Of a stretch of DNA of 64,000 nucleotides, positions 1 through 64,000 are shown one piece after another. The DNA comes from Candida dubliniensis CD36 (taxonomy: Eukaryota > Ascomycota > Pichiomycetes > Serinales > Debaryomycetaceae). The first letter of the stretch is position 1. Each line of letters starts with the position of its first letter. The stretch is from assembly GCF_000026945.1 (NCBI RefSeq), contig NC_012864.1, positions 62,001-126,000 on the forward strand. Direction: 5' to 3'. The position numbers and the translations under genes are program-made. The notes beneath the pieces are model-generated. The model saw only the letters and a program-made list of their open reading frames with translations. It searched no databases and was not told where the DNA came from.

Positions 1-347
1 TCTTTAAAGACTGATCTTTTTCTATCACCATTCAGTTCTGCCTTGGCTAATGAGGCCTTCGTTATATGTTCAATGACCCAATACGGGTTTCTTGTAGATC
101 TATCATAACAACTGACAAACTCAGTTCTATTGGCCAAATCATGGATTGGACCAGGAAACCCAAACTTGAAAAATCCTTGTGGGTTGATCGAAGATGGATC
201 GAATACGGTCCCAGATGGGCTGGTGATTGGGGCAGGCAAATTGGGAGACTGGACTGGAGTAGTCGGTGTTGATGATTTCCCCCAGAAATATAAGGCTGTA
301 CCGCCAATAGTACCCAAACTAAGGGTGTTAACAAGAAGTTTAGACAT
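1..347 (-). CDS. NUC1: NUC1 mitochondrial nuclease, 5' part (C-terminus outside window)
   Basis: DNA/RNA non-specific endonuclease of the mitochondrial inner membrane (EndoG family). The minus-strand frame from the ATG at 347-345 stays open to the window edge, giving about 115 residues. Seen: a hydrophobic N-terminal segment (about residues 8-22), a P/S/T-rich linker, then FGFPGPIHDL, YDRSTRNPYWVIEHIT and NGDRKRSVFK, which are family signatures just ahead of the catalytic DRGH region; that region lies off the left edge and cannot be checked. Codon 105 (35-33) is CTG, so Ser is expected there in this clade. The upstream neighbour DUS4 is divergent, with 479 bp between the starts. Identity is from remembered family motifs; the partial state is due to the window, not to damage. 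Confidence 0.88.
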   Translation of the reverse strand, partial: MSKLLVNTLSLGTIGGTALYFWGKSSTPTTPVQSPNLPAPITSPSGTVFDPSSINPQGFFKFGFPGPIHDLANRTEFVSCYDRSTRNPYWVIEHITKASLAKAELNGDRKRSVFK

Positions 348-826
348 TTATTCAATGTTGGTAAGGTTATTGAAAAATTTTCGGTTAAAGAACAAAAATA
401 TAAGCAGAAAAAAAAAAATTTTGAACCAATCGTGATAAAAATTAGGATGCAAAATTAAAAACAAAAAATAGGACTCTAGGAAACTAATGGATCTTATATA
501 TTCATGACCACAAATCTTCTGGGTGTCAGGTTGATTAGAGGACTGTCTCTACAGGCTTTCAAAACGTGGCCACGTTGTGTGCTCCGTTAACCAGTCTAAC
601 TTTATTCCATGTTATACCTGAAAATAGCCAAGTAGCCAGTTACAATTCAAAAGAGTTGGTGCTACTCCTACTAGATGTACCCCATCAAGCAGGTCATGGT
701 TATAAAGGTTGTACTGTTGTTATGATGATCTGTTTGACAGTGCATCACAACTAAGATGAGACTAAATGTGCAGAAAAAAAAAAAAAATCTACATTTTTTC
801 ATCCCATCTTCCCAATACCACCATAA
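348..826. other. Divergent NUC1/DUS4 intergenic region
   Basis: 479 bp between the NUC1 and DUS4 start codons. It is AT-rich with short A-runs near 410 and 775-787. The 62-codon ORF at 566-754 has no recognisable family or coding character. I see no RNA gene. Confidence 0.6.
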
Positions 827-1849
827 ATGCCTAGCAAACTATTACGAGATCCAAAATACAGACCAACAGAAGTGATTAAACAATGTCAAGAAAAAGGCAG
901 GCCAGCATATATAGCGGGACCCATGGTTCGTTACTCGAAGCTCCCATTTCGTGAGTTATGTCGTTTTTATGACGTAGACATTGTTTACACACCAATGATT
1001 TTAGCACGAGAATTTGTACGTAACGAAGTTGCAAGATCCACTGATTTCACAACTAATGATTCAGATAAATGTGTGATTGTGCAGGTGGGTGTAAACAATG
1101 TTGAGGATTTTATGAAGTTTATTGAAATGATCCATCCTTTTGTTGACGGTATTGGTATCAACTGTGGGTGCCCCATCAAGGAACAAGTCAGGGAAGGTAT
1201 TGGTGCAGCCCTCATGTCAGACCCAGACTTGGTTGCAGAATTGATAAAAACCGCCAAGTGTAAGTATGGAGATTCAATATGTATTGATACGAAAATAAGA
1301 ATTCACAGAGATATAAACCAAACGATAGACTTTGTCAATAAAGTGGTTGAAGCAGGCACTGACATGTTAACTGTTCACGGGAGGACAAAAAACACAAGAT
1401 CAAGTGTACCTGTAAACTTGGATGCCATTAAAATAATTAGAGACAATGTTTCGAGTATACCGGTTATTGCCAATGGTGACTGTTTCACTTTGACAGATTT
1501 CCAAAAAATTGTTGCTTATACAGGGGTAGACGGCGTTATGTCTGCGCGAGGGGTATTGGCTAACCCGGCCTTATTTACTGGTTTGAATAAAACCCCTTGG
1601 AGTGCTGTTGAAATGTTTTTACATTTGGTAACAGCTTATGGTTTGCCATACAAGCTTGCACAATACCATCTAGCCAAATTAGTCGAGGATGTAATACCGA
1701 GAAAATATGTGAAAGCAATAAATGAGAAAAGGAATATGGTGGACATAATAGATTACTTGGACGAACATTTTGATCTAAAAAGAAAAGGCGATAAGGGTTT
1801 TGCAACCAGAATAGAGCCGCCTTGGAAAATCGATTTAGCAACACTCTAA
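827..1849 (+). CDS. DUS4: tRNA-dihydrouridine synthase Dus4 type
   Basis: FMN- and NADPH-dependent reduction of uridine to dihydrouridine in the tRNA D-loop; Dus4 modifies positions 20a/20b in yeast. The protein has 340 aa (the yeast enzyme is slightly longer). Motifs in order: AGPMVRYSKLPFR (30-42), the catalytic-Cys motif NCGCP with Cys115, DTKIR (154-158, flavin-contact Lys156), TVHGR (182-186), IANGD (214-218) and SARGVLANP (from 239), the FMN-phosphate region of a TIM barrel. These are complete and in the usual order. The start is the first in-frame ATG after an A-rich leader. The 3' end is only 38 bp from the convergent SMC4 stop, so the transcripts probably overlap. Assignment to Dus4 rather than Dus1/2/3 rests on overall similarity and the absence of zinc-finger or dsRBD extensions. 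Confidence 0.88.
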   Translation: MPSKLLRDPKYRPTEVIKQCQEKGRPAYIAGPMVRYSKLPFRELCRFYDVDIVYTPMILAREFVRNEVARSTDFTTNDSDKCVIVQVGVNNVEDFMKFIEMIHPFVDGIGINCGCPIKEQVREGIGAALMSDPDLVAELIKTAKCKYGDSICIDTKIRIHRDINQTIDFVNKVVEAGTDMLTVHGRTKNTRSSVPVNLDAIKIIRDNVSSIPVIANGDCFTLTDFQKIVAYTGVDGVMSARGVLANPALFTGLNKTPWSAVEMFLHLVTAYGLPYKLAQYHLAKLVEDVIPRKYVKAINEKRNMVDIIDYLDEHFDLKRKGDKGFATRIEPPWKIDLATL

Positions 1850-1887
1850 TATATATAGTGCTTTGTTTTATTTCTATATCTATTTAA

Positions 1888-4800
1888 TTACACTAGATGC
1901 ATTTCTATATTTGCTAGTGAAACACTACTAGTCTTGTTATTGACTTTGTAAATACCAACCAATTGCTGTGCGAGTTCAAACATGTTATTTCTCAACGATA
2001 TCACGATAAACTGGGCATTTTTAGTTCTTTCCTTGATGTAATTGGCCACAATGGAAACATTTCGGAAATCCAAAGCAGCATCAATCTCATCCATCACATA
2101 AAGCGGCGTGGGCTTGTACTTGTGCAATGCAAATACTAATGCTAATGAACTTAATGTCTTTTCACCACCTGATAAATTGGAAATATTCTTCCAAGATTTT
2201 TTGGGAGGCATAACACTAAATAATATACCCTCTGAAAATGGATCTAAACTATCCACCAATTCCAATTCAGCATTCCCGCCCATGGTAATCATACGGTACA
2301 TATCCTTTAATGTCATAGAGATTGTGTTGAAACCAACCATAAACTCATCTAATCTTTTGCGCTTCAAATCGTCACAATAGTTCTTCTTACTGTCACGTTC
2401 TGCAACTGCCTGGTTCAAGTCGCTTTTTTTGTCATTGTATTCAACAATCTTGGCACCATACTCTTTTAGTATTTCAATATCAACTTTGACATTTGCCATA
2501 TAATTCTCCAATTCTTCAATCTCACTGGTTACAGCCTCCAAATCCACGTCTGCTATATCTTCTTCCGATAATGTGTCAATCAAAGCACCATTATATTTCT
2601 TCTGCTCAGTTTCGTCAAGCCAGCTTATATAAGGTTCGACGTCCCTTATGACCAAAGCATCTAAGTCCTCCTTGTTCTGTTCGATAGCCTGGTTTAAGCC
2701 CTTTAGGATTCCCTTACATTTCTCTAATTTATTTAAAAGTTCGATCTCAACCAGTTTAAATTTATTGATTTGCTCCTGTTTTTCTTCAAGGTCGTGTTTC
2801 ATTTTTTCCAACTTGTCTTCTTTGTCGTTTCGTTCATCTTCAAGCTCTTTAAGTTTTGAATTCACTTCTTCCAATTTTGATAAAAGAGAACGTTGCTGCT
2901 CGTTTATTTTCTCTAAGTCAGCTTCGGCTTCTTCTTGTTCAATAGTTAAGGATTCAATTAATTTGGTGTGCCTGTTAATTTCGTTCTCTAATTTCTTCAC
3001 GGTCATTCTATCGCCAGAAGTTTTCTCATGGATAATTGATATCTGTTGCTTAATAGAATCAACTTTCGAACTTTGTACTTTTAGCTCTACACCACCAACA
3101 TCCATGATCTTTTGTTCCAAAACAGAAATTCTCTGTTCAAATCCACTCATTTGCTCTTTAATTTGGGTTTTGGCATTTACTAATTTTTCCAACTCTTTTT
3201 CCTTTTCAACCAACTGTTGTTCAAAAGGGTTATTCTCTTCCAATTTTTGCTGTTCAGCTATCAAATTTTTACAAATCTGTGTAACCTCTTTCTTTTCTGA
3301 TACCAATGACTGTATATCCAACTTTAACCTGGATATGGCAAATTCTGTTTCCGGCTTGAGGGCTTTCAATTTATTCAACATGGCAATTTTTTCATTATAG
3401 TCTGAATTCATTTGCTCAAACTCGTTTTCCATCTCTTGTAACTTTGTGTTCATTTTGTCCAATTCATCTGCGGTGATAACTTGGTCGCTCGAATTGGAAG
3501 AATCACTTAGTCTCATAGCTCCTCGAGATACATAATTACCACCTCCGGACATTGTACCTGATGTGTCAACAACTTTACCATCTAAGGTTACAACTTTCCA
3601 TCTCTTGGCTCCATAGGCAACTTTTTTGGCTTCGTTCAAGTTAGGTGCCACCAATGTATTGTAAACTTTACTGTAAAATGCCGGAGCAAACTTAGAACTC
3701 GATGGCTGTATTAAATCAAACAATCTTTTGATACTACTTGGGTCACCAGGAGTTTGTATAGGTGCTAAGTTAAACTTTCTCAATTTATTCAAACAAATAA
3801 AATTTGCATACCCTAATTTGTTTTTCCGTAGATATTCAATACACCCTTGTGCTGTCTCGACGGTCTCTACAACCATCGAATCTAACCCTGGTGCAGCAGT
3901 AGAAATCGCCACATCGTACTTTTGATCAATAGTCCCAAGATCCCCCAATCTCCCATAAAATCCTTGTATTCTGCCAGAATTTGCCAATCTAAGTAATGCC
4001 GTTAGCACCTTATTTTTATTCTGGTTATTGTGGACAACTGCTGCCGAATCCTGTGTTTTTTGTCGGAAACTCATAAGCTGTGATTTGAAATTGTCTAAGG
4101 CGCTTTTAGCTGTATGACATTGTTCTTCACCTAAAGCAATCTGCTCCTCTATTTTGGCGAGTTTAGACTCGTTTTCTCTGTATTCAATCTCTTTGTCCTT
4201 CCCCAACTTTTTTATCTGAATCAAGCGTTCCTTATGTTCTTCCAACTGGTTTGTGGTATTATTCAATTGACTACGCAATATTTCTATTGCAGATTCAGCA
4301 AGCTTTATTTCATTTTCCTTCTCTTTCAATTTAGAATCCCACGGATCCAAACTCTTTTGGAGCAGTTGTATTTCTTTTGTAAAGTCAGAAGTCTTTTCAG
4401 TCAAGCTTGACCTTATATCGTTTAACCTGGCTTCCTCAGTTTCAAGTTCGTTATTTAGACGGTCTATATCAGATTTGAATTTCTCAGTCGTAACAGCATA
4501 ATTGGAAAGTTTTTGGTTAGAACTGCTCACCGTATGTTTCAGATGGTCTAAACTCTTTTGGATTTTCTTTAATTTGTTGGCATTGTTTTTGGATTTTTCT
4601 TCCAAGGAAACATTTTTCTTACTAATGTCTTTCCTATTCTTCCCTAAACTGTCAATCTCCCCTGACAAGACTTTGATATCGTGTTCGATTTCCTTTTGTG
4701 CGTTAAGCTCATTTTCAATTCCTTCAAGAATCTCTTTGTTGGATTCCTTGTTTTCTTCTAATTCCTTTTGGATGGCATCTGCCTCTGCTTGTTTGACTGA

Positions 4801-5994
4801 TATTCTCTTTTGATGTGCCAGAATCTCAATTTGAAACTGAACACTTTTGCAATTTATTAATTTCTTCTCTAGTTCCAAAAATCTAAGAGCTTCAACCTTT
4901 TTTTCTTCTAATAGATCCTTGTCTTTCTCAACCAAGTCAAATCTGTTGGCCTTTTCCAAACATATATCGTTCAATTCGTCTATACGAACAATGCTGTCCT
5001 CAATCAACTTTTTGTACTTTGAGGTTCCAACAATGTCTTCAAGGTACTCCAACAATCCATCGTCGTTCTCTTTTTCCGCTTTGGGTTTCATTTGAGCAAT
5101 AGATTCCACTTCACCTTGTAATATAAGAAATCTCTTGTGATCCAAATCGATGCCCTTATTTTTAAGCAAAGTGGTGACTTCTGAGTAACTGCTTGTCTTT
5201 CCATTAATATAATACAGTGATTGGTTGTTTCTAAAGGCTTTCCTTGATATAATCAACTCCGAGTCAGGTACTATATCTGCCTTTTGGGGAACCACCAAAT
5301 CATCGACTACCATTTGAAAATGAATGTCAACTTGACAATAGTTGGGTCTTTGATCTCCTGAATTGTGAATTAATTCAGATAGTTTGCCTTGTCTCATTTT
5401 GGATGCTCTGAATCCAAAAACAAACAACATAGAATCGATCACATTCGACTTCCCACTTCCATTAGGACCCACCACAGCAGAAAACGATGAGTGAAAGGGG
5501 CCAATTACTTTTTTCCCAGCATAGGATTTGAAATCAGTAAGTACTAATCGATCTATGATCAATCTTGGTTCATTTCTCTTCTCTTGCATAGCTTTATTGT
5601 CTTGTATTATTGAATCATGTGCACTAAGGGATAAGGGCGAACTATACATCTTTGCTTCTGAAGTAGTAGGTGCCTCCAAATTTTTAGGGAGAACGGGATC
5701 ACTTTCATCGCCGGCAGATTGACCAGTCTCACTCTGAACAGACTGCAGTTTCAAGTCATTTGTGTCCTTTGGTGATACGAGCTGAATATTGGTAGATGTT
5801 TCACGGGCATTGTGGGAAATCATTTTTGTTTCATTTGTTTCTTCAATGCTATGATCCAACTCTGATTTATGTACATCAAAGGGACCATCAAGGGTCTGTT
5901 GAGTATGTGATTTATCTAATACTGAATAATCACTGTTATTGACAAAACTAGCATCATCTTCACTTTCAGGAAGTGTGTTTCTCTTTCTTTTCAT
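1888..5994 (-). CDS. SMC4: Condensin ATPase subunit Smc4
   Basis: Core ATPase of condensin, pairing with Smc2 for mitotic chromosome compaction. 1368 aa with complete SMC architecture: an acidic, Ser-rich N-terminal extension (about 1-140); Walker A GPNGSGKS (176-183); long coiled coil; hinge around 680-800 with GRIQGFYGRLGDLG and the Gly-rich TMSGGGNYVSRGAMR at its end; second coiled coil; ABC signature LSGGEK (1274-1279); Walker B PLYVMDEIDAALD shortly after. The hinge sequence and N-terminal extension fit Smc4 better than Smc1/2/3. No intron is needed. The start ATG (5994-5992) follows a short A/T-rich promoter. The next gene upstream (RPA14) is on the same strand, 240 bp away. Confidence 0.95.
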   Translation of the reverse strand: MKRKRNTLPESEDDASFVNNSDYSVLDKSHTQQTLDGPFDVHKSELDHSIEETNETKMISHNARETSTNIQLVSPKDTNDLKLQSVQSETGQSAGDESDPVLPKNLEAPTTSEAKMYSSPLSLSAHDSIIQDNKAMQEKRNEPRLIIDRLVLTDFKSYAGKKVIGPFHSSFSAVVGPNGSGKSNVIDSMLFVFGFRASKMRQGKLSELIHNSGDQRPNYCQVDIHFQMVVDDLVVPQKADIVPDSELIISRKAFRNNQSLYYINGKTSSYSEVTTLLKNKGIDLDHKRFLILQGEVESIAQMKPKAEKENDDGLLEYLEDIVGTSKYKKLIEDSIVRIDELNDICLEKANRFDLVEKDKDLLEEKKVEALRFLELEKKLINCKSVQFQIEILAHQKRISVKQAEADAIQKELEENKESNKEILEGIENELNAQKEIEHDIKVLSGEIDSLGKNRKDISKKNVSLEEKSKNNANKLKKIQKSLDHLKHTVSSSNQKLSNYAVTTEKFKSDIDRLNNELETEEARLNDIRSSLTEKTSDFTKEIQLLQKSLDPWDSKLKEKENEIKLAESAIEILRSQLNNTTNQLEEHKERLIQIKKLGKDKEIEYRENESKLAKIEEQIALGEEQCHTAKSALDNFKSQLMSFRQKTQDSAAVVHNNQNKNKVLTALLRLANSGRIQGFYGRLGDLGTIDQKYDVAISTAAPGLDSMVVETVETAQGCIEYLRKNKLGYANFICLNKLRKFNLAPIQTPGDPSSIKRLFDLIQPSSSKFAPAFYSKVYNTLVAPNLNEAKKVAYGAKRWKVVTLDGKVVDTSGTMSGGGNYVSRGAMRLSDSSNSSDQVITADELDKMNTKLQEMENEFEQMNSDYNEKIAMLNKLKALKPETEFAISRLKLDIQSLVSEKKEVTQICKNLIAEQQKLEENNPFEQQLVEKEKELEKLVNAKTQIKEQMSGFEQRISVLEQKIMDVGGVELKVQSSKVDSIKQQISIIHEKTSGDRMTVKKLENEINRHTKLIESLTIEQEEAEADLEKINEQQRSLLSKLEEVNSKLKELEDERNDKEDKLEKMKHDLEEKQEQINKFKLVEIELLNKLEKCKGILKGLNQAIEQNKEDLDALVIRDVEPYISWLDETEQKKYNGALIDTLSEEDIADVDLEAVTSEIEELENYMANVKVDIEILKEYGAKIVEYNDKKSDLNQAVAERDSKKNYCDDLKRKRLDEFMVGFNTISMTLKDMYRMITMGGNAELELVDSLDPFSEGILFSVMPPKKSWKNISNLSGGEKTLSSLALVFALHKYKPTPLYVMDEIDAALDFRNVSIVANYIKERTKNAQFIVISLRNNMFELAQQLVGIYKVNNKTSSVSLANIEMHLV

Positions 5995-6234
5995 GGTAGT
6001 TGGTCTAGTTGCTGTGAAAATGATGATGATAGAGAAAGTATAAACAATAAAGAAATGCGGACATGTTTGATAGAATCTCTAACAAGAGGAAGCAAAAAAA
6101 AAAAAAAAAGAAAACAAAGGAAATGCGTGTTTGAGGCGTCTTGCACGACTCCAGTTCATTGCTTGAGTGCACTCTATAATATTATTACTATACATCATCT
6201 ACACATCTTAATCATGCTCCGACAATCTATCTAT

Positions 6235-6777
6235 CTACTCTTCCTTATGCTTGTGCTTTTTCTTATGTTTCTTTTCATCTTTTTCCTTAGAAGATTTGTC
6301 CTTTTTGCTCTTCTTTTCCTTTTTGTGCTCGACTTTTTCGTCTTCTGATACCACTTCCTCTATGCCCTCATTTGATTTATCCTCCTCTTCCACTCCAGCT
6401 TCTGTTACTTTTTCACTGGATAAACTGTCATCAGATTCATCAAACTTGATCTTTTTGTTGGGACGTTCAGCATCTTCCAATGAAGCATTTGACTTGCTAA
6501 ATTGTTCTTCGCTCATAAGTGGAGGCAACCCTCTCAAGCTTCTTTGAATTCTTTTCAATTGCGATACAATGGCCGGGCTTTCATTTCCTCCAGAAATACC
6601 TGTGGCATTAGTTTCTGCGGTACCTTTTCCTGAAATGTTTATCTCACTTGCATCAATGAAACTTGTTAAAATTCTTTCTGCTTCCGAACCTGTTGTACTA
6701 TTTACCTTGTGTACTCTTACTGTAATCGGGGTATTTATAGCTGAAGGGATGGCTCTCCTTGATCTGTATGTTGACAT
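6235..6777 (-). CDS. RPA14: RNA polymerase I subunit A14-like protein
   Basis: 180 aa. Rpa14 forms the Pol I stalk heterodimer with Rpa43 and is fungus-specific. Seen: an N-terminal [12 protein letters not shown] strand, [10 protein letters not shown], then a low-conservation linker and [15 protein letters not shown] (about 91-105). These align in order with remembered yeast Rpa14 segments ([29 protein letters not shown]). The C-terminal third is acidic and then ends in a Lys-rich tail of about 30 residues ([15 protein letters not shown]...). It makes the protein longer than yeast A14 (about 137 aa) and could act in nucleolar localisation (inference). It is divergent from the bL34m gene, with 232 bp between the starts. 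The match covers short motifs only, so a profile search would settle it. Confidence 0.75.
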
Positions 6778-7009
6778 TGTCCGTTTCTGTATGTATTGTC
6801 TTTCTGTTTATATGGTAATTGATATCCACTCAAAAAAAAAAAAAAAAAAAAAAATATCAGAAAGAGATGAGTATAACTCAATCTTGATAGTTGCATTAAT
6901 ACACGACTTGTGTAGTAATTTTTTTTTTTTCTTCGTTTTCAACAATTTCAGTGTTCGTTTGTTGGTTTTCCCTCTTTTTGTTAGAATCAAATCACAATTC
7001 AACCTGGTC

Positions 7010-7303
7010 ATGTTTTCAAATATATTAAGACAAAGCAGTAGGGGACTTATAAATTTCACCAGTGTCTCAACAAGACCATTAGGTGCTCATATTCATGGCG
7101 TCAACCCTTTAATAACTGTTTCACCATTGCAGTCTGTAGTTGGGTTGATGCAGCAAAGATTTAAATCTAGAGGTAACACTTATCAACCTTCAACAAGAAA
7201 AAGAAAGAGAAAATTGGGGTTTTTGGCTAGACTCAAGTCTATTGGTGGTAGAAAAATACTTGAAAGAAGAAGAGCGAAGGGTAGATGGTTCTTAACTCAT
7301 TAG
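7010..7303 (+). CDS. Mitochondrial large-subunit ribosomal protein bL34m
   Basis: 97 aa. The C-terminal 45 residues are the unmistakable L34 family: [18 protein letters not shown], then [19 protein letters not shown]. The N-terminal 50 residues (starting [16 protein letters not shown], rich in Ser/Arg, no acidic residues) fit a mitochondrial presequence. The frame is open further upstream, but the ATG at 7010 is chosen because upstream translation is low-complexity, overlaps the divergent RPA14 gene, and would bury the presequence. The yeast counterpart is YDR115W/MRX14. The gene is convergent with CSF1, 97 bp between the stops, separated by an A-run. Confidence 0.9.
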
Positions 7304-7400
7304 ATGCGTACATTAAGTATCATGTAAATAGATTTGACGTAAAGGTAAATACTAAAAAAAAAAAAAAAAGGATTGTGTGCTAATAAACGATATATAATAT

Positions 7401-10400
7401 TTATGCTTTGCCTAACATTTTGGAGTACTCCAATTCAATTTCATGTATTAGCTTTTGTAAACTAACAATAGCCAATTGGTGTGTTACGTGTGGTAGCTTT
7501 TCTCTGTGCAATCCAAACCATTCCAACGGCGGAGTGGCATTTCCAAGCTCTTTCAATTGAGGTTCCTCAATTATCGGTGGAGCCAAAGCAGAATACTTGA
7601 ATTTTGAAGACTTTTCAACTTTTTCGATCGTTTCCTTTATTGCATCGTCAATTTTTTGAGTTGTATCTTCCTCGGTTATCTGGTGTTCCAATATTGCTTT
7701 AGCAATTGCCCCAGCACCTTCATCAAATGGCTGCATTTTCTTTCTATATTCCATTCTTGATTCTAACGATTTGGAATGTATAGTGTACATTTCTCGAATA
7801 AAGTTAATTGATCCCAAATTCCACCTTATGTCAACTGTTCCATTAAAAGTAGATTGGAACATGTATTCAATTAAATTGGAATTGTATTTTTGAAATGTAC
7901 GCATTGAAATCCTAAAGGAAGGGAAAACAAATATTGTTCCTCCACTGGCCTTGTGGGCATGTTGTGTGAGTTCTGAAACAGACGCCTCATTAACAAATTC
8001 TTCCAGCACTGGCGAAACCGACGATAACGAAACCTTCAAATCATTGAATTTCAAATCCAACTCGTTGGAGATACCACTGGAATATTCATTTTGTTGAAAT
8101 TTGGCTCTAGACTGGTCAAGTTTTATCACCAATACTTTGCTGTTATCCATCGAAGATGGGTAGATATGCATCAATACTTTTCCTGCTGACACATGAATTC
8201 TCGTCTCTAGTTTTTTCACTGTTTCTAAAATAGCATTCTGCGAGTACCTTCTTCTTTTCTTTTCTTCAAGCGATTTCCCCTTTGATGAGTCCCTAAGCGT
8301 TTCTTTATATGATCGCTGATTTTCTTGTATCATTCTTGATATAGTATTCTGAATATCCAAGAAATTGGAAGCAGTCAAAGATGTTATATATATCTCTGCT
8401 GTTTTGAACGTAGTTGTCATAAACAAATGATCTTTTGCAATTGATACTTCACTCTTCTTATTATATATATCCATGGAAAATTCTTCAAAATTGGCAATTG
8501 CAATTACATGATGGTCAAATGACATTTTCAAATGCAATTCCTCAACACCGCCAGATACTAAAATTAAGGGTACATCTAATGTAATTTCCAGATCAAGTTT
8601 CCAACTAATAGCGGTGTGTAAATTAATATTCTTGATAGAAAGAATACCTCCCAATCTACCAATCGAGGACAATGATACCTCGTTGACACCTGTTTTCAAA
8701 TCTTGTGACCAATCAACTGACTTCTTAGAAACTGCCCAAAAGTTCTCGATACGCAAGTTAAAATTACCGAGTGATTGTCCAAAATCTACTCTGACATTAA
8801 CGTTTGAAATAACAAATGCAACAATCCAAGGAAAGGCATATGTGGTTGAAACTTCCCTAAATCTTGAAGAAATATTTCTATTTTTGGCCAACGCCAACTC
8901 CTCAAATGTATCATCAATGGGTGACTCCTCTTGGTCCTCTTCTGGATAGGCCTGACCTGAATAACTTTCAAAGTATTCCTTGGGAAACCAAATATCTTTA
9001 AACAAATCAACATCTTGGTATTGTTTCACATTAATATAAGCATCAGCATCACTTATGGATCCAGATAAAAAGAGCCTAGTTACTTCACTGAATTCAAAGG
9101 TATTTGTTAATAAAATATTCTTGATCCCAGCAGATGCACTAATATCTCTAGAATATATGTGTTGCAATGAAACGGAAACAGAATCTACCATCATAGAAAC
9201 ATTAAACCCAGAGGTTCGGAAATCGCTACTATTCAACTGAATAAAGATCCCTTCAAGACCAACTATAGCAGCTACCTTTGCAGTTGGTTCACAACTGAGC
9301 GATAATGACTGGTTTTCAATTCTAACCCCAAAATGTATATCCGTATCGTCTAGAATTGTAGTAATAAAATCAGAACTTTGAGGCTGTTCTTCGACGAGTA
9401 AGTCATTGCTACTAACCTTCTTGGATTTTCCCAATAATCCTTTTGTGCCATTTATTATATCCATTACTACTGGCATGCATTTCGAATACAATGTGTTATC
9501 TGAAGAAGTAGTCAAAATTTCACCCATCAACTTATTTTTACCTTGATTTTTCTTATTTAAATATTTTATTGCCGTTTTGATAGCTGGTGCATGCAAATAA
9601 AGTGATGCTGGTGACTCGGAATCGTCGTGATTGTCTAGTCGATGTATCAACACATTTGAACCTGCAAAAGTCGTTATAAATTCTATTGCATCAAAACTAC
9701 TGGTGAACAACGACTCCTTATGTGAAGTTGAAGACTCCCTTTCAATATCCTGATAAAACGGTTTCAGTCTTTTGTCCAAATATGACTGCACATTTGAAGC
9801 CAGGTTAACTGCTTTTTCAATAATTGCAACAGATGTGGAAAGAAACTTAACATCAAGTTCATCGCCATGCATTGATAAGCTCAAGTTCTTTCCCTTGCGA
9901 TTATTATCAATAAAGAAACTAAGTTGCAAATTCGGCAAAAACGCTCTGTTCAAATTCGATTTCTCTGACAGTGTACTGTAAAAGTTTGAAGACCGATTGC
10001 CGTTAGCAACAGAAAAATACGCTTCCATTAATGTAAATTTCCCTAATTTGAATTCGGTAGCTGCAAAAAATCTTTCAGCCCCCATTATTATGCCCGGGTA
10101 GTCTTTGGAAGAGTCATTAAATAGCCATCCAACACAGAAGTTATAAGAAAGAAACTGAACTGTTGAAATTCTTGAAAAAATAAACTTCTCTAGATCACCA
10201 TTCTCTGTTTCTGCAATGGATTCTTTTGGTTTTTGCTGCGTCTCTTGTGTTGTTGGTTTTGGCAAAGCTTTCAAAATTTCATCACTAATCTTTATCAATT
10301 TGAAAACGATTGGCTCTGATAAACATATTCTGCAGTACTGTGATTCAAATTGTAACGTTTGAAGGACTCCGAGACTATCAACACTCAAAAGCCTTATACC

Positions 10401-13400
10401 AAAATTGACATCAAGCATATTTGACAAACCAATAGGTATTTTCCTGTCAAGAATTGAAATACGAACTGCAGGGACAGATATAGAACCGTAAATTGGAACT
10501 AGTTGCTGCAGGCGTATAGGATCTTCACTTTCAACTTGGTTAACATTGTAGACACCTAACGCGAAGGATTCAACTTCAAATAAAAGTTTTGTTTTGTTAA
10601 CAAAGCTCGATACACCCATATAGTCGTTGGAAAATTGTACTTTAAAAGCAAATTCTCTCTCTGGCGCGTCAGTTTCATTATGTTTCACCAGTTTATTATT
10701 AGCCAAAAGAGATTTGAAATCGTGAATCTTCTTTTCCAACTTAGGCAAAGTAATATCTGATAATCCAATTGCTGAAATTAAATTTGGTGACAATAATTTT
10801 GCGTATCCCATAGAGGACTGTACCGAAAACAAAATCAAATTCTCCCAAATTCCAACCTCTACCACATTAACAAATTTTGAATTCTCTATTTCTATGACAT
10901 TATGTTCGTCAATGTTCATATTAAACTTTCCTTTTAAGAAATCTGCATCGAAAATAAAATTATCGTCAATCATACACGCACTTACAGTGCAGCCAATGGA
11001 ATTGCCTTCCAATACAACTGGGCTCAAAATGTCAATTCTCCAATTAAACTCTTGAATACTCAATTTCAAAGAGATATATCCCAATAAGTCTGATATATTT
11101 AAAGTCGATGTAGACTTTGATTCTGATTCTGATAACAATTTCTCCACATACGGAACATCTGCTTCCAATATTGATTGCAAAACTGTAAGAATTTTATCAT
11201 TTTTGTTTGCCATGTGTATGTCAACTTTGTCAAGTTCAAGGTCAACTTTGTACAAATCCTTATCAAAAGCACTGGTTCTGGCGACAACCCAACTAATATT
11301 CTCCATTGCTTGTGAATAAACAGGGTTAGATGAACCCCATAAATTACAAACTGCGTTTTTCAAAGTAAAAGAATTGGAAATACTTTTCATCTCTTCCTTT
11401 ATGGTAGATATCGATGCCATGTTATTGCCTTGTAGCTCTAAAACCAAGGTTAAAAGCAGTATCTGTTGTCTGAATGCTTCAATGTAAATGGAAATACTCA
11501 AGTCAATATCTTGCAAAACATTTTTTAGTTCACCCTGTACTTCTTCTTCCTTTTGTTCCATATCATTACTCTTCTTATTCTCTTTGATCAGTTGTAGTAA
11601 TTTGAGTTTATCCAACAATAGCACCGTGATACTACTCTGATATGCACCGAGTCCCACTACAACATCAACGGGTTTCCGATCTTTTGTGGTGTCTAAATCC
11701 AAAGTAGTAGAAAATTGCTGTAAAACAATATAATCGGTTTGATTCGACGATACCAATTTCAATGATATGTTTCCAAAAAGGAATTGCAAATGCATTTGTC
11801 TTTTATCCGAATTTGCAGTATCTCCTGAAAAAATACGGTTTAGCAATCTCAGTCGCTCCTCTTGGTTTGCCTCCCATGCTCTCCATTTTGAAAAAATCTC
11901 AGTAACTTCATCCAATGAATCTTGTGGTAAAATATAGCGTTTATCCCGCAAAATACCGTTGACTTCGTGGAGCCAATCAGCAGGAAGACTCTGTAAAATG
12001 TGTCGAAGACGAGCAATGACTTTCCAACTATCGAAAAATCTAATATGTTCCTTCTTAGCTCGTAAAATATATGCGGGTTTTGTCAAAACATCGGGATCGT
12101 AGTCAACATAGTATTCAATTGATGCTAACGTCAAAGCATGCACTAAACAGGCACTTGCATTTATTTTACGAGTATGTTTTTTTAATATCGAGTTCATCTC
12201 TTCAATGGTTTCAATGGTCTTTGTAATACCATCAACCAACCAAGTGGTTTGCGTGTCGTCAATGTTCAAACTAATTGTCTCGACATTTCCAGATGCTACA
12301 AAATCATCTGGTGTCAATTCCATCCAGTACTCAACTTCTTGTATCGTAAATATCACAGCAGCATTGAAAACAAATGGTTGTGCTACTGATATAAGAATGT
12401 CTTTTATATGCAATGCAAGTGAAATTTCTTCATTGCTCGTGATATTTCCTTCATTGACTGTTTTACTGGCCTTTTCTGATAACGCCAACGATAGATCGGA
12501 AATCTGTAAGGTAATGGTTGGATGTTTTTTTGCTTTTTGAGTGAGTTCTTTAGTATCAGCGAGTAGAAACTCTCCAAACTTTATTGACAAATCGTGATTC
12601 ACAACTCTGCAATTCTTCACTGTTTTAATGGAGTTTATGAGACTTCCTAAAAACTTGATTGTGCTCACATTGAGCTGATCCATAATAGTATCCGCCGAGT
12701 AATCTTCCATTGCTTGCAACGTGCTGACGATAATTTCAATGCATTTGGGAGAAACAAACGCCTCTACATCTCCCAATTCAACAATAAAACTGTCATATTC
12801 TGTGTCAGGATCTACTTTGTACGATGGTGTAAAATCCTCATCTAAATAGTCATTTGTGGGTGGCATCCTATTGGTAAATGCGTATTCCGAGTCACTAGAT
12901 ATGCTGCTTGTATCAATGTCAATATTCAATTTCTTTGACATGTTAAAAGTCAATTCCGTTAATGGGATCGAAGCATTCGGTAATGATACTGGAGTAAATA
13001 AACAACCTTTGGAGCTTTCATAAAAATCATCCCTATACTCTTCCAAAAGAATAAATGGTGATCGATGAAATGGAGCATCACTGTTTCGCACATGAAGTTG
13101 CTGTGTTTCTCTATGGCCCAACATGTCTCTTTTCTGACAAATGTTGGTAAAAATCAATGATGTATTGAGAAAAGCAGCAATCACGTCATTTTTAAATACT
13201 TTTAGACAAATTGTTGGTATGGACACAACAAGCTTGTTGGAGTATCTATTGTTGCTCATGTCATTGTAGGATAATAAAAAATCTACTAGCTGGATTTCTA
13301 AACATGATGATGAATCTGGCCTCAATCGAAACGTGAAATTGGGACACTTGAAAGTGAAATTAGCTGCATCAAAAGCAGGAGGAAAAGCCACATCCAAAGC

Positions 13401-16313
13401 ATTCTCCAGATCCATAAAGCCAACACCAAAATTAGAAATACCACCAGCAACTGCTCTCATGAACATTGGAGTGCTATCAACTAGCCAATCACCAGCACAA
13501 AAATCCCATTTACAATAGAAAGTTAGTTCCTCGGGTGGAACCCCAAACATTCTGTGCGTGTGAACACTAAAACCATCAACATGCATGTCAGCCCTTCTGT
13601 TAAAATAACGCTCCACGTATTCATTTACACTCAATAATGGATCTTGAACACTGTAATAATCTTCGACAAAAACAGCCGAAATTGGACTAAAGTCAACTTG
13701 CATGTCCATGTAGTAGTTGCAAAATCGTATATCTATATCTAGCATGTCAAAGTTTAACCCAATATGAGATTGACAACTATAGGTATGATATGGTAACATA
13801 ACTAAACCACTTCTAACTTGAAATGTGAAAAACACGTCCATATCATTTTCAGTTTTGATTAGTTTCCAATAATTGGGTTCCTGTGAGGAGGTGCCATCCC
13901 TACTTTCTTGATCCTGCGACTCTTGGTTGGTATATTCTTCAAACGTTTTAAAATGTATATTGTCACCAAAATAGTTCTCCCTGACGGTGAATAGATACCT
14001 TATAACAAATCCATAAAACTTTAGAGACACTTCATCTCCCATGCATCTAATTTCAACATAGTCAGATGTATTAACTTCAATACCACTGAAGAACTTGTAC
14101 AACCCATCAACACTAAAATGATTACTCCTTCCAACCACATTTGACTCTTTCCAAAATGCATTTACAGTGTGCCATGGTGGAGTATCAAGCACAAGATCAA
14201 AATGAGGGGTTGTGATATTGAACAGCACAGTGGTTGATTTTGTCAAAAGCCCATTTAGTGGCAAATTGATATCACAATCAAGCTCTTCTCCTTGTAAAGA
14301 TAAGTACTTGTTTTTCTCAAAGTCTAATGGGTTATTGACAATATTTAAATCATTCACATTTAGGTAGAATTTATAATTAAGCAATTTCCACTTTATGTTG
14401 TAAATAAATAGACGGAAATATTCGTATGGCTGTGGGTCGCCCAGTCCAAAATCAGTAAACAAGTCGGAAAATAACATTGTATGTTCTCTTAAAAAAAAAA
14501 TCTGAGGATTTAAACTGACTTGATCAAATTCCCAAGTACATTTGCCATTCCATTGCAAGGGGAACCCTATCTTGGCGTCTATTTCATGAGAATCAGCCAT
14601 AAATAATACATCGTGATTTACAGATGATCGAATTTCCGGCAGATTAAAAATGACTTTCATTATGTTTGGCCACCCATCTTCCTTGGCAACGTATGAGGTG
14701 AAGGTACTTACATTTGACCCTTCACTTAGTTTGACTTCTAGCCATCCAAATGGACGTGAATTCTTGGTTGGACCATTGTTTGCAGCATTCAGTTTTATGA
14801 GTTCCTTGTCTTTACTTGGCTCTCTTGTCGGGATCCTTATAATCACTTCATCTTTGACAATAACGGTTACTTTAAATCCACCGTACTCTCTTTGCGACCC
14901 TGGTTTCAAAAAACCACGGGTTGGACTTGAGTCTCTTGCCACTGGAGGAAATAACATATTTTGTATAGGAACTCTTTCTCTATCTGTCCAAGGTCCGTAA
15001 TGAATTGTCCCATTGGAAATTTCAACCTCAATTCCAGATTCAGGTGGCATTTGTGTTTTCAAGTTAGTTTGCTGTGGCTGTATGCCGGGATTATCATAGA
15101 AATAAATTAACCTAGTCGTTACTGAGTCCAAAATAAGACTATACTTGGCATATTGTACATCTGAGTTTAAGAATGCAAACACTTCAGAGTCATCTTGATT
15201 ATCGCCAATATATCTTTTCAATCCTCGCCAGTTGAAATTTGGTTCATATCCCATGTTTTCCGGTTCTTCTTGTCTAAAAACCTTGTAGTAAAGTTTCCGT
15301 AATTTTTCGGTTGCTCTTTGATACTTGAACCAAGTTCTGTATTTCTTCATGTAGGTTAGTTTTTGGGTATCGTTTCTTGTAGGTTGTGAGTATTCTTGGT
15401 GTGCTTCCAAGCCATATCTATATTTCTCATACCCGATATTTGGTCTCATCCAAAGCTGAAAATTGTTAAATACGCAATCGTATAGTAGTCTATATGGGTC
15501 CAAAATATTGGGGGATTTAGCGACATCTATCGTACCAGATGCAGCTTTGTAGGACGCCACTAAAATAGAAGGCGTACTCACATTGCCAATTACAATAGCT
15601 CCTCTTTTTATCTTGACGGCAATAGGAAGCACTTGCAATAGAAAAAATAACGACAGACTATCTTTAGCAGTTTGGTCATTATTCAGGCCTTCATCTGAAG
15701 ATGATGTATTGCTTGTCCTTTTCTTATTTCTGAATCTCAAATTGCCATTCTTGATATCGTCTGAATACAAACTAGACTCTTGGTCCGTTTTTTCTTCACT
15801 GCTAGAAACATCATTATTCTTCTGCAACATATCCATTATGTTGTCGTATGCAACTGTCCTATTGTATATAAATACCTCTAAACCCTCGATGACCAAGAGG
15901 AATCTGGAAGGCAGTTTGTCATTTCTTTTCTGGGATATTTCTGGTGTCTCGTTATCTATTTCAAAATAAAAATTTGATAGTCTGTTTAATTTGAATATCC
16001 AATATCTCCATGTGAACGTTAAGTTTATTATCGATATTGTCATATCTGAAGTCAGGATCGTTAGGTTTTTCATAAATAGTCGACCACCAAGTGGTGACAC
16101 TTTGAATGACCGTATGTTGACATTTATTCTATACTGTCTCCATAGAACTATTTTAAATACAAAGGAGACAACAAACCCAAGTAGTCTGTGGAAATAAAAT
16201 ACAAATCCAAGTGATAAGATTAGCGTTAATATCCAATCAGCCCAGTATATCCAAGATGATAGCTTGATCGTAGACTCGGATGCCACCGATATATACAGCG
16301 ACTCAAACGCCAT
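7401..16313 (-). CDS. CSF1: Csf1/BLTP1-type bridge-like lipid transfer protein
   Basis: 2970 aa (yeast Csf1 is about 2960). Family members form long hydrophobic grooves that move phospholipid between the ER and other membranes; yeast csf1 mutants are cold-sensitive for fermentation. Seen: an N-terminal membrane helix (about residues 21-48, WADWILTLILSLGFVFYF) anchoring the protein, followed by RVS/SPLGGRLFMKNLTI, EGLEVFIYNRTVAYDN, EIRSSVNHDVLF, YLNVNDLNIVNNPLDF, FRLRPDSS, SVANGNRSSNFYSTL and a strongly conserved C-terminal GNATPPLEWFGLHREKLP. These match remembered Csf1 sequence along the whole length, so this is Csf1 rather than Fmp27/Hobbit or Vps13. One uninterrupted 8.9-kb frame, no intron. 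The start is the ATG directly before the membrane helix. It shares a 334-bp divergent promoter with EIP1. Confidence 0.95.
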   Translation of the reverse strand: MAFESLYISVASESTIKLSSWIYWADWILTLILSLGFVFYFHRLLGFVVSFVFKIVLWRQYRINVNIRSFKVSPLGGRLFMKNLTILTSDMTISIINLTFTWRYWIFKLNRLSNFYFEIDNETPEISQKRNDKLPSRFLLVIEGLEVFIYNRTVAYDNIMDMLQKNNDVSSSEEKTDQESSLYSDDIKNGNLRFRNKKRTSNTSSSDEGLNNDQTAKDSLSLFFLLQVLPIAVKIKRGAIVIGNVSTPSILVASYKAASGTIDVAKSPNILDPYRLLYDCVFNNFQLWMRPNIGYEKYRYGLEAHQEYSQPTRNDTQKLTYMKKYRTWFKYQRATEKLRKLYYKVFRQEEPENMGYEPNFNWRGLKRYIGDNQDDSEVFAFLNSDVQYAKYSLILDSVTTRLIYFYDNPGIQPQQTNLKTQMPPESGIEVEISNGTIHYGPWTDRERVPIQNMLFPPVARDSSPTRGFLKPGSQREYGGFKVTVIVKDEVIIRIPTREPSKDKELIKLNAANNGPTKNSRPFGWLEVKLSEGSNVSTFTSYVAKEDGWPNIMKVIFNLPEIRSSVNHDVLFMADSHEIDAKIGFPLQWNGKCTWEFDQVSLNPQIFFLREHTMLFSDLFTDFGLGDPQPYEYFRLFIYNIKWKLLNYKFYLNVNDLNIVNNPLDFEKNKYLSLQGEELDCDINLPLNGLLTKSTTVLFNITTPHFDLVLDTPPWHTVNAFWKESNVVGRSNHFSVDGLYKFFSGIEVNTSDYVEIRCMGDEVSLKFYGFVIRYLFTVRENYFGDNIHFKTFEEYTNQESQDQESRDGTSSQEPNYWKLIKTENDMDVFFTFQVRSGLVMLPYHTYSCQSHIGLNFDMLDIDIRFCNYYMDMQVDFSPISAVFVEDYYSVQDPLLSVNEYVERYFNRRADMHVDGFSVHTHRMFGVPPEELTFYCKWDFCAGDWLVDSTPMFMRAVAGGISNFGVGFMDLENALDVAFPPAFDAANFTFKCPNFTFRLRPDSSSCLEIQLVDFLLSYNDMSNNRYSNKLVVSIPTICLKVFKNDVIAAFLNTSLIFTNICQKRDMLGHRETQQLHVRNSDAPFHRSPFILLEEYRDDFYESSKGCLFTPVSLPNASIPLTELTFNMSKKLNIDIDTSSISSDSEYAFTNRMPPTNDYLDEDFTPSYKVDPDTEYDSFIVELGDVEAFVSPKCIEIIVSTLQAMEDYSADTIMDQLNVSTIKFLGSLINSIKTVKNCRVVNHDLSIKFGEFLLADTKELTQKAKKHPTITLQISDLSLALSEKASKTVNEGNITSNEEISLALHIKDILISVAQPFVFNAAVIFTIQEVEYWMELTPDDFVASGNVETISLNIDDTQTTWLVDGITKTIETIEEMNSILKKHTRKINASACLVHALTLASIEYYVDYDPDVLTKPAYILRAKKEHIRFFDSWKVIARLRHILQSLPADWLHEVNGILRDKRYILPQDSLDEVTEIFSKWRAWEANQEERLRLLNRIFSGDTANSDKRQMHLQFLFGNISLKLVSSNQTDYIVLQQFSTTLDLDTTKDRKPVDVVVGLGAYQSSITVLLLDKLKLLQLIKENKKSNDMEQKEEEVQGELKNVLQDIDLSISIYIEAFRQQILLLTLVLELQGNNMASISTIKEEMKSISNSFTLKNAVCNLWGSSNPVYSQAMENISWVVARTSAFDKDLYKVDLELDKVDIHMANKNDKILTVLQSILEADVPYVEKLLSESESKSTSTLNISDLLGYISLKLSIQEFNWRIDILSPVVLEGNSIGCTVSACMIDDNFIFDADFLKGKFNMNIDEHNVIEIENSKFVNVVEVGIWENLILFSVQSSMGYAKLLSPNLISAIGLSDITLPKLEKKIHDFKSLLANNKLVKHNETDAPEREFAFKVQFSNDYMGVSSFVNKTKLLFEVESFALGVYNVNQVESEDPIRLQQLVPIYGSISVPAVRISILDRKIPIGLSNMLDVNFGIRLLSVDSLGVLQTLQFESQYCRICLSEPIVFKLIKISDEILKALPKPTTQETQQKPKESIAETENGDLEKFIFSRISTVQFLSYNFCVGWLFNDSSKDYPGIIMGAERFFAATEFKLGKFTLMEAYFSVANGNRSSNFYSTLSEKSNLNRAFLPNLQLSFFIDNNRKGKNLSLSMHGDELDVKFLSTSVAIIEKAVNLASNVQSYLDKRLKPFYQDIERESSTSHKESLFTSSFDAIEFITTFAGSNVLIHRLDNHDDSESPASLYLHAPAIKTAIKYLNKKNQGKNKLMGEILTTSSDNTLYSKCMPVVMDIINGTKGLLGKSKKVSSNDLLVEEQPQSSDFITTILDDTDIHFGVRIENQSLSLSCEPTAKVAAIVGLEGIFIQLNSSDFRTSGFNVSMMVDSVSVSLQHIYSRDISASAGIKNILLTNTFEFSEVTRLFLSGSISDADAYINVKQYQDVDLFKDIWFPKEYFESYSGQAYPEEDQEESPIDDTFEELALAKNRNISSRFREVSTTYAFPWIVAFVISNVNVRVDFGQSLGNFNLRIENFWAVSKKSVDWSQDLKTGVNEVSLSSIGRLGGILSIKNINLHTAISWKLDLEITLDVPLILVSGGVEELHLKMSFDHHVIAIANFEEFSMDIYNKKSEVSIAKDHLFMTTTFKTAEIYITSLTASNFLDIQNTISRMIQENQRSYKETLRDSSKGKSLEEKKRRRYSQNAILETVKKLETRIHVSAGKVLMHIYPSSMDNSKVLVIKLDQSRAKFQQNEYSSGISNELDLKFNDLKVSLSSVSPVLEEFVNEASVSELTQHAHKASGGTIFVFPSFRISMRTFQKYNSNLIEYMFQSTFNGTVDIRWNLGSINFIREMYTIHSKSLESRMEYRKKMQPFDEGAGAIAKAILEHQITEEDTTQKIDDAIKETIEKVEKSSKFKYSALAPPIIEEPQLKELGNATPPLEWFGLHREKLPHVTHQLAIVSLQKLIHEIELEYSKMLGKA

Positions 16314-16647
16314 AACAGAATGTAATTATCTGGATTCTTGTGAATTGAACTTTATAAAAGTCTACTTAGTTATTAAAACAGAAAGCGTATCTTTTTAGTT
16401 TGGGGGTGGCGGGACACTTTGAGTTGGTTCTTAGGAAGTGTGAAGTTTTAAGGGTTATAAGGAATCGAAGGAGGGCTGGGAGTTACGCGCTGTGTGGATT
16501 TTTCTTTTTCGTTGAAACACTAAAAGGAGAAAGGATTAAAAAAAAAAAAAACGAAAACATAAACAAATAAAATTAACGATTGCTCAACATCCTCCTTTCT
16601 TCTTTTCAGATTCATAGGAGAAAGTATTACATTATACATTATCAGTC
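16314..16647. promoter_or_regulatory. Divergent CSF1/EIP1 promoter
   Basis: 334 bp between two divergent starts. It includes a G-rich patch (16,400-16,490), an A-run at 16,538-16,550 and a CT-rich stretch just before the EIP1 ATG. No specific factor site is assigned. Confidence 0.45.
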
Positions 16648-17619
16648 ATGTCCAGTCACATATTTAAAGATATTCAAGATAAAGAGAATGAATTGAAGAT
16701 TTCAGGAATAAGGCGTAAGGGGATTATAAGTAATGAAAATTCTGGTCCACTCTTAAGTAAGGATTCGAATAGTAAACAGGTACAACAACAACCACAACCA
16801 CAACAGCAGCAACTGAAATTTACAAATAAAAGAATTCCACTTGGAGGTAAGAACCACAATTCAAACAATTTGCTTTTGAATAGATCACATTCAAGCTTAA
16901 ATACAAAGCCAACAACACAAGGTGTTACAAATGCTAAACCGCCAAGTTTAACAAAGTCAAATTCGAGTTTGGGTTTTTCTGTTGCACTGGATCAACAAAC
17001 AGAACAACCAAAACAGTTTCCCCAACTGTTTGTTGTACATAATGAGCAGGTGTTGCCGGTTAAAAGAAAGCTTTTACTGGATACAAAAGATGAACTTTCA
17101 CAAAATAACAAGAGGGTGAAACTTGAGAAAAAAGAGTCAGCTGCTAACACATTTACTGATTCATTGACTAAAACTATTCAAAATGCTTTGGCACCTGTTG
17201 AAGATTTGCAAACTACTATTTCACCAAAAACTGATCAACTAAATTCGTCTAATTTAACTTATAACGATGTCAATCGGAACAATGTCGATCCTATGAAACG
17301 TGAGCTGCGTATGAAAGCTATTGACGATTTAGTGGAATTGCATTGGCAGGACCCGATAGAAAATATTCCCGAAACTCGTGGATGTGAGAACAACGGCGGA
17401 GACCAGTTAGATGAATTGGATATAAAGCTTTTTTCGACACCAACTGAGAGTGTTGATGCTGTTGATATGAATCAAAACCATATATCAAATAACGAGCAAA
17501 ACCTGTCTTTGGAATTGGAATTTGGAGACGAGAGTAATGTTGGAGAAATACCAATCATTGACGGTATTGACGAGGAAATTGGTTTGACTAGCGATGATTT
17601 GGATAATTTATTAGGATAA
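16648..17619 (+). CDS. EIP1: Securin-like, separase-interacting protein candidate
   Basis: 323 aa, almost wholly disordered in appearance. Securins hold separase inactive until APC/C destroys them at anaphase. Seen: a KEN box in DKENE (residues 11-15); an RxxL destruction-box-like RIPLGGKN after a QPQPQQQQ tract; basic KRKLLLD and NKRVKLEKK stretches that could act as nuclear localisation signals; an acidic C-terminal third ending DEEIGLTSDDLDNLLG, reminiscent of the acidic end of Pds1. From memory, C. albicans has a diverged securin, Eip1, found as a separase (Esp1) partner; the gene's place beside an XDJ1-like gene fits that locus. Sequence alone shows only a KEN/D-box disordered protein, so the name is partly context-based. 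Convergent with XDJ1. Confidence 0.7.
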   Translation: MSSHIFKDIQDKENELKISGIRRKGIISNENSGPLLSKDSNSKQVQQQPQPQQQQLKFTNKRIPLGGKNHNSNNLLLNRSHSSLNTKPTTQGVTNAKPPSLTKSNSSLGFSVALDQQTEQPKQFPQLFVVHNEQVLPVKRKLLLDTKDELSQNNKRVKLEKKESAANTFTDSLTKTIQNALAPVEDLQTTISPKTDQLNSSNLTYNDVNRNNVDPMKRELRMKAIDDLVELHWQDPIENIPETRGCENNGGDQLDELDIKLFSTPTESVDAVDMNQNHISNNEQNLSLELEFGDESNVGEIPIIDGIDEEIGLTSDDLDNLLG

Positions 17620-17652
17620 ATATCTATATACAGAAATATAATTATTAGTATT

Positions 17653-17674
17653 CTTTTTTTTTTTTTTTTTTTTT
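17653..17674. repeat. Poly-T tract between EIP1 and XDJ1 3' ends
   Basis: A run of about 20 T in the 89-bp gap between convergent stop codons; it probably lies in both 3' UTRs. Exact length is likely to vary among strains or be misread. Confidence 0.8.
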
Positions 17675-17708
17675 AGTTTTCATTGCATTGGGTTTATATA
17701 CATGGGCA

Positions 17709-19031
17709 TTATTGTTGGGCACACGATTGCTCGTATCCCTGTTCGTTGTGCTTTCTATCCTGACTGTACTTGGGTAACTGATTGGAATCTATTATGGAAA
17801 AGTCAGTGAATAACTCGATACTTGGATCTGGAACATCAATCTCTTTTTCTTCACGAGCATGCTTAGTTGGAAGAAGATTTCTGATTTTGGCCAAATCATT
17901 CTTTTCAATATACCAGTTATCAGGCGGAAATTCAATCTCGACTTTCAAGTATAAATCTCCTCTGGAGGAATCGGCAGAATTGAACCATGATTTTTTGGGT
18001 GTGCTTTTAGGCATCCCTTCGCCAGATAACTTTAAATATTCACCTGGTCTGATCACCTTTCCTTTTGGGGTTGATATTTTTATTCCTCTTCCGTCCAAGT
18101 GAACTGCTACAAGCTTGGAAAACCCACATATAGAGTCTACCAAGGGTATTTTGACTTTCATGTACAAATCATCATCTTTTCTGGTAAACACCTTATGTGG
18201 TTTACATTTGTATTCCAATATAACATCACCAGTAACTTTTCCTGGAAATTGGTCCGATTCACCATTCTTGTATATGACCCCATGAGCAGGTGAACCTTTG
18301 GGGATCTCAAACTCCAATATTTTCGTTTCCTCTATGACTCGTGCCCCATGACATAATTTACACTTATCTTTCGATCGATATATCCTGCCAATTCCTTGAC
18401 ATGTAGAACAATCAACATAGGTTTGTGCAACCATGCCGGGTCCAACTCGTTTTATTTTTCTGACTTGTCCTTCTCCCTTACAAGTGGAGCATTGTTTTGA
18501 GACAACTGATGATGATTTGACACCTAATCCTTTACATTGAGTGCAAATAATATTTCTAGTCGAAGTGGTTTTGATAACTTTGCCTTTGTATAAATCCTCT
18601 AAAGTTAAGTCAACTTCTATATTTGCATCCTCGGTTCTGTTTGCTCTTGACAGGTGGTGACGAGGACCCCCGCCACCATTCATGTTATTGAAAAAATTAT
18701 AAAAGTCATCACCACCATATTCATTAAAATGGGCACCTGCACCTGCACCGTAGAATTGATCAAAAGGGTTTCCAGCGAATTCAAAATCGGGCATTCCATT
18801 TAATCCATCGGTAGTACCATATCTATCATATTCATTTCTCTTTACCTCATCAATTAATATTTCGTATGCAAACGATATTTCTTTGAATTTTGTTTCAGAG
18901 TATTCTCGTTCTTCTTCGGCCACTTTATCGGGATGATATTTTAAAGCTAGTTTTCTGTATGCTTTTTTAATCTCCGCATTGGTGGCTGATCTATCTATTT
19001 CAAGAACATCATATAGATCGGTTTCTAGCAT
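17709..19031 (-). CDS. XDJ1: Type I (class A) J-protein, Xdj1/Ydj1 family
   Basis: Hsp40 co-chaperone that stimulates Hsp70 ATPase. 440 aa from the ATG at 19,031. Domains: J domain with HPD at 33-35; a Gly/Phe-rich linker ([11 protein letters not shown]); the zinc-binding region with [24 protein letters not shown] and CKLCHGAR; then the substrate-binding C-terminal domains. The protein ends CAQQ, a plausible CaaX box for farnesylation, as in Ydj1-type proteins. The frame is open 20 codons further but has no upstream ATG, so 19,031 is the start; it also puts the J domain at the N-terminus as usual. A Xdj1 rather than Ydj1 call rests on divergence from Ydj1 and on gene context. Its upstream side opens directly onto the gene desert. 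Confidence 0.82.
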
Positions 19032-19087
19032 ATTGATGGTAATGGGGCGGTAGTGTGCTGACTGGAATAATCTGAATTTGAGGAAAA

Positions 19088-19148
19088 ACACCTTTCAAAA
19101 AAAAACCTCTTTCCTAATTTGGACTACGCACTGAAGAAAGTCGCACTC
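19088..19148 (+). repeat. Left inverted arm of gene desert
   Basis: It holds three blocks in order: ACACCTTTC followed by an A-run (19,088 on), TTCCTAA (19,111-19,117) and GAAGAAAGTCGCACTC (19,133-19,148). All three recur in the same order on the opposite strand at 25,296-25,369. The arm sits 57-117 bp upstream of the XDJ1 ATG, so it may also be XDJ1 promoter. Confidence 0.65.
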
Positions 19149-21692
19149 ATAATTCACCCGGCCAAAAGTCCGTTTTGAGCAAAGCAAAATCTGTCCGACA
19201 AAAAAGATATATTTTTTCTGACATTTAATTAATTTCCGACAAAAATGGAAAATATCTAAGTAACTTCGCGGTAAATATACTCTGACATTTTTTTTTGGGC
19301 CACTAGCGAGGTGCTACTCATACGAAAAAAAGAATCGTCTTAGGCCAAATATGGCATAACTGAAATTATTCTCGCTCTAGTTGTTTTTTTTGGTCGACCA
19401 GGAATGAAAAAAAGGAAACAAAAATCCAATATTAGGCCGCACATGGCCAGTAAAAAAAAACCTCTCGTCTAAAAATTTGTAACCTTTGGACAAATGAAAC
19501 GTAAACAAAAAAATTTTTTCGTCTACTAAAATTGGACGATGGCGAGTAATACTAAAAAAAGTTCGACGAAAAAAAAATTTTCATACTTCTCACCACTTTT
19601 TTTTCTTAACCAACAACAATCTTTTCATCAAAATTATAATGTTTCCATCAATAATCAATCAACAAAAGTTGGTAAAGGTTGTTTAATGAGCTAATTGGTT
19701 GGTTTCCCATCTGCTTCAAATAAATAAATCCCAATTGCTTTGACAATTCAGACAATTCCCAATTTTAATAGCTAATTAAGGAATTACTTTTAGACGGCCC
19801 TGGTTTCGAATTCAACGCCATTAATTTCAAATATGAAACAACATGAGTGCTTGGCAGGAGATTTATACAAAGTACAGTTCATTAAAAATTGAAAAAATCA
19901 AGCAAAGAATTAAAAAATTAAAAATAAAATAAAAAAAATTAAAAAAAAGAACTACTTTGGCTCCTTATTATATATTCAAACCCAAGTATGATTGGCGTGA
20001 TTATTTGGAAATAGTGGTTATGTTATAAATCAATAAAAGATACTAAAAAAATAAAATAAAATATTAAAAAATTCAAAAAAAAAAGTCAAAAAATCAAAAA
20101 AAAAGAGTATCATAATATACTGTATATATCTTCAAAGTTGTTTTCGATTCCAAATATCTGGTAAATTGCCTGTTGCTATTTATTATCTTTGGCAGTATTT
20201 CAATAATGTGCATTTCTGGTCTGGTCAACATCATTTTTATTGGCTTTTGGGTGCTTTTTCAATTTTAATTGATTTTGAAGCTGGTATTGTAAGTTGCTAA
20301 CGCCATCAATTGTTTCAAATTATATTTGTTCTTCTGCTAGATGGTTTTATCGTTTTTTGGTCAATCTGAAATCGGTTTTTGACTATAATTTGTTTTGGTC
20401 AGTCTGTTTTTGTTCTTTTGAGTGGTATTGACTAAATTGGTTTATTATTAGTTGCTATTAATGATGCTAAACTTCATATTCCACACAATTTACGTTATTA
20501 TTGAAGTATATTTTCAATTTCTATTCAATACGTCGAATCATTGAAATTTCGACAATATGAACCAAGTTGAATACCCTGATTCCCTTGCTGTTCCAAATTA
20601 TTATTTGCTAATGCTATAAATTATTGCTAATAGCGTCTAACCACTATTTTTTGATGGTTATTGGTATGGTCAATCAAGAAAGAGCACCTACCTAATGTTT
20701 TCACATTTGGCTGTATCAAAACAAGTGTTATCGTAACTATCTTGTTGGCCCAATGATGACTTTTAGTTCTGTTTGATAATATCAGTTCTAACTAACATTG
20801 GATTTTCTATCCAAATCAAGATGCAGTACTTTTGTATTGCAATTACAAAGGGTTTTAGATAGACCATTCAGCAGTGCTGTAATGATATTGCTTTTTATCT
20901 AAAAAACCCAGCTATTCTTTGGCGTTAGTGATATAATCAACAAATCACTAATTATTTGCTTGCCGTTGAATTGGTTATCGTTTACTGGTTTTAACTTGCT
21001 GTTGTGCCCATTCAGCGGTGCTGTAATGGTGTATTGGCTTGCTATTTGTTGCTTTTAACAAAAATAAGGTTATACTTTGCTGTCTTTGGTTATATTCAGG
21101 TTTTCAATTGAGAATCTGAGTTATTTTAAATATGTATTCTATTGCTGGTGTTATATCCTAATATTTATTGAAAATCTGGTATTTTTTGCTAAATATTTTT
21201 AAATTCTGTCCCAATGTTGGTTTAAATATGCTAGAAATGGTCATGTTTGTCTATTATTGAACTTTAATGGTGGTTTTTAAATGGTTTAATTTGCTACAAA
21301 AATTTATTGGTGTTAAACATATAATAACGAGGAGTGTGCTGCTAGAATGAACTCGTTGAATACTAGAGTTGGTCAAAATGTTGCTAGGTGGGCTTAATTG
21401 CTAACAGTTTCTGGTGGTAAAATTATTATTATCGGTTCTTCAAATTGGTTTAATTGCTGATGCTAAAAAGCTTCTGGTATTTTTGATTTTGAGGATAGTT
21501 ATTTTTATGCTGAAGATGGTTCCATGAATGCTGTTGAATAGGGTCATGTTGACTTGATTTTATCCTTGGTTGTTAAAAGTAATAGGTTGGTGCTTTATTG
21601 CTACGACAGGTTGTCCATGTGGTCATAGTTGCTAGGCAACTGAATACAGAAGGTGCCGGTAATGATCAAAAGTGGAAGGTAAATGCAATTTG

Positions 21693-22745
21693 TTAACTAA
21701 GGGCAGGTAGGTATATTGGAAGTGGTCAAAAATAGCTGGTGGCTGGCTGTTATGAGGTGTGGTCAGACTGTTAAGGCTTGATGTGACGCTAGTGGTGACA
21801 AATGGTGGGTTTTTGGTGCCTCTTAAGTTAGGTCAGGTTGCCAATAAAAGAGTGTTTCTAATGGTCAAAAATGAAGGGTTTAAGGTGGTCCTTAACTATG
21901 GGCAGGTAGCTGAAGACATAGTGTGTTGCTAGTGGTCAAAAGCGATGGGTTAGCAAAAGGTGTTAACTATGGGCAGGTTATCCAAGATTTACGCTGCTGG
22001 TAGTGGTCAAAAATAGTGGGTTACTGGGGTCCGTTAAGTATGGCCAGGTTGCTCAAGACTAGATGGTCTGAGAAAGTTCAAAATCGATGATGTCCGAGTG
22101 GATTTTAACTATGAGCAGGTAGGTCAAAGTGAAATAGTCCGCTAATGGTCAAAAGTGATGAGTTATTGATGGTCTTTAAATATGGTCATGTTGTCCGATA
22201 ACTGCTGGTTCAATTTTGTTGAAAAATAGCATGTTGGGGGTATCTTTTAACTAAGACCAGGTTGCTGAAAGCGTAATGTAATGTTAGTAGTCAAAATGGG
22301 ATGCTCTACTAGTAGTTATTAACTATGGACATGTTGGTTGAACTTGAATAAGCTGCTAGTGGTCAAATATGATGGATTGAGAGAGTCTGTTAACTATGGG
22401 CAGGTTGTCTGACCCCAGACAAAGTTCATTCTGGTCGTAGCCAAGAGTTGTTACTAGTTGTTAACTATGGACAGGTTGTTTGGACGATAATGTGATGGTA
22501 CTGGTCAAGAATGATGGTTTCCTGGTACTTCTTCAGTATGGGCAGGTTGCAAAGACTATAATGTGCTTAAAGTGGCCAAAATTGGTAGATAAATCCCGTT
22601 TGTTAAGTATGGACAGGTTGTCAACTCCAAAGTGTGCTAGGAGTAGTCAAAGATGAAGGGTTTTCAAGGTTTGTTAAGTATGGGCAGGTTGTCATGATCA
22701 AATGTTCTTATATTGCACTGAACTGCTACAGATGTTTATTGAGAT
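21693..22745 (+). repeat. Degenerate 71-bp tandem array, about 14 units
   Basis: The anchor TTAACTATGGGCAGGTTG (with substitutions) starts at 21693, 21823, 21892, 21963, 22034, 22105, 22176, 22247, 22319, 22390, 22461, 22532, 22603 and 22674. From 21823 on, the twelve intervals are 69, then 71 throughout except one 72. About 42 nt after each anchor comes GCTAGTGGTCAAAA, followed by a TGATGGGTT-like block. Units differ at many bases but hardly at all in length. An extra weak unit starts near 21,750, and an out-of-array copy (TTAGTGTGAACAGGTTG) lies at 22,884, close to the predicted phase. 71 is not a multiple of 3 and all frames are stopped, so the array is not coding. Confidence 0.9.
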
Positions 22746-24466
22746 GGTCTTTAACAGGAATATTCATGTTTGTATAGGGTGATCAGGCTATCACCACTTT
22801 TATAATTGTAGTACCTTTTAATTTAATGTTTTAGATCGAATGTTATTATTTACGACGAACAGTAGTATGTGAATGATGGTTAGTTAGTGTGAACAGGTTG
22901 TTCCTATCAGTTCGTGGATGGCTTGAAACAATATCAGGTTCTTATACATTGTATCTATTCAAATGAAAACAACGACATATATCGTTATATTTGAGCACAC
23001 TAGAACGGTTTAATTAAAAGATCGTAAGTACAAGTAATATATTATTGATTATATCTGGCTTGCAAACAAACAGAGGTTTGATAATGTTGATATTTGTTGT
23101 TTTATCGACTGACTTGTTTGATTGATGATTATATTGAGGTTTTGTCAGAGTTTTTTACATTTCCATTGTTCTTTTATAGAATTCATAGGTATATTTTATA
23201 TTTATATAATAGATAAATACCTTATTAATCAACTATAGAATTTTTAGAGTCATCATTAATCTGTATGTGTTATTAAAGTGATGTTTTATTGACCATATTA
23301 TGTTGAATTTTTGACACTTAGCGAAATTTTTTTCTCATTTTTTTTTGCAACACTTCTCGCTATTTTTTTGAATTGAAAAAAAAAAAATGAAATAAATACT
23401 GATCCAACAAGGTAAATCTAACTGTAAAGCTAAATACAAGATGACCTGACCAAAGTTTTGCATTATGAATGCTGTTATACCTTGTAAAAATAGTTCAAGT
23501 ATGTTAGAAATTCTTGAATTGGCAGTTTTATCTATTGAAGAATACTACAATTGGTTTAGAAAAGGACTTTTCGTTTTTTTGTTAAGGATTCTTACTTATA
23601 TAGGAATCAGCCACAAATAATGTCTTTCTGACCACTTTTATAAATAAAGTTAATCCAATATCTATTTTGGTATACATTATAGAGGTATATATACCCTTTT
23701 CATATAACTTAAAGCCGTTAATCAGTGATATTATTCTTGTTTTAATAGGTATAAAGTTAAAATTATTTTTTACATATTTTTTCAGTGAGAATTGTAGCGT
23801 AATTTCAGCAAATATTGTAGTTTCTATTAATTAAAAACAATAAAAAACTGATGTATTCACAGTAAAGATAGACTAGTTAGATAGAGAGGGAATGTAAAAT
23901 AAGCATCCACTTTTTTGATTGTAGTTTTGTTTAATTATTTGTGTCAGAGTTCTAGTGATTAATGTATTAGCATTAGTGAGTGTTTCAATATCAATTAAAT
24001 GTTCAATTGAAAGCAACAAAAGGTATCTCAATTGGCAGGGTTATTTAGATAGAGAAAGTCTTTGCTAGTGCTTGATTTAAGGTAAAGGCAAGTGCTCAGA
24101 GTTGCTGTTTATTAGATGCATAGCATTATATCATTGATTATTCATTTATTATCTTTTTGAGGCAACAAATGAGAATCAACAGAAGCATAACATGTATATA
24201 CTTATTATTCAAAAGCCAATTGTGTATTAATTTGAAATATCTATATGGTTGAACTTGTAGAACTTATCTATCTTCCAGTTACAATCAAAACGATGAACAA
24301 TTAAAAAACTCACAGCCAGTGTATGACATCGGTAAAAGAATCGATATCTGGCCATGTTTGCAATACAAATAGCTCCTAATACGTCTTTACCTAGTCTTGA
24401 ATTCAATTAATTATCTTACGAACGGAATGCAACCTAAACAAATCCCAGCATTGTACATTCGGACAA

Positions 24467-24706
24467 TTACTGAAATAAATTGACATATTCTAGGCTTTCC
24501 AACAATATAATTATTTTTAAAACATGAAGCGTTGAATAAATATCACTCTCTGGCTCCTCAAATACAAGTATTTCTGATATAAAACCCCAGTGTAGTTCAA
24601 TATGATTTAATTTAAACACATCATTTCGAAAATTGAGTAAAGAAATATCCATTGATGGTAAAATGTTCAAAAGAAACAGACTATAATCATCCTTCATTGC
24701 TTCCAC
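24467..24706 (-). pseudogene. Possible LRR-like gene relic (weak)
   Basis: A 79-codon minus-strand frame with leucine/isoleucine-patterned text (SLLNFRNDVFKLNHIELHWG, LHVLKIIILLESLEYVNLF) that resembles leucine-rich repeats more than random AT-rich translation. Flanking frames are interrupted by stops on both sides. No family is assigned. It may be chance. Confidence 0.2.
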
Positions 24707-25295
24707 TTATGCATTGTAGATCATATGTGATGATACAACAACAATCGATTAAAAAGTCACATAAATTCTCATACTCTAATCAACAGATGCTTGATTCTCC
24801 AATTCTTGTCCCAGATATCCAAAACCTTTTATTAAATTAGTATCCACTTAATCTCCACCATCTGAATTAACACCAGAATTAATTATATTCACATTAATGG
24901 CACTATTGAAAGGGATATTGGAGTTTCTTTAGGTTATACATAAAAATGATCTCTTGAACTTTGATCCAGTTTTTTAACCATTAACATGTCATATTTAGCT
25001 GCATAAAATGTATCCTATAATACCCAGGATCCTTTCAATAATGAATCTATAAGAAAATAGCATCTATTCATGTAGCTATAGCTGTTGTAGTATTAATAAT
25101 GATGAAGTAATAAAGAAATAAGTTGCAGAGATTTGTTTTTTTTTTTTCGTTAAGTATTTTTCTACTAAGTAATTTTTTTGTCTTGATTTTTTGTCTTATT
25201 ATTTCCTTTTTGGGCGTTCTTAGTGACAAAATTCGGACACTATTTCCTAATTGGTGTTGAGAGAAAAACCAGAATTAGGGAGACATTTTCTAAAA

Positions 25296-25369
25296 GAGTG
25301 CGACTTTTTTCATTTGAGCGCTTTCCTATTTAGGAAGCAGCCATACAATTCTTTTTTTTTGGAAGGTGT
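25296..25369 (-). repeat. Right inverted arm of gene desert
   Basis: Read on the minus strand it gives ACACCTTCC plus an A-run, then TTCCTAA (25,330-25,336), then GAAAAAAGTCGCACTC (25,296-25,311). The last block matches the left arm at 15 of 16 bases; the arms differ mainly by about 13 nt of spacing. Weak similarity may extend outward towards the XDJ1 leader. Confidence 0.65.
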
Positions 25370-25666
25370 ATTTAAACGCTCTCGAATAATCTGACTTCAG
25401 CTTCTATTTTTTTTTTTTATTCTGTTTTTATTTTGTTTTGTATTTTTTCTTCTTTTTTCATTGTGTGGTTTAGTTTAGTTTGTTTCCTTCTGCTTTGCTT
25501 AAATTTTTTTTTTAATTGATTTTCATGATCACACTATTAATCGTTAATTGTTTCATCATTTTACACATGATAAATAAAAAATAATAAGCACAACGTCAGA
25601 TGAATTACGAAGTACATGTGACTGATATGCATACTGTCAGCAAATTAGGAAAAAATAAAAATTTCG

Positions 25667-25677
25667 AAAAAAAAAAA
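25667..25677 (-). terminator. RNA polymerase III terminator of tRNA-Ser
   Basis: On the minus strand a T11 run begins 3 nt after the tRNA 3' end, the standard oligo-T stop for RNA polymerase III. Confidence 0.9.
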
Positions 25678-25680
25678 TGG

Positions 25681-25762
25681 CGACACGAGCAGGGTTCGAA
25701 CCTGCGCGGGCAATGCCCAAAGGAACCTGCATCCTTCGCCTTAACCACTCGGCCATCGTATC
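25681..25762 (-). tRNA. tS(CAG): tRNA-Ser(CAG), the CUG-reassigning serine tRNA
   Basis: 82 nt, no intron. Acceptor GATACGA/TCGTGTC (7 bp with one U-G pair) and discriminator G73, typical of Ser (Leu tRNAs use A73). Anticodon stem AAGGA/TCCTT with loop TGCAGGT: U32, G33, anticodon CAG, G37. The long variable arm GGGC-ATT-GCCC is class II. T arm GCAGG-TTCGAAC-CCTGC. The A box (TGGCCGAGTGG) and B box (GGTTCGAACCC) are the internal promoter. G33 in place of the near-universal U33 is the known hallmark of the Candida tRNA that decodes CUG as Ser with low-level Leu charging; G37 (m1G in the known tRNA) favours that Leu mischarging. The genomic bases right after G73 read CCA before the T-run. Confidence 0.97.
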
Positions 25763-25957
25763 ATTATAACTACCCGGAGGCAAGCACAAATGGTTATGAC
25801 AATTGCGGTAGTGCTTCCACATTGGCATTTTAAGAAGTAAATTTGAATGAGATAGTTGGCATACGCTTTTTAATACTATTACCTAGTTGAATTACAATGA
25901 ATTAAGGAGAATTTATGAAACAAGAGTGTCGATTCTGAATAATACCACTTCTATAGT

Positions 25958-25967
25958 ATCACGTGAC
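25958..25967. promoter_or_regulatory. Cbf1-type E-box ATCACGTGAC
   Basis: Matches RTCACRTG (the Cbf1 consensus in yeasts). It lies about 0.2 kb upstream of the tRNA 5' end and 0.9 kb from COF1; its target is unknown. Confidence 0.4.
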
Positions 25968-26452
25968 ATTATTGATGATGTCCATCAAAAATAAAGATTA
26001 CAAACATATCCCGTCCTATTATAAACTGAAATATGGAGCTTTTGATGTCAAATACGTCTTTTATTAGTTGTAGCTGTTTTGCAGGATTATTTAGTGAAAT
26101 TTTCTTTTTAGTCAAAATTTGGAATTCATTTGCAACCAAAAAAATTCTTATACCAGATTCTGTTTAAAGTTGAGATATAATTACTCTAACAATTCAGTCT
26201 TATAGTAAACATAAGTTGATAAATCATTAATTTGATAAATTAAACCTAATAGCATCAATTAGAAAATAATTGGAAGTTGGTTAGATCATCAAACCTGGCT
26301 TATATAGTCATGTCTAGTCGAAATTGAAGCAATAAAGCCTCGTCAGCAAAAGCATATTTACTAACCTACAACTTGATCAGAAAGCTGAATCCCATCCTCT
26401 GATAAAGAAAAGGTTGTGATGCTTGATTAGAATTCATCAAGTTCTAACCTAT

Positions 26453-26462
26453 GTCACGTGAC
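26453..26462. promoter_or_regulatory. Cbf1-type palindrome GTCACGTGAC
   Basis: A perfect 10-bp palindrome matching RTCACRTG, about 440 bp upstream of the COF1 ATG. It could be a Cbf1 site of the COF1 promoter. Confidence 0.45.
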
Positions 26463-26899
26463 AAATATGTTGCAACTGGAATCAATAGAAAACTACAAGC
26501 CACAAGTAGATGGAATAGTTTCCCCATAATAATTATGGCTGAAAACTACTTGACATACAACATACATTGCTTCAGAATATATCAAAGTTCAGAAAAATGT
26601 ACAGGAAACATGTACCTTATTAAGCTAGTTTCTCCTTTTTATGATAGAAACACAAAACTCGACAATCTCTTATAAAACGTCATATCAGTTGATTATTATT
26701 GCCACGTCGTGTGAAAGTGTTCAATATTTTTTTTTTTTTCTTCTGTTTCAAGTAGGAAAAGGGAAAACTCACTCGTTGAATTGGTTTGAATGAACAACTA
26801 ACGAAAAAAAAAAAAAATGGAAAAAAGAAAACTCCTCCCGTTCATAATTCTTTTGCTGTTTAATTAAGATATAACTTTTCACGAAATTACAATTCAATA

Positions 26900-27559
26900 A
26901 TGGTATGTTACAAAAGAATGTTCTACTTTTCAAATGATAAAAGCTAATATTAATCAACTATGTTAGCATTTTGTCACGAGCAATTGAATGGAATTTGTAT
27001 AATATGAAAACTAACACCAGCAATTTATAGTCAAGATCTGGGTATGTGCCACACTTAAAAAACTATTAGAGACAGCAAAGATTATAATTTAGGATTACTG
27101 TTCACAAGCAATTGAATACTAACGAATGTTTTTTTTTTCTTTTTTAGTGTTGCCGTTGCTGACGAATCGTTAACTGCATTCAATGATTTGAAATTGGGCA
27201 GAAAGTACAAATTTGTTATCTACACCTTAAATGATGAAAAAACCCAAATTGTCGTTGAGCAAACCTCAACTGAACAAGACTATGATGCATTCTTAGAAAA
27301 ATTGCCAGAAAATGAATGTAGATATGCCGTTTATGATTTTGAATATGACATTGGTGGTGGTGAAGGTAAAAGATCAAAAATTGTCTTTTTCACTTGGTCC
27401 CCAGACACCGCACCAGTCAGAGCAAAGATGGTGTACGCTTCATCCAAGGATTCTTTAAGAAGAGCATTGAATGGTGTTGCTGCTGATGTTCAAGGTACTG
27501 ACTTTTCTGAAGTTGCTTATGATGCTGTTCATGAAAAGGTTAGTAGAGGCACCCATTAG
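26900..27559 (+). CDS. COF1: Cofilin (three exons)
   Basis: Actin-severing ADF/cofilin, essential for actin turnover at cortical patches. CDS = 26900-26902, 27031-27041, 27148-27559; 141 aa (yeast 143). Exon 1 is just ATG, followed by GTATGT; exon 2 encodes SRSG (TCA AGA TCT GG), which completes its glycine with the first base of exon 3 ([17 protein letters not shown]...). The sequence then gives the actin-binding [19 protein letters not shown] and the usual C-terminus. Without the upstream ATG the SRSG segment is preceded by an in-frame TAG, which is the 3' splice site of intron 1. Both introns have GTATGT donors. I saw no in-frame CTG, as expected of a highly expressed gene in this clade. 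The nearest 5' neighbour is the tRNA. Confidence 0.96.
26903..27030 (+). other. COF1: COF1 intron 1, directly after the start codon
   Basis: 128 nt. Donor GTATGT right after ATG, branch-like AACTAAC (about 20 nt before the end), acceptor TTATAG. It splits the initiator codon from the rest of the protein. Confidence 0.88.
27042..27147 (+). other. COF1: COF1 intron 2
   Basis: 106 nt. Donor GTATGT, acceptor after a T-rich tract (TTTTTAG). It corresponds to the position of the single intron in yeast COF1, just after the first few codons. A TACTAAC-like branch (ATACTAAC) lies near 27,117. Confidence 0.93.
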
Positions 27560-28293
27560 ATATGAAATGTGTACTTTTCCCCTTGTTTTTCATCACGCTT
27601 TCTTGTAACTTTAAATCTATTGCAATAAAAGAAATTTGTTTTTTTTCCCCCCCCCCCCCCCCATTGTATTATGAAACATGCTGTAGATAGTTATACATAA
27701 ATACAAATACAAAACTATTGTATAGCTATTGCAAAATAGTTGCTGAACATGGTTGTGGTCTCTTTTTTTTTTTTTGTTAAAGGAGTGGCTAATATATTAC
27801 AGCTCGACAACAACGAAAAGAATGAAAGTCCAACCAAACTTACAGAAGTTTGCGTAATCAGGACAAAACTACAAAAAAAAAAAAGTCTCTCTTAATCCCA
27901 AGACAGTAAAATCAGAACTCATAGGGGAAAAAAAAAGTGGAAGGAAGAAAAAAACAAAATCAAAACAAAACATTGTACCACTTACTCACCTCACTCTCAA
28001 TTCTTGTTTCAATCAAACATTCAATCAATCTTGTTAAGGGAGGATAATTTAGTGCACAGAGTATTCCTGCTACCAATATACATTATTTGACAAGATAAGA
28101 TTACTATCACAACGCCAGAATACTTTTGACATTGAAGAGAAGTGATTTTCAAATTATTAGGAGGAATAGACTAATTGTTTTTTTTTTTTTTTTTTTTTTT
28201 CCAGGAAATACTAAGAGTTGAGTATTAACAGACTACCAGAATTGCACAAATACCCGTCCAGTTTGGATCGATAATTGTTTTTTTAATATCAAT
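27560..28293. other. Intergenic region after COF1, with poly-C run
   Basis: 734 bp. COF1 3' UTR, then T8 followed by about 16 C (27,639-27,662), further A/T runs and a T22 tract near 28,180 in the leader of the next gene. No gene seen. Confidence 0.6.
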
Positions 28294-30639
28294 ATGACGT
28301 CAAAACTCCCTAGAGCGACTCTAGCGCAGAAATTGCAAATACTAGATTATTATCACAAATCAGATAGACCACAACTGGAAACTGTTGATAAATTTAAGAA
28401 TGAGGTTTCAATTTCGACATCTTCATTCAGTGAATGGTTAAAAAATGAACCGGAATTAAGAAAACGATATAATCAAGCAGATTTCAAGTTTTCTAAAAAT
28501 AGTAAAAGAAAAGTGAAATTCAAGTATGAAGAAATAAACAAGGCAATGGATAAATTGGTGATTGGGAGATTAGAGAGAAACGAGCCTATTACTGAACCAA
28601 TACTAAGAGAGCATTGGTCAGTTTATGCTCATCAGTATGGGGTTGATGATCCAAAGAGGTTACACAGTTTTAGTCATGGTTGGCTTAGTCAGTTTAAGAA
28701 GCGACATGGAATCAATAAGAAATCAAATAATGGCTCTCAAAAGAATGCAAAAAATGGTACATCCAAAAATGCTGTTGAAGTTGATTCTGATTCAATTCAT
28801 ATTCAAAGTAACGATGAAGAGGAAAATGTGGAGAATGGCTTTGAACCTTTGGATGGTCCCGAGGTAGAGGTATCTGGAGTGGAGGACCAAAATTACGACC
28901 CAAAGTTTTCCACCATAAGCCATGAACACAATATTCGGAATCCAACCGAAAATAGCAATGAACCAAGGACGAAAAAAGCAAGATTGGATGGTCGCAACAA
29001 TGCATCACAGCTTGAAGCCAATTCAAATTTTGATTTGTTAGCTCAGCAAAGACAGCATTCACAACCACTGTCACTATTAACATCACCATCGCCCAACTCG
29101 GACCATTCACAACAACAATTAGAACGCCGCCGTCGAAAGCGACACCAGCTGCCACAAGAACAGCAACATATCGACCACCAACAACAACAAGATCAGCAAC
29201 AACAACAGGCAAGATTACAAGGGGACAAACATTCAGAGAACTCAAATAGAAACAATCAGGAACATTACATACAACATGGGCAAGCAAATGTTAGAAATGA
29301 GGCTCAGTTACTTCAAGAACAACAGAAACAATTGCAGAAATCGAAACAACAACCAACAGGTACAGACACTGTTCCTCGAAATCAATTTAGACCACAACAG
29401 GGTCTTAGTTTTAGTCATAGTAATTCTCCAATCATGAGTTTTGGGATGGACAAACACAATATGCAATTACAAAACCAATATCAAAAGAGTCATCGTCATG
29501 GCGCTAACCAATCAAACACAGTACCAGAAGATATACAAAATCCAAGCCCTGACCAGGATTTTAGAAATAGTTTAATGAACAACAATGGAAATAAGAACAC
29601 AATCAATTATAGCCCCAATCAACTTTATAAAGAACAGAGACAACTATTAAATGACGATTATTCATCAGGAATAACCAAATCGAATGATTCAAGAAATTCC
29701 AGAGTAATTTCCAATAACGATGACACAGAAACAGAAGTAAGTACAAACCAGGCATTGCTAACTGGTAGAATGACAGAAGAGGAAACGAAAGCAGCCAGCG
29801 AATTAAATAATATCACTAATCCAATTACAGCAACCGATATGGAGAGATTCATTTATATGTTTGCCGATAGATTTTTCCATTTACATCAGTATGAGTACCC
29901 TCAAACAGTAAAAGTTTTCCAAGAATTCAAACTGTCATTTTTTAATGAAAGAATTATGAATAATAGAACATCAAAGCAGCAACAGCAGCAACAGCAACAG
30001 CAGCAGCAGCAACAGCAACAGACATCTTTGCCTCAACAGCTGCAAGTGCAACCACAATTACAACAGCAGCAACAACCGTCTCCATCTATGCAATCAACAC
30101 AACAAATACAACAGCCAATGATTTACCACCATAACGGTCGTCAACAACAACAACAACAACAGCAACAGCAGCAGCAGCTTAATAGAAATACCATATCCTC
30201 ACAATTACCAGCTCTTGTTGCTGCAACCGCTAGTTTGGTCAATAACAATCAATCAAATATGTCACTTAAAAACGCTAATTCTACTATGGTCTTGAATCCA
30301 CAGCTGAATCCGCATCAAAGACAACAACAACAACAGCATGAGCATCAACAACCACCCACTTTACCCACTCCATTACAGAAAATTGACAGTTCAAAGAGTC
30401 ATCATTTAGTAATGTCGCCGTCGCCAATGGACACATTAGTGCAACTTCAATTGCGTCAACAAGGCGCTCAAAGTAGTTTACAACAACAACAGCAACAGCA
30501 ACAACAAATTTCAAACTTTGATGATTATTTACGATCGATGAATGCACAAACTTTGTTAAATAGCCAACCAAGTGCTACAAGAAATAATGGACTAACAGAA
30601 ATGAATTTAGATAGAAATTCAAGAATGACAAAATCATAA
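28294..30639 (+). CDS. CENP-B/Tc5-type HTH protein with polyQ tracts, function unknown
   Basis: 781 aa. The N-terminus has the tandem HTH layout of CENP-B and pogo/Tigger transposases: ATLAQKLQILDYYHKSDRP with EVSISTSSFSEWLKNEPEL (psq-like, 8-55), then a second unit (about 75-142) ending HSFSHGWLSQFKKRHGI, the typical CENPB end. There is no DDE nuclease domain, so this is a DNA-binding protein and not an active transposase. The rest is Q/N/S-rich: a conserved-looking ATDMERFIYMFADRFFHLHQ segment (about 511-530), then three polyQ tracts encoded by mixed CAA/CAG. Codon 28 (28,375) is CTG inside the first HTH, read Ser in this clade. It is probably a transcription or chromatin factor. I do not recognise the orthologue. 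Confidence 0.8.
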   Translation: MTSKLPRATLAQKLQILDYYHKSDRPQLETVDKFKNEVSISTSSFSEWLKNEPELRKRYNQADFKFSKNSKRKVKFKYEEINKAMDKLVIGRLERNEPITEPILREHWSVYAHQYGVDDPKRLHSFSHGWLSQFKKRHGINKKSNNGSQKNAKNGTSKNAVEVDSDSIHIQSNDEEENVENGFEPLDGPEVEVSGVEDQNYDPKFSTISHEHNIRNPTENSNEPRTKKARLDGRNNASQLEANSNFDLLAQQRQHSQPLSLLTSPSPNSDHSQQQLERRRRKRHQLPQEQQHIDHQQQQDQQQQQARLQGDKHSENSNRNNQEHYIQHGQANVRNEAQLLQEQQKQLQKSKQQPTGTDTVPRNQFRPQQGLSFSHSNSPIMSFGMDKHNMQLQNQYQKSHRHGANQSNTVPEDIQNPSPDQDFRNSLMNNNGNKNTINYSPNQLYKEQRQLLNDDYSSGITKSNDSRNSRVISNNDDTETEVSTNQALLTGRMTEEETKAASELNNITNPITATDMERFIYMFADRFFHLHQYEYPQTVKVFQEFKLSFFNERIMNNRTSKQQQQQQQQQQQQQQQTSLPQQLQVQPQLQQQQQPSPSMQSTQQIQQPMIYHHNGRQQQQQQQQQQQQLNRNTISSQLPALVAATASLVNNNQSNMSLKNANSTMVLNPQLNPHQRQQQQQHEHQQPPTLPTPLQKIDSSKSHHLVMSPSPMDTLVQLQLRQQGAQSSLQQQQQQQQQISNFDDYLRSMNAQTLLNSQPSATRNNGLTEMNLDRNSRMTKS
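29976..30022 (+). repeat. CAG/CAA trinucleotide repeat (polyQ)
   Basis: About 15 glutamine codons in mixed CAG/CAA in the HTH gene; two shorter tracts lie near 30,142-30,177 and 30,480-30,507. Tract length is likely to vary between alleles. Confidence 0.85.
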
Positions 30640-30860
30640 TTAAATAAAGAGTATATTGTCAAATTGAGATGTATATCTAATTATATTTTTAATATAAGTA
30701 ACCTATTTTAATGTACACTAATAAATTTGCAACCTCACTATGAACTGAAACTAATTATACCTACCCATCTCCATCAAGGTGATTATCACCAATAATCATA
30801 ATACCATATATATATATATATATTCATTTTCCATTTTTTTTTTTTTTTTAATCTCTTGTA

Positions 30861-31313
30861 TTAAAGTGACGAAGTGAAATCAATTTCATTTTTATTACCA
30901 ATTTCATTATGTTCACCACTACCACCATTTATTCCATTATCAACTTCAACTTGAATCAATGGAGTATCTTTTTCTTTATTATTAGTTTCATTTTTACAAT
31001 CACATAGATTACAATCATTTAAACAATTTTCCTTTTTAATTTTATCAATATGAACATTTTCAATGTTATTAGTTAATTTCTCTATATGATTAATTGTTGG
31101 TTTTAATTGATTAGATGATTTTTTATGGACAATTCTAATTATTCTTCTTCTTGATTGTTCTATTCGCATTGGTGATCTTCCCTTTTCAGGATTAGATGGA
31201 TCTGAAGATACTTTTTCTGTAATATCGGACATTAGGCTAGTATCTTTATTTATTTTAATATCTATTGATGTATCATGATTATGTTTAGCGTATAAATAAT
31301 TTCGAAGGGCCAT
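30861..31313 (-). CDS. Small hypothetical protein, basic/Asn-rich
   Basis: 150 aa from the ATG at 31,313, starting MALRNYLYAKHNHDTS. It has a basic SRRRIIRIVHKKSSN segment (about 54-68) and a compact Cys cluster CLNDCNLCDC (about 104-113) that could bind metal, followed by a polar acidic tail. No membrane segment. The frame is open 31 codons further upstream, but only from a TTG, and a TATATAA on this strand at 31,354-31,360 lies inside that extension, supporting the shorter protein. I recognise no family. A low-complexity 3' flank separates it from the convergent HTH gene. It is a probable gene because of its length and ordered composition, without functional evidence. Confidence 0.6.
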   Translation of the reverse strand: MALRNYLYAKHNHDTSIDIKINKDTSLMSDITEKVSSDPSNPEKGRSPMRIEQSRRRIIRIVHKKSSNQLKPTINHIEKLTNNIENVHIDKIKKENCLNDCNLCDCKNETNNKEKDTPLIQVEVDNGINGGSGEHNEIGNKNEIDFTSSL

Positions 31314-33110
31314 AGTGTGAGAACCTGGGGGGAAACGAGGGAAATTCGTCGCGTTATATAGTGCGAAAAAAGTGAGGGAAGGAAGTGCAGGAGGTAGAGA
31401 CGCCAATTAATTTAACTACTGTTAATTTCTGATTGGCTTATTTGAAGGGGAAGACAGGGTGTGTATTGACCGATATATGGAGAACAACAATAACAACAAC
31501 AAGTATTGATGAAAGTAAACAAATCAAACACGATATATATGAAAAGTTGTAGTAGTAATAGTTTAATATGTGATACCAGAAGTCAAAAAAAAAAAAAAAA
31601 AAGAAAAACAAAGAAGTATATTCGTTTATATATATATATATATATACACACATAGCTTTCTTTCAAGTACTCAATCACCATATACAGATTTAATTTTACG
31701 ACATTAGGTGATGAAAAACAAAAAACAAGTGGATGAGTCGTTTATAAATTCCATTTATCGTTTCTGTGACATTCATTCATTCAAACTCCTAGTGTCTATT
31801 TTATTTTTATTTTTATTCTTATTTTCACAATTTGAAATCGATCTATAAAAGAGTTATTTTCAATGTTTAACTATTCTAATTCTAATTCGAGAAGGTCTAC
31901 GAGAGTTGAAATTAATAATAATGGTTCTTCTTCTACCCAAATCGTAAGGTTTTTTTTTTTCTTCCCTGCTTCTTCTTCTTCCAAATTCTATAAGTTATAA
32001 TAACTTCAATGGAATATACTCATCTGGTGTACCATGTTGTATTGTGATGTGGGTTATTTTTTTTTTTTTTTGCACCCTTTTAGTGTTCAGGAAAAAAAAA
32101 AGATTTGATGGAAATGCAAAGAAGGTAAAAAAAAAGTCACACCACTTTTTTTTTTCTTTGTTTTCACCACCAATTCACTTTTAACAACAAACACAAATTG
32201 TTGTCAGGGGACATACCAACACCGATTAATAAAGGATTTGTAATGTTGTTTCATTATCGTAAGAAAGAGAATCAGAACTATTAAACAATGCAAAAAAGGA
32301 CCAAATTTTTAAATCTCCTGTCCAACAACAATTTGTACCAATTAAACGTCTAGCAAACAATTTTTTTTTTTTTAATTTTTTTTAGTTCAAAGCAATTGTC
32401 GACATTGGTTGGTCAACAATTGTTTGTGTTAACCCATAATGTGGGATGGTTTGCTTTGATACAATTGTCTCCCATTCCATTGGTTGTTACTTTTCTCTAG
32501 TTTGTCGTTCCCTATTGTTCTCAACAACCGTAACTACTCTTTGTTTTACCAGGCGTCACGCAAAGCTCATGGGAAACTAGCGGCGCAACTAGCGGCGCAA
32601 CTATCGGCACTCCTGAGATATATAGATTATTATCATAGACCTTGTGCTAAGAATTAATCATAAAAATAATAATAAGTAAAGATAACTTACGAAATGTTTT
32701 ACACACCGCCACATGTCATAACTAGTACTTCTTCTATTGCCCGGTGTTTCCAACAATATTTGTATTCGTATGATGATTTTTATGCAAAATCTAGTTTTCC
32801 TCTTCTCGCTAAAACTTCAGGCAAGATTGAGATTGTCCAGTGTGAGCTGATTACTTGCATCTATCTCTAATTACAAAATATTGTCCTTGACACGCACGAT
32901 AACGCTAATGATGACTTTTCCAAGAAATCAATCAAACGATATGGGGCGACATGATACATTATATCTATCTAAATTGAGCATTTATTGGATCTCGATTTCG
33001 TAGACTTACACAAAATAACAATTAAATAATACACATGAAATTATAATAAAGTTATGATAAATGGATTACTCTTTAGAAGAAAACTTGAGTGATTGTATTA
33101 GCAGGATTGA
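31314..33110. other. 1.8-kb intergenic region with possible small plus-strand gene(s)
   Basis: It lies between the start of one minus gene and the 3' end of the next. It contains an (TA)n run near 31,629, a possible spliced small gene starting at the ATG at 31,863, a tandem AACTAGCGGCGC duplication near 32,574-32,600, and a 58-codon ORF at 32,694-32,870. None is secure. Confidence 0.5.
31354..31360 (-). promoter_or_regulatory. TATA box of the small hypothetical gene
   Basis: TATATAA on the minus strand, about 41-47 nt upstream of the ATG at 31,313. It helps decide the start. Confidence 0.5.
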
Positions 33111-35543
33111 TTATCTGGTAATGTTTTGGTTATTATGAGGAGTTAATTTCAATCCAATAATCACTATACCCAATGCAATAGTCAAGAACTTAAATTTTAA
33201 TCCATCATCCACTAAATGTTGATCATCTTTTTTAGATCTCTTTTTCTTGGATTTATTAACGGCCTCACCTCCAATAACCATGTGTTTGATTTGACGGAAA
33301 ACCCCAATTTGTTCTTCTTCACTACTACTGCCACTAGTGTTTGGAGTCAAATTATCTTCATCATCATGCTCATTTCCCTCTTCGCCTTCTTCAAGAACCC
33401 AATGTGAAGTATTTTCAAAATCACTATCCAGATCATATTCATACAAGGCTTTAGTGTTGCTGAACACTTGTGATGCAAATTTTTTAATCATTTTATCGTT
33501 ATGTGAAAGCGAATTCATATCAAGGAAATCATGACTATCATCAATAAAATCATCTTCATCATAATGATTAACATATGCCGGCTCACTATTAGGAGCAATA
33601 ATTCCAATATTCTTAATTGGGAACCTATCTTTAAATCCAGTATTAATCGATACTGAACGTAATACCCGTTTCTTATTAATTAATAAATCTCGGGATTTCT
33701 CAATTAATTTGGCATCGGAATATTCAATGTTTTTAGAACCAGCCAATAATCTTGCTGATTGTTTTCTTGACAATTTCTTAAGATTATTTCTTTGTTTCTG
33801 TAATTCAAATCCAATAAATGATAATAATTTCTCATTATGTAATTTTAATGATCTCAATTCAAATTTTAATTTCATTATCTCTTGTTTAGTCTTTTCGTCA
33901 CTGTTTAAATAGCTTGATCTTTTCGATGAAATATCCATTTCAGAAAAGTTTTTGGATATATTTGTTGGTCTGTCATCATAATCATTATCACCTTCATCAT
34001 CATCATCATTATTATTATTATTATGTGTATATCCATTCAAAGCAAATAATGTACCATTTCTATACTTTGACATTTTAATGTTACCATTGCCAGTATTTTC
34101 ATCAATGGTTTCACATGTCAGCAGTTCTTTCAAAGATTTTTCTGGAACCGAAGTGCTTCTTATACCGGATTCCAATTTTTCAAATTCAACTTTGATGGGC
34201 ACAAGATCATGACTGTTGTATCTTGAATGGGTTGGTTTGGTTGCCGAATACCTTTTGATAACACCTGCATTTCCGTTGTCATCAGGGAAAACACTCAGAT
34301 CATCATTTGCATATAGTGCCTGAGAAGGAGTTAGCTTGAATGGTGATAACACAAAATCAATACCTTCATCATCATCTTCTTCGCCTGTATGTTTTTGTTT
34401 CAAATGAGTAGGTAGTGACAGTCTCTTTTTGTCTTTGCATTCTGGCTCGGGTGAAGGTGGGAATGTTGAGCTTTGTTGTTGTTGTTGTCGTTGCTGTTGT
34501 TCTGATAGACATGGTAAGTGTGAGGTAGGAGGAGGAGGAGGAGGAGGGGGAAACTGGAAGTTGGGTGATACTTTAACAGAAGAATTGGAATCATCATACA
34601 GTTTAATTGGTGAAGATTGATAAGCAATTCCATGATAAATATTTAGCCCAGGGGAAATAACTGAAGCTTTTTGTTCTTGTTCATGTTCATCATCGGTCAA
34701 CTCATTCATTGTATGAGTCACATTATCAGTAAGATCGGCTAAATAATCAACATTTGCATCACTTTCATTATCACTTTCTTCAATGGGAGCTCCAATTTGT
34801 TTAATCAAGTCTTCATTTTTACGCAGAAGAAATTCAATTTGATCAATCAACACCAATTTCGAGTTTCTTTCCACTTCAAACTGACTATCAAGTATTTTAT
34901 AATCGCGAACCAATTTTTCATATTTTTTAAACAACAGAGCATCAATGGTTTCAAGGGGTGGTTTTCTCTCCAACTCATCATTCAATTCAACTATTTTTGT
35001 TTGCAATTTATCAATCATCTCTTTATACATCTCAACTTGTTTATTAAGAATATCCTGATTATGTAGATTGTCCATCTCGGCTTCTTTAATGCTTTGCTCT
35101 AGATAATGAATTCTTTCAAGTTGATTTTCTAATTGAGTAGTCTTAATAGTCAAGTCATGTTGTAATCTTTGATTTTCATTCTCAAGATTATTGAAATTCA
35201 ACAATGAATCAGCAAAACTTCTTTGTAGTGATTTGAATTCTTCTTCAGAAACCTGATGGCTTTGAGATAGTGCAGAATTTGAAGATGTATTACTTCTTGA
35301 TATGTGCTCTCTAGACGATGATGATGATGATGACGACGACAATGCTGCTGGTTTCGGCTGTTGTTGCTGCTGTTGTTTTTTCCGTAATGGAGAAAGCGTA
35401 TTGTTCCTTTTAGGGGACTTGAAACTAGGTGTAGGTGAATTATTATTTGACAACGGTTGTTGCTTACTTGGTGTAACTGGTGGATAGGTGATATCTTGCG
35501 TTAGAACTATAACTTCGTTATCATTATTTGAACTACCATTCAT
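33111..35543 (-). CDS. Tail-anchored coiled-coil protein, function unknown
   Basis: 810 aa. Order: a Ser/Pro/Gln-rich N-terminus with several SP/TP sites (TPSKQQ, SPTPSFKSPKR, TLSPLRKK), polyQ and polyS tracts; a long coiled coil (about 96-250, EEEFKSLQRSFADSLL through LVLIDQIEFLLRKNEDL); a disordered middle with a PPPPPPPP run; a second short coiled coil (about 550-600); acidic DDEDDFIDD; a basic KSKKKRSKKDD stretch; then one hydrophobic helix (FLTIALGIVIIGLKL) followed by 11 residues. That is a C-terminal membrane anchor with the bulk in the cytosol or nucleoplasm. Yeast proteins with this plan work at spindle pole bodies, vesicles or the cell cortex, but I find no specific match and assign none. 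Confidence 0.8.
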   Translation of the reverse strand: MNGSSNNDNEVIVLTQDITYPPVTPSKQQPLSNNNSPTPSFKSPKRNNTLSPLRKKQQQQQQPKPAALSSSSSSSSSREHISRSNTSSNSALSQSHQVSEEEFKSLQRSFADSLLNFNNLENENQRLQHDLTIKTTQLENQLERIHYLEQSIKEAEMDNLHNQDILNKQVEMYKEMIDKLQTKIVELNDELERKPPLETIDALLFKKYEKLVRDYKILDSQFEVERNSKLVLIDQIEFLLRKNEDLIKQIGAPIEESDNESDANVDYLADLTDNVTHTMNELTDDEHEQEQKASVISPGLNIYHGIAYQSSPIKLYDDSNSSVKVSPNFQFPPPPPPPPTSHLPCLSEQQQRQQQQQSSTFPPSPEPECKDKKRLSLPTHLKQKHTGEEDDDEGIDFVLSPFKLTPSQALYANDDLSVFPDDNGNAGVIKRYSATKPTHSRYNSHDLVPIKVEFEKLESGIRSTSVPEKSLKELLTCETIDENTGNGNIKMSKYRNGTLFALNGYTHNNNNNDDDDEGDNDYDDRPTNISKNFSEMDISSKRSSYLNSDEKTKQEIMKLKFELRSLKLHNEKLLSFIGFELQKQRNNLKKLSRKQSARLLAGSKNIEYSDAKLIEKSRDLLINKKRVLRSVSINTGFKDRFPIKNIGIIAPNSEPAYVNHYDEDDFIDDSHDFLDMNSLSHNDKMIKKFASQVFSNTKALYEYDLDSDFENTSHWVLEEGEEGNEHDDEDNLTPNTSGSSSEEEQIGVFRQIKHMVIGGEAVNKSKKKRSKKDDQHLVDDGLKFKFLTIALGIVIIGLKLTPHNNQNITR

Positions 35544-36968
35544 AGTCTAAAAGTAAGTTATAACTTTATAGGCGGGTTGAAAGGGAGAAAACAAAAGGGT
35601 TGGAAAAAGATACAAATAACTAAATCAAGATAATAAATTAAAATTGGTGAATAAAAAAAAAGCACGGGAAGGGTAGAATTTGAATTGATAAGTGGGAAGT
35701 CTTAGTGATAAACGTGGGAGACCTGACAATAATTATAAATATGGGATTATCTGTGACAAAAAAAAAAAGGAATATTAAAAATCTGATATACAAGAATGAA
35801 GGAAGGAATGAATAAATGAATAAAGGAATGACTAAATGAACTTTGAATTCAATATTGATAAACTCAATAGGAAAAAGGATTAAATTTTTGGGAAAAAGAA
35901 GATTTAGGAAGAGTAAGTTATAATTGGATGAAGGGGTTTTTTTTTTTTGTGAAGATTTTTCTTTCAAAAATTCAAAAATTCTAAAATTTAAATATTAAAT
36001 TGTTTCTTGTTGTTGTTGTTGTTGTTTATTCTTTTAAAAATTTGAAAATGCTTCCTTCTGTCTTTTTTTTTTTTTTTTCGATTGTTTTGATTTTTAATCA
36101 ATTAGTTAACCCCTTTCCTAAACTGGAAGTGCATGCGGCTCACTAGGAAATTATTTTTATTTTTAATGTCTCACAATGCAAAAGACTTACAAATATGAAA
36201 TACAACCCAACAATAAACAGACTCTGCTTTACTACCAGGTTAATTGTTGTAATTCACAAGCATTACTACTATTGGTAATACTACTATCGACAAGAAATGG
36301 TAGTAGTAGACAAAGTATTGGTTACCACATCACTATAACTTGTTTAGGAACAGAGAAAATACAGTAGAACACTTCATCAACTCTTTAGCGATTTTGACGA
36401 TAATGAAAAACTTGAAACTGCATTCTCTCTTTTCATTGCCAACGTTTCAATATACCGAGCAAATTAATCTATTGTCATCGCTGCATGTAATGTATGAGAC
36501 GATCTTTGTTTTGTCTTGTTGTTACTTTAATTAAGTTTTTATTACATTCGTTTAGTTAGTCAATGTAGGAAAAGAAAGTAACAATTAAAAAAAAAGAAAT
36601 AATAAAAATCATTCAATATTTACATTTTATATACAAAGAGATAATTCTTAGCGAGTTCATGAACCCGATATTAACCACATAAATGTCCACCACCCCCAGA
36701 AATTGTAATATATGAAAAAAAAACAATAATGCTGGCAAACTAAGGCCAATAACAATGAAGTAATTTAATTTGCCCATATAACCAATCGCGTCTACAACAA
36801 CAATGAAAGTAAATAACTCATCATGGGGGAGGCAAAAATATCTATTAATAACAAACAATACATATGTACAAGGAATGGTCAATTTTGACTAATTTTTAAA
36901 ACTCCTTTCCGCCGATAATTTCTTTCCTTATTGACTATTCAGACTTTTTCATTTACCCAAAAGTTCAA
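35544..36968. other. 1.4-kb intergenic region
   Basis: Upstream DNA of the coiled-coil gene and downstream DNA of MRP17. AT-rich with T-runs (35,939-35,950; 36,065-36,079) and a TTG-repeat near 36,007. Several 60-110 codon frames are low-complexity; no gene is supported. Confidence 0.6.
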
Positions 36969-37328
36969 TCACTTTGTAGCTCTTAAAGCTTGTTCGATAG
37001 TAGTACCTGGATTCAAATTATGGGTCAAATCATGTTTCATAATACTGGATCTTAAAATTCTAGGATCTCTTCGCAAAGTTCTTAACAATTGTGTTTGGAC
37101 ATTTGGTGACGAATCAAACCCAATTATAAAATGGTATCCTTGAAAATGCCTTTCTTGTTCTTTTGATATAATTTGTGGTAATGGTTTAGCTCCGAGACTT
37201 GTTATATCCCTTATAATACCTCTATTATTCAATATTAACTTCCCCACTGTGGATGCAATTTTGGTGGCTTCCTTTGCCGTATTCAATGGATCCGTTATAC
37301 GTGCTATAGCAAATAATTCGTAATACAT
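36969..37328 (-). CDS. MRP17: Mitochondrial small-subunit ribosomal protein bS6m
   Basis: 119 aa (yeast Mrp17 131). Structural protein of the mitoribosome small subunit, S6 fold. Seen: MYYELFAIARITDP, TVGKLILNNRGIIRDI, GAKPLPQIISKEQERHFQGYHF, FDSSPNVQTQLLRTLRRDPR, then ILRSSIMKHDL; these match remembered Mrp17 sequence nearly block for block. The start at 37,328 is chosen because the family begins MxYEL; the frame extends 45 codons upstream but through a poly-Lys (A/T homopolymer) stretch. No cleavable presequence is visible, as is usual for this protein. It is divergent from MET14 with 739 bp between the starts. Confidence 0.93.
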   Translation of the reverse strand: MYYELFAIARITDPLNTAKEATKIASTVGKLILNNRGIIRDITSLGAKPLPQIISKEQERHFQGYHFIIGFDSSPNVQTQLLRTLRRDPRILRSSIMKHDLTHNLNPGTTIEQALRATK

Positions 37329-38067
37329 GGTCAATAGGATATGCGAGTTGTATTGGTGGAGGGGGAGGGGTGCTCTAATGAATGTTAAGGATAGTAACCT
37401 TTCTATTGGTTGGTAGACTGAAAATTTTTTTTTTTTTTTTTTTTTGGTCGTTATTCCCTCCACCTATAGTTCATATAGGATTTGGTTTTTGAAACACTTG
37501 CACGCCTAAATCTACTAGTTAACAGAATCACTACCACAATCCAACATGAAAGGTTATTAAAACAACACCTACGATATTTGTCCAATACTGATAAGTGTAG
37601 CAAAACTAGACACCATAACACATTACTTTATAATATCATGGAGAACATGATCTTTAATGTATGAGGATTTCTCGTTCAATATTTGCAGCAATTAAATACA
37701 AACCTTTTTAGTCAAAGAGTTTTTCAAATCTTGTTTGACCATGACACCAATTTTAACATTTTTCAACTTCTTGTAAAAGTACAGGGACTTAAAAAGAAGT
37801 TCCTGATAGGAATGAGATATAAGAGAGTTCTTTAAACAATTGCAAAGAAGAACAAAAATAAAGCACACATTTTCTTTTTATTTTTGCGATTTGACTCAAA
37901 TCATATCTAATCACGTGTAATGACAAATTGCAACAAAATTACTTGCTAATATTGGCGGTATAATCAAAAATTTTCAGATCTTCAACGACTTAATTAGACC
38001 TGATACACTTTTTTTTCTTTTCTTTTAAACTATATTGAATTAAATATTGACGATATAATAAAGAATC
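37329..38067. promoter_or_regulatory. Divergent MRP17/MET14 promoter region
   Basis: 739 bp with an A/T homopolymer near 37,424-37,445 (MRP17 side) and a Cbf1-type site at 37,910 (MET14 side). The 60-codon ORF at 37,482 is not supported. Confidence 0.5.
37910..37917. promoter_or_regulatory. Cbf1 site ATCACGTG upstream of MET14
   Basis: Matches RTCACRTG, 151-158 bp before the MET14 ATG. In budding yeast Cbf1 with Met4 activates MET14 through such a site; the same wiring here is an inference from sequence and position. Confidence 0.65.
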
Positions 38068-38670
38068 ATGGCATCTAATATCACTTGGCATCCAAACTTG
38101 ACTCATCAAGAACGTGCTGAATTAAGAAAACAAAAAGGTGTTACTGTATGGTTGACTGGTTTATCAGCCAGCGGTAAATCAACTATTGCTTGTGCATTAG
38201 AACAATCAATTTTAGCTAGAGGATTGAATTCATATAGATTAGACGGTGATAATATTAGATTTGGATTGAATAAAGATTTAGGCTTTAGTGAAGCTGATAG
38301 AAATGAAAATATTAGAAGAATTTCTGAAGTTGCCAAATTATTCAGTGATTCATGTTGTATCACTGTTACTTCATTTATCAGTCCTTATAGAGCTGATAGA
38401 AGATTAGCTAGGGAGTTGCATGAAAAAGACAATTTACCATTTGTTGAAGTATACGTTGATGTTCCATTGGAAGTTGCTGAACAAAGGGATCCAAAGGGAT
38501 TATATAAAAAGGCAAGAGAAGGTATCATTAAAGAATTCACTGGTATTAGTGCTCCATATGAAGCTCCAGAAAAGGCAGAGATACACGTTAAGAATCATTC
38601 AGGGCTTTCTGTTGAACAAGCTGCTGAACAAATTATAGATTATCTTTTAGAAAAAGGTTACATAAATTAA
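38068..38670 (+). CDS. MET14: Adenylylsulfate (APS) kinase
   Basis: Phosphorylates APS to PAPS with ATP, the second step of sulfate assimilation towards methionine/cysteine. 200 aa, the full family length (yeast 202). Seen: P-loop GLSASGKS (31-38), LDGDNIR (58-64), [24 protein letters not shown] (substrate loop, about 101-111), [22 protein letters not shown] and [14 protein letters not shown]. All expected catalytic elements are present. The start ATG follows an A/T-rich leader. The upstream Cbf1 site agrees with sulfur-pathway control. Convergent with DID4, 71 bp between the stops, with a CA-repeat (38,692-38,708). Confidence 0.97.
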
Positions 38671-38741
38671 GCCATTACTACAATATAAATAGACACACAC
38701 ACACACACATGCATGTATGTAATATTTTACAAAGATTGTAT

Positions 38742-39449
38742 TTATTTTTTCAAACTATCTAATCGTGCTTGTAAATCGTCTTCATCAGCATCATGAAAGC
38801 TGGCACCATTTGCACCCACAGCTTCAGCTACTCTTGCCTTATCAGCTTGTTCAATGCCTCCAGCATTTATACCAGTTGGAGTATCTTTCAAAATAGTATT
38901 TAGATCAACCCCAATTTCGTCCAATACTTTACTTAATATCTCATCAACTTGTTCTTCCTCACCCAATTCATCTTCATCCATGGCCATGGCATCATCAATA
39001 GCATCATCCATAAATTCTTGCTTCTGATCCATCATATCACTTTCTTTAGCAAACTCTTGAGCTATTCTCGATAACTGAGGCAAATTCATTGATCGATTCA
39101 TTCCTCCTAATACTCTAGTCGCATCTCTCATCGACATGGCCATTTGTTGATTAGATCGAACACTTTGAATCCGTAATGAAATGGCTTGTAATTGAGTTTT
39201 CATTGAAGTGAATTTTGACACATATGATTTTGTTCTAATTAAATCTTTAGCTTGAATTTTGGCACTTGATATTTGTCCCAGTTTAGCTGATTTCTTAATA
39301 TCTGATATCAATTTCTTTTCTTGTTGTTGAAGTTTAGTTATTTCTCGTGATAATTCTCGTTGGGTCTTTTCAAGAGCACGTTGGTTTTTCCGAAGTCGCT
39401 CTTGTGGTGTCAACTTTTTACCAAATGCCCATTCAAATAATTGTGACAT
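38742..39449 (-). CDS. DID4: ESCRT-III subunit Vps2/Did4
   Basis: Late ESCRT-III component (CHMP2 family) that with Vps24 recruits Vps4 for multivesicular-body sorting. 235 aa. Seen: N-terminal MSQLFEWAFGKKLTPQERLR, a basic amphipathic first half (residues 1-115), then an acidic second half (MDEDELGEEEQVDEIL), ending in the MIM1 motif DLQARLDSLKK that binds the Vps4 MIT domain. The start is the first ATG and matches the conserved family N-terminus, so no intron is needed here, unlike yeast DID4, which (from memory) has one near its start. Candida annotations use the name VPS2. Confidence 0.94.
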   Translation of the reverse strand: MSQLFEWAFGKKLTPQERLRKNQRALEKTQRELSREITKLQQQEKKLISDIKKSAKLGQISSAKIQAKDLIRTKSYVSKFTSMKTQLQAISLRIQSVRSNQQMAMSMRDATRVLGGMNRSMNLPQLSRIAQEFAKESDMMDQKQEFMDDAIDDAMAMDEDELGEEEQVDEILSKVLDEIGVDLNTILKDTPTGINAGGIEQADKARVAEAVGANGASFHDADEDDLQARLDSLKK

Positions 39450-39718
39450 GATAAATAATGGGATTTAACTTCAAGCTTTGTTGATAATGATAGATTAGAT
39501 AAGTGATAGAAAAAACTTTTTGGTGGGCAAAAGAATTCATTTCTTTGCCCTTTTTTTTTTTTTTTTCGAGTGAGGAAAACGACACACAGTTTGAAAGAAA
39601 ATGGGGGAAGAATGAAACCATAAGAATATAAATTTACTTTAACTAACAATTTTTCAAAAATGAAAACAGAGATGCCAAATAACCTATATGGGAAAAAAAG
39701 AGGCCAAAAAGATTCTAA

Positions 39719-40837
39719 TTACAATTTACTTCTGCCTAATGCCAAATCTGTTGCCTTATTAGCCATACCATAACCAGCTTGATATCCATACCCGGAGGCA
39801 CCATAATTATGAATCAAGATTTTACCCAGTTCCACCACTTCTTTTTCAATTCTAGCACCTCCATATCTACAAGGTCTTAATCCAGCAGCCACTCTCAAAA
39901 TTTCCAAATCCTCAATTCTATTTCCATTAGGATTCTCTTTCAAAATCTTAGGAAACAAACTGGTGGTTCTTTGTAAAATATCCTGAGTTTGTTCTTTTAA
40001 AGTTGCTGCTGTCCAATCATCTTTTTGGAAATAACCACCCAAGATCAATTGATCGTTCGAATAAGGACGTTTGATAATATAAGTTGGTTCTCTATCACCC
40101 CAACTTAAAACATTCTCCATTATGTGAGGAGCTTTAATCACTACCACTTGTCCTCGACCAGGATAAACATTTTTATCTTCAACACCACCAATTGATCTAG
40201 CACCGATTCCAGTACAATTGAAAACAATTTTCGTCGATTCACTGAAATAAGCTTGAACAATATGAGTCAATTTCTTACGAATAAATATGATTCCCTGAGA
40301 TTCTAAAAATTGTTGCAAATTGAATAAAAATTTAGGACAATTGAAATTCCATGCTAAAAATTTGATTCCAAATTCCGATCCTGATGGTAATGAAGATGAA
40401 GAAGTTTTGTCTATAACTTTATAATCATCTAAATAACTTTCCAAAGATTCGATTTTAGTTTGAGAAGGCTTTTGATCCCAATATTCCGTAGAAGGATATC
40501 TATCCAATCCTTGAGTTTTACCACCAATGGCTTTTTGAATTTTATGTAAATTTAAATAAGTATATTTATCATATTGTAAAGTTTGTGGATCATCACCTGT
40601 GATACACGAAAAATTCCCTCCAGCATAAGGTGAAGTATAATTGATCGATTCATCACCAGGTAAATATTCGGCAATCACCGTGATTTCAACTGCGGGAACA
40701 CCTTTTTCAAGTAAACTAAACCCAGTATATAATCCAACCACACCAGCACTAATATATATGTTAGCATAAACCTTTTATGTTGTTAAGTTTCTTTCAAGTT
40801 TGATTTCAACATACCCAACAATTACGTATTTAGTCAT
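39719..40837 (-). CDS. IFG3: D-amino-acid oxidase, peroxisomal (two exons)
   Basis: FAD enzyme converting D-amino acids to keto acids, ammonia and H2O2. CDS on the minus strand = exon 1 40837-40815 and exon 2 40748-39719; 350 aa. Only the spliced form restores the N-terminal dinucleotide fold: MTKYVIVGAGVVG (GxGxxG, residues 8-13). Then SPYAGGNFSC, a GRGQVVVIKAP strand, PTYIIKRPYSNDQLILGG, and the C-terminal GLRPCRYGGARIE with HNYGASGYGYQAGYG, the DAO FAD/substrate signature. The last residues SKL are a PTS1 peroxisomal signal. Intron donor GTATGT, branch TGCTAAC and acceptor TTAG are all visible. Saccharomyces lacks this enzyme. The symbol IFG3 (a Candida DAO family name) is from memory of the locus. 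Confidence 0.9.
40749..40814 (-). other. IFG3: Intron of the D-amino-acid oxidase gene
   Basis: 66 nt with donor GTATGT, branch point TGCTAAC 14 nt from the 3' end, and acceptor ATTAG. It interrupts a Gly codon of the FAD-binding GxGxxG motif after eight codons. Confidence 0.94.
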
Positions 40838-41366
40838 TTTGATATGAATATCCAATTGAATAAACTGAAGAAATAAAAAAAAATGAAGAGAAGATTTAGA
40901 GATTTTTTTTTTTTCAGATTTAATGAAAAAGAAAAATCAATTTTTTGTAGATTTTCCAGATCTGATTTTAAATCCTATTTATAACCTTCTGGTATTATCC
41001 CTTAATCTACTACTCCCATTTCCCGAGGGGGGGGGGGTATAATGACTCATTTAATTAATGTAATCAAGAGCTTTATTGTAACAATGGAAAACTATTTTCC
41101 AAGAATATGCATTGAATTGAATTGTCGACTCTTTATTAAATGCAATTAATTTAATTTATTGTTAGCGCCAGATCTCTAAATCTAGCCCTTCGGAAGAAAC
41201 AACGAAAAACAATCGTGTGGAGGAAGGGCCGAAGCGGGGGGCATACTAGCCGGAGTCTGGGAAACCAAACCCGTCCTAAATGCAAAGTAGCGAACTTGAA
41301 AAAAAAAAAAAAAAAAAAAAAAAGAGGGATAATATAAGCGAGCTAGTATTTAAGTACATCCCTTAA
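40838..41366. promoter_or_regulatory. D-amino-acid oxidase promoter region with GC-rich island
   Basis: 529 bp between the FET33 3' end and the DAO start. It contains a G10 run (41,026-41,037), an A24-type run (41,299-41,322) and, at 41,161-41,276, a GC-rich block unusual for this genome, with CTTCGG/CCGAAG inverted hexamers and a CGG-N17-CCG arrangement (41,251-41,273). Zinc-cluster factors bind CGG/CCG triplets; no specific regulator is assigned. Confidence 0.5.
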
Positions 41367-43229
41367 TTAATCATAATCGTTCAATATTTTATATAATTTT
41401 TCAATCACATCTTCAGCATTATCTTTACTAACATCTTCCATACCATAATTATAAATTGACCATAATCCGTAGATGGCAATTAATGTACAACATGCAATTG
41501 CAAAATAACCTTTATTAGTGAATCCAGCTGGTAAAGGCTCTGGTTGAATGTTTTCACCTTGTAAATCTAATAAATCAATATTATTACCAGCAGCATTGCC
41601 CTTAATTGGCATGCCAACGGCTTTACATGCATCAATATGATTTGAAGAAATCGTTGTGTTTGAAGAAAGTAATTCTATTGGATCTTCAACTAATAATAAT
41701 GCTAAACCTTGTTCTAAATGCCAATCAACATGACAATGGAAAAACCACACCCCTGGATTGTTGGCCTTAAATCGAAGAACAATAAACCCATTAGGTCCTA
41801 CTTCAACAGTATCTCTAACCATGGGGAATTCGGGATAATTTGTGTATGTTTCATTTTTAGGATCAAATACTAATTGATTATCTTCATCATCAGTATCAAA
41901 TCGAGAAATAACTTGGAAATTGTGTCCGTGCATATGGAATGGATGTTTCCCTGGATCCATATTGTTTAAAACTATTTCAACAACTTCATCTCCTTGTAAT
42001 ACAAATGAATTTGTATTAGAACCATAAATCAATTCATTTGTGGTTAAATTCGTGTCACCACCACTAGTAGATAAAACCGTGTACAATGACGGGACTTTAG
42101 GTGGTCTAAATGTTTTACCATTAAACATTGCATAAGTGACACCATCACCTAAAACTTCCATAGTTAGATTCACCTGTATAGTATAATCTGGTTCATCTAA
42201 TAGATTGACTTTACGTAATGGTCGTAAATCAAAATCATCAAACCCTTTGAGTGCTTTAATTGTTTTGTGAAACTCGTTAAAAGGTAATGCCGGAGGTAAA
42301 TCCAATGATTTATCATAAACTATCCAATTAGTCGAAACAATTTGTAAATCCAGTGGTAAAAAATCTAACATATCTTGATCTAATACATTAATAAATCGGA
42401 AATTTTTATTAGTAGTTTTCTTTGTTTTCATTAATACAACATATCTTTGTGCCACAGCAATATATAATGAATCTGTTTCATATGGTTCCACCACCACACC
42501 ATCGACTTCAACAATGGTGAATGTATGATCTTCAATATAAACATAATGCGATGGGAATAACCCCACATTCACTATTCGTAATAAATAAGTAGTATCAGGA
42601 TTCACTTTCCAAGTGACATTTTTCGTTTCATTAAATAATCCATTTTGTGGTATAGGTTCAGCTCCAGTTGGATTAAATCTTGTCTTGAAATTTTTAACAA
42701 TTTCTGGAGATTCTAAATGGTAATGGTCCCCCACAGTTAAAGTCACATCTTCATCGTATTCATAAGGAAATTCTTTATTATATTCATCATCATTATCATA
42801 TTCAATAATAAACAATCCTCTTAATCCATCACCATATTGTGATCCCATATGAGAATGATACCAATAAGTACCATATTGATCAGTAACATTAAAATCATAA
42901 ATGAATGTTACTCCAGGGGCAATAGGACATTGGGTCACAAATGCTGGTCCATCTTGATCATTATATCCACGTTGAAATAATCCATGGAAATGTAATGATA
43001 CATTTTTATCAGGTAATTCATTAGTTAAATTAATAATTACTCGATCATTTTTCTTGATACGAATAGTTGGATTTGGCCATTGATTATTGATCCCAATCAT
43101 TCTTCGAGGATGAATGCCATCAGGATTGGCCATTACATAACTCACATTCCAATCAAATCGATGAATTGTTCCTGAAGCTAATATTAAGGGTATTGAAATT
43201 AACCATAGTATAAATTGATTGAATAACAT
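41367..43229 (-). CDS. FET33: Fet3-type multicopper ferroxidase
   Basis: Plasma-membrane multicopper oxidase that oxidises Fe2+ for uptake by an Ftr1-type permease. 620 aa: signal peptide (1-19), three cupredoxin domains, and a C-terminal membrane helix (YFAIACCTLIAIYGLWSIY) with a short cytosolic tail. Copper sites all present: HFHGLFQRG, WYHSHMGSQ, HPFHMHGHNF and the T1/T3 motif FFHCHVDWHLEQG. Residues tied to iron oxidation in yeast Fet3 appear kept: Glu in TGAEPIPQN, Asp in DMLDFLP and Asp in NMDPGKHPFH. Many N-glycosylation sequons. Candida has several FET paralogues; FET33 is assigned from remembered gene order beside the DAO and SEC14 genes. The domain call is certain, the paralogue name less so. 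Confidence 0.9.
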   Translation of the reverse strand: MLFNQFILWLISIPLILASGTIHRFDWNVSYVMANPDGIHPRRMIGINNQWPNPTIRIKKNDRVIINLTNELPDKNVSLHFHGLFQRGYNDQDGPAFVTQCPIAPGVTFIYDFNVTDQYGTYWYHSHMGSQYGDGLRGLFIIEYDNDDEYNKEFPYEYDEDVTLTVGDHYHLESPEIVKNFKTRFNPTGAEPIPQNGLFNETKNVTWKVNPDTTYLLRIVNVGLFPSHYVYIEDHTFTIVEVDGVVVEPYETDSLYIAVAQRYVVLMKTKKTTNKNFRFINVLDQDMLDFLPLDLQIVSTNWIVYDKSLDLPPALPFNEFHKTIKALKGFDDFDLRPLRKVNLLDEPDYTIQVNLTMEVLGDGVTYAMFNGKTFRPPKVPSLYTVLSTSGGDTNLTTNELIYGSNTNSFVLQGDEVVEIVLNNMDPGKHPFHMHGHNFQVISRFDTDDEDNQLVFDPKNETYTNYPEFPMVRDTVEVGPNGFIVLRFKANNPGVWFFHCHVDWHLEQGLALLLVEDPIELLSSNTTISSNHIDACKAVGMPIKGNAAGNNIDLLDLQGENIQPEPLPAGFTNKGYFAIACCTLIAIYGLWSIYNYGMEDVSKDNAEDVIEKLYKILNDYD

Positions 43230-43449
43230 TTATATAAAAAAGGGAGGAATAATTGGTGAAAACAATAAAAATAACTTATATATAGTTTTCTTAAAGTTGT
43301 AATACGACTAATAATAATATAATTAATATATACACAAGAAAGAAAGAAATGGATATCAGGAGTTTTTATTTTTTTTTTTCATCATCATCAATTTTTTTTT
43401 TTTTTTACACCATCATTGTTGCTGTTCTTGTTGTGGTTACTACTGTTGC

Positions 43450-45249
43450 TTAGGTAACAATGGGAGGAGGAACTTTACATTGATGAGATAAAGAATTTTT
43501 AGGGAATTCAAATCCAGCTTGAAACCATGAAGTTAAATTTGGATTTTCATACGCAATTGAATGAGATTGAATATAATCATCTGTAGGATAATCTATTGGA
43601 TCACAAGTCATTTCAATTATATTATTTGGTTGATAAATTCTTATATAATCAATTAAGAATTTTGCTGGTAATTTCAATTCATCAATATTAACTCTTGGAT
43701 TCCACATATAAGATAACCCCATATTTAAAATTATTGACATTGGTTCTTTAGTGATTTCTCTCCATCCAATAAATTCATTAGGATGTAATGCTGATCCATT
43801 TATAACCGATGTTGTAATATCATCAATAGAAAACTTTAGATAACTATTAATATTATTTTGACTATCACTTTTATATTCCATGGTGAATTTTTGAAATGGG
43901 AATTCATTATCAATAAGAGTCCCTAAAGAAATTGATTCTTGATAAACAGTACCAATATCTTCTCTTATTATAGTGATATTATCATTAATAATATCGACAT
44001 AATCATAATCTGGTCTCCACCATTCATCAAAGGGGGCCACTTGTAATGTTTGTACCCCCCAAAATTTATCATATTGAAATAATCCTTCAATTATATCAAT
44101 TTCTGGAGCTCCACGACCAATTCCATGATTAGGATGATCTTCACCTGTACAAACACATTTACTTAATCTTTGACCTGGTAAATAAGACATTTCTTCATTT
44201 AAAGTTGATTGATTAGGTAATATTCCAAAATCACATTCATTATAAGTATAAGGCCAAATTCCATCGGTTGTAGCTAAAAAACCTGGTCGAGCTAAATTTC
44301 CTAAAGACCAAATTGCTGGCCATAATCCATTTTTAATTTCATAAGGTAATTTAGCTTTAATTTCAATTTTAACATGTTTATTAAAACATAATTTATTCCA
44401 AGTTTGTAACATTCCTGAAACATAATTTAATCCTGAATAATTAAATTTATCAAATAAAATTTCTAAATTACTATTATTGGTAGTTATCATTTGTGGTAAA
44501 TAATATTCTAAATCATGAGTAGCAGCATAATAAAGTTCAACAGCAGTGAAAAATTGATCATCACCTTCATGAAATGTTCTACCATCAAGTTCAAATTCAT
44601 CAGAAAATACCAAGGTCCAATCTCCTTCTTGGTGATTAGTTTTGTTTAGATTATAAAATTCTATAGGAGTATCGGGATCAATTAAATTAGTTCTAATTGA
44701 TTTCAATTGTGCATAATTTATATTTGTCAATTTTTCAATTTTATGACCATTTCTAATAGGATTATTAATTATAAAACTACTCATAATTGCAAAAATTATT
44801 GCTAAAACAAATATTACTAATATTGATACTATAGCAATAATAAATCGGAAACTTTTTTTCAAATCAATACGTTTAAATCTCCAATTCCATTTCCCAATAC
44901 GTTTCCGTTTCTTATTAATATTATTATTGCCATCACTACTGGTGCTATTAGTATGACTATGACCATTTCTGAAACCTTCATGGTCCCGATTTTCTTGCTG
45001 GTGATGATGATGATGATTTGAATCAAAATCTTTATCCATATAATAAAAGGGATTATCTAAATAATTGAATTTCTTTGTAGTTATATTCAGTTGAGGAGAA
45101 AAATATCGTGAATGTGATTTTATCTTGAAATTTTGTTGTTGTTGTAATCCACTAATTGTTGATTCTGATTCTTCATTAACCACAGGAGTGATATCATTAG
45201 AAGTGGATGAAGAAGATATTAATCCTGATAAATTACTTGAGTCACTCAT
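43450..45249 (-). CDS. KRE62: Kre6/Skn1-family beta-1,6-glucan synthesis protein
   Basis: 599 aa type II membrane protein. Order: a low-complexity cytosolic N-terminus with polyQ and polyHis (about 79-83), a basic KKRKRIGKWNWRFKRIDLKK stop, a membrane helix (134-161), then a lumenal GH16-like SKN1 domain with WTLVFSDEFELDGRTF, the retained active-site motif EIDIIE (383-388), FQYDKFWGVQTLQVAPF, DEWWRPDYDY and LNMGLSYMW. The family is needed for cell-wall beta-1,6-glucan; a direct enzymatic role is still debated. It is shorter than yeast Kre6 (720) because the N-terminal tail is short. Candida has three members; KRE62 is given from remembered locus order and is less certain than the family. Confidence 0.82.
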   Translation of the reverse strand: MSDSSNLSGLISSSSTSNDITPVVNEESESTISGLQQQQNFKIKSHSRYFSPQLNITTKKFNYLDNPFYYMDKDFDSNHHHHHQQENRDHEGFRNGHSHTNSTSSDGNNNINKKRKRIGKWNWRFKRIDLKKSFRFIIAIVSILVIFVLAIIFAIMSSFIINNPIRNGHKIEKLTNINYAQLKSIRTNLIDPDTPIEFYNLNKTNHQEGDWTLVFSDEFELDGRTFHEGDDQFFTAVELYYAATHDLEYYLPQMITTNNSNLEILFDKFNYSGLNYVSGMLQTWNKLCFNKHVKIEIKAKLPYEIKNGLWPAIWSLGNLARPGFLATTDGIWPYTYNECDFGILPNQSTLNEEMSYLPGQRLSKCVCTGEDHPNHGIGRGAPEIDIIEGLFQYDKFWGVQTLQVAPFDEWWRPDYDYVDIINDNITIIREDIGTVYQESISLGTLIDNEFPFQKFTMEYKSDSQNNINSYLKFSIDDITTSVINGSALHPNEFIGWREITKEPMSIILNMGLSYMWNPRVNIDELKLPAKFLIDYIRIYQPNNIIEMTCDPIDYPTDDYIQSHSIAYENPNLTSWFQAGFEFPKNSLSHQCKVPPPIVT

Positions 45250-46335
45250 TACAAAAAGTTGTTCACTGTATTACCATTTCCTAAGTAATATTAAAAGCTA
45301 AACAGTTGTTTCTTTATAGAAGAAGAGAATGATAGTTGTGACTATTGGCGCCCCCTTTTTTTAAAAAAGAAAAAGAAAAGAAGAAAAGTATTCTGTTGAT
45401 ATCTAATCTGACAACCTTTCCTTATTATTGTTGAATCTTTTTTTTTTTAGGTTTAGGTTATTATTGCCGCAAAAATCTGTACTACTACTACACTGAAATA
45501 TATTGCAAAAAGAAAAACAACCACAATCAAAACAAGATTCAAGTTTTGCTTAGCCTAGCCTAGATATATTTAGTAGTATAGCCATTTTTTTATCTGATTT
45601 AGTAAAAGAAAAGAACAAAGGGATTAGACTTTCCTTAATTACTTTTTTTGTAAATAAAGTGAATGTGAAAATATATTCAGATCTTTATTACTGGAGATCA
45701 ATCTACTTCCTTCCCTTTTTTTTTTTTGTACTTTATAACTGGGGAGAGTTGTTGCTGTTGCTAAAAATAACCAATACACCATATCATGGTCTCGTCTCCA
45801 ATGGATATACGAAAAGATTCCACATATAGGATCTCTAAAACATTAAATAATATACAAGCACAGCCATTTCTCTTGTCTAATCAAACTAAAGTCATCTTAT
45901 ATTATTAATTCATTTGTAAAAGTTTATGTATTTATGTATTTATATAAATGTATATGTATCTGAGGGTGGGGGGGGGAGTACCTCAACAAATGAATAATAA
46001 CGATTTCAAGGTTTAAAAAAAAAGGTAATAATATGTATAGTAGTATGTATATGAGTTTCATTATATTATGGATCATTGTGTTTAGTTTTTTTTTTTGTTT
46101 TTTTTTCTTTCTTCTCCTTGTTATAGATTAAGGAAATTTCAAATCAAACAATAAAACGATTAAATAAGGACAATAAAATCTAAAAAAAAAAAAAATAATA
46201 ATAACCATAATAATTATGACAATTGATTTAAAGTACGGGTAAAAGGAGCTTGGAGGGACGGAGGGAAGGTTACCAGGGTAAGGGTGATAAAAGTGAACTA
46301 ATGATAATAAAAAAAACTAATAGTAGTATATGTGA
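45250..46335. other. 1.1-kb intergenic region, KRE62 promoter side and SEC14 3' side
   Basis: Homopolymer-rich (T10 near 45,440; T12 near 45,716; G9 at 45,968-45,976). No ORF or RNA gene seen. Confidence 0.6.
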
Positions 46336-47241
46336 TTAAATGTTATAAGATCTAGGACATTCTCCTTCTGGACCAATGAATTCTGGATCTCTCCAAGGAC
46401 CAACATCTTTTAATAATAAATCATCATCAGAAACATCCGACATACCACCGAATTTAACTGGCAAGTTTTGAGGTGGAATTTGTTTTAATAATTCTTTTTT
46501 ATAACTATAACCCAAAATATGAATTTTCGAAACAGTCACGGGATCCAAAAATGGTTTAAATAATTTAAATGCAGTAGAGAACCCAAATGGGGCATTGATC
46601 AAATAAAATTTACCCATTCTTTCTGGATAATAATCTTGACCAATTTTAGAAGCTTCTCTAACATAACCAATGACATTATAAGCTGAAGTCACACTAATAC
46701 CCAGTAAATCCAATACTGTACATGAAGTTTCCACTAAATAACCGGCTTTTCTTGAACATGCAGGTAAACGGTATTGACACATGGCTTCATATTCCCATAC
46801 CAAGTTTTTAAGCATACGTTCTTGAGTAGTGATTTTCAACATTTTCACTAAATCAACTTTACCCAATTCTTCAAAATAAACTGGACGTCCATCTTTATCA
46901 GTTTTATGATAATAAGTAGGGTACATTTTAGCAACAATAGGTTTTTCTTCATAATGGAAATCCTGTAAAATGGTATTAACCCCAAAATCATTTCTCCATT
47001 TTTCACAAGCTACAAACATATCAATAGCTTTTTGAATATCAAATTTTCTAGCTCTAAGAAATCTTAAAAGTGATGCATCATCTAATCTATCTTTATAACC
47101 TAATTCCGTCAATTGTTGTCTGAAGATTTCTAAAGACGTTTTTTGTTCAGGAGTTAAATTTGATGTGTAACCTGTTTGATCGGTTGGGGCGGTGATTTGT
47201 GGATAAGAAGCCAATATTTCTTCAGTAGTCATTGTCGTCAT
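46336..47241 (-). CDS. SEC14: Phosphatidylinositol/phosphatidylcholine transfer protein Sec14
   Basis: CRAL-TRIO lipid-exchange protein coupling PC metabolism to PI4P signalling for Golgi export. 301 aa, near yeast length (304). Seen: CRAL-TRIO-N segment [20 protein letters not shown] (about 57-76), then [63 protein letters not shown] and [23 protein letters not shown]. The lipid-pocket and gate-helix sequences are complete. The start MTTMTTEE is preceded by a pyrimidine/purine-rich leader; an alternative in-frame Met (residue 4) would change little. No intron is needed, unlike yeast SEC14, which has one near its start. KRE62 lies downstream on the same strand. Confidence 0.96.
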
Positions 47242-48945
47242 TTAGCCTAAAAAATATATGAAGGAAGCGAATATTTCAATGGGATGAGATGGGAGGGAGG
47301 ATAAGGGGCCGAGTGTAGTGGTTTATATATATCAAATGGAAGATGAAATATAATCAACTTGAAATACAACAGGAAGAAAACAGTTTATAAAAGAAAGGGA
47401 AAAAGAGGAATCTTGAAAAAAAAAAAAAAAAAAAAGAAAGCAAAAAAAAAAAACAAAAAGCAATGAAAGTTGAAACTGTGTGTGAAGTGTGAAGTGTGAA
47501 GACCACCAGGCCAAAAAAAAAAAAGAAAAACAACGACAAACTAAAAAGATGGAAAATCGGAATTGTGTTATGGTAAATAATAGAAGATCAAGATAAACAG
47601 ATAAACGATTATTACTTTAAAATCAATCCATCTCAATTCAATTACAACGTTAAAATTAACGAATCAAACTCTACACTACAACAACAACAACAATAAATTT
47701 TTCCTACTGGGTGCTGCTGCGGCGGCGGTCACTTAATTTGTTGGTTGGTTGTTGTTGTCATTCTATTCGTGTGTGAATGTGTGAATGTGTGTGTGTGTGT
47801 GTCAGAATGTTTTACTGAAAGATTGACGTGTAATTGCAAAAAAAAACAATAATTATTTTAGTGTGTTGTATGAGAAAGAGAATTCTGTAACAGAATTTTT
47901 TTTTTTGTTGAGAAATTTGAAAACAACAACAACAACAAAAAAAAAAGAAATTCTTACTATGGAGCGTGTACATATGTTCAAAAATAAATCCAACAAATTT
48001 CTTTTTCTTTTTTTATTATTTTCTCTTTTCCTCGGAGGGAGTCGCCTAAATGTTTTTTTATTACAACCAACAATGGTAGTAGCAATAATAATAACATTCA
48101 ACATACATATATTAACCACATGGGTGAATCATCTATAAAAACAAGAAGAAATGATCAAAATTCCAACAACTAGTTATCTTGTGAAACACCCTTACCGCAA
48201 ATTCTCTGACCTCACTAATTCTTTTTTTTTTTTTTTTTTTTTTAACGAGAGACGTCATAACGGTGGAAACTTGAAGCCGATAAATCAATCAACGGCACCA
48301 AATGGTCCTTCGACCCCTATTTTTTTTCGCCGCCCCTCACTAGTATTACTACTACCATCACCACCACCACCACAACAACAACAACAACAAAATCTACAAA
48401 TAAAACATTTTTGATTTAAGTTAATTTTTACAACATCCACCAATCTATATCCCACTTACTGCTTGACCGATCCCTATCATCATATTCGTGCTGCTTTTTT
48501 TTGTGGTTGGGAATTTGATCTTGCGGAATTTTTTTTTTTTCGCCCTCACAAGCCCAGAGAAAGATTAGTTGGTTCCGATGAGAGCCGGACCGGCCACTAT
48601 TGTTATCGCCCTAACAACATAAAAGATTTAAACTATGCAGATCTTTTTTAACCGATGAGGATAATCTTTTTATTGCTTTTGAAGAGGCACAACAACATGA
48701 TCTGTATCTTCTTCCATCTCCATCTCTTAGGTCTTGTTTACATCTTATACTTAACAGCAAGGATTGATCACCAACCAACCAATCTCTAAGCTCTCAATCG
48801 ATCATCCATACAAGTGTTATTCGTACAGCCGATTGAAAGGCTATTTATTCATCTTTGGTAAAATCTATTTTATTATAAAATACAAATTAGCACATAAATA
48901 TACACAAGGGATATATCCATTAATGTCAATTCTGTTTAAACTGGA
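47242..48945. other. 1.7-kb intergenic region upstream of SEC14
   Basis: SEC14 promoter and BUD2 3' flank. It holds A/T homopolymers (47,418-47,435), a (TG)n tract near 47,770-47,802, an AAC-repeat near 47,926, T20 at 48,222-48,243 and an ACA/ACC-repeat (48,351-48,391). Frames of 60-93 codons here are low-complexity translations. Confidence 0.6.
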
Positions 48946-51900
48946 TCAATTTTTCCGTAACCATTTCTTAAATGGATTTTTTGAAGTATTTGGCTTTATA
49001 GCACTACCAATACTAATAGTACTAAACGTTAAACTTAATCTTTGATTACGATCCATTTCATTATAACCATCTCCATAATTACCATCATTACCACCAGGTC
49101 CACCATTAATATCATGTCCATTTCTTTTCCCCAGACTATTATTCATTAATGAATTCATTGTGGAATTACCATTCAATTTCTGATGATCATTAAATTTCAA
49201 TTTCAACCCTGATAATGCATGATCAATTAATTTTTTATATTGATTAGTTGAAGGGACATGATCAGAATAAATCAAACAATTTCTACTGGTATCTAACCAA
49301 CATTTATTCATAATATCATCAGTAAATGAATCCCATATAAATTGATCTTTATAATTATTAGGGAATTCATAATTTTCTAAATAAATTTCCAATTCTTGAA
49401 TTCGATTCATAATTTTCGTGCTTTGCTTTTGAATATCTTTTAAAGTTATATTAGAATTAATAAATGAAAAAATTTCTTCATTTCCTTTACATAATGATTT
49501 AATAAATCCTTCAGTTTCATTATCACCACTCAATTCAAGAAATTCCAGTTTTTCAAATTCTAATGACCCAATTTGATATTTATTTTCATAATTCAATTTT
49601 AAATCACTTAAATTCAATATAGGATCTAAATCTGGAGTTCCTGATTGTGATCTATCTCGATCAATATCTCTTGATGGACTATTCACCGGTGTTCCCAAAT
49701 TACTCATAGATCCATTCGGATTATTCTTGGCATATTTATTATAATCCAACAAATGAACAATTTCAGTTAATCGCAAATATTTATCAATTAAATAAGGAGT
49801 TGTTGGTAATTCATTAGAAGTTTTATCTAAATTTAAATCAAATCGTTTAACTTCATGACTCAATTCCAAAATTTTTTCATTAAAATCATTTTTCCGACCC
49901 GTAAGTTTATCAAAATAATCATAAATTTCTGGTGTATGTTTCCTTAAGAAAACATTCATTCTTACTAAATGGGGTTCCTTATGAGGACTAAATTCTTGTC
50001 GATTAGCAAGATTAAGTAAAACTTTGGCAATCAATGTCAATGTTCTTTGAGTACTCCCTGTTTGATGATTTTTGGCTAAATAAAATAATTTGGGATTCAA
50101 TATTGCAGGACAGAAAAATCTTAAAAATATAAATGCCGATAAACAATTCAAACTAGTAACTTTATCTTCAGGATCACACACTAATTCAACTTTGGTTCTA
50201 AAATTTTTCAATTGTAATTTTATTTGATCAGGTAAATCATTTGAGGTTATATAAATTTTATTCCAAATCTCTTCAACATATCCATACAAGTTTTGGAAAT
50301 TTTCTTCCACCATTTTTTTGATTCTTTCATTTCTTTCTCGTTCCCTTTCTGCATTATAATCAGCATCATCACTACTATTGTCGTCATCATCGTCATCGTC
50401 ATCATCATCATCACTGGCATCTTGACTATACCCATTACCATCTAACCCAGTAGTATCATGAATACTTTTCCCCTTTCGCAATGCACGTTCCTGTATTCTA
50501 ACATATCTAGGATCAACTTCACAATTTTTCTTTTCATTACTAATTTTGGCAAAAAAATCTCCAAACACTTTTTCAAGATATTCTTGTCCAATACGTAAAT
50601 TATATTTTTCCAATGATTTAGAAAAAATCGATGATCCTCGAAATAGTGTGTTGAACACGTTATTATGAGAAGATTGATGTTGCGTCTTGGAATTGGAAAT
50701 AGCTTGATCTTGACTATTCCGTTGATGATAGTTTTTCCTAGTCATCATATCAACATTAACCAATTCCACCTCCATTAAACTCTTAAACCAATCATCCTCT
50801 ACTTCAAGACTTTGGAAAATATCTAACAATACCAAACTGACACGTTCAAAATCTGATGAAGGGACATTTTCATTACAAAACCTGATTAAATCTTTCATCG
50901 GCGCATTAACAAGCATTTTCTCTAATGGTTTGAAAACCAGTGGGGAAAGAATATGATATTCTTGTAAATGGACCTCTAATAATAACTTACCAATGGGGAT
51001 ATTGTTGGGATCATTAATAGTCAATCTAACAATATCCAATCCAGCATTCAGGGTTGAAGCCATACTAGATAATGGCACCGTATTCATTTGTATAGCTTGA
51101 CTGGATTCGCTACTAGTCATAATAGTTGAAGTGGTTTTCATCTGTTTAGTTAAAATATCCGGCGTCACATAAACTGTACCAATTAATTTATCACCAGTCG
51201 AATAAGATGAATCATTGAAAACACATTTTTTAATTAAAATATGTACCATTTGGGTTGATATAGGTAGATCAGTCAGAAACTCTTCTTTCCAAAATGGATT
51301 ATTGGTATGATTAACAATAGCAGTTCTAGACCATGGGAACCCCCACATTCTTACTTCAGCATAAATTTTCCCCAGTTTATTAGTTTCAGTATTTTCAAAT
51401 TTAGCTTCAATTATATCAATGGACATTTTCTTTGATACTCGGAAATTTGCCTTGGAAAAATCATGTAATTGAGGATGTTCAACATTATGGATAAGTTTTG
51501 ATTCATTATCAAATGATCCAATATATTCCCTTTTAGCAAAATAATTTAATCCCACAAACCAATCTTCCAAATCAATGTGCAAGGGGAATTCAATTAAAAT
51601 TCGTTGATTATTAGGAATGATTTTACCATCACGTGTCAAAAATGGAGTCAACAATTGATCTGGGGTCAAAGTACTTAATGTTCTTATAACATTATTATAA
51701 CGTAGTTCCTTCAATTGTCCAATAAATAAAATATTAGAACTATTAAAGATTGAATTGTGTACTTCTCTAATTTCACTAGATAAAACCAGTTTTATATCAA
51801 TTGAATATAATAAAGTTCCATCTAATTCACTTATAAAGTTTAAAATCCCGTGTGAATTCAATGCCCCCATAGCATAAAACCAACCTTCATTAATACTATT

Positions 51901-52626
51901 ATGATTATCTGACAGTATTTGTGGTGTTATTATATAGGAATTATCAAAATTGGTTTTAAAATCATCTATTTTCTGTTGATATACAGGAGCTTTAGGTCCA
52001 GGAACAATATTTAAGTTTTTATATTTATTGGGTAATGGTCCATATATTTTGAATCGACAAACCAATAATTCATAAATTGGTGCATTGGGATTGAATCCAT
52101 CAATAACTTTATTCTCACTATACCATTTTTTGGCTAACCCCTGAGGTTTTAAATTTTGCCAAACAATAAGACAACTCAATAGATTACCAAAATTTGATTT
52201 GGAAGGTATCCTTATATATAGTTTATCATTATCAAAAGTTTTTATAAGAATAGCTGGTGGTTGATGGTCGTTATCTTCACTTGATCTCAGGTGCAGTTGA
52301 TCTGAAGAATTCAAATTGCTTGTCTTTCTTAATAAATTACGTCTTGTTGAAGTTGTTGGGGGTGGTTGGGAAATTGAGTTTTTACCAGATCCTGATATAT
52401 TGGAATCAGGATATATTTGTATAAAACAAGATTGTAAAGATTGTAGTAACAAATAATGATTATCGTCTGAATCTGACGAAAATAATTGACCTTGTTCTGT
52501 GATTGTCAATGTATTTACATGAATCCAATTAATCGTATCAACGGAAACAAGAAAGTTGTGACCTTCAAATACTCCTTTATCACGAGAAATGATTTTATGA
52601 AATGCAGATTGATAAGTTGGAGGCAT
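48946..52626 (-). CDS. BUD2: Ras-family GTPase-activating protein Bud2
   Basis: GAP for the Rap-like GTPase Rsr1/Bud1 in bud-site and hyphal-axis selection. 1226 aa from the ATG at 52,626; the frame opens ten codons earlier but only at TTG. Seen: an N-terminal PH-like/regulatory region; a C2-like segment (WGFPWSRTAIVNHTNNPFWKEEF); a RasGAP domain with DLIRFCNENVPSSDFERVS and the FLRFFCPAILNP signature (about 835-846), followed by LIAKVLLNLANRQEF. Between the two halves of the GAP domain sits an acidic insert with an 11-Asp run (about 738-748) followed by ERERERNERIKK. Bud2 is preferred over Ira1/2 (no Sec14/CRAL region, much shorter) and over Bem-type GAPs. Confidence 0.9.
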   Translation of the reverse strand: MPPTYQSAFHKIISRDKGVFEGHNFLVSVDTINWIHVNTLTITEQGQLFSSDSDDNHYLLLQSLQSCFIQIYPDSNISGSGKNSISQPPPTTSTRRNLLRKTSNLNSSDQLHLRSSEDNDHQPPAILIKTFDNDKLYIRIPSKSNFGNLLSCLIVWQNLKPQGLAKKWYSENKVIDGFNPNAPIYELLVCRFKIYGPLPNKYKNLNIVPGPKAPVYQQKIDDFKTNFDNSYIITPQILSDNHNSINEGWFYAMGALNSHGILNFISELDGTLLYSIDIKLVLSSEIREVHNSIFNSSNILFIGQLKELRYNNVIRTLSTLTPDQLLTPFLTRDGKIIPNNQRILIEFPLHIDLEDWFVGLNYFAKREYIGSFDNESKLIHNVEHPQLHDFSKANFRVSKKMSIDIIEAKFENTETNKLGKIYAEVRMWGFPWSRTAIVNHTNNPFWKEEFLTDLPISTQMVHILIKKCVFNDSSYSTGDKLIGTVYVTPDILTKQMKTTSTIMTSSESSQAIQMNTVPLSSMASTLNAGLDIVRLTINDPNNIPIGKLLLEVHLQEYHILSPLVFKPLEKMLVNAPMKDLIRFCNENVPSSDFERVSLVLLDIFQSLEVEDDWFKSLMEVELVNVDMMTRKNYHQRNSQDQAISNSKTQHQSSHNNVFNTLFRGSSIFSKSLEKYNLRIGQEYLEKVFGDFFAKISNEKKNCEVDPRYVRIQERALRKGKSIHDTTGLDGNGYSQDASDDDDDDDDDDDNSSDDADYNAERERERNERIKKMVEENFQNLYGYVEEIWNKIYITSNDLPDQIKLQLKNFRTKVELVCDPEDKVTSLNCLSAFIFLRFFCPAILNPKLFYLAKNHQTGSTQRTLTLIAKVLLNLANRQEFSPHKEPHLVRMNVFLRKHTPEIYDYFDKLTGRKNDFNEKILELSHEVKRFDLNLDKTSNELPTTPYLIDKYLRLTEIVHLLDYNKYAKNNPNGSMSNLGTPVNSPSRDIDRDRSQSGTPDLDPILNLSDLKLNYENKYQIGSLEFEKLEFLELSGDNETEGFIKSLCKGNEEIFSFINSNITLKDIQKQSTKIMNRIQELEIYLENYEFPNNYKDQFIWDSFTDDIMNKCWLDTSRNCLIYSDHVPSTNQYKKLIDHALSGLKLKFNDHQKLNGNSTMNSLMNNSLGKRNGHDINGGPGGNDGNYGDGYNEMDRNQRLSLTFSTISIGSAIKPNTSKNPFKKWLRKN
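50381..50412. repeat. CATCGT/CATCAT microsatellite coding poly-Asp in BUD2
   Basis: Imperfect trinucleotide repeat encoding 11 consecutive Asp within the GAP-domain insert. Length polymorphism is expected. Confidence 0.8.
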
Positions 52627-54076
52627 TTTTTTGGATAGTGAGTGATAATAATACAAATAATCCTAAATCAAACTTGTTTTTATGAATACACCCACAATAT
52701 ATATATATAACCCGTATAGAATAGAACTAAAGTGAACTTCTTATTGATTGAACAACGAATTGAAGGAGTGTTGGGTTATTGATAAGTTGAATTAGTTTGG
52801 GGGTTGTCTCATGTTTTTTTTTTTTGTTTTTTTTGTTTCCTTCCCTTCTTTTGAACGTCGTTATTTATTTTTTTAAATGGCTTTTGTTTTCATATTGAAA
52901 ACAGAGACACGTTATTACCAAACAATAAAAGAATATTATGCCAAGATACACGCACCATTATATATATATATATAAATACCGTATACGTATTAAATTATTA
53001 TAAGAAGAATGGAAACAGACGAAATCATTAATAACACAAAATTGGGAATATCCAAGTAATAATGAAACATGTCATATTATGTATAATCATTCCAAATGAT
53101 TTACGTGTTAAAAATATAAAATAACATGCATATAAAAAATATTCCCAATTGTGTATTTAGAGGAATTATGTTCGGACTATGTTGGGGAAGAGCTAATACT
53201 TGATTATAAGTATATGGTAAAAGCAATTGCAGATATGAACTTAATAGTATCTTCCATTTGCTATAAGGATTAGTTTGATTTGACTTGATTTGGACATATC
53301 AGAATCAGCTTTTCTTTTACAATAGACGATAATTAATTCTGAATGTCCCATAAATTGTATACAACTACATCAATATTAATGGTATTCTTTATTAACACTA
53401 TACACCTTATAGTAGCACTTCAACTAGCTTAAGTAAGAAGTCGACATATTTAACTGTTGAAAATACAAATGTAACAACCATTACTTGCACTATTCAACTA
53501 GGGTCGTGTCAATCACAACAATGTACACGTGAATTGAGAAGGAGAAAAAAAATTTTTTTTTCTCTTCTTTCTCTCTTAATTAAATGAATCATCATTTCAC
53601 ACACACACACACACAGGCAATAGAAAAAAAAAAAAAAAATTTATCAATCTAGATACATTCTTTCCCATTGCAAGATATAACTCAATTAACTTTTGGTTTT
53701 TGATTTGATTTGGTAGTATAAAGATAATTGATTATTTCATTCTTTTTCATTTTTTTTTTTTTTGTTTTTCAAATGTATTGATTTAAATTGTAAAAGAAAT
53801 CATTTAAACCAAATACACCTTACTCCCCACCTGTCCATTCATAATAGCAATATCCTTAATTTTAACAAAGATATCAACAAGAATAATAATCCAAACAAGG
53901 GTCAAATACAAGCCAGATCCAATACTTGATACAAATTTGATCAATTAAAACTCAAGTTAGCTTAAATAAGACATTATCTAAGATCTAGTTATTCATAATA
54001 ATTGCTGTTCCAAATTTTTTTTTTTTTTTAACCCCACCAACACAGAGAGAAATATATAATCCCCTAACTTGATACA
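52627..54076. promoter_or_regulatory. Divergent BUD2/NAM7 intergenic region
   Basis: 1.45 kb with T-runs, a TA-run (52,960-52,973), a CA-repeat (53,600-53,614) and a CACGTG at 53,527-53,532. No gene seen; it serves both promoters. Confidence 0.55.
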
Positions 54077-57000
54077 ATGAGCAATTTACTTTTCCATAAT
54101 TTTGATAAGAATAGCGAAGATATTGAAGATTTTAATTCTACTGCTTCCAATATTATTTCTATCCGTGATAATGGATCAATTAAAGATGGGAATGGTTCAG
54201 AAACTGATACTATTAATCAATACAATGAACAAGAATTGTTGAACCAATTAAAAGATGAGCATTATACTTCTGATAGTCCTATCGAACATGTGACTCAGTC
54301 ATATGGTGATCAAGAAGGAGATATCGACCAAGATTCAGAACAACATTATGAACATGCATGTGCTTATTGTGGAATCCATAATCCTAATTCTGTCATTAAA
54401 TGTAACACATGTAATAAATGGTTTTGTAATGCCAAAACAAATTCTTCAAGTTCACATATTGTTACTCATTTAATCATGTCTCGTCATAATCAAGTGAGTC
54501 TTCATGAAGAATCGGAATTGGGAGATACAACTTTAGAATGTTATAATTGTGGTAATAAAAATGTTTTCATTTTAGGATTTGTTAGTGCTAAACAAGAATC
54601 AGTTGTTGTGATATTATGTCGTTTACCATGTGCTCGATCCAAAGATGTCAATTGGGATACTAGTGAATGGCAAGCATTAATTGAAGATAGACAATTTTTG
54701 TCATGGTTGGCCCCTCCTCCAACTGAAGATGATTTAATTGAAGCAAAGTTAATTACACCACAACAAATCTCTAAATTAGAAGCTCAATGGAGATTAAACC
54801 GTGCTGCAACAATTAATGACATTGAAAATAATGATGAAACAGAACAAGAAGTTTTACCAATTTTGATGAGATATAATGATGCCTTTCAATATCAAAGATC
54901 ATTTGGACCATTAGTTAAATTAGAAGGTGATTATGACAAAAATTTGAAAGAATCACAAGCATTGGAACATATTCAAGTTAAATGGGCATTAGGATTAAAC
55001 AATAGACATTTAGCTTCCTTTACATTATCAACTTTTGAAACTAGTGATTTAAAAGTAGCAGTAGGTGATGAAATCATATTGAGATATAGTGGGAATCAAG
55101 GTGAACCATGGGAAGGTCATGGATATATTTTAAGATTACCCAATGCTTATCAAGAAGAATTTACTTTAGAATTAAATCCATCGAAAATCATTCCACCAAC
55201 TAATTTAACAACTGATTTTACTGCAGAATTTGTTTGGAAAGGTACTTCATATACAAGAATGCAACAAGCAATGAAAGATTTTGCTACTGATGAAGAATCA
55301 GTTTCATCTTTTATTTATCATAAATTATTAGGTCATGAAGTTTTACCAATTGAATTTGATATTGATTTACCGAAAAAATTTTCTCATCCAAAATTAACTG
55401 AATTAAATGTTTCTCAAACTAATGCTGTTAGAACTGTTTTACAAAGACCATTATCATTAATTCAAGGTCCACCAGGGACTGGTAAAACTGTGACTTCAGC
55501 CACAATTATTTATCATTTATCAAAATTAAATAAACAAAAAATTTTGGTTTGTGCTCCTTCTAATGTTGCTGTTGATCATTTGGCTGCTAAATTAGATTTA
55601 TTAGGATTAAAAGTAGTTCGATTAACTGCGAAATCTCGTGAAGATGTTGAAAGTTCAGTGAGTCATTTAGCATTACATAATTTGGTCAATAATAATGCCA
55701 AAGGGGAATTGAAAAAATTAATTAAATTGAAAAATCAAGTTGGAGAATTATCTGTTGGTGATACTAATAATTATTTGAAACTTTCTAGATCTTCAGAATT
55801 GAAAATTTTAAATAAATCTGAAGTTGTTTGTTGTACATGTGTTGGAGCAGCTGATAGAAGATTAAGTCAATTTAAATTTAAAACAGTTTTAATTGATGAA
55901 AGTACTCAAGCTTCTGAACCAGAAGTATTGATTCCAATTGTTAAAGGTGCTAAACAAGTAATTTTAGTAGGTGATCATCAACAATTGGGTCCAGTTATTT
56001 TGGATAAAAAAGCTGCTGATGCTGGATTGAAACAATCATTATTTGAAAGATTGGTATTTTTAGGACATGTTCCTATTAGATTGGAAGTTCAATATAGAAT
56101 GCATCCATGTTTATCTGAATTTCCTAGTAATATGTTTTATGAAGGATCATTACAAAATGGAGTCACTAGTGATGATAGATTAATTGAAGAATCAACATTC
56201 CCTTGGCCAGTTATTGATACTCCCATGATGTTTTGGGCCAATTATGGACGTGAAGAATTGAGTGCTAGTGGTAATTCATATTTGAATCGAGTGGAAGCCA
56301 TGAATGTTGAAAAAATCATTACTAAATTATTTAAAGATGGAATTAAACCGGAACAAATTGGGGTTATAACACCTTATGAAGGTCAAAGAGCATATTTGGT
56401 TCAATTTATGCTGGTTAATTCAACATTATTGGATAAACGTGATCAATATCTTAATGTAGAAATCACTAGTGTTGATGCATTCCAAGGTCGAGAAAAAGAT
56501 TTTATTATTTTAAGTTGTGTTCGTGCTAATGATTCTCAAAGTATTGGGTTTTTAAGTGATCCAAGAAGATTAAATGTCGCTTTAACAAGAGCAAAATATG
56601 GGTTAGTGATTTTAGGAAATCCTCGATCATTGTGTCGTAATAGATTATGGAATCATTTATTGATTCATTTCCGTGAAAAAGGGTGTCTTGTTGATGGTCC
56701 ATTAGATAATTTACAATTATCAATGGTACAATTGAATACCAACAACATGAGATCAACCACTTCAAGTAACAACAATAATTACTACAATGGTCGTCAACGA
56801 AAAGGTAAATTTGGAGCTGCTTCTACAGTTGATTCAGTGACTGATTTTGATAGTGCCAGTATTTTATCTTATGACAATAGTGCCATTGTTCATAAAAGTG
56901 GTCATAATGGTAATAGTAATGTCAATTTAAAAGAAGAAATGTGGCCTGCTTTAAATGGTAAACAACAAGTTTTCGATGGTGATAACAATTTGACTGCAAA

Positions 57001-57127
57001 TTTCTATAATAAATTAAACAAAATCGATAAGAATTATGGTGGTGGAAGATATAATACTGGTGGTAATAATATTGAAGATGATATTAAAAGTATTACTAGT
57101 ACATTTGCTGCTGGATTGAATTTTTAA
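54077..57127 (+). CDS. NAM7: Upf1/Nam7 RNA helicase, nonsense-mediated decay
   Basis: ATP-dependent 5'-3' SF1 RNA helicase, the core NMD factor. 1016 aa (yeast 971). Order: an acidic N-terminus; the zinc-rich CH domain starting CAYCGI at Cys95 (CNTCNKWFCN, then CYNCGNKNVF); stalk and 1B domain; Walker A GPPGTGKT (464-471); APSNVAVDHL; Walker B DESTQASEPE (607-616; DEST in place of DEAD); GDHQQLGPV; QYRMHPCLSEFPS; VITPYEGQRAYL; DAFQGREKDFIILSCVRAN; RRLNVALTRAKYGL. All helicase motifs are intact. The C-terminal 130 residues are Asn/Ser/Gly-rich and poorly conserved. A CTG codon near 56,409 (after QFM) would be Ser. The start is the first ATG after an A/T-rich leader. Confidence 0.97.
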   Translation: MSNLLFHNFDKNSEDIEDFNSTASNIISIRDNGSIKDGNGSETDTINQYNEQELLNQLKDEHYTSDSPIEHVTQSYGDQEGDIDQDSEQHYEHACAYCGIHNPNSVIKCNTCNKWFCNAKTNSSSSHIVTHLIMSRHNQVSLHEESELGDTTLECYNCGNKNVFILGFVSAKQESVVVILCRLPCARSKDVNWDTSEWQALIEDRQFLSWLAPPPTEDDLIEAKLITPQQISKLEAQWRLNRAATINDIENNDETEQEVLPILMRYNDAFQYQRSFGPLVKLEGDYDKNLKESQALEHIQVKWALGLNNRHLASFTLSTFETSDLKVAVGDEIILRYSGNQGEPWEGHGYILRLPNAYQEEFTLELNPSKIIPPTNLTTDFTAEFVWKGTSYTRMQQAMKDFATDEESVSSFIYHKLLGHEVLPIEFDIDLPKKFSHPKLTELNVSQTNAVRTVLQRPLSLIQGPPGTGKTVTSATIIYHLSKLNKQKILVCAPSNVAVDHLAAKLDLLGLKVVRLTAKSREDVESSVSHLALHNLVNNNAKGELKKLIKLKNQVGELSVGDTNNYLKLSRSSELKILNKSEVVCCTCVGAADRRLSQFKFKTVLIDESTQASEPEVLIPIVKGAKQVILVGDHQQLGPVILDKKAADAGLKQSLFERLVFLGHVPIRLEVQYRMHPCLSEFPSNMFYEGSLQNGVTSDDRLIEESTFPWPVIDTPMMFWANYGREELSASGNSYLNRVEAMNVEKIITKLFKDGIKPEQIGVITPYEGQRAYLVQFMLVNSTLLDKRDQYLNVEITSVDAFQGREKDFIILSCVRANDSQSIGFLSDPRRLNVALTRAKYGLVILGNPRSLCRNRLWNHLLIHFREKGCLVDGPLDNLQLSMVQLNTNNMRSTTSSNNNNYYNGRQRKGKFGAASTVDSVTDFDSASILSYDNSAIVHKSGHNGNSNVNLKEEMWPALNGKQQVFDGDNNLTANFYNKLNKIDKNYGGGRYNTGGNNIEDDIKSITSTFAAGLNF

Positions 57128-57407
57128 AATTAAGTAATGGAACTCTGTCCAACATGTGTGTAGTATATAATTGTGAAGTTTATTATAGTTTCACCAATTT
57201 TTTTTTTTTTTTTTACTGACACTCCCCATTATTTGATAGTAGAAAATGAAACAAAACCGTCCTAATTAATAATGATCTGAGATACAACAAGAAAATGTGA
57301 ACAAACAAACAAACAATCGATCAATCAATCAATCAATCAATCATCGTATGGTTGAACAATAATTTCTTGTTAAAAGAACAAACAATATAAGTTTATCAAT
57401 TCAAGTA

Positions 57408-57441
<34 letters not shown>

Positions 57442-59887
57442 TGTTAGTATAAATATATATTTCATTGTAGGAATTATATTTCCACTCGTGTAATTGGAGC
57501 CGTACAACATGAAATAATAATAATAATAAACCAATTGATTATAATATATACAATAAAGTGCTGAAATCATTGTTGATCCGTTTGTGTATACGACACGAGT
57601 TTTGATGATTATTCAAGGTACAATAATATTGTCTTCAAATGTCTGATACAACACTTTATTGGTGCAACAAGCATATATTGTTATTTCATATAGGTTGGTA
57701 GAACTAAATCTATAAGAGTTTCTCCTCGGCCCCCCCCCCGTAAGATAGATAAATAATCCAAAGTTGTAGATTTGTATGCTATTGTGTGGAAAATATTGTT
57801 AGATGGGTTTAACAATACAAGTCTCCTAATTATTGATATCAAAGCATTACATCTCGACAAGTTTAGCAAGGACATTATTATATTCTTGATGGGCTAATAA
57901 AAAGTGATTAATAATAAACCCGGATTAGAGATTAGAAGTACAAAAACTTTTGGTCTTGATTGACACACGTCAATTAATCTACCCCCTCCCGCTCCCGCTC
58001 TTTCTCAAAAAAATAAAAGATCATTTTGTAATTATAAACAACACAAAAAAAATCCTCAAACATGAATAATAATAGAAACGATAATACAATTTTAGTCTTT
58101 GTTTTAGTTTTTTTAGATTTAGACCATTCATTTTTCTGATTATTGAGACCAATTGGTAATGACATGTTATGTGGGAGTTACATGTGGAGAAGGAATTTAC
58201 TGGAAATTTTTACTTACAGACACAGTTTTTTTTTTTTTTTTTTTTTTTTTTTCTTTCTAAATTGGCTCATAAACAACAGTAAAAATTGAAGAACAATATA
58301 GGATTACTATTTCATATAATTAGCGAATAGTAGAGAAAGAAAATATGGCATGTAAAAAAAGAAAAAAAAAAAAAAAAAGATCATCCGCTTTAGGTAAAGA
58401 TTATGCATTTCGTTGGGTAAAATTACAATCTCTAACTTATTACTAATTTCTTAAACCATGCAGGCGACATTTCACGAATTCAATGATTTGCCCTTCCCCT
58501 GTCTGTCTGGTTTATTCCTACAACTGTTTCTCTTTCTCTCTCCCCCCAACCCCCCCAACTCTGACTAATGATATTTAAACATAGAACAGTTAGTTCAGGG
58601 GGGGGGGGGAACAATAACAACATACATATAGTTAGACCAGACCATGGAATAAGCGTGTGTGGAGGTAGAAAAAAAAACCTGGTCATTTTACTGAATACAA
58701 CCTCCCCCCCCTCCACTCCCCTCCCCCAAACAACACTAAAGAAAATTAAAAAAGAATTGACAAATCTAAGAATTGACAAAATGCCGAATCCAGACACATG
58801 TCAGAAAAAAAAAAAGTAAAAAAAAATAAAAAGGAAATGGGAAATGGGAAATGGGAAAGGGAAGTCCATATAAGTCTCATGTGCTGATGTGGGTGGTGAT
58901 GGTTGTAATGGTAACCATCACACACAAAATAAATAATAATAAAAAAAAAACCCATGTTCACAACCAAATTAAAGTGAAAAGAAAATTTTTTTCTTTTTTT
59001 TCTTTTTTTCTTTTTTTCTTTCATCCAACTTTGAATAATAGAATTGACCAGTTTTTTTTTTTTTTTTTTCTTCATTTGTCTTTAATTAAATATGTTTTTA
59101 ATCTTACAAGAAAAGGTATATATATGACAATGTAGGTTTCTGATTATAAAAGAGAATTACATTATATACAAGAGTGCTTTTTGTTTTATGTTTTTTTGTT
59201 TTATGTTATTATTATTTTTTATGTTTTTTGTTCTTCCGATACATGTCAAAAAAAAAAAAAAATTCTTGGTATTGCGTTATAAAAGTTCTATGTAAATCAG
59301 GTTAAAGTTCAAATAATTTTGTCCAACTTTAGTAAGTAAATATGATTGTTAACAAAAAAAAAAAGTCATGTAAATATGATTTCAAAGATTTTTTGCATTG
59401 TTTTAAAATAAAAAAAATAGCTTCAAAATTTTGTTCTCTCTTTTTTTTGGAGGACGACGGAAAGTTGAAAGGGAAGGGGGAGAGGGGGGGGGGAAGGCAA
59501 GAAAAAGAGTAGTTTGTGGATATCAATATCCCTCTGGTTTTTTTGCAATTTGAATTAAGTTTTATACTCTTTTTTTTTTTTTTTTTTTTTTTGTTTTTCA
59601 ACATAAAATTAAATGAAGATTTTAACAGGGAATTCTTTGACACATATACACATACTCCCCGAGAGCAAATTTTCTTCTTTATTTTTATTTTTTTATCATT
59701 TTTATGTTTTGTGGATTTGAACTAAAGGAAATATTAAACGTTGTTGTTGTTAAGAGGATCCTAACAAAGTAAAAAAAAAAAAAAGTAAATTTGTGTCTGA
59801 TATTCTAGTATTGGAAATTCAATTAACCCTTGGTTGTCAATTGGAATAACGCGTCTTTAAAATTGAATTACCAACTGACACCTAACA

Positions 59888-59890
<3 letters not shown>

Positions 59891-59925
<35 letters not shown>

Positions 59926-59943
59926 AGACGAAGACGACGACGC
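59891..59943. repeat. GAC trinucleotide microsatellite
   Basis: About 17 GAC/GAA triplets in intergenic DNA, followed by ACC/CAC-rich sequence. Confidence 0.9.
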
Positions 59944-61063
59944 AGTTATCACCACCACCAGCACCACCACTGCAACTAGCACCACCATTCACCCACAATC
60001 CCCTTCTCCCCCCTAAACAGCAAAAGTACTTAAAATGAAAAGAGTATGCATAATCAAAACAATAGAAAGTATATTCTATTTCTTTTTGAATATATATCTA
60101 TGTAATTGAGAACACAATATCAAAAAAAAAAAAAAAAAAAACTCTTAATGTTAATTAATATGGATTTTGCATAATGCAATTGAATTCAAACAATAGCATT
60201 TTCAATTGGGAAAAAAAAAAAGAATAAGAGAAGTTAGACAATATAATAGTTACACAGATACGTATAAAAAATTTAATTTCGAAACACCAAATTTTCAATA
60301 ATCAAACCGTTTTTTTTTTTTTAATTTTATTCATTATTACTAATTTGTCTTTGTCTTTGTTTTCTTTCAGTTTTTGTCATTTCTACTACTACTACTACTG
60401 TTGATTACAAAATGATTCCACAATACTTTTTACATAATTTAAGGATTAAGAAAGCTATATGTTTCAGATTTTAATTTGTATTACATGCACCCATTCACCC
60501 ACATATTCACATTACAGCACAGTACAGCACAGCACAGTATAGCACAGTATAGCACAGTACAATTGTGATAGTTTTTGAGGTTTTCTTTTATATATATATA
60601 TGTTTTTTTTTTTTTTTTTCGCTTCTGGTGTCGCCTTACATTTCATCCTCGGTCCCCCCACCCGTTGTTCCCCGCCACCTACCTACAAGCGCCCGCCCTT
60701 TTTTTGGTGGTAAGAAATATTAAACTATCGATTTAATTTAATTGAATGTATACCATATAAGAGTTAAGAGTTTTTGAAAAATTGAAACAAAATCAAACCA
60801 GAGAGATTATAATACAAAAAACAAAGAACAGACCAAGTTACAAGAAGAGAAAGATAATAATTGGCATTGATCGACTTATCACAAACGCCATTATATTTGA
60901 TAATAGAACAAAATGAAAAAACAAGGCCAAACAAACAACCAAACAAAAAAAAAAAAAAATAAAAAAAGAAAACCCATCTGTTATATATCAACTAGAGTAA
61001 ATCAAAAAAAAAAAGAACCTTTAAAGGTTATTATTACTTAATCCCAATAGAAAAAGGGTTATA

Positions 61064-61103
61064 ACTAGACTAGACTAGACTAGACTAGACTAGACTAGAC
61101 TAG
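61064..61103. repeat. ACTAG pentanucleotide repeat, 8 units
   Basis: Eight perfect ACTAG units, then decayed ACTAA and AAATT-type units, showing stepwise degeneration to the right. Confidence 0.92.
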
Positions 61104-63173
61104 ACTAAACTAAATTAAATTAAATTAAAAAAAAAAAAAAACAAAAAACAAAAATAAAAACAAAATCATTTAAATCTAGATCAGTTTTCCTTTTTAATAA
61201 TGATTCAAACCGAATCAAGTGTTTTTTGATTCTTTCTTTTTGATTTTTTTTTTTTTAATTTAAAAAAATTTAAAAAATTTCAATCTTTGAATCTTTTCTT
61301 CTCTTTTCTTGTCATTCTCTTTCATTCTGCATTTCTTGGTTTTCAAATTCAATTCAAATCCTTGCATATTATCATATCATCTACGGTCTACATCTACAGA
61401 TTCTAACATTATCTTAGTTTGTAGCATATAATTTTTGCACTTGAAAATATTCTCATTTTACAGGGGGATAAATAAATAAATCTTCCCTCCCCTCCCCCAA
61501 CACTAAAGGATATTTTGGGAGAGAAAAGAAAAAAAAAATACTATTAACAAAGAGATCTCACTTTTAACAAACTCAATATATTATCTTCAACTTTGGTTTG
61601 AATCAATTACCATAATCCCAACAACTCAACTCAACTGAACTCAACTCAACTCAACTCTTTATATTAGATTTTGTTTTTGTTTTTGTTTTTGTTTTTGTCA
61701 ATTAAGAAGTGTTTTTTGGAGAAAACTGCTTAAAAAAAAAGGGAGAAAAAAAATTTTTTTTATCTTTTATTTTTTTTCGCACCCTAGCAACCATCACACG
61801 CGTACCCTTCCAACGAAAAACTTGAACAATCAAGACCTGATTGGAAATCTGTGTGCCGCCGCCGCCGCCACTCCCCCCCAACTACCACTACCCAGAAATC
61901 CGCCAATCCGCCGATCCGCCGATCCGCCGACCAACCAATTGACTGACTCAAACACCAAACATCAAGAACTCCCCCTCCCCTTCCCCCTCCTCCCCCCCAA
62001 AAGAAAAAAAAACTGCAATTTTTTTTTTTTTAGGTAATTATTACCCAATTCGGATTTTAGTGAACGGTTGTTTGAGTTTATTGTCATTCGATTACAATTA
62101 TTAAAGAAAATCACAAACCAAACCAAACTAAACCTAACCAAAATTTACCTAAATAATATTACACAAAAAAGAGAAACACCATTACTACTACTACTACTGT
62201 TACAACGACACACCAAAAGTAACACATCCAATATTATTATCAACATTGTAACAGGAAAGTGGTTACTTAATATAATCTGTCTTGTTTTCTTCTTTTTCAA
62301 TTCAATTCAACATAAACTACCATCATATTATTAAAGAGATCTTCTTCTTCTTTTTTTTTTTTTTTTTGTTTTGGGGATCATCTAATAATTCTTTTTTTCT
62401 TCTTCTTCTTTTCTTAATTTCTTGAGACAAATTAGAAAGTGGCAATTACTTAACTATTGAATTATACTTCACAAAACTTATTATTCTAATTATAATTGAA
62501 AATATTTTTGTCACGCTTCTAAAACAAAAAACAAAAAACAAAAAAACAAAAAAAAAAAATTTTATTTTTATTAATATTATTAATATTAATATTAATATTG
62601 ATATTATTGAATTTTTTTGGGCAACACAACACTTGATTTGGAACACACATACACTTTTATACCCACCCATAACACATACATACATAATATTTCTAAATTG
62701 AATTCAGAATTCAGAATTCAAATTTTATTCTTTTTTCGGGTTATTTATTTTCCAATTTCAATTTCGATTTCAATTTCCAACATTTCCAACATTTCCAACA
62801 TTTTCAACATTTCCAACTGAAATTCCAATTTATTATCATTGTCAAAAAAAAAACAACCAAAATTTCACTATTTTGCATACTTTCACCTCCCGCCCGACCC
62901 CCCCCTCCCCCCCCCTTTCATATATATTTTTATTTTTTTTTTTTTTTGGGTTCCATATTTTTTTAAAATTTCATAGTTTCACTTTGGGGGTTTTCAACTA
63001 ATTACTATCTAATATATTTTAGACCCTTATCATCTACTACTACTACTACTACTACTACTACACACAATCTACAAATAAATATTTAAACATTTCATAAACA
63101 ATTTTTTTATACATTCAAGTGTCTCCCAAAATTAAAAAAAAAAAAAAACCTTTCAATATCAACAAATTTAAAA

Positions 63174-64000
63174 ATGAATCAACTACCAGATCAAAACAAC
63201 ACAGAAAACTCCAATGACAACACTACCAATACTACCACACAAGATGCAACTGATAACTCAACCAACAACCAAAGAAATATCACTGAAGTTACCATGGAAG
63301 AAGTTGCAAATCATGTGAGAAACCCCCAACGAATAAAATTGTCCAATGACGATATAAAATTGGTTTTATTCTTAATTGTTAGAGTAAAACCATTCAAATA
63401 TATTGGGTATCGGAAGGCAACTCAAAGTCAAAGGTGGACACGTATTCAACGAGAGTTTTATGTTCTTAAAAGTAAAGCAGTAAAAAACAAGAATTTTGTT
63501 GTTCCAACAGTTCGAACTTTACAACGACAATTAGATACTGCAAATAAAAAAACCGCATTTAAATTAAGAACTCTCACAAAAAATGGTGTTACAACAAGAA
63601 AACATCATGAAATTCCTAATACACTTGAAGAAATTAATCAAGATGAACATTATCAATATAAGCATATTAATCTGAACAGTACAATTGAAGAATTAGAAAC
63701 TGCTGTTTTTGAATTACAAGAATTAAGTGATAGAATTAGACATTTAATTATTCAAACTAATAATGTAATTCTTCCAGATCAACAACCTGAAGAATCACTA
63801 GTAGAACCATCAGTAGAACAAGATCAAACAGTTCAATCATTACCACAAGAAATTTCAAATACTACTACATCTACATCTACATCTACATTTTATCCAACCA
63901 TCCAAAATATGATTCATATGAATAATGATGAAGAGCCAAATTCTACTCCTACTCCTGCTACTACTAATACTACTACTACTACTCCTGCTACTAATACTAC
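63174..64000 (+). CDS. Unrecognised N/T-rich protein, possible DNA-binding (3' end outside window)
   Basis: The ATG at 63,174 opens a frame to the window edge (at least 275 codons). Residues 1-40 are Asn/Thr/Gln-rich. Residues about 48-130 look folded: RNPQRIKLSNDDIKLVLF, then IVRVKPFKYIG, SQRWTRIQREFYVLKSKAV, VPTVRTLQRQLDTANKKTAF and LRTLTKNGV. The W-x-x-I-Q-x-x-F pattern among basic helices recalls Myb/trihelix-type DNA-binding domains. A predicted helix IEELETAVFELQELSDRIRHL (split: IEELETAVFE, LQELSDRIRHL; about 172-192) could be a coiled coil. The tail is Thr/Pro/Ser-rich. A 6-kb upstream region fits a regulator. I do not recognise the family; function is inference only. Confidence 0.7.
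   Translation, partial: MNQLPDQNNTENSNDNTTNTTTQDATDNSTNNQRNITEVTMEEVANHVRNPQRIKLSNDDIKLVLFLIVRVKPFKYIGYRKATQSQRWTRIQREFYVLKSKAVKNKNFVVPTVRTLQRQLDTANKKTAFKLRTLTKNGVTTRKHHEIPNTLEEINQDEHYQYKHINLNSTIEELETAVFELQELSDRIRHLIIQTNNVILPDQQPEESLVEPSVEQDQTVQSLPQEISNTTTSTSTSTFYPTIQNMIHMNNDEEPNSTPTPATTNTTTTTPATNT

Follow-up and report, generated by a model that had tools for sequence, protein, structure and literature searches.

The 71-bp phased array described here probably belonged to the interior of a non-autonomous DNA transposon of the Mutator-like (MULE) type, a reading to which we assign a probability of roughly 0.7. The array consisted of about 16 degenerate units and covered positions 21622 to 22744 on the plus strand of the window (i.e., the whole 64,000-nucleotide stretch of Candida dubliniensis CD36 DNA that was analyzed). 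The first-pass annotation had presented it as an isolated element without kin. Instead, the array proved to be part of a 6.3-kb transposon-like element, and a relative of the array was located upstream of a MULE-like transposase gene on contig C3. This relative ties the array and the element to Mutator-like DNA transposons.

The thirteen anchors on which the array had originally been based were at exactly the positions reported, and their spacings were 69, 71, 71, 71, 71, 71, 72, 71, 71, 71, 71, and 71 bp. The periodicity was far stronger than that of shuffled sequence. Specifically, identity at lag 71 was 0.477 between positions 21,693 and 22,745, whereas dinucleotide-preserving shuffles (n = 1000) had a mean of 0.271 (standard deviation, 0.014) at this lag and a maximum of 0.346 across all lags between 20 and 199. 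Identity was also raised at lag 142 (0.467) and lag 213 (0.424). The top 500-base stretch for lag 71 in the 64-kb window was located in the array (0.52), and the best value elsewhere (outside 20.5 to 23.3 kb) was 0.37. Tandem Repeats Finder, which was run with a minimum score of 40, missed the array because the units were only ~50% identical when they were aligned without gaps (mean of 0.501 for 13 full-length units). When gaps were allowed, the mean identity was 0.654 versus 0.582 for shuffled units; therefore, single pairs of units were weak evidence, and the register carried the signal. The mean column consensus was 0.695, and 1000 within-row shuffles gave values no higher than 0.439.

Scoring with a weight matrix and with a profile HMM of the unit, the latter recommended in the first-pass annotation, extended the array to its present size. 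Thirteen of the 16 units were 71 bp in length, and the others were 59 bp (unit 2), 69 bp (unit 4), and 72 bp (unit 10). The array strand was G-rich (GC skew of 0.38). Conservation along the unit was very uneven, since positions in the blocks were mostly 80 to 100% conserved and positions in the spacers were often 40 to 60% conserved. Conservation was concentrated in the two blocks noted previously, and the second block was roughly where it had been placed. Identity between units did not drop steadily with their separation (0.653 at a separation of 1, 0.677 at 7, and 0.636 at 8). This pattern makes a recent local amplification appear unlikely. The earlier suggestion of an old amplification with a nearly constant unit length was supported.

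The array had also been described as a noncoding sequence in a gene desert, and both descriptions held. Among the listed reading frames of at least 60 amino acids, none that was fully within the element exceeded 82 amino acids; a coding array was rejected, since a 71-bp unit is not divisible by 3 and long frames were absent. As previously stated, the array was not a tRNA or rRNA, and the idea of a tRNA-like unit, which came from inspection by eye, was dropped when Rfam yielded no match in the array. The single Rfam match near the array was located outside it and scored 19.9 bits versus the 39.9 bits required. The suggestion of a structured transcript was not supported, as RNAalifold predicted 0 base pairs from the unit alignment, and conserved RNA structure was rejected as an explanation. 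We also considered whether the array might be a host feature (nucleosome phasing, centromere-like chromatin, or a structured RNA) for which the mobile context is irrelevant. The strict spacing and the strongly G-rich strand would suit such a feature, but with no conserved RNA pairs, nothing credible in Rfam, and an array that travels with the element, we regard this explanation as highly improbable.

When the whole gene-poor stretch was compared to the 14.6-Mb genome, one other copy was found on contig C7, with 98% identity over window positions 19,073 to 22,623 and 22,674 to 25,387. The remaining genome matches involved only a short segment outside the element. The two-copy alignment and the 9-bp direct repeats at its ends defined a 6,310-bp non-autonomous mobile element at positions 19074 to 25383 (plus strand) of the window, which belongs to contig C6, and a ~98% identical copy of 6,240 bp at C7:242974-249213. 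The array was in the interior of the element, and a pair of 21-bp direct repeats that were 144 bp apart (20864 to 21028, plus strand) was inside the element upstream of the array. The target-site duplications of the window copy, for which strand is not applicable, were the 9-bp direct repeats GAATAATCT at 19065 to 19073 (left) and GAATAATCT at 25384 to 25392 (right). At the corresponding positions, the C7 copy was flanked by AAATCAATT twice, which is a perfect 9-bp repeat. Since different perfect 9-bp duplications were present at the edges of one sequence, the element was inserted independently at two unrelated places. A plain segmental duplication was dropped in favor of transposition after the 9-bp flanking repeats were found.

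The neighborhood of the window copy had several other features. A DnaJ-domain gene was located at 17709 to 19031 on the minus strand, and its predicted start codon was 34 to 42 bp from the left target-site duplication. An insertion at this distance upstream of the start codon would have cut the DnaJ gene off from its former upstream region, and the window copy may have supplied the gene with a new promoter. A tRNA with a CAG anticodon was found at 25678 to 25762 on the minus strand, ~0.3 kb from the right duplication; ARAGORN called it Leu under the bacterial code, and we take it to be the serine tRNA that changed the code in CUG-clade yeasts. Farther downstream of the element, a 781-amino-acid protein (28294 to 30639, plus strand) contained an HTH_Tnp_Tc5 DNA-binding domain (E value of 5.5e-17) and glutamine tracts.

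The ends of the element formed putative, imperfect terminal inverted repeats. The left repeat was located at 19084 to 19148 on the plus strand, and the right repeat, which includes GAGTGCGACTTTTTTCA, was located at 25296 to 25373 on the minus strand and was 94% complementary over 17 nucleotides. Within the outer 110 bases, 65 and 78 bp were aligned, and one end scored 26 when it was compared to the reverse-complemented opposite end. None of 5000 random window pairs reached this score (maximum of 25), and 1 of 5000 A-matched, non-overlapping pairs on opposite strands attained it. It was also attained by 30 of 5000 A-rich pairs on the same strand, a control in which overlaps were not excluded. 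Over 620 bases, the ends did not beat the controls (166.5 versus a resampled mean of 146 and a maximum of 198). No transposase remnant above the control was detected in the element; the best tblastn E value was 0.66, which is worse than the value of 0.014 obtained with the reversed element, and a decayed internal transposase was rejected. A DNA search of the genome for extra copies of the element's ends found the two copies only. A 23-base match with 2 mismatches to the left end was observed at C5:35319-35341; the reversed control pattern also had 1 match, and this resemblance may be due to chance.

We next consider how the two copies differ. The alignment of the C6 and C7 copies (window positions 19,073 to 25,388) contained 6,326 columns, 102 substitutions, and 17 indels, one of which was at the extreme edge of the alignment and outside the element. 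Outside the array, 72 substitutions were accompanied by 14 small indels, of which one was past the edge of the element; within the array, there were 30 substitutions, 12 of which were in unit 14, beside a gap. This gap corresponded to the loss of exactly one 71-bp unit, unit 15 (22603 to 22673, plus strand), from the C7 copy. In the alignment, the gap was placed at 22,614 to 22,684, between the conserved blocks of two adjacent units. The C7 unit that follows the gap was 97% like unit 16. A single base shared with unit 15 would be compatible with a first-block junction, but it does not fix the breakpoint. Unit 14 of the C7 copy (C7:246429-246499) was 17% different from its C6 counterpart, whereas the copies as a whole differed by <2%; an unseen copy may have acted as a donor in gene conversion.

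If the conserved columns had been under strong constraint, substitutions might be scarce in them. As for all array substitutions, 10 of 30 were in columns with a consensus of at least 70%, which made up 544 of 1,123 sites (48.4%; P = 0.10). Without units 14 and 15, conserved columns contained 8 of 18 substitutions, with 48.5% expected (P = 0.82). Because the substitutions did not significantly avoid conserved columns, strong constraint on the array since landing seems unlikely; the test was small, and weak constraint may have operated since insertion. These results bear on a second explanation, namely, that the array is a neutral, decaying old satellite in a dead element whose phase persists only through the rarity of indels. 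The substitution pattern is in line with this explanation, and if the loss of the C7 unit preceded insertion, it did not stop the element. On the other hand, even decay is not expected to yield such uneven conservation of blocks and spacers. Moreover, only 3 of the 16 units depart from 71 bp at ~50% ungapped divergence, compared to the ratio of 14 small indels to 72 substitutions found elsewhere in the element, and the first block has been kept in the C3 relative described below. We therefore view a purely neutral satellite as unlikely, although it retains an appreciable share of the probability.

The C3 relative is the evidence that connects the array to a transposase gene. A genome search with the first-block pattern yielded one match at C3:2017706, apart from both arrays and ten sites of a type found in Major Repeat Sequence (MRS) flanks. 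In a separate search of the genome for transposases, which used the Pfam MULE domain and its curated cut-off of 27.6 bits, three loci were identified: C5:292086 and C3:837820 were above the cut-off, and C3:2020291 was just below it (26.4 bits). Positions 21801 to 22193 of the array (plus strand) had a collinear relative at C3:2017937-2018317, with 61% identity over 405 columns and a score of 86.8 bits (E value of 1.1e-17 in nhmmer with a profile of the two element copies). In 500 first-order Markov resamples of that segment, the best score was 32.6 bits (464 of the 500 gave any match), and in 137 other genome segments, the best score was 26.8 bits. The unit HMM also matched the C3 relative (26.1 bits, E value of 3.8e-8; best resample, 9.8 bits). 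The GC skew was alike in the C3 relative (0.364) and the window array (0.381), and block 1 was retained.

The C3 array relative was located 0.6 to 1 kb upstream of the start codon of a MULE-like gene (C3:2018908-2022084) that has 1,059 open codons and is recorded as a conserved hypothetical protein. The 1,059-amino-acid protein matched Pfam MULE with an E value of 4.2e-5 and a score of 24.3 bits, which is below the curated cut-off. It was similar to the C5 MULE protein (blastp E value of 2e-18) and to the broken MULE locus at C3:836-839 kb (tblastn E value of 9e-98), both of which are loci above the cut-off, and further loci also aligned. A word-limited search with the C3 protein, which is no proof of absence, recovered only the protein itself among 7,992 scored candidates. 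No array was found within 1.7 kb upstream of the second MULE locus at C3:836-839 kb. Two other loci were observed on contig C7. A broken fragment at C7:1030573-1031144 shared 85 to 91% protein identity with the C-terminal portion of the MULE-like transposase from C3, which is a sign that the C3 gene was copied. The second locus, C7:1066217-1068109, was a long, open MULE-like frame of 1,005 amino acids near the end of the contig.

The target-site duplications were consistent with a MULE. PMC6446971 gives the length of MULE target-site duplications as 8 to 11 bp and states that some MULEs are without terminal inverted repeats, and PMC3310237 gives a range of 9 to 11 bp; the duplications were 9 bp at both copies. 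An alternative is that the element belongs to a different superfamily of DNA transposons and that the window and C3 arrays are alike because both took sequence from elsewhere. Within 7.3 kb of the C3 locus, similarity to the window element was restricted to the array, and neither flank beat the resampled controls; no ends or coding part in common were seen in this 7.3 kb. In addition, the inverted ends of the element are weak. Both observations suit another superfamily, but the 9-bp length of the duplications at each site is within the range published for MULEs (PMC6446971), and we consider this alternative quite unlikely.

A further possibility was suggested by the MRS, whose RPS units contain subrepeats with a common core, COM29, that is printed in PMC6896093. 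In this scenario, the array would be distantly related to the RPS unit, and the block would represent an intermediate repeat of the MRS type. The conserved 10-mer TTAACTATGG was found in the reverse complement of COM29. Outside the arrays, ten sites had no more than 2 mismatches to the first block (eight copies of TTAACTATGGGGAGGTGG and two variants; the reversed control pattern had 2 matches), and nine of the ten adjoined RPS matches, among the matches listed. A unit-like stretch was also detected in one MRS flank, with nhmmer E values of 0.024 to 0.86 and a Smith-Waterman score of 39 versus a resampled maximum of 34 (n = 200), but this stretch was in what appeared by eye to be decayed coding sequence. 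No significant RPS match was obtained: the unit HMM had an E value of 5.2 over 13 bp, and the RPS Smith-Waterman score of 27 was attained in 83 of 200 resamples. For the second MRS flank, the score was 32, which was attained in 21 of 200 resamples. When MRS flanks were compared to the block, A-rich tracts were the only matches, so MRS-like flanks were not found, and both element copies have target-site duplications. Kinship with RPS/COM29 was rejected, as the shared 10-mer was not backed by the nhmmer, Smith-Waterman, and resampling results. We judge this scenario very unlikely; the kinship is not established on the available sequence comparisons, and we retain the likeness to the MRS as a resemblance without an explanation.

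Several observations on the MRS were made in the course of this comparison. The sequence TTAACTATGGGGAGGTGG, which agrees with the first block of the array at 16 of 18 positions, was found just outside the RPS array in 5 of 7 MRS pieces. MRS-like loci on contigs C2 to C8 contained 172-bp subrepeats, RPS units of ~2.1 kb, and flanks that were conserved between loci. The COM29 core had 291 genome matches with up to 3 mismatches, and the first hundred places listed were on seven contigs; the COM29 pattern had no match in viral and prokaryote collections. RPS arrays are like the 71-bp array in being tandem arrays in Candida chromosomes with the 10-mer TTAACTATGG in common. They differ in that their 172-bp subrepeats are arranged in ~2.1-kb units, their copies are highly alike, and they did not match the profile of the 71-bp unit significantly.

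Returning to the Mutator-like reading, we propose that the element would have been mobilized in trans, by a cut-and-paste mechanism, by a transposase of the C3 MULE-like lineage, and the C3 protein would be the natural candidate for this transposase. The array may in turn be a cis-acting region of the lineage, a proposal that is weaker than that of mobilization in trans. The array might provide successive binding sites for the transposase, for a partner protein, or for a host protein, or it might serve as an upstream control region of the transposase gene. Since the C3 array is 0.6 to 1 kb upstream of the start codon, its location would be equally suitable for a control region and for a binding platform. 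Selection would keep the phase and the two blocks while the lineage is mobile, and landed copies would then drift; whole units could be lost through exchange between units, as may have occurred in the C7 copy. Our most specific suggestion is that the array is a multi-site docking platform of a Candida Mutator-like lineage. The platform would have regularly spaced protein sites, with two blocks in each unit, and would predate the split from the C3 locus, which still has an intact transposase frame. It would be used to assemble a transposition complex or to link the expression of the transposase to the element's DNA. We offer this suggestion tentatively, as a possibility that we hold to be less probable than its absence. 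We know of no MULE with such a built-in docking platform.

Among the titles and abstracts listed for the open-license literature, none described this array or element, and a printed description elsewhere is possible. MULEs themselves are already known; what is probably new is a non-autonomous element of the Mutator-like kind whose ancient phased array is unusual. Two insertions, a candidate transposase gene with an open frame, and a candidate cis region are available in a single genome, and with these the mover and its recognition become testable. According to PMC6593122 and PMC7175516, Candida albicans carries MULEs, one of which is named Cmut1 and is located on chromosome R. The latter source, a 2020 review, states that DNA transposons in C. 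albicans, including MULEs, lack detailed characterization. The window element is like Cmut1 and other MULEs in its 9-bp target-site duplications, its putative short inverted ends, and the presence of MULE-like transposase genes in the same genome. It differs from MULEs, including Cmut1 (which was compared by description only), in carrying in its interior a phased array of 71-bp units that have two conserved blocks, and its ends are short and imperfect, whereas MULEs commonly have long ones. Plant MULEs with multiple tandem terminal inverted repeats, as described in PMC3310237, also have repeated cis sequences in a mobile MULE, and that paper suggests that such repeats improve recognition by the transposase. 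In contrast to those plant MULEs, which repeat whole terminal repeats, mostly in tandem, the window element repeats a mid-element 71-bp unit about 16 times, and this unit is unlike its ends.
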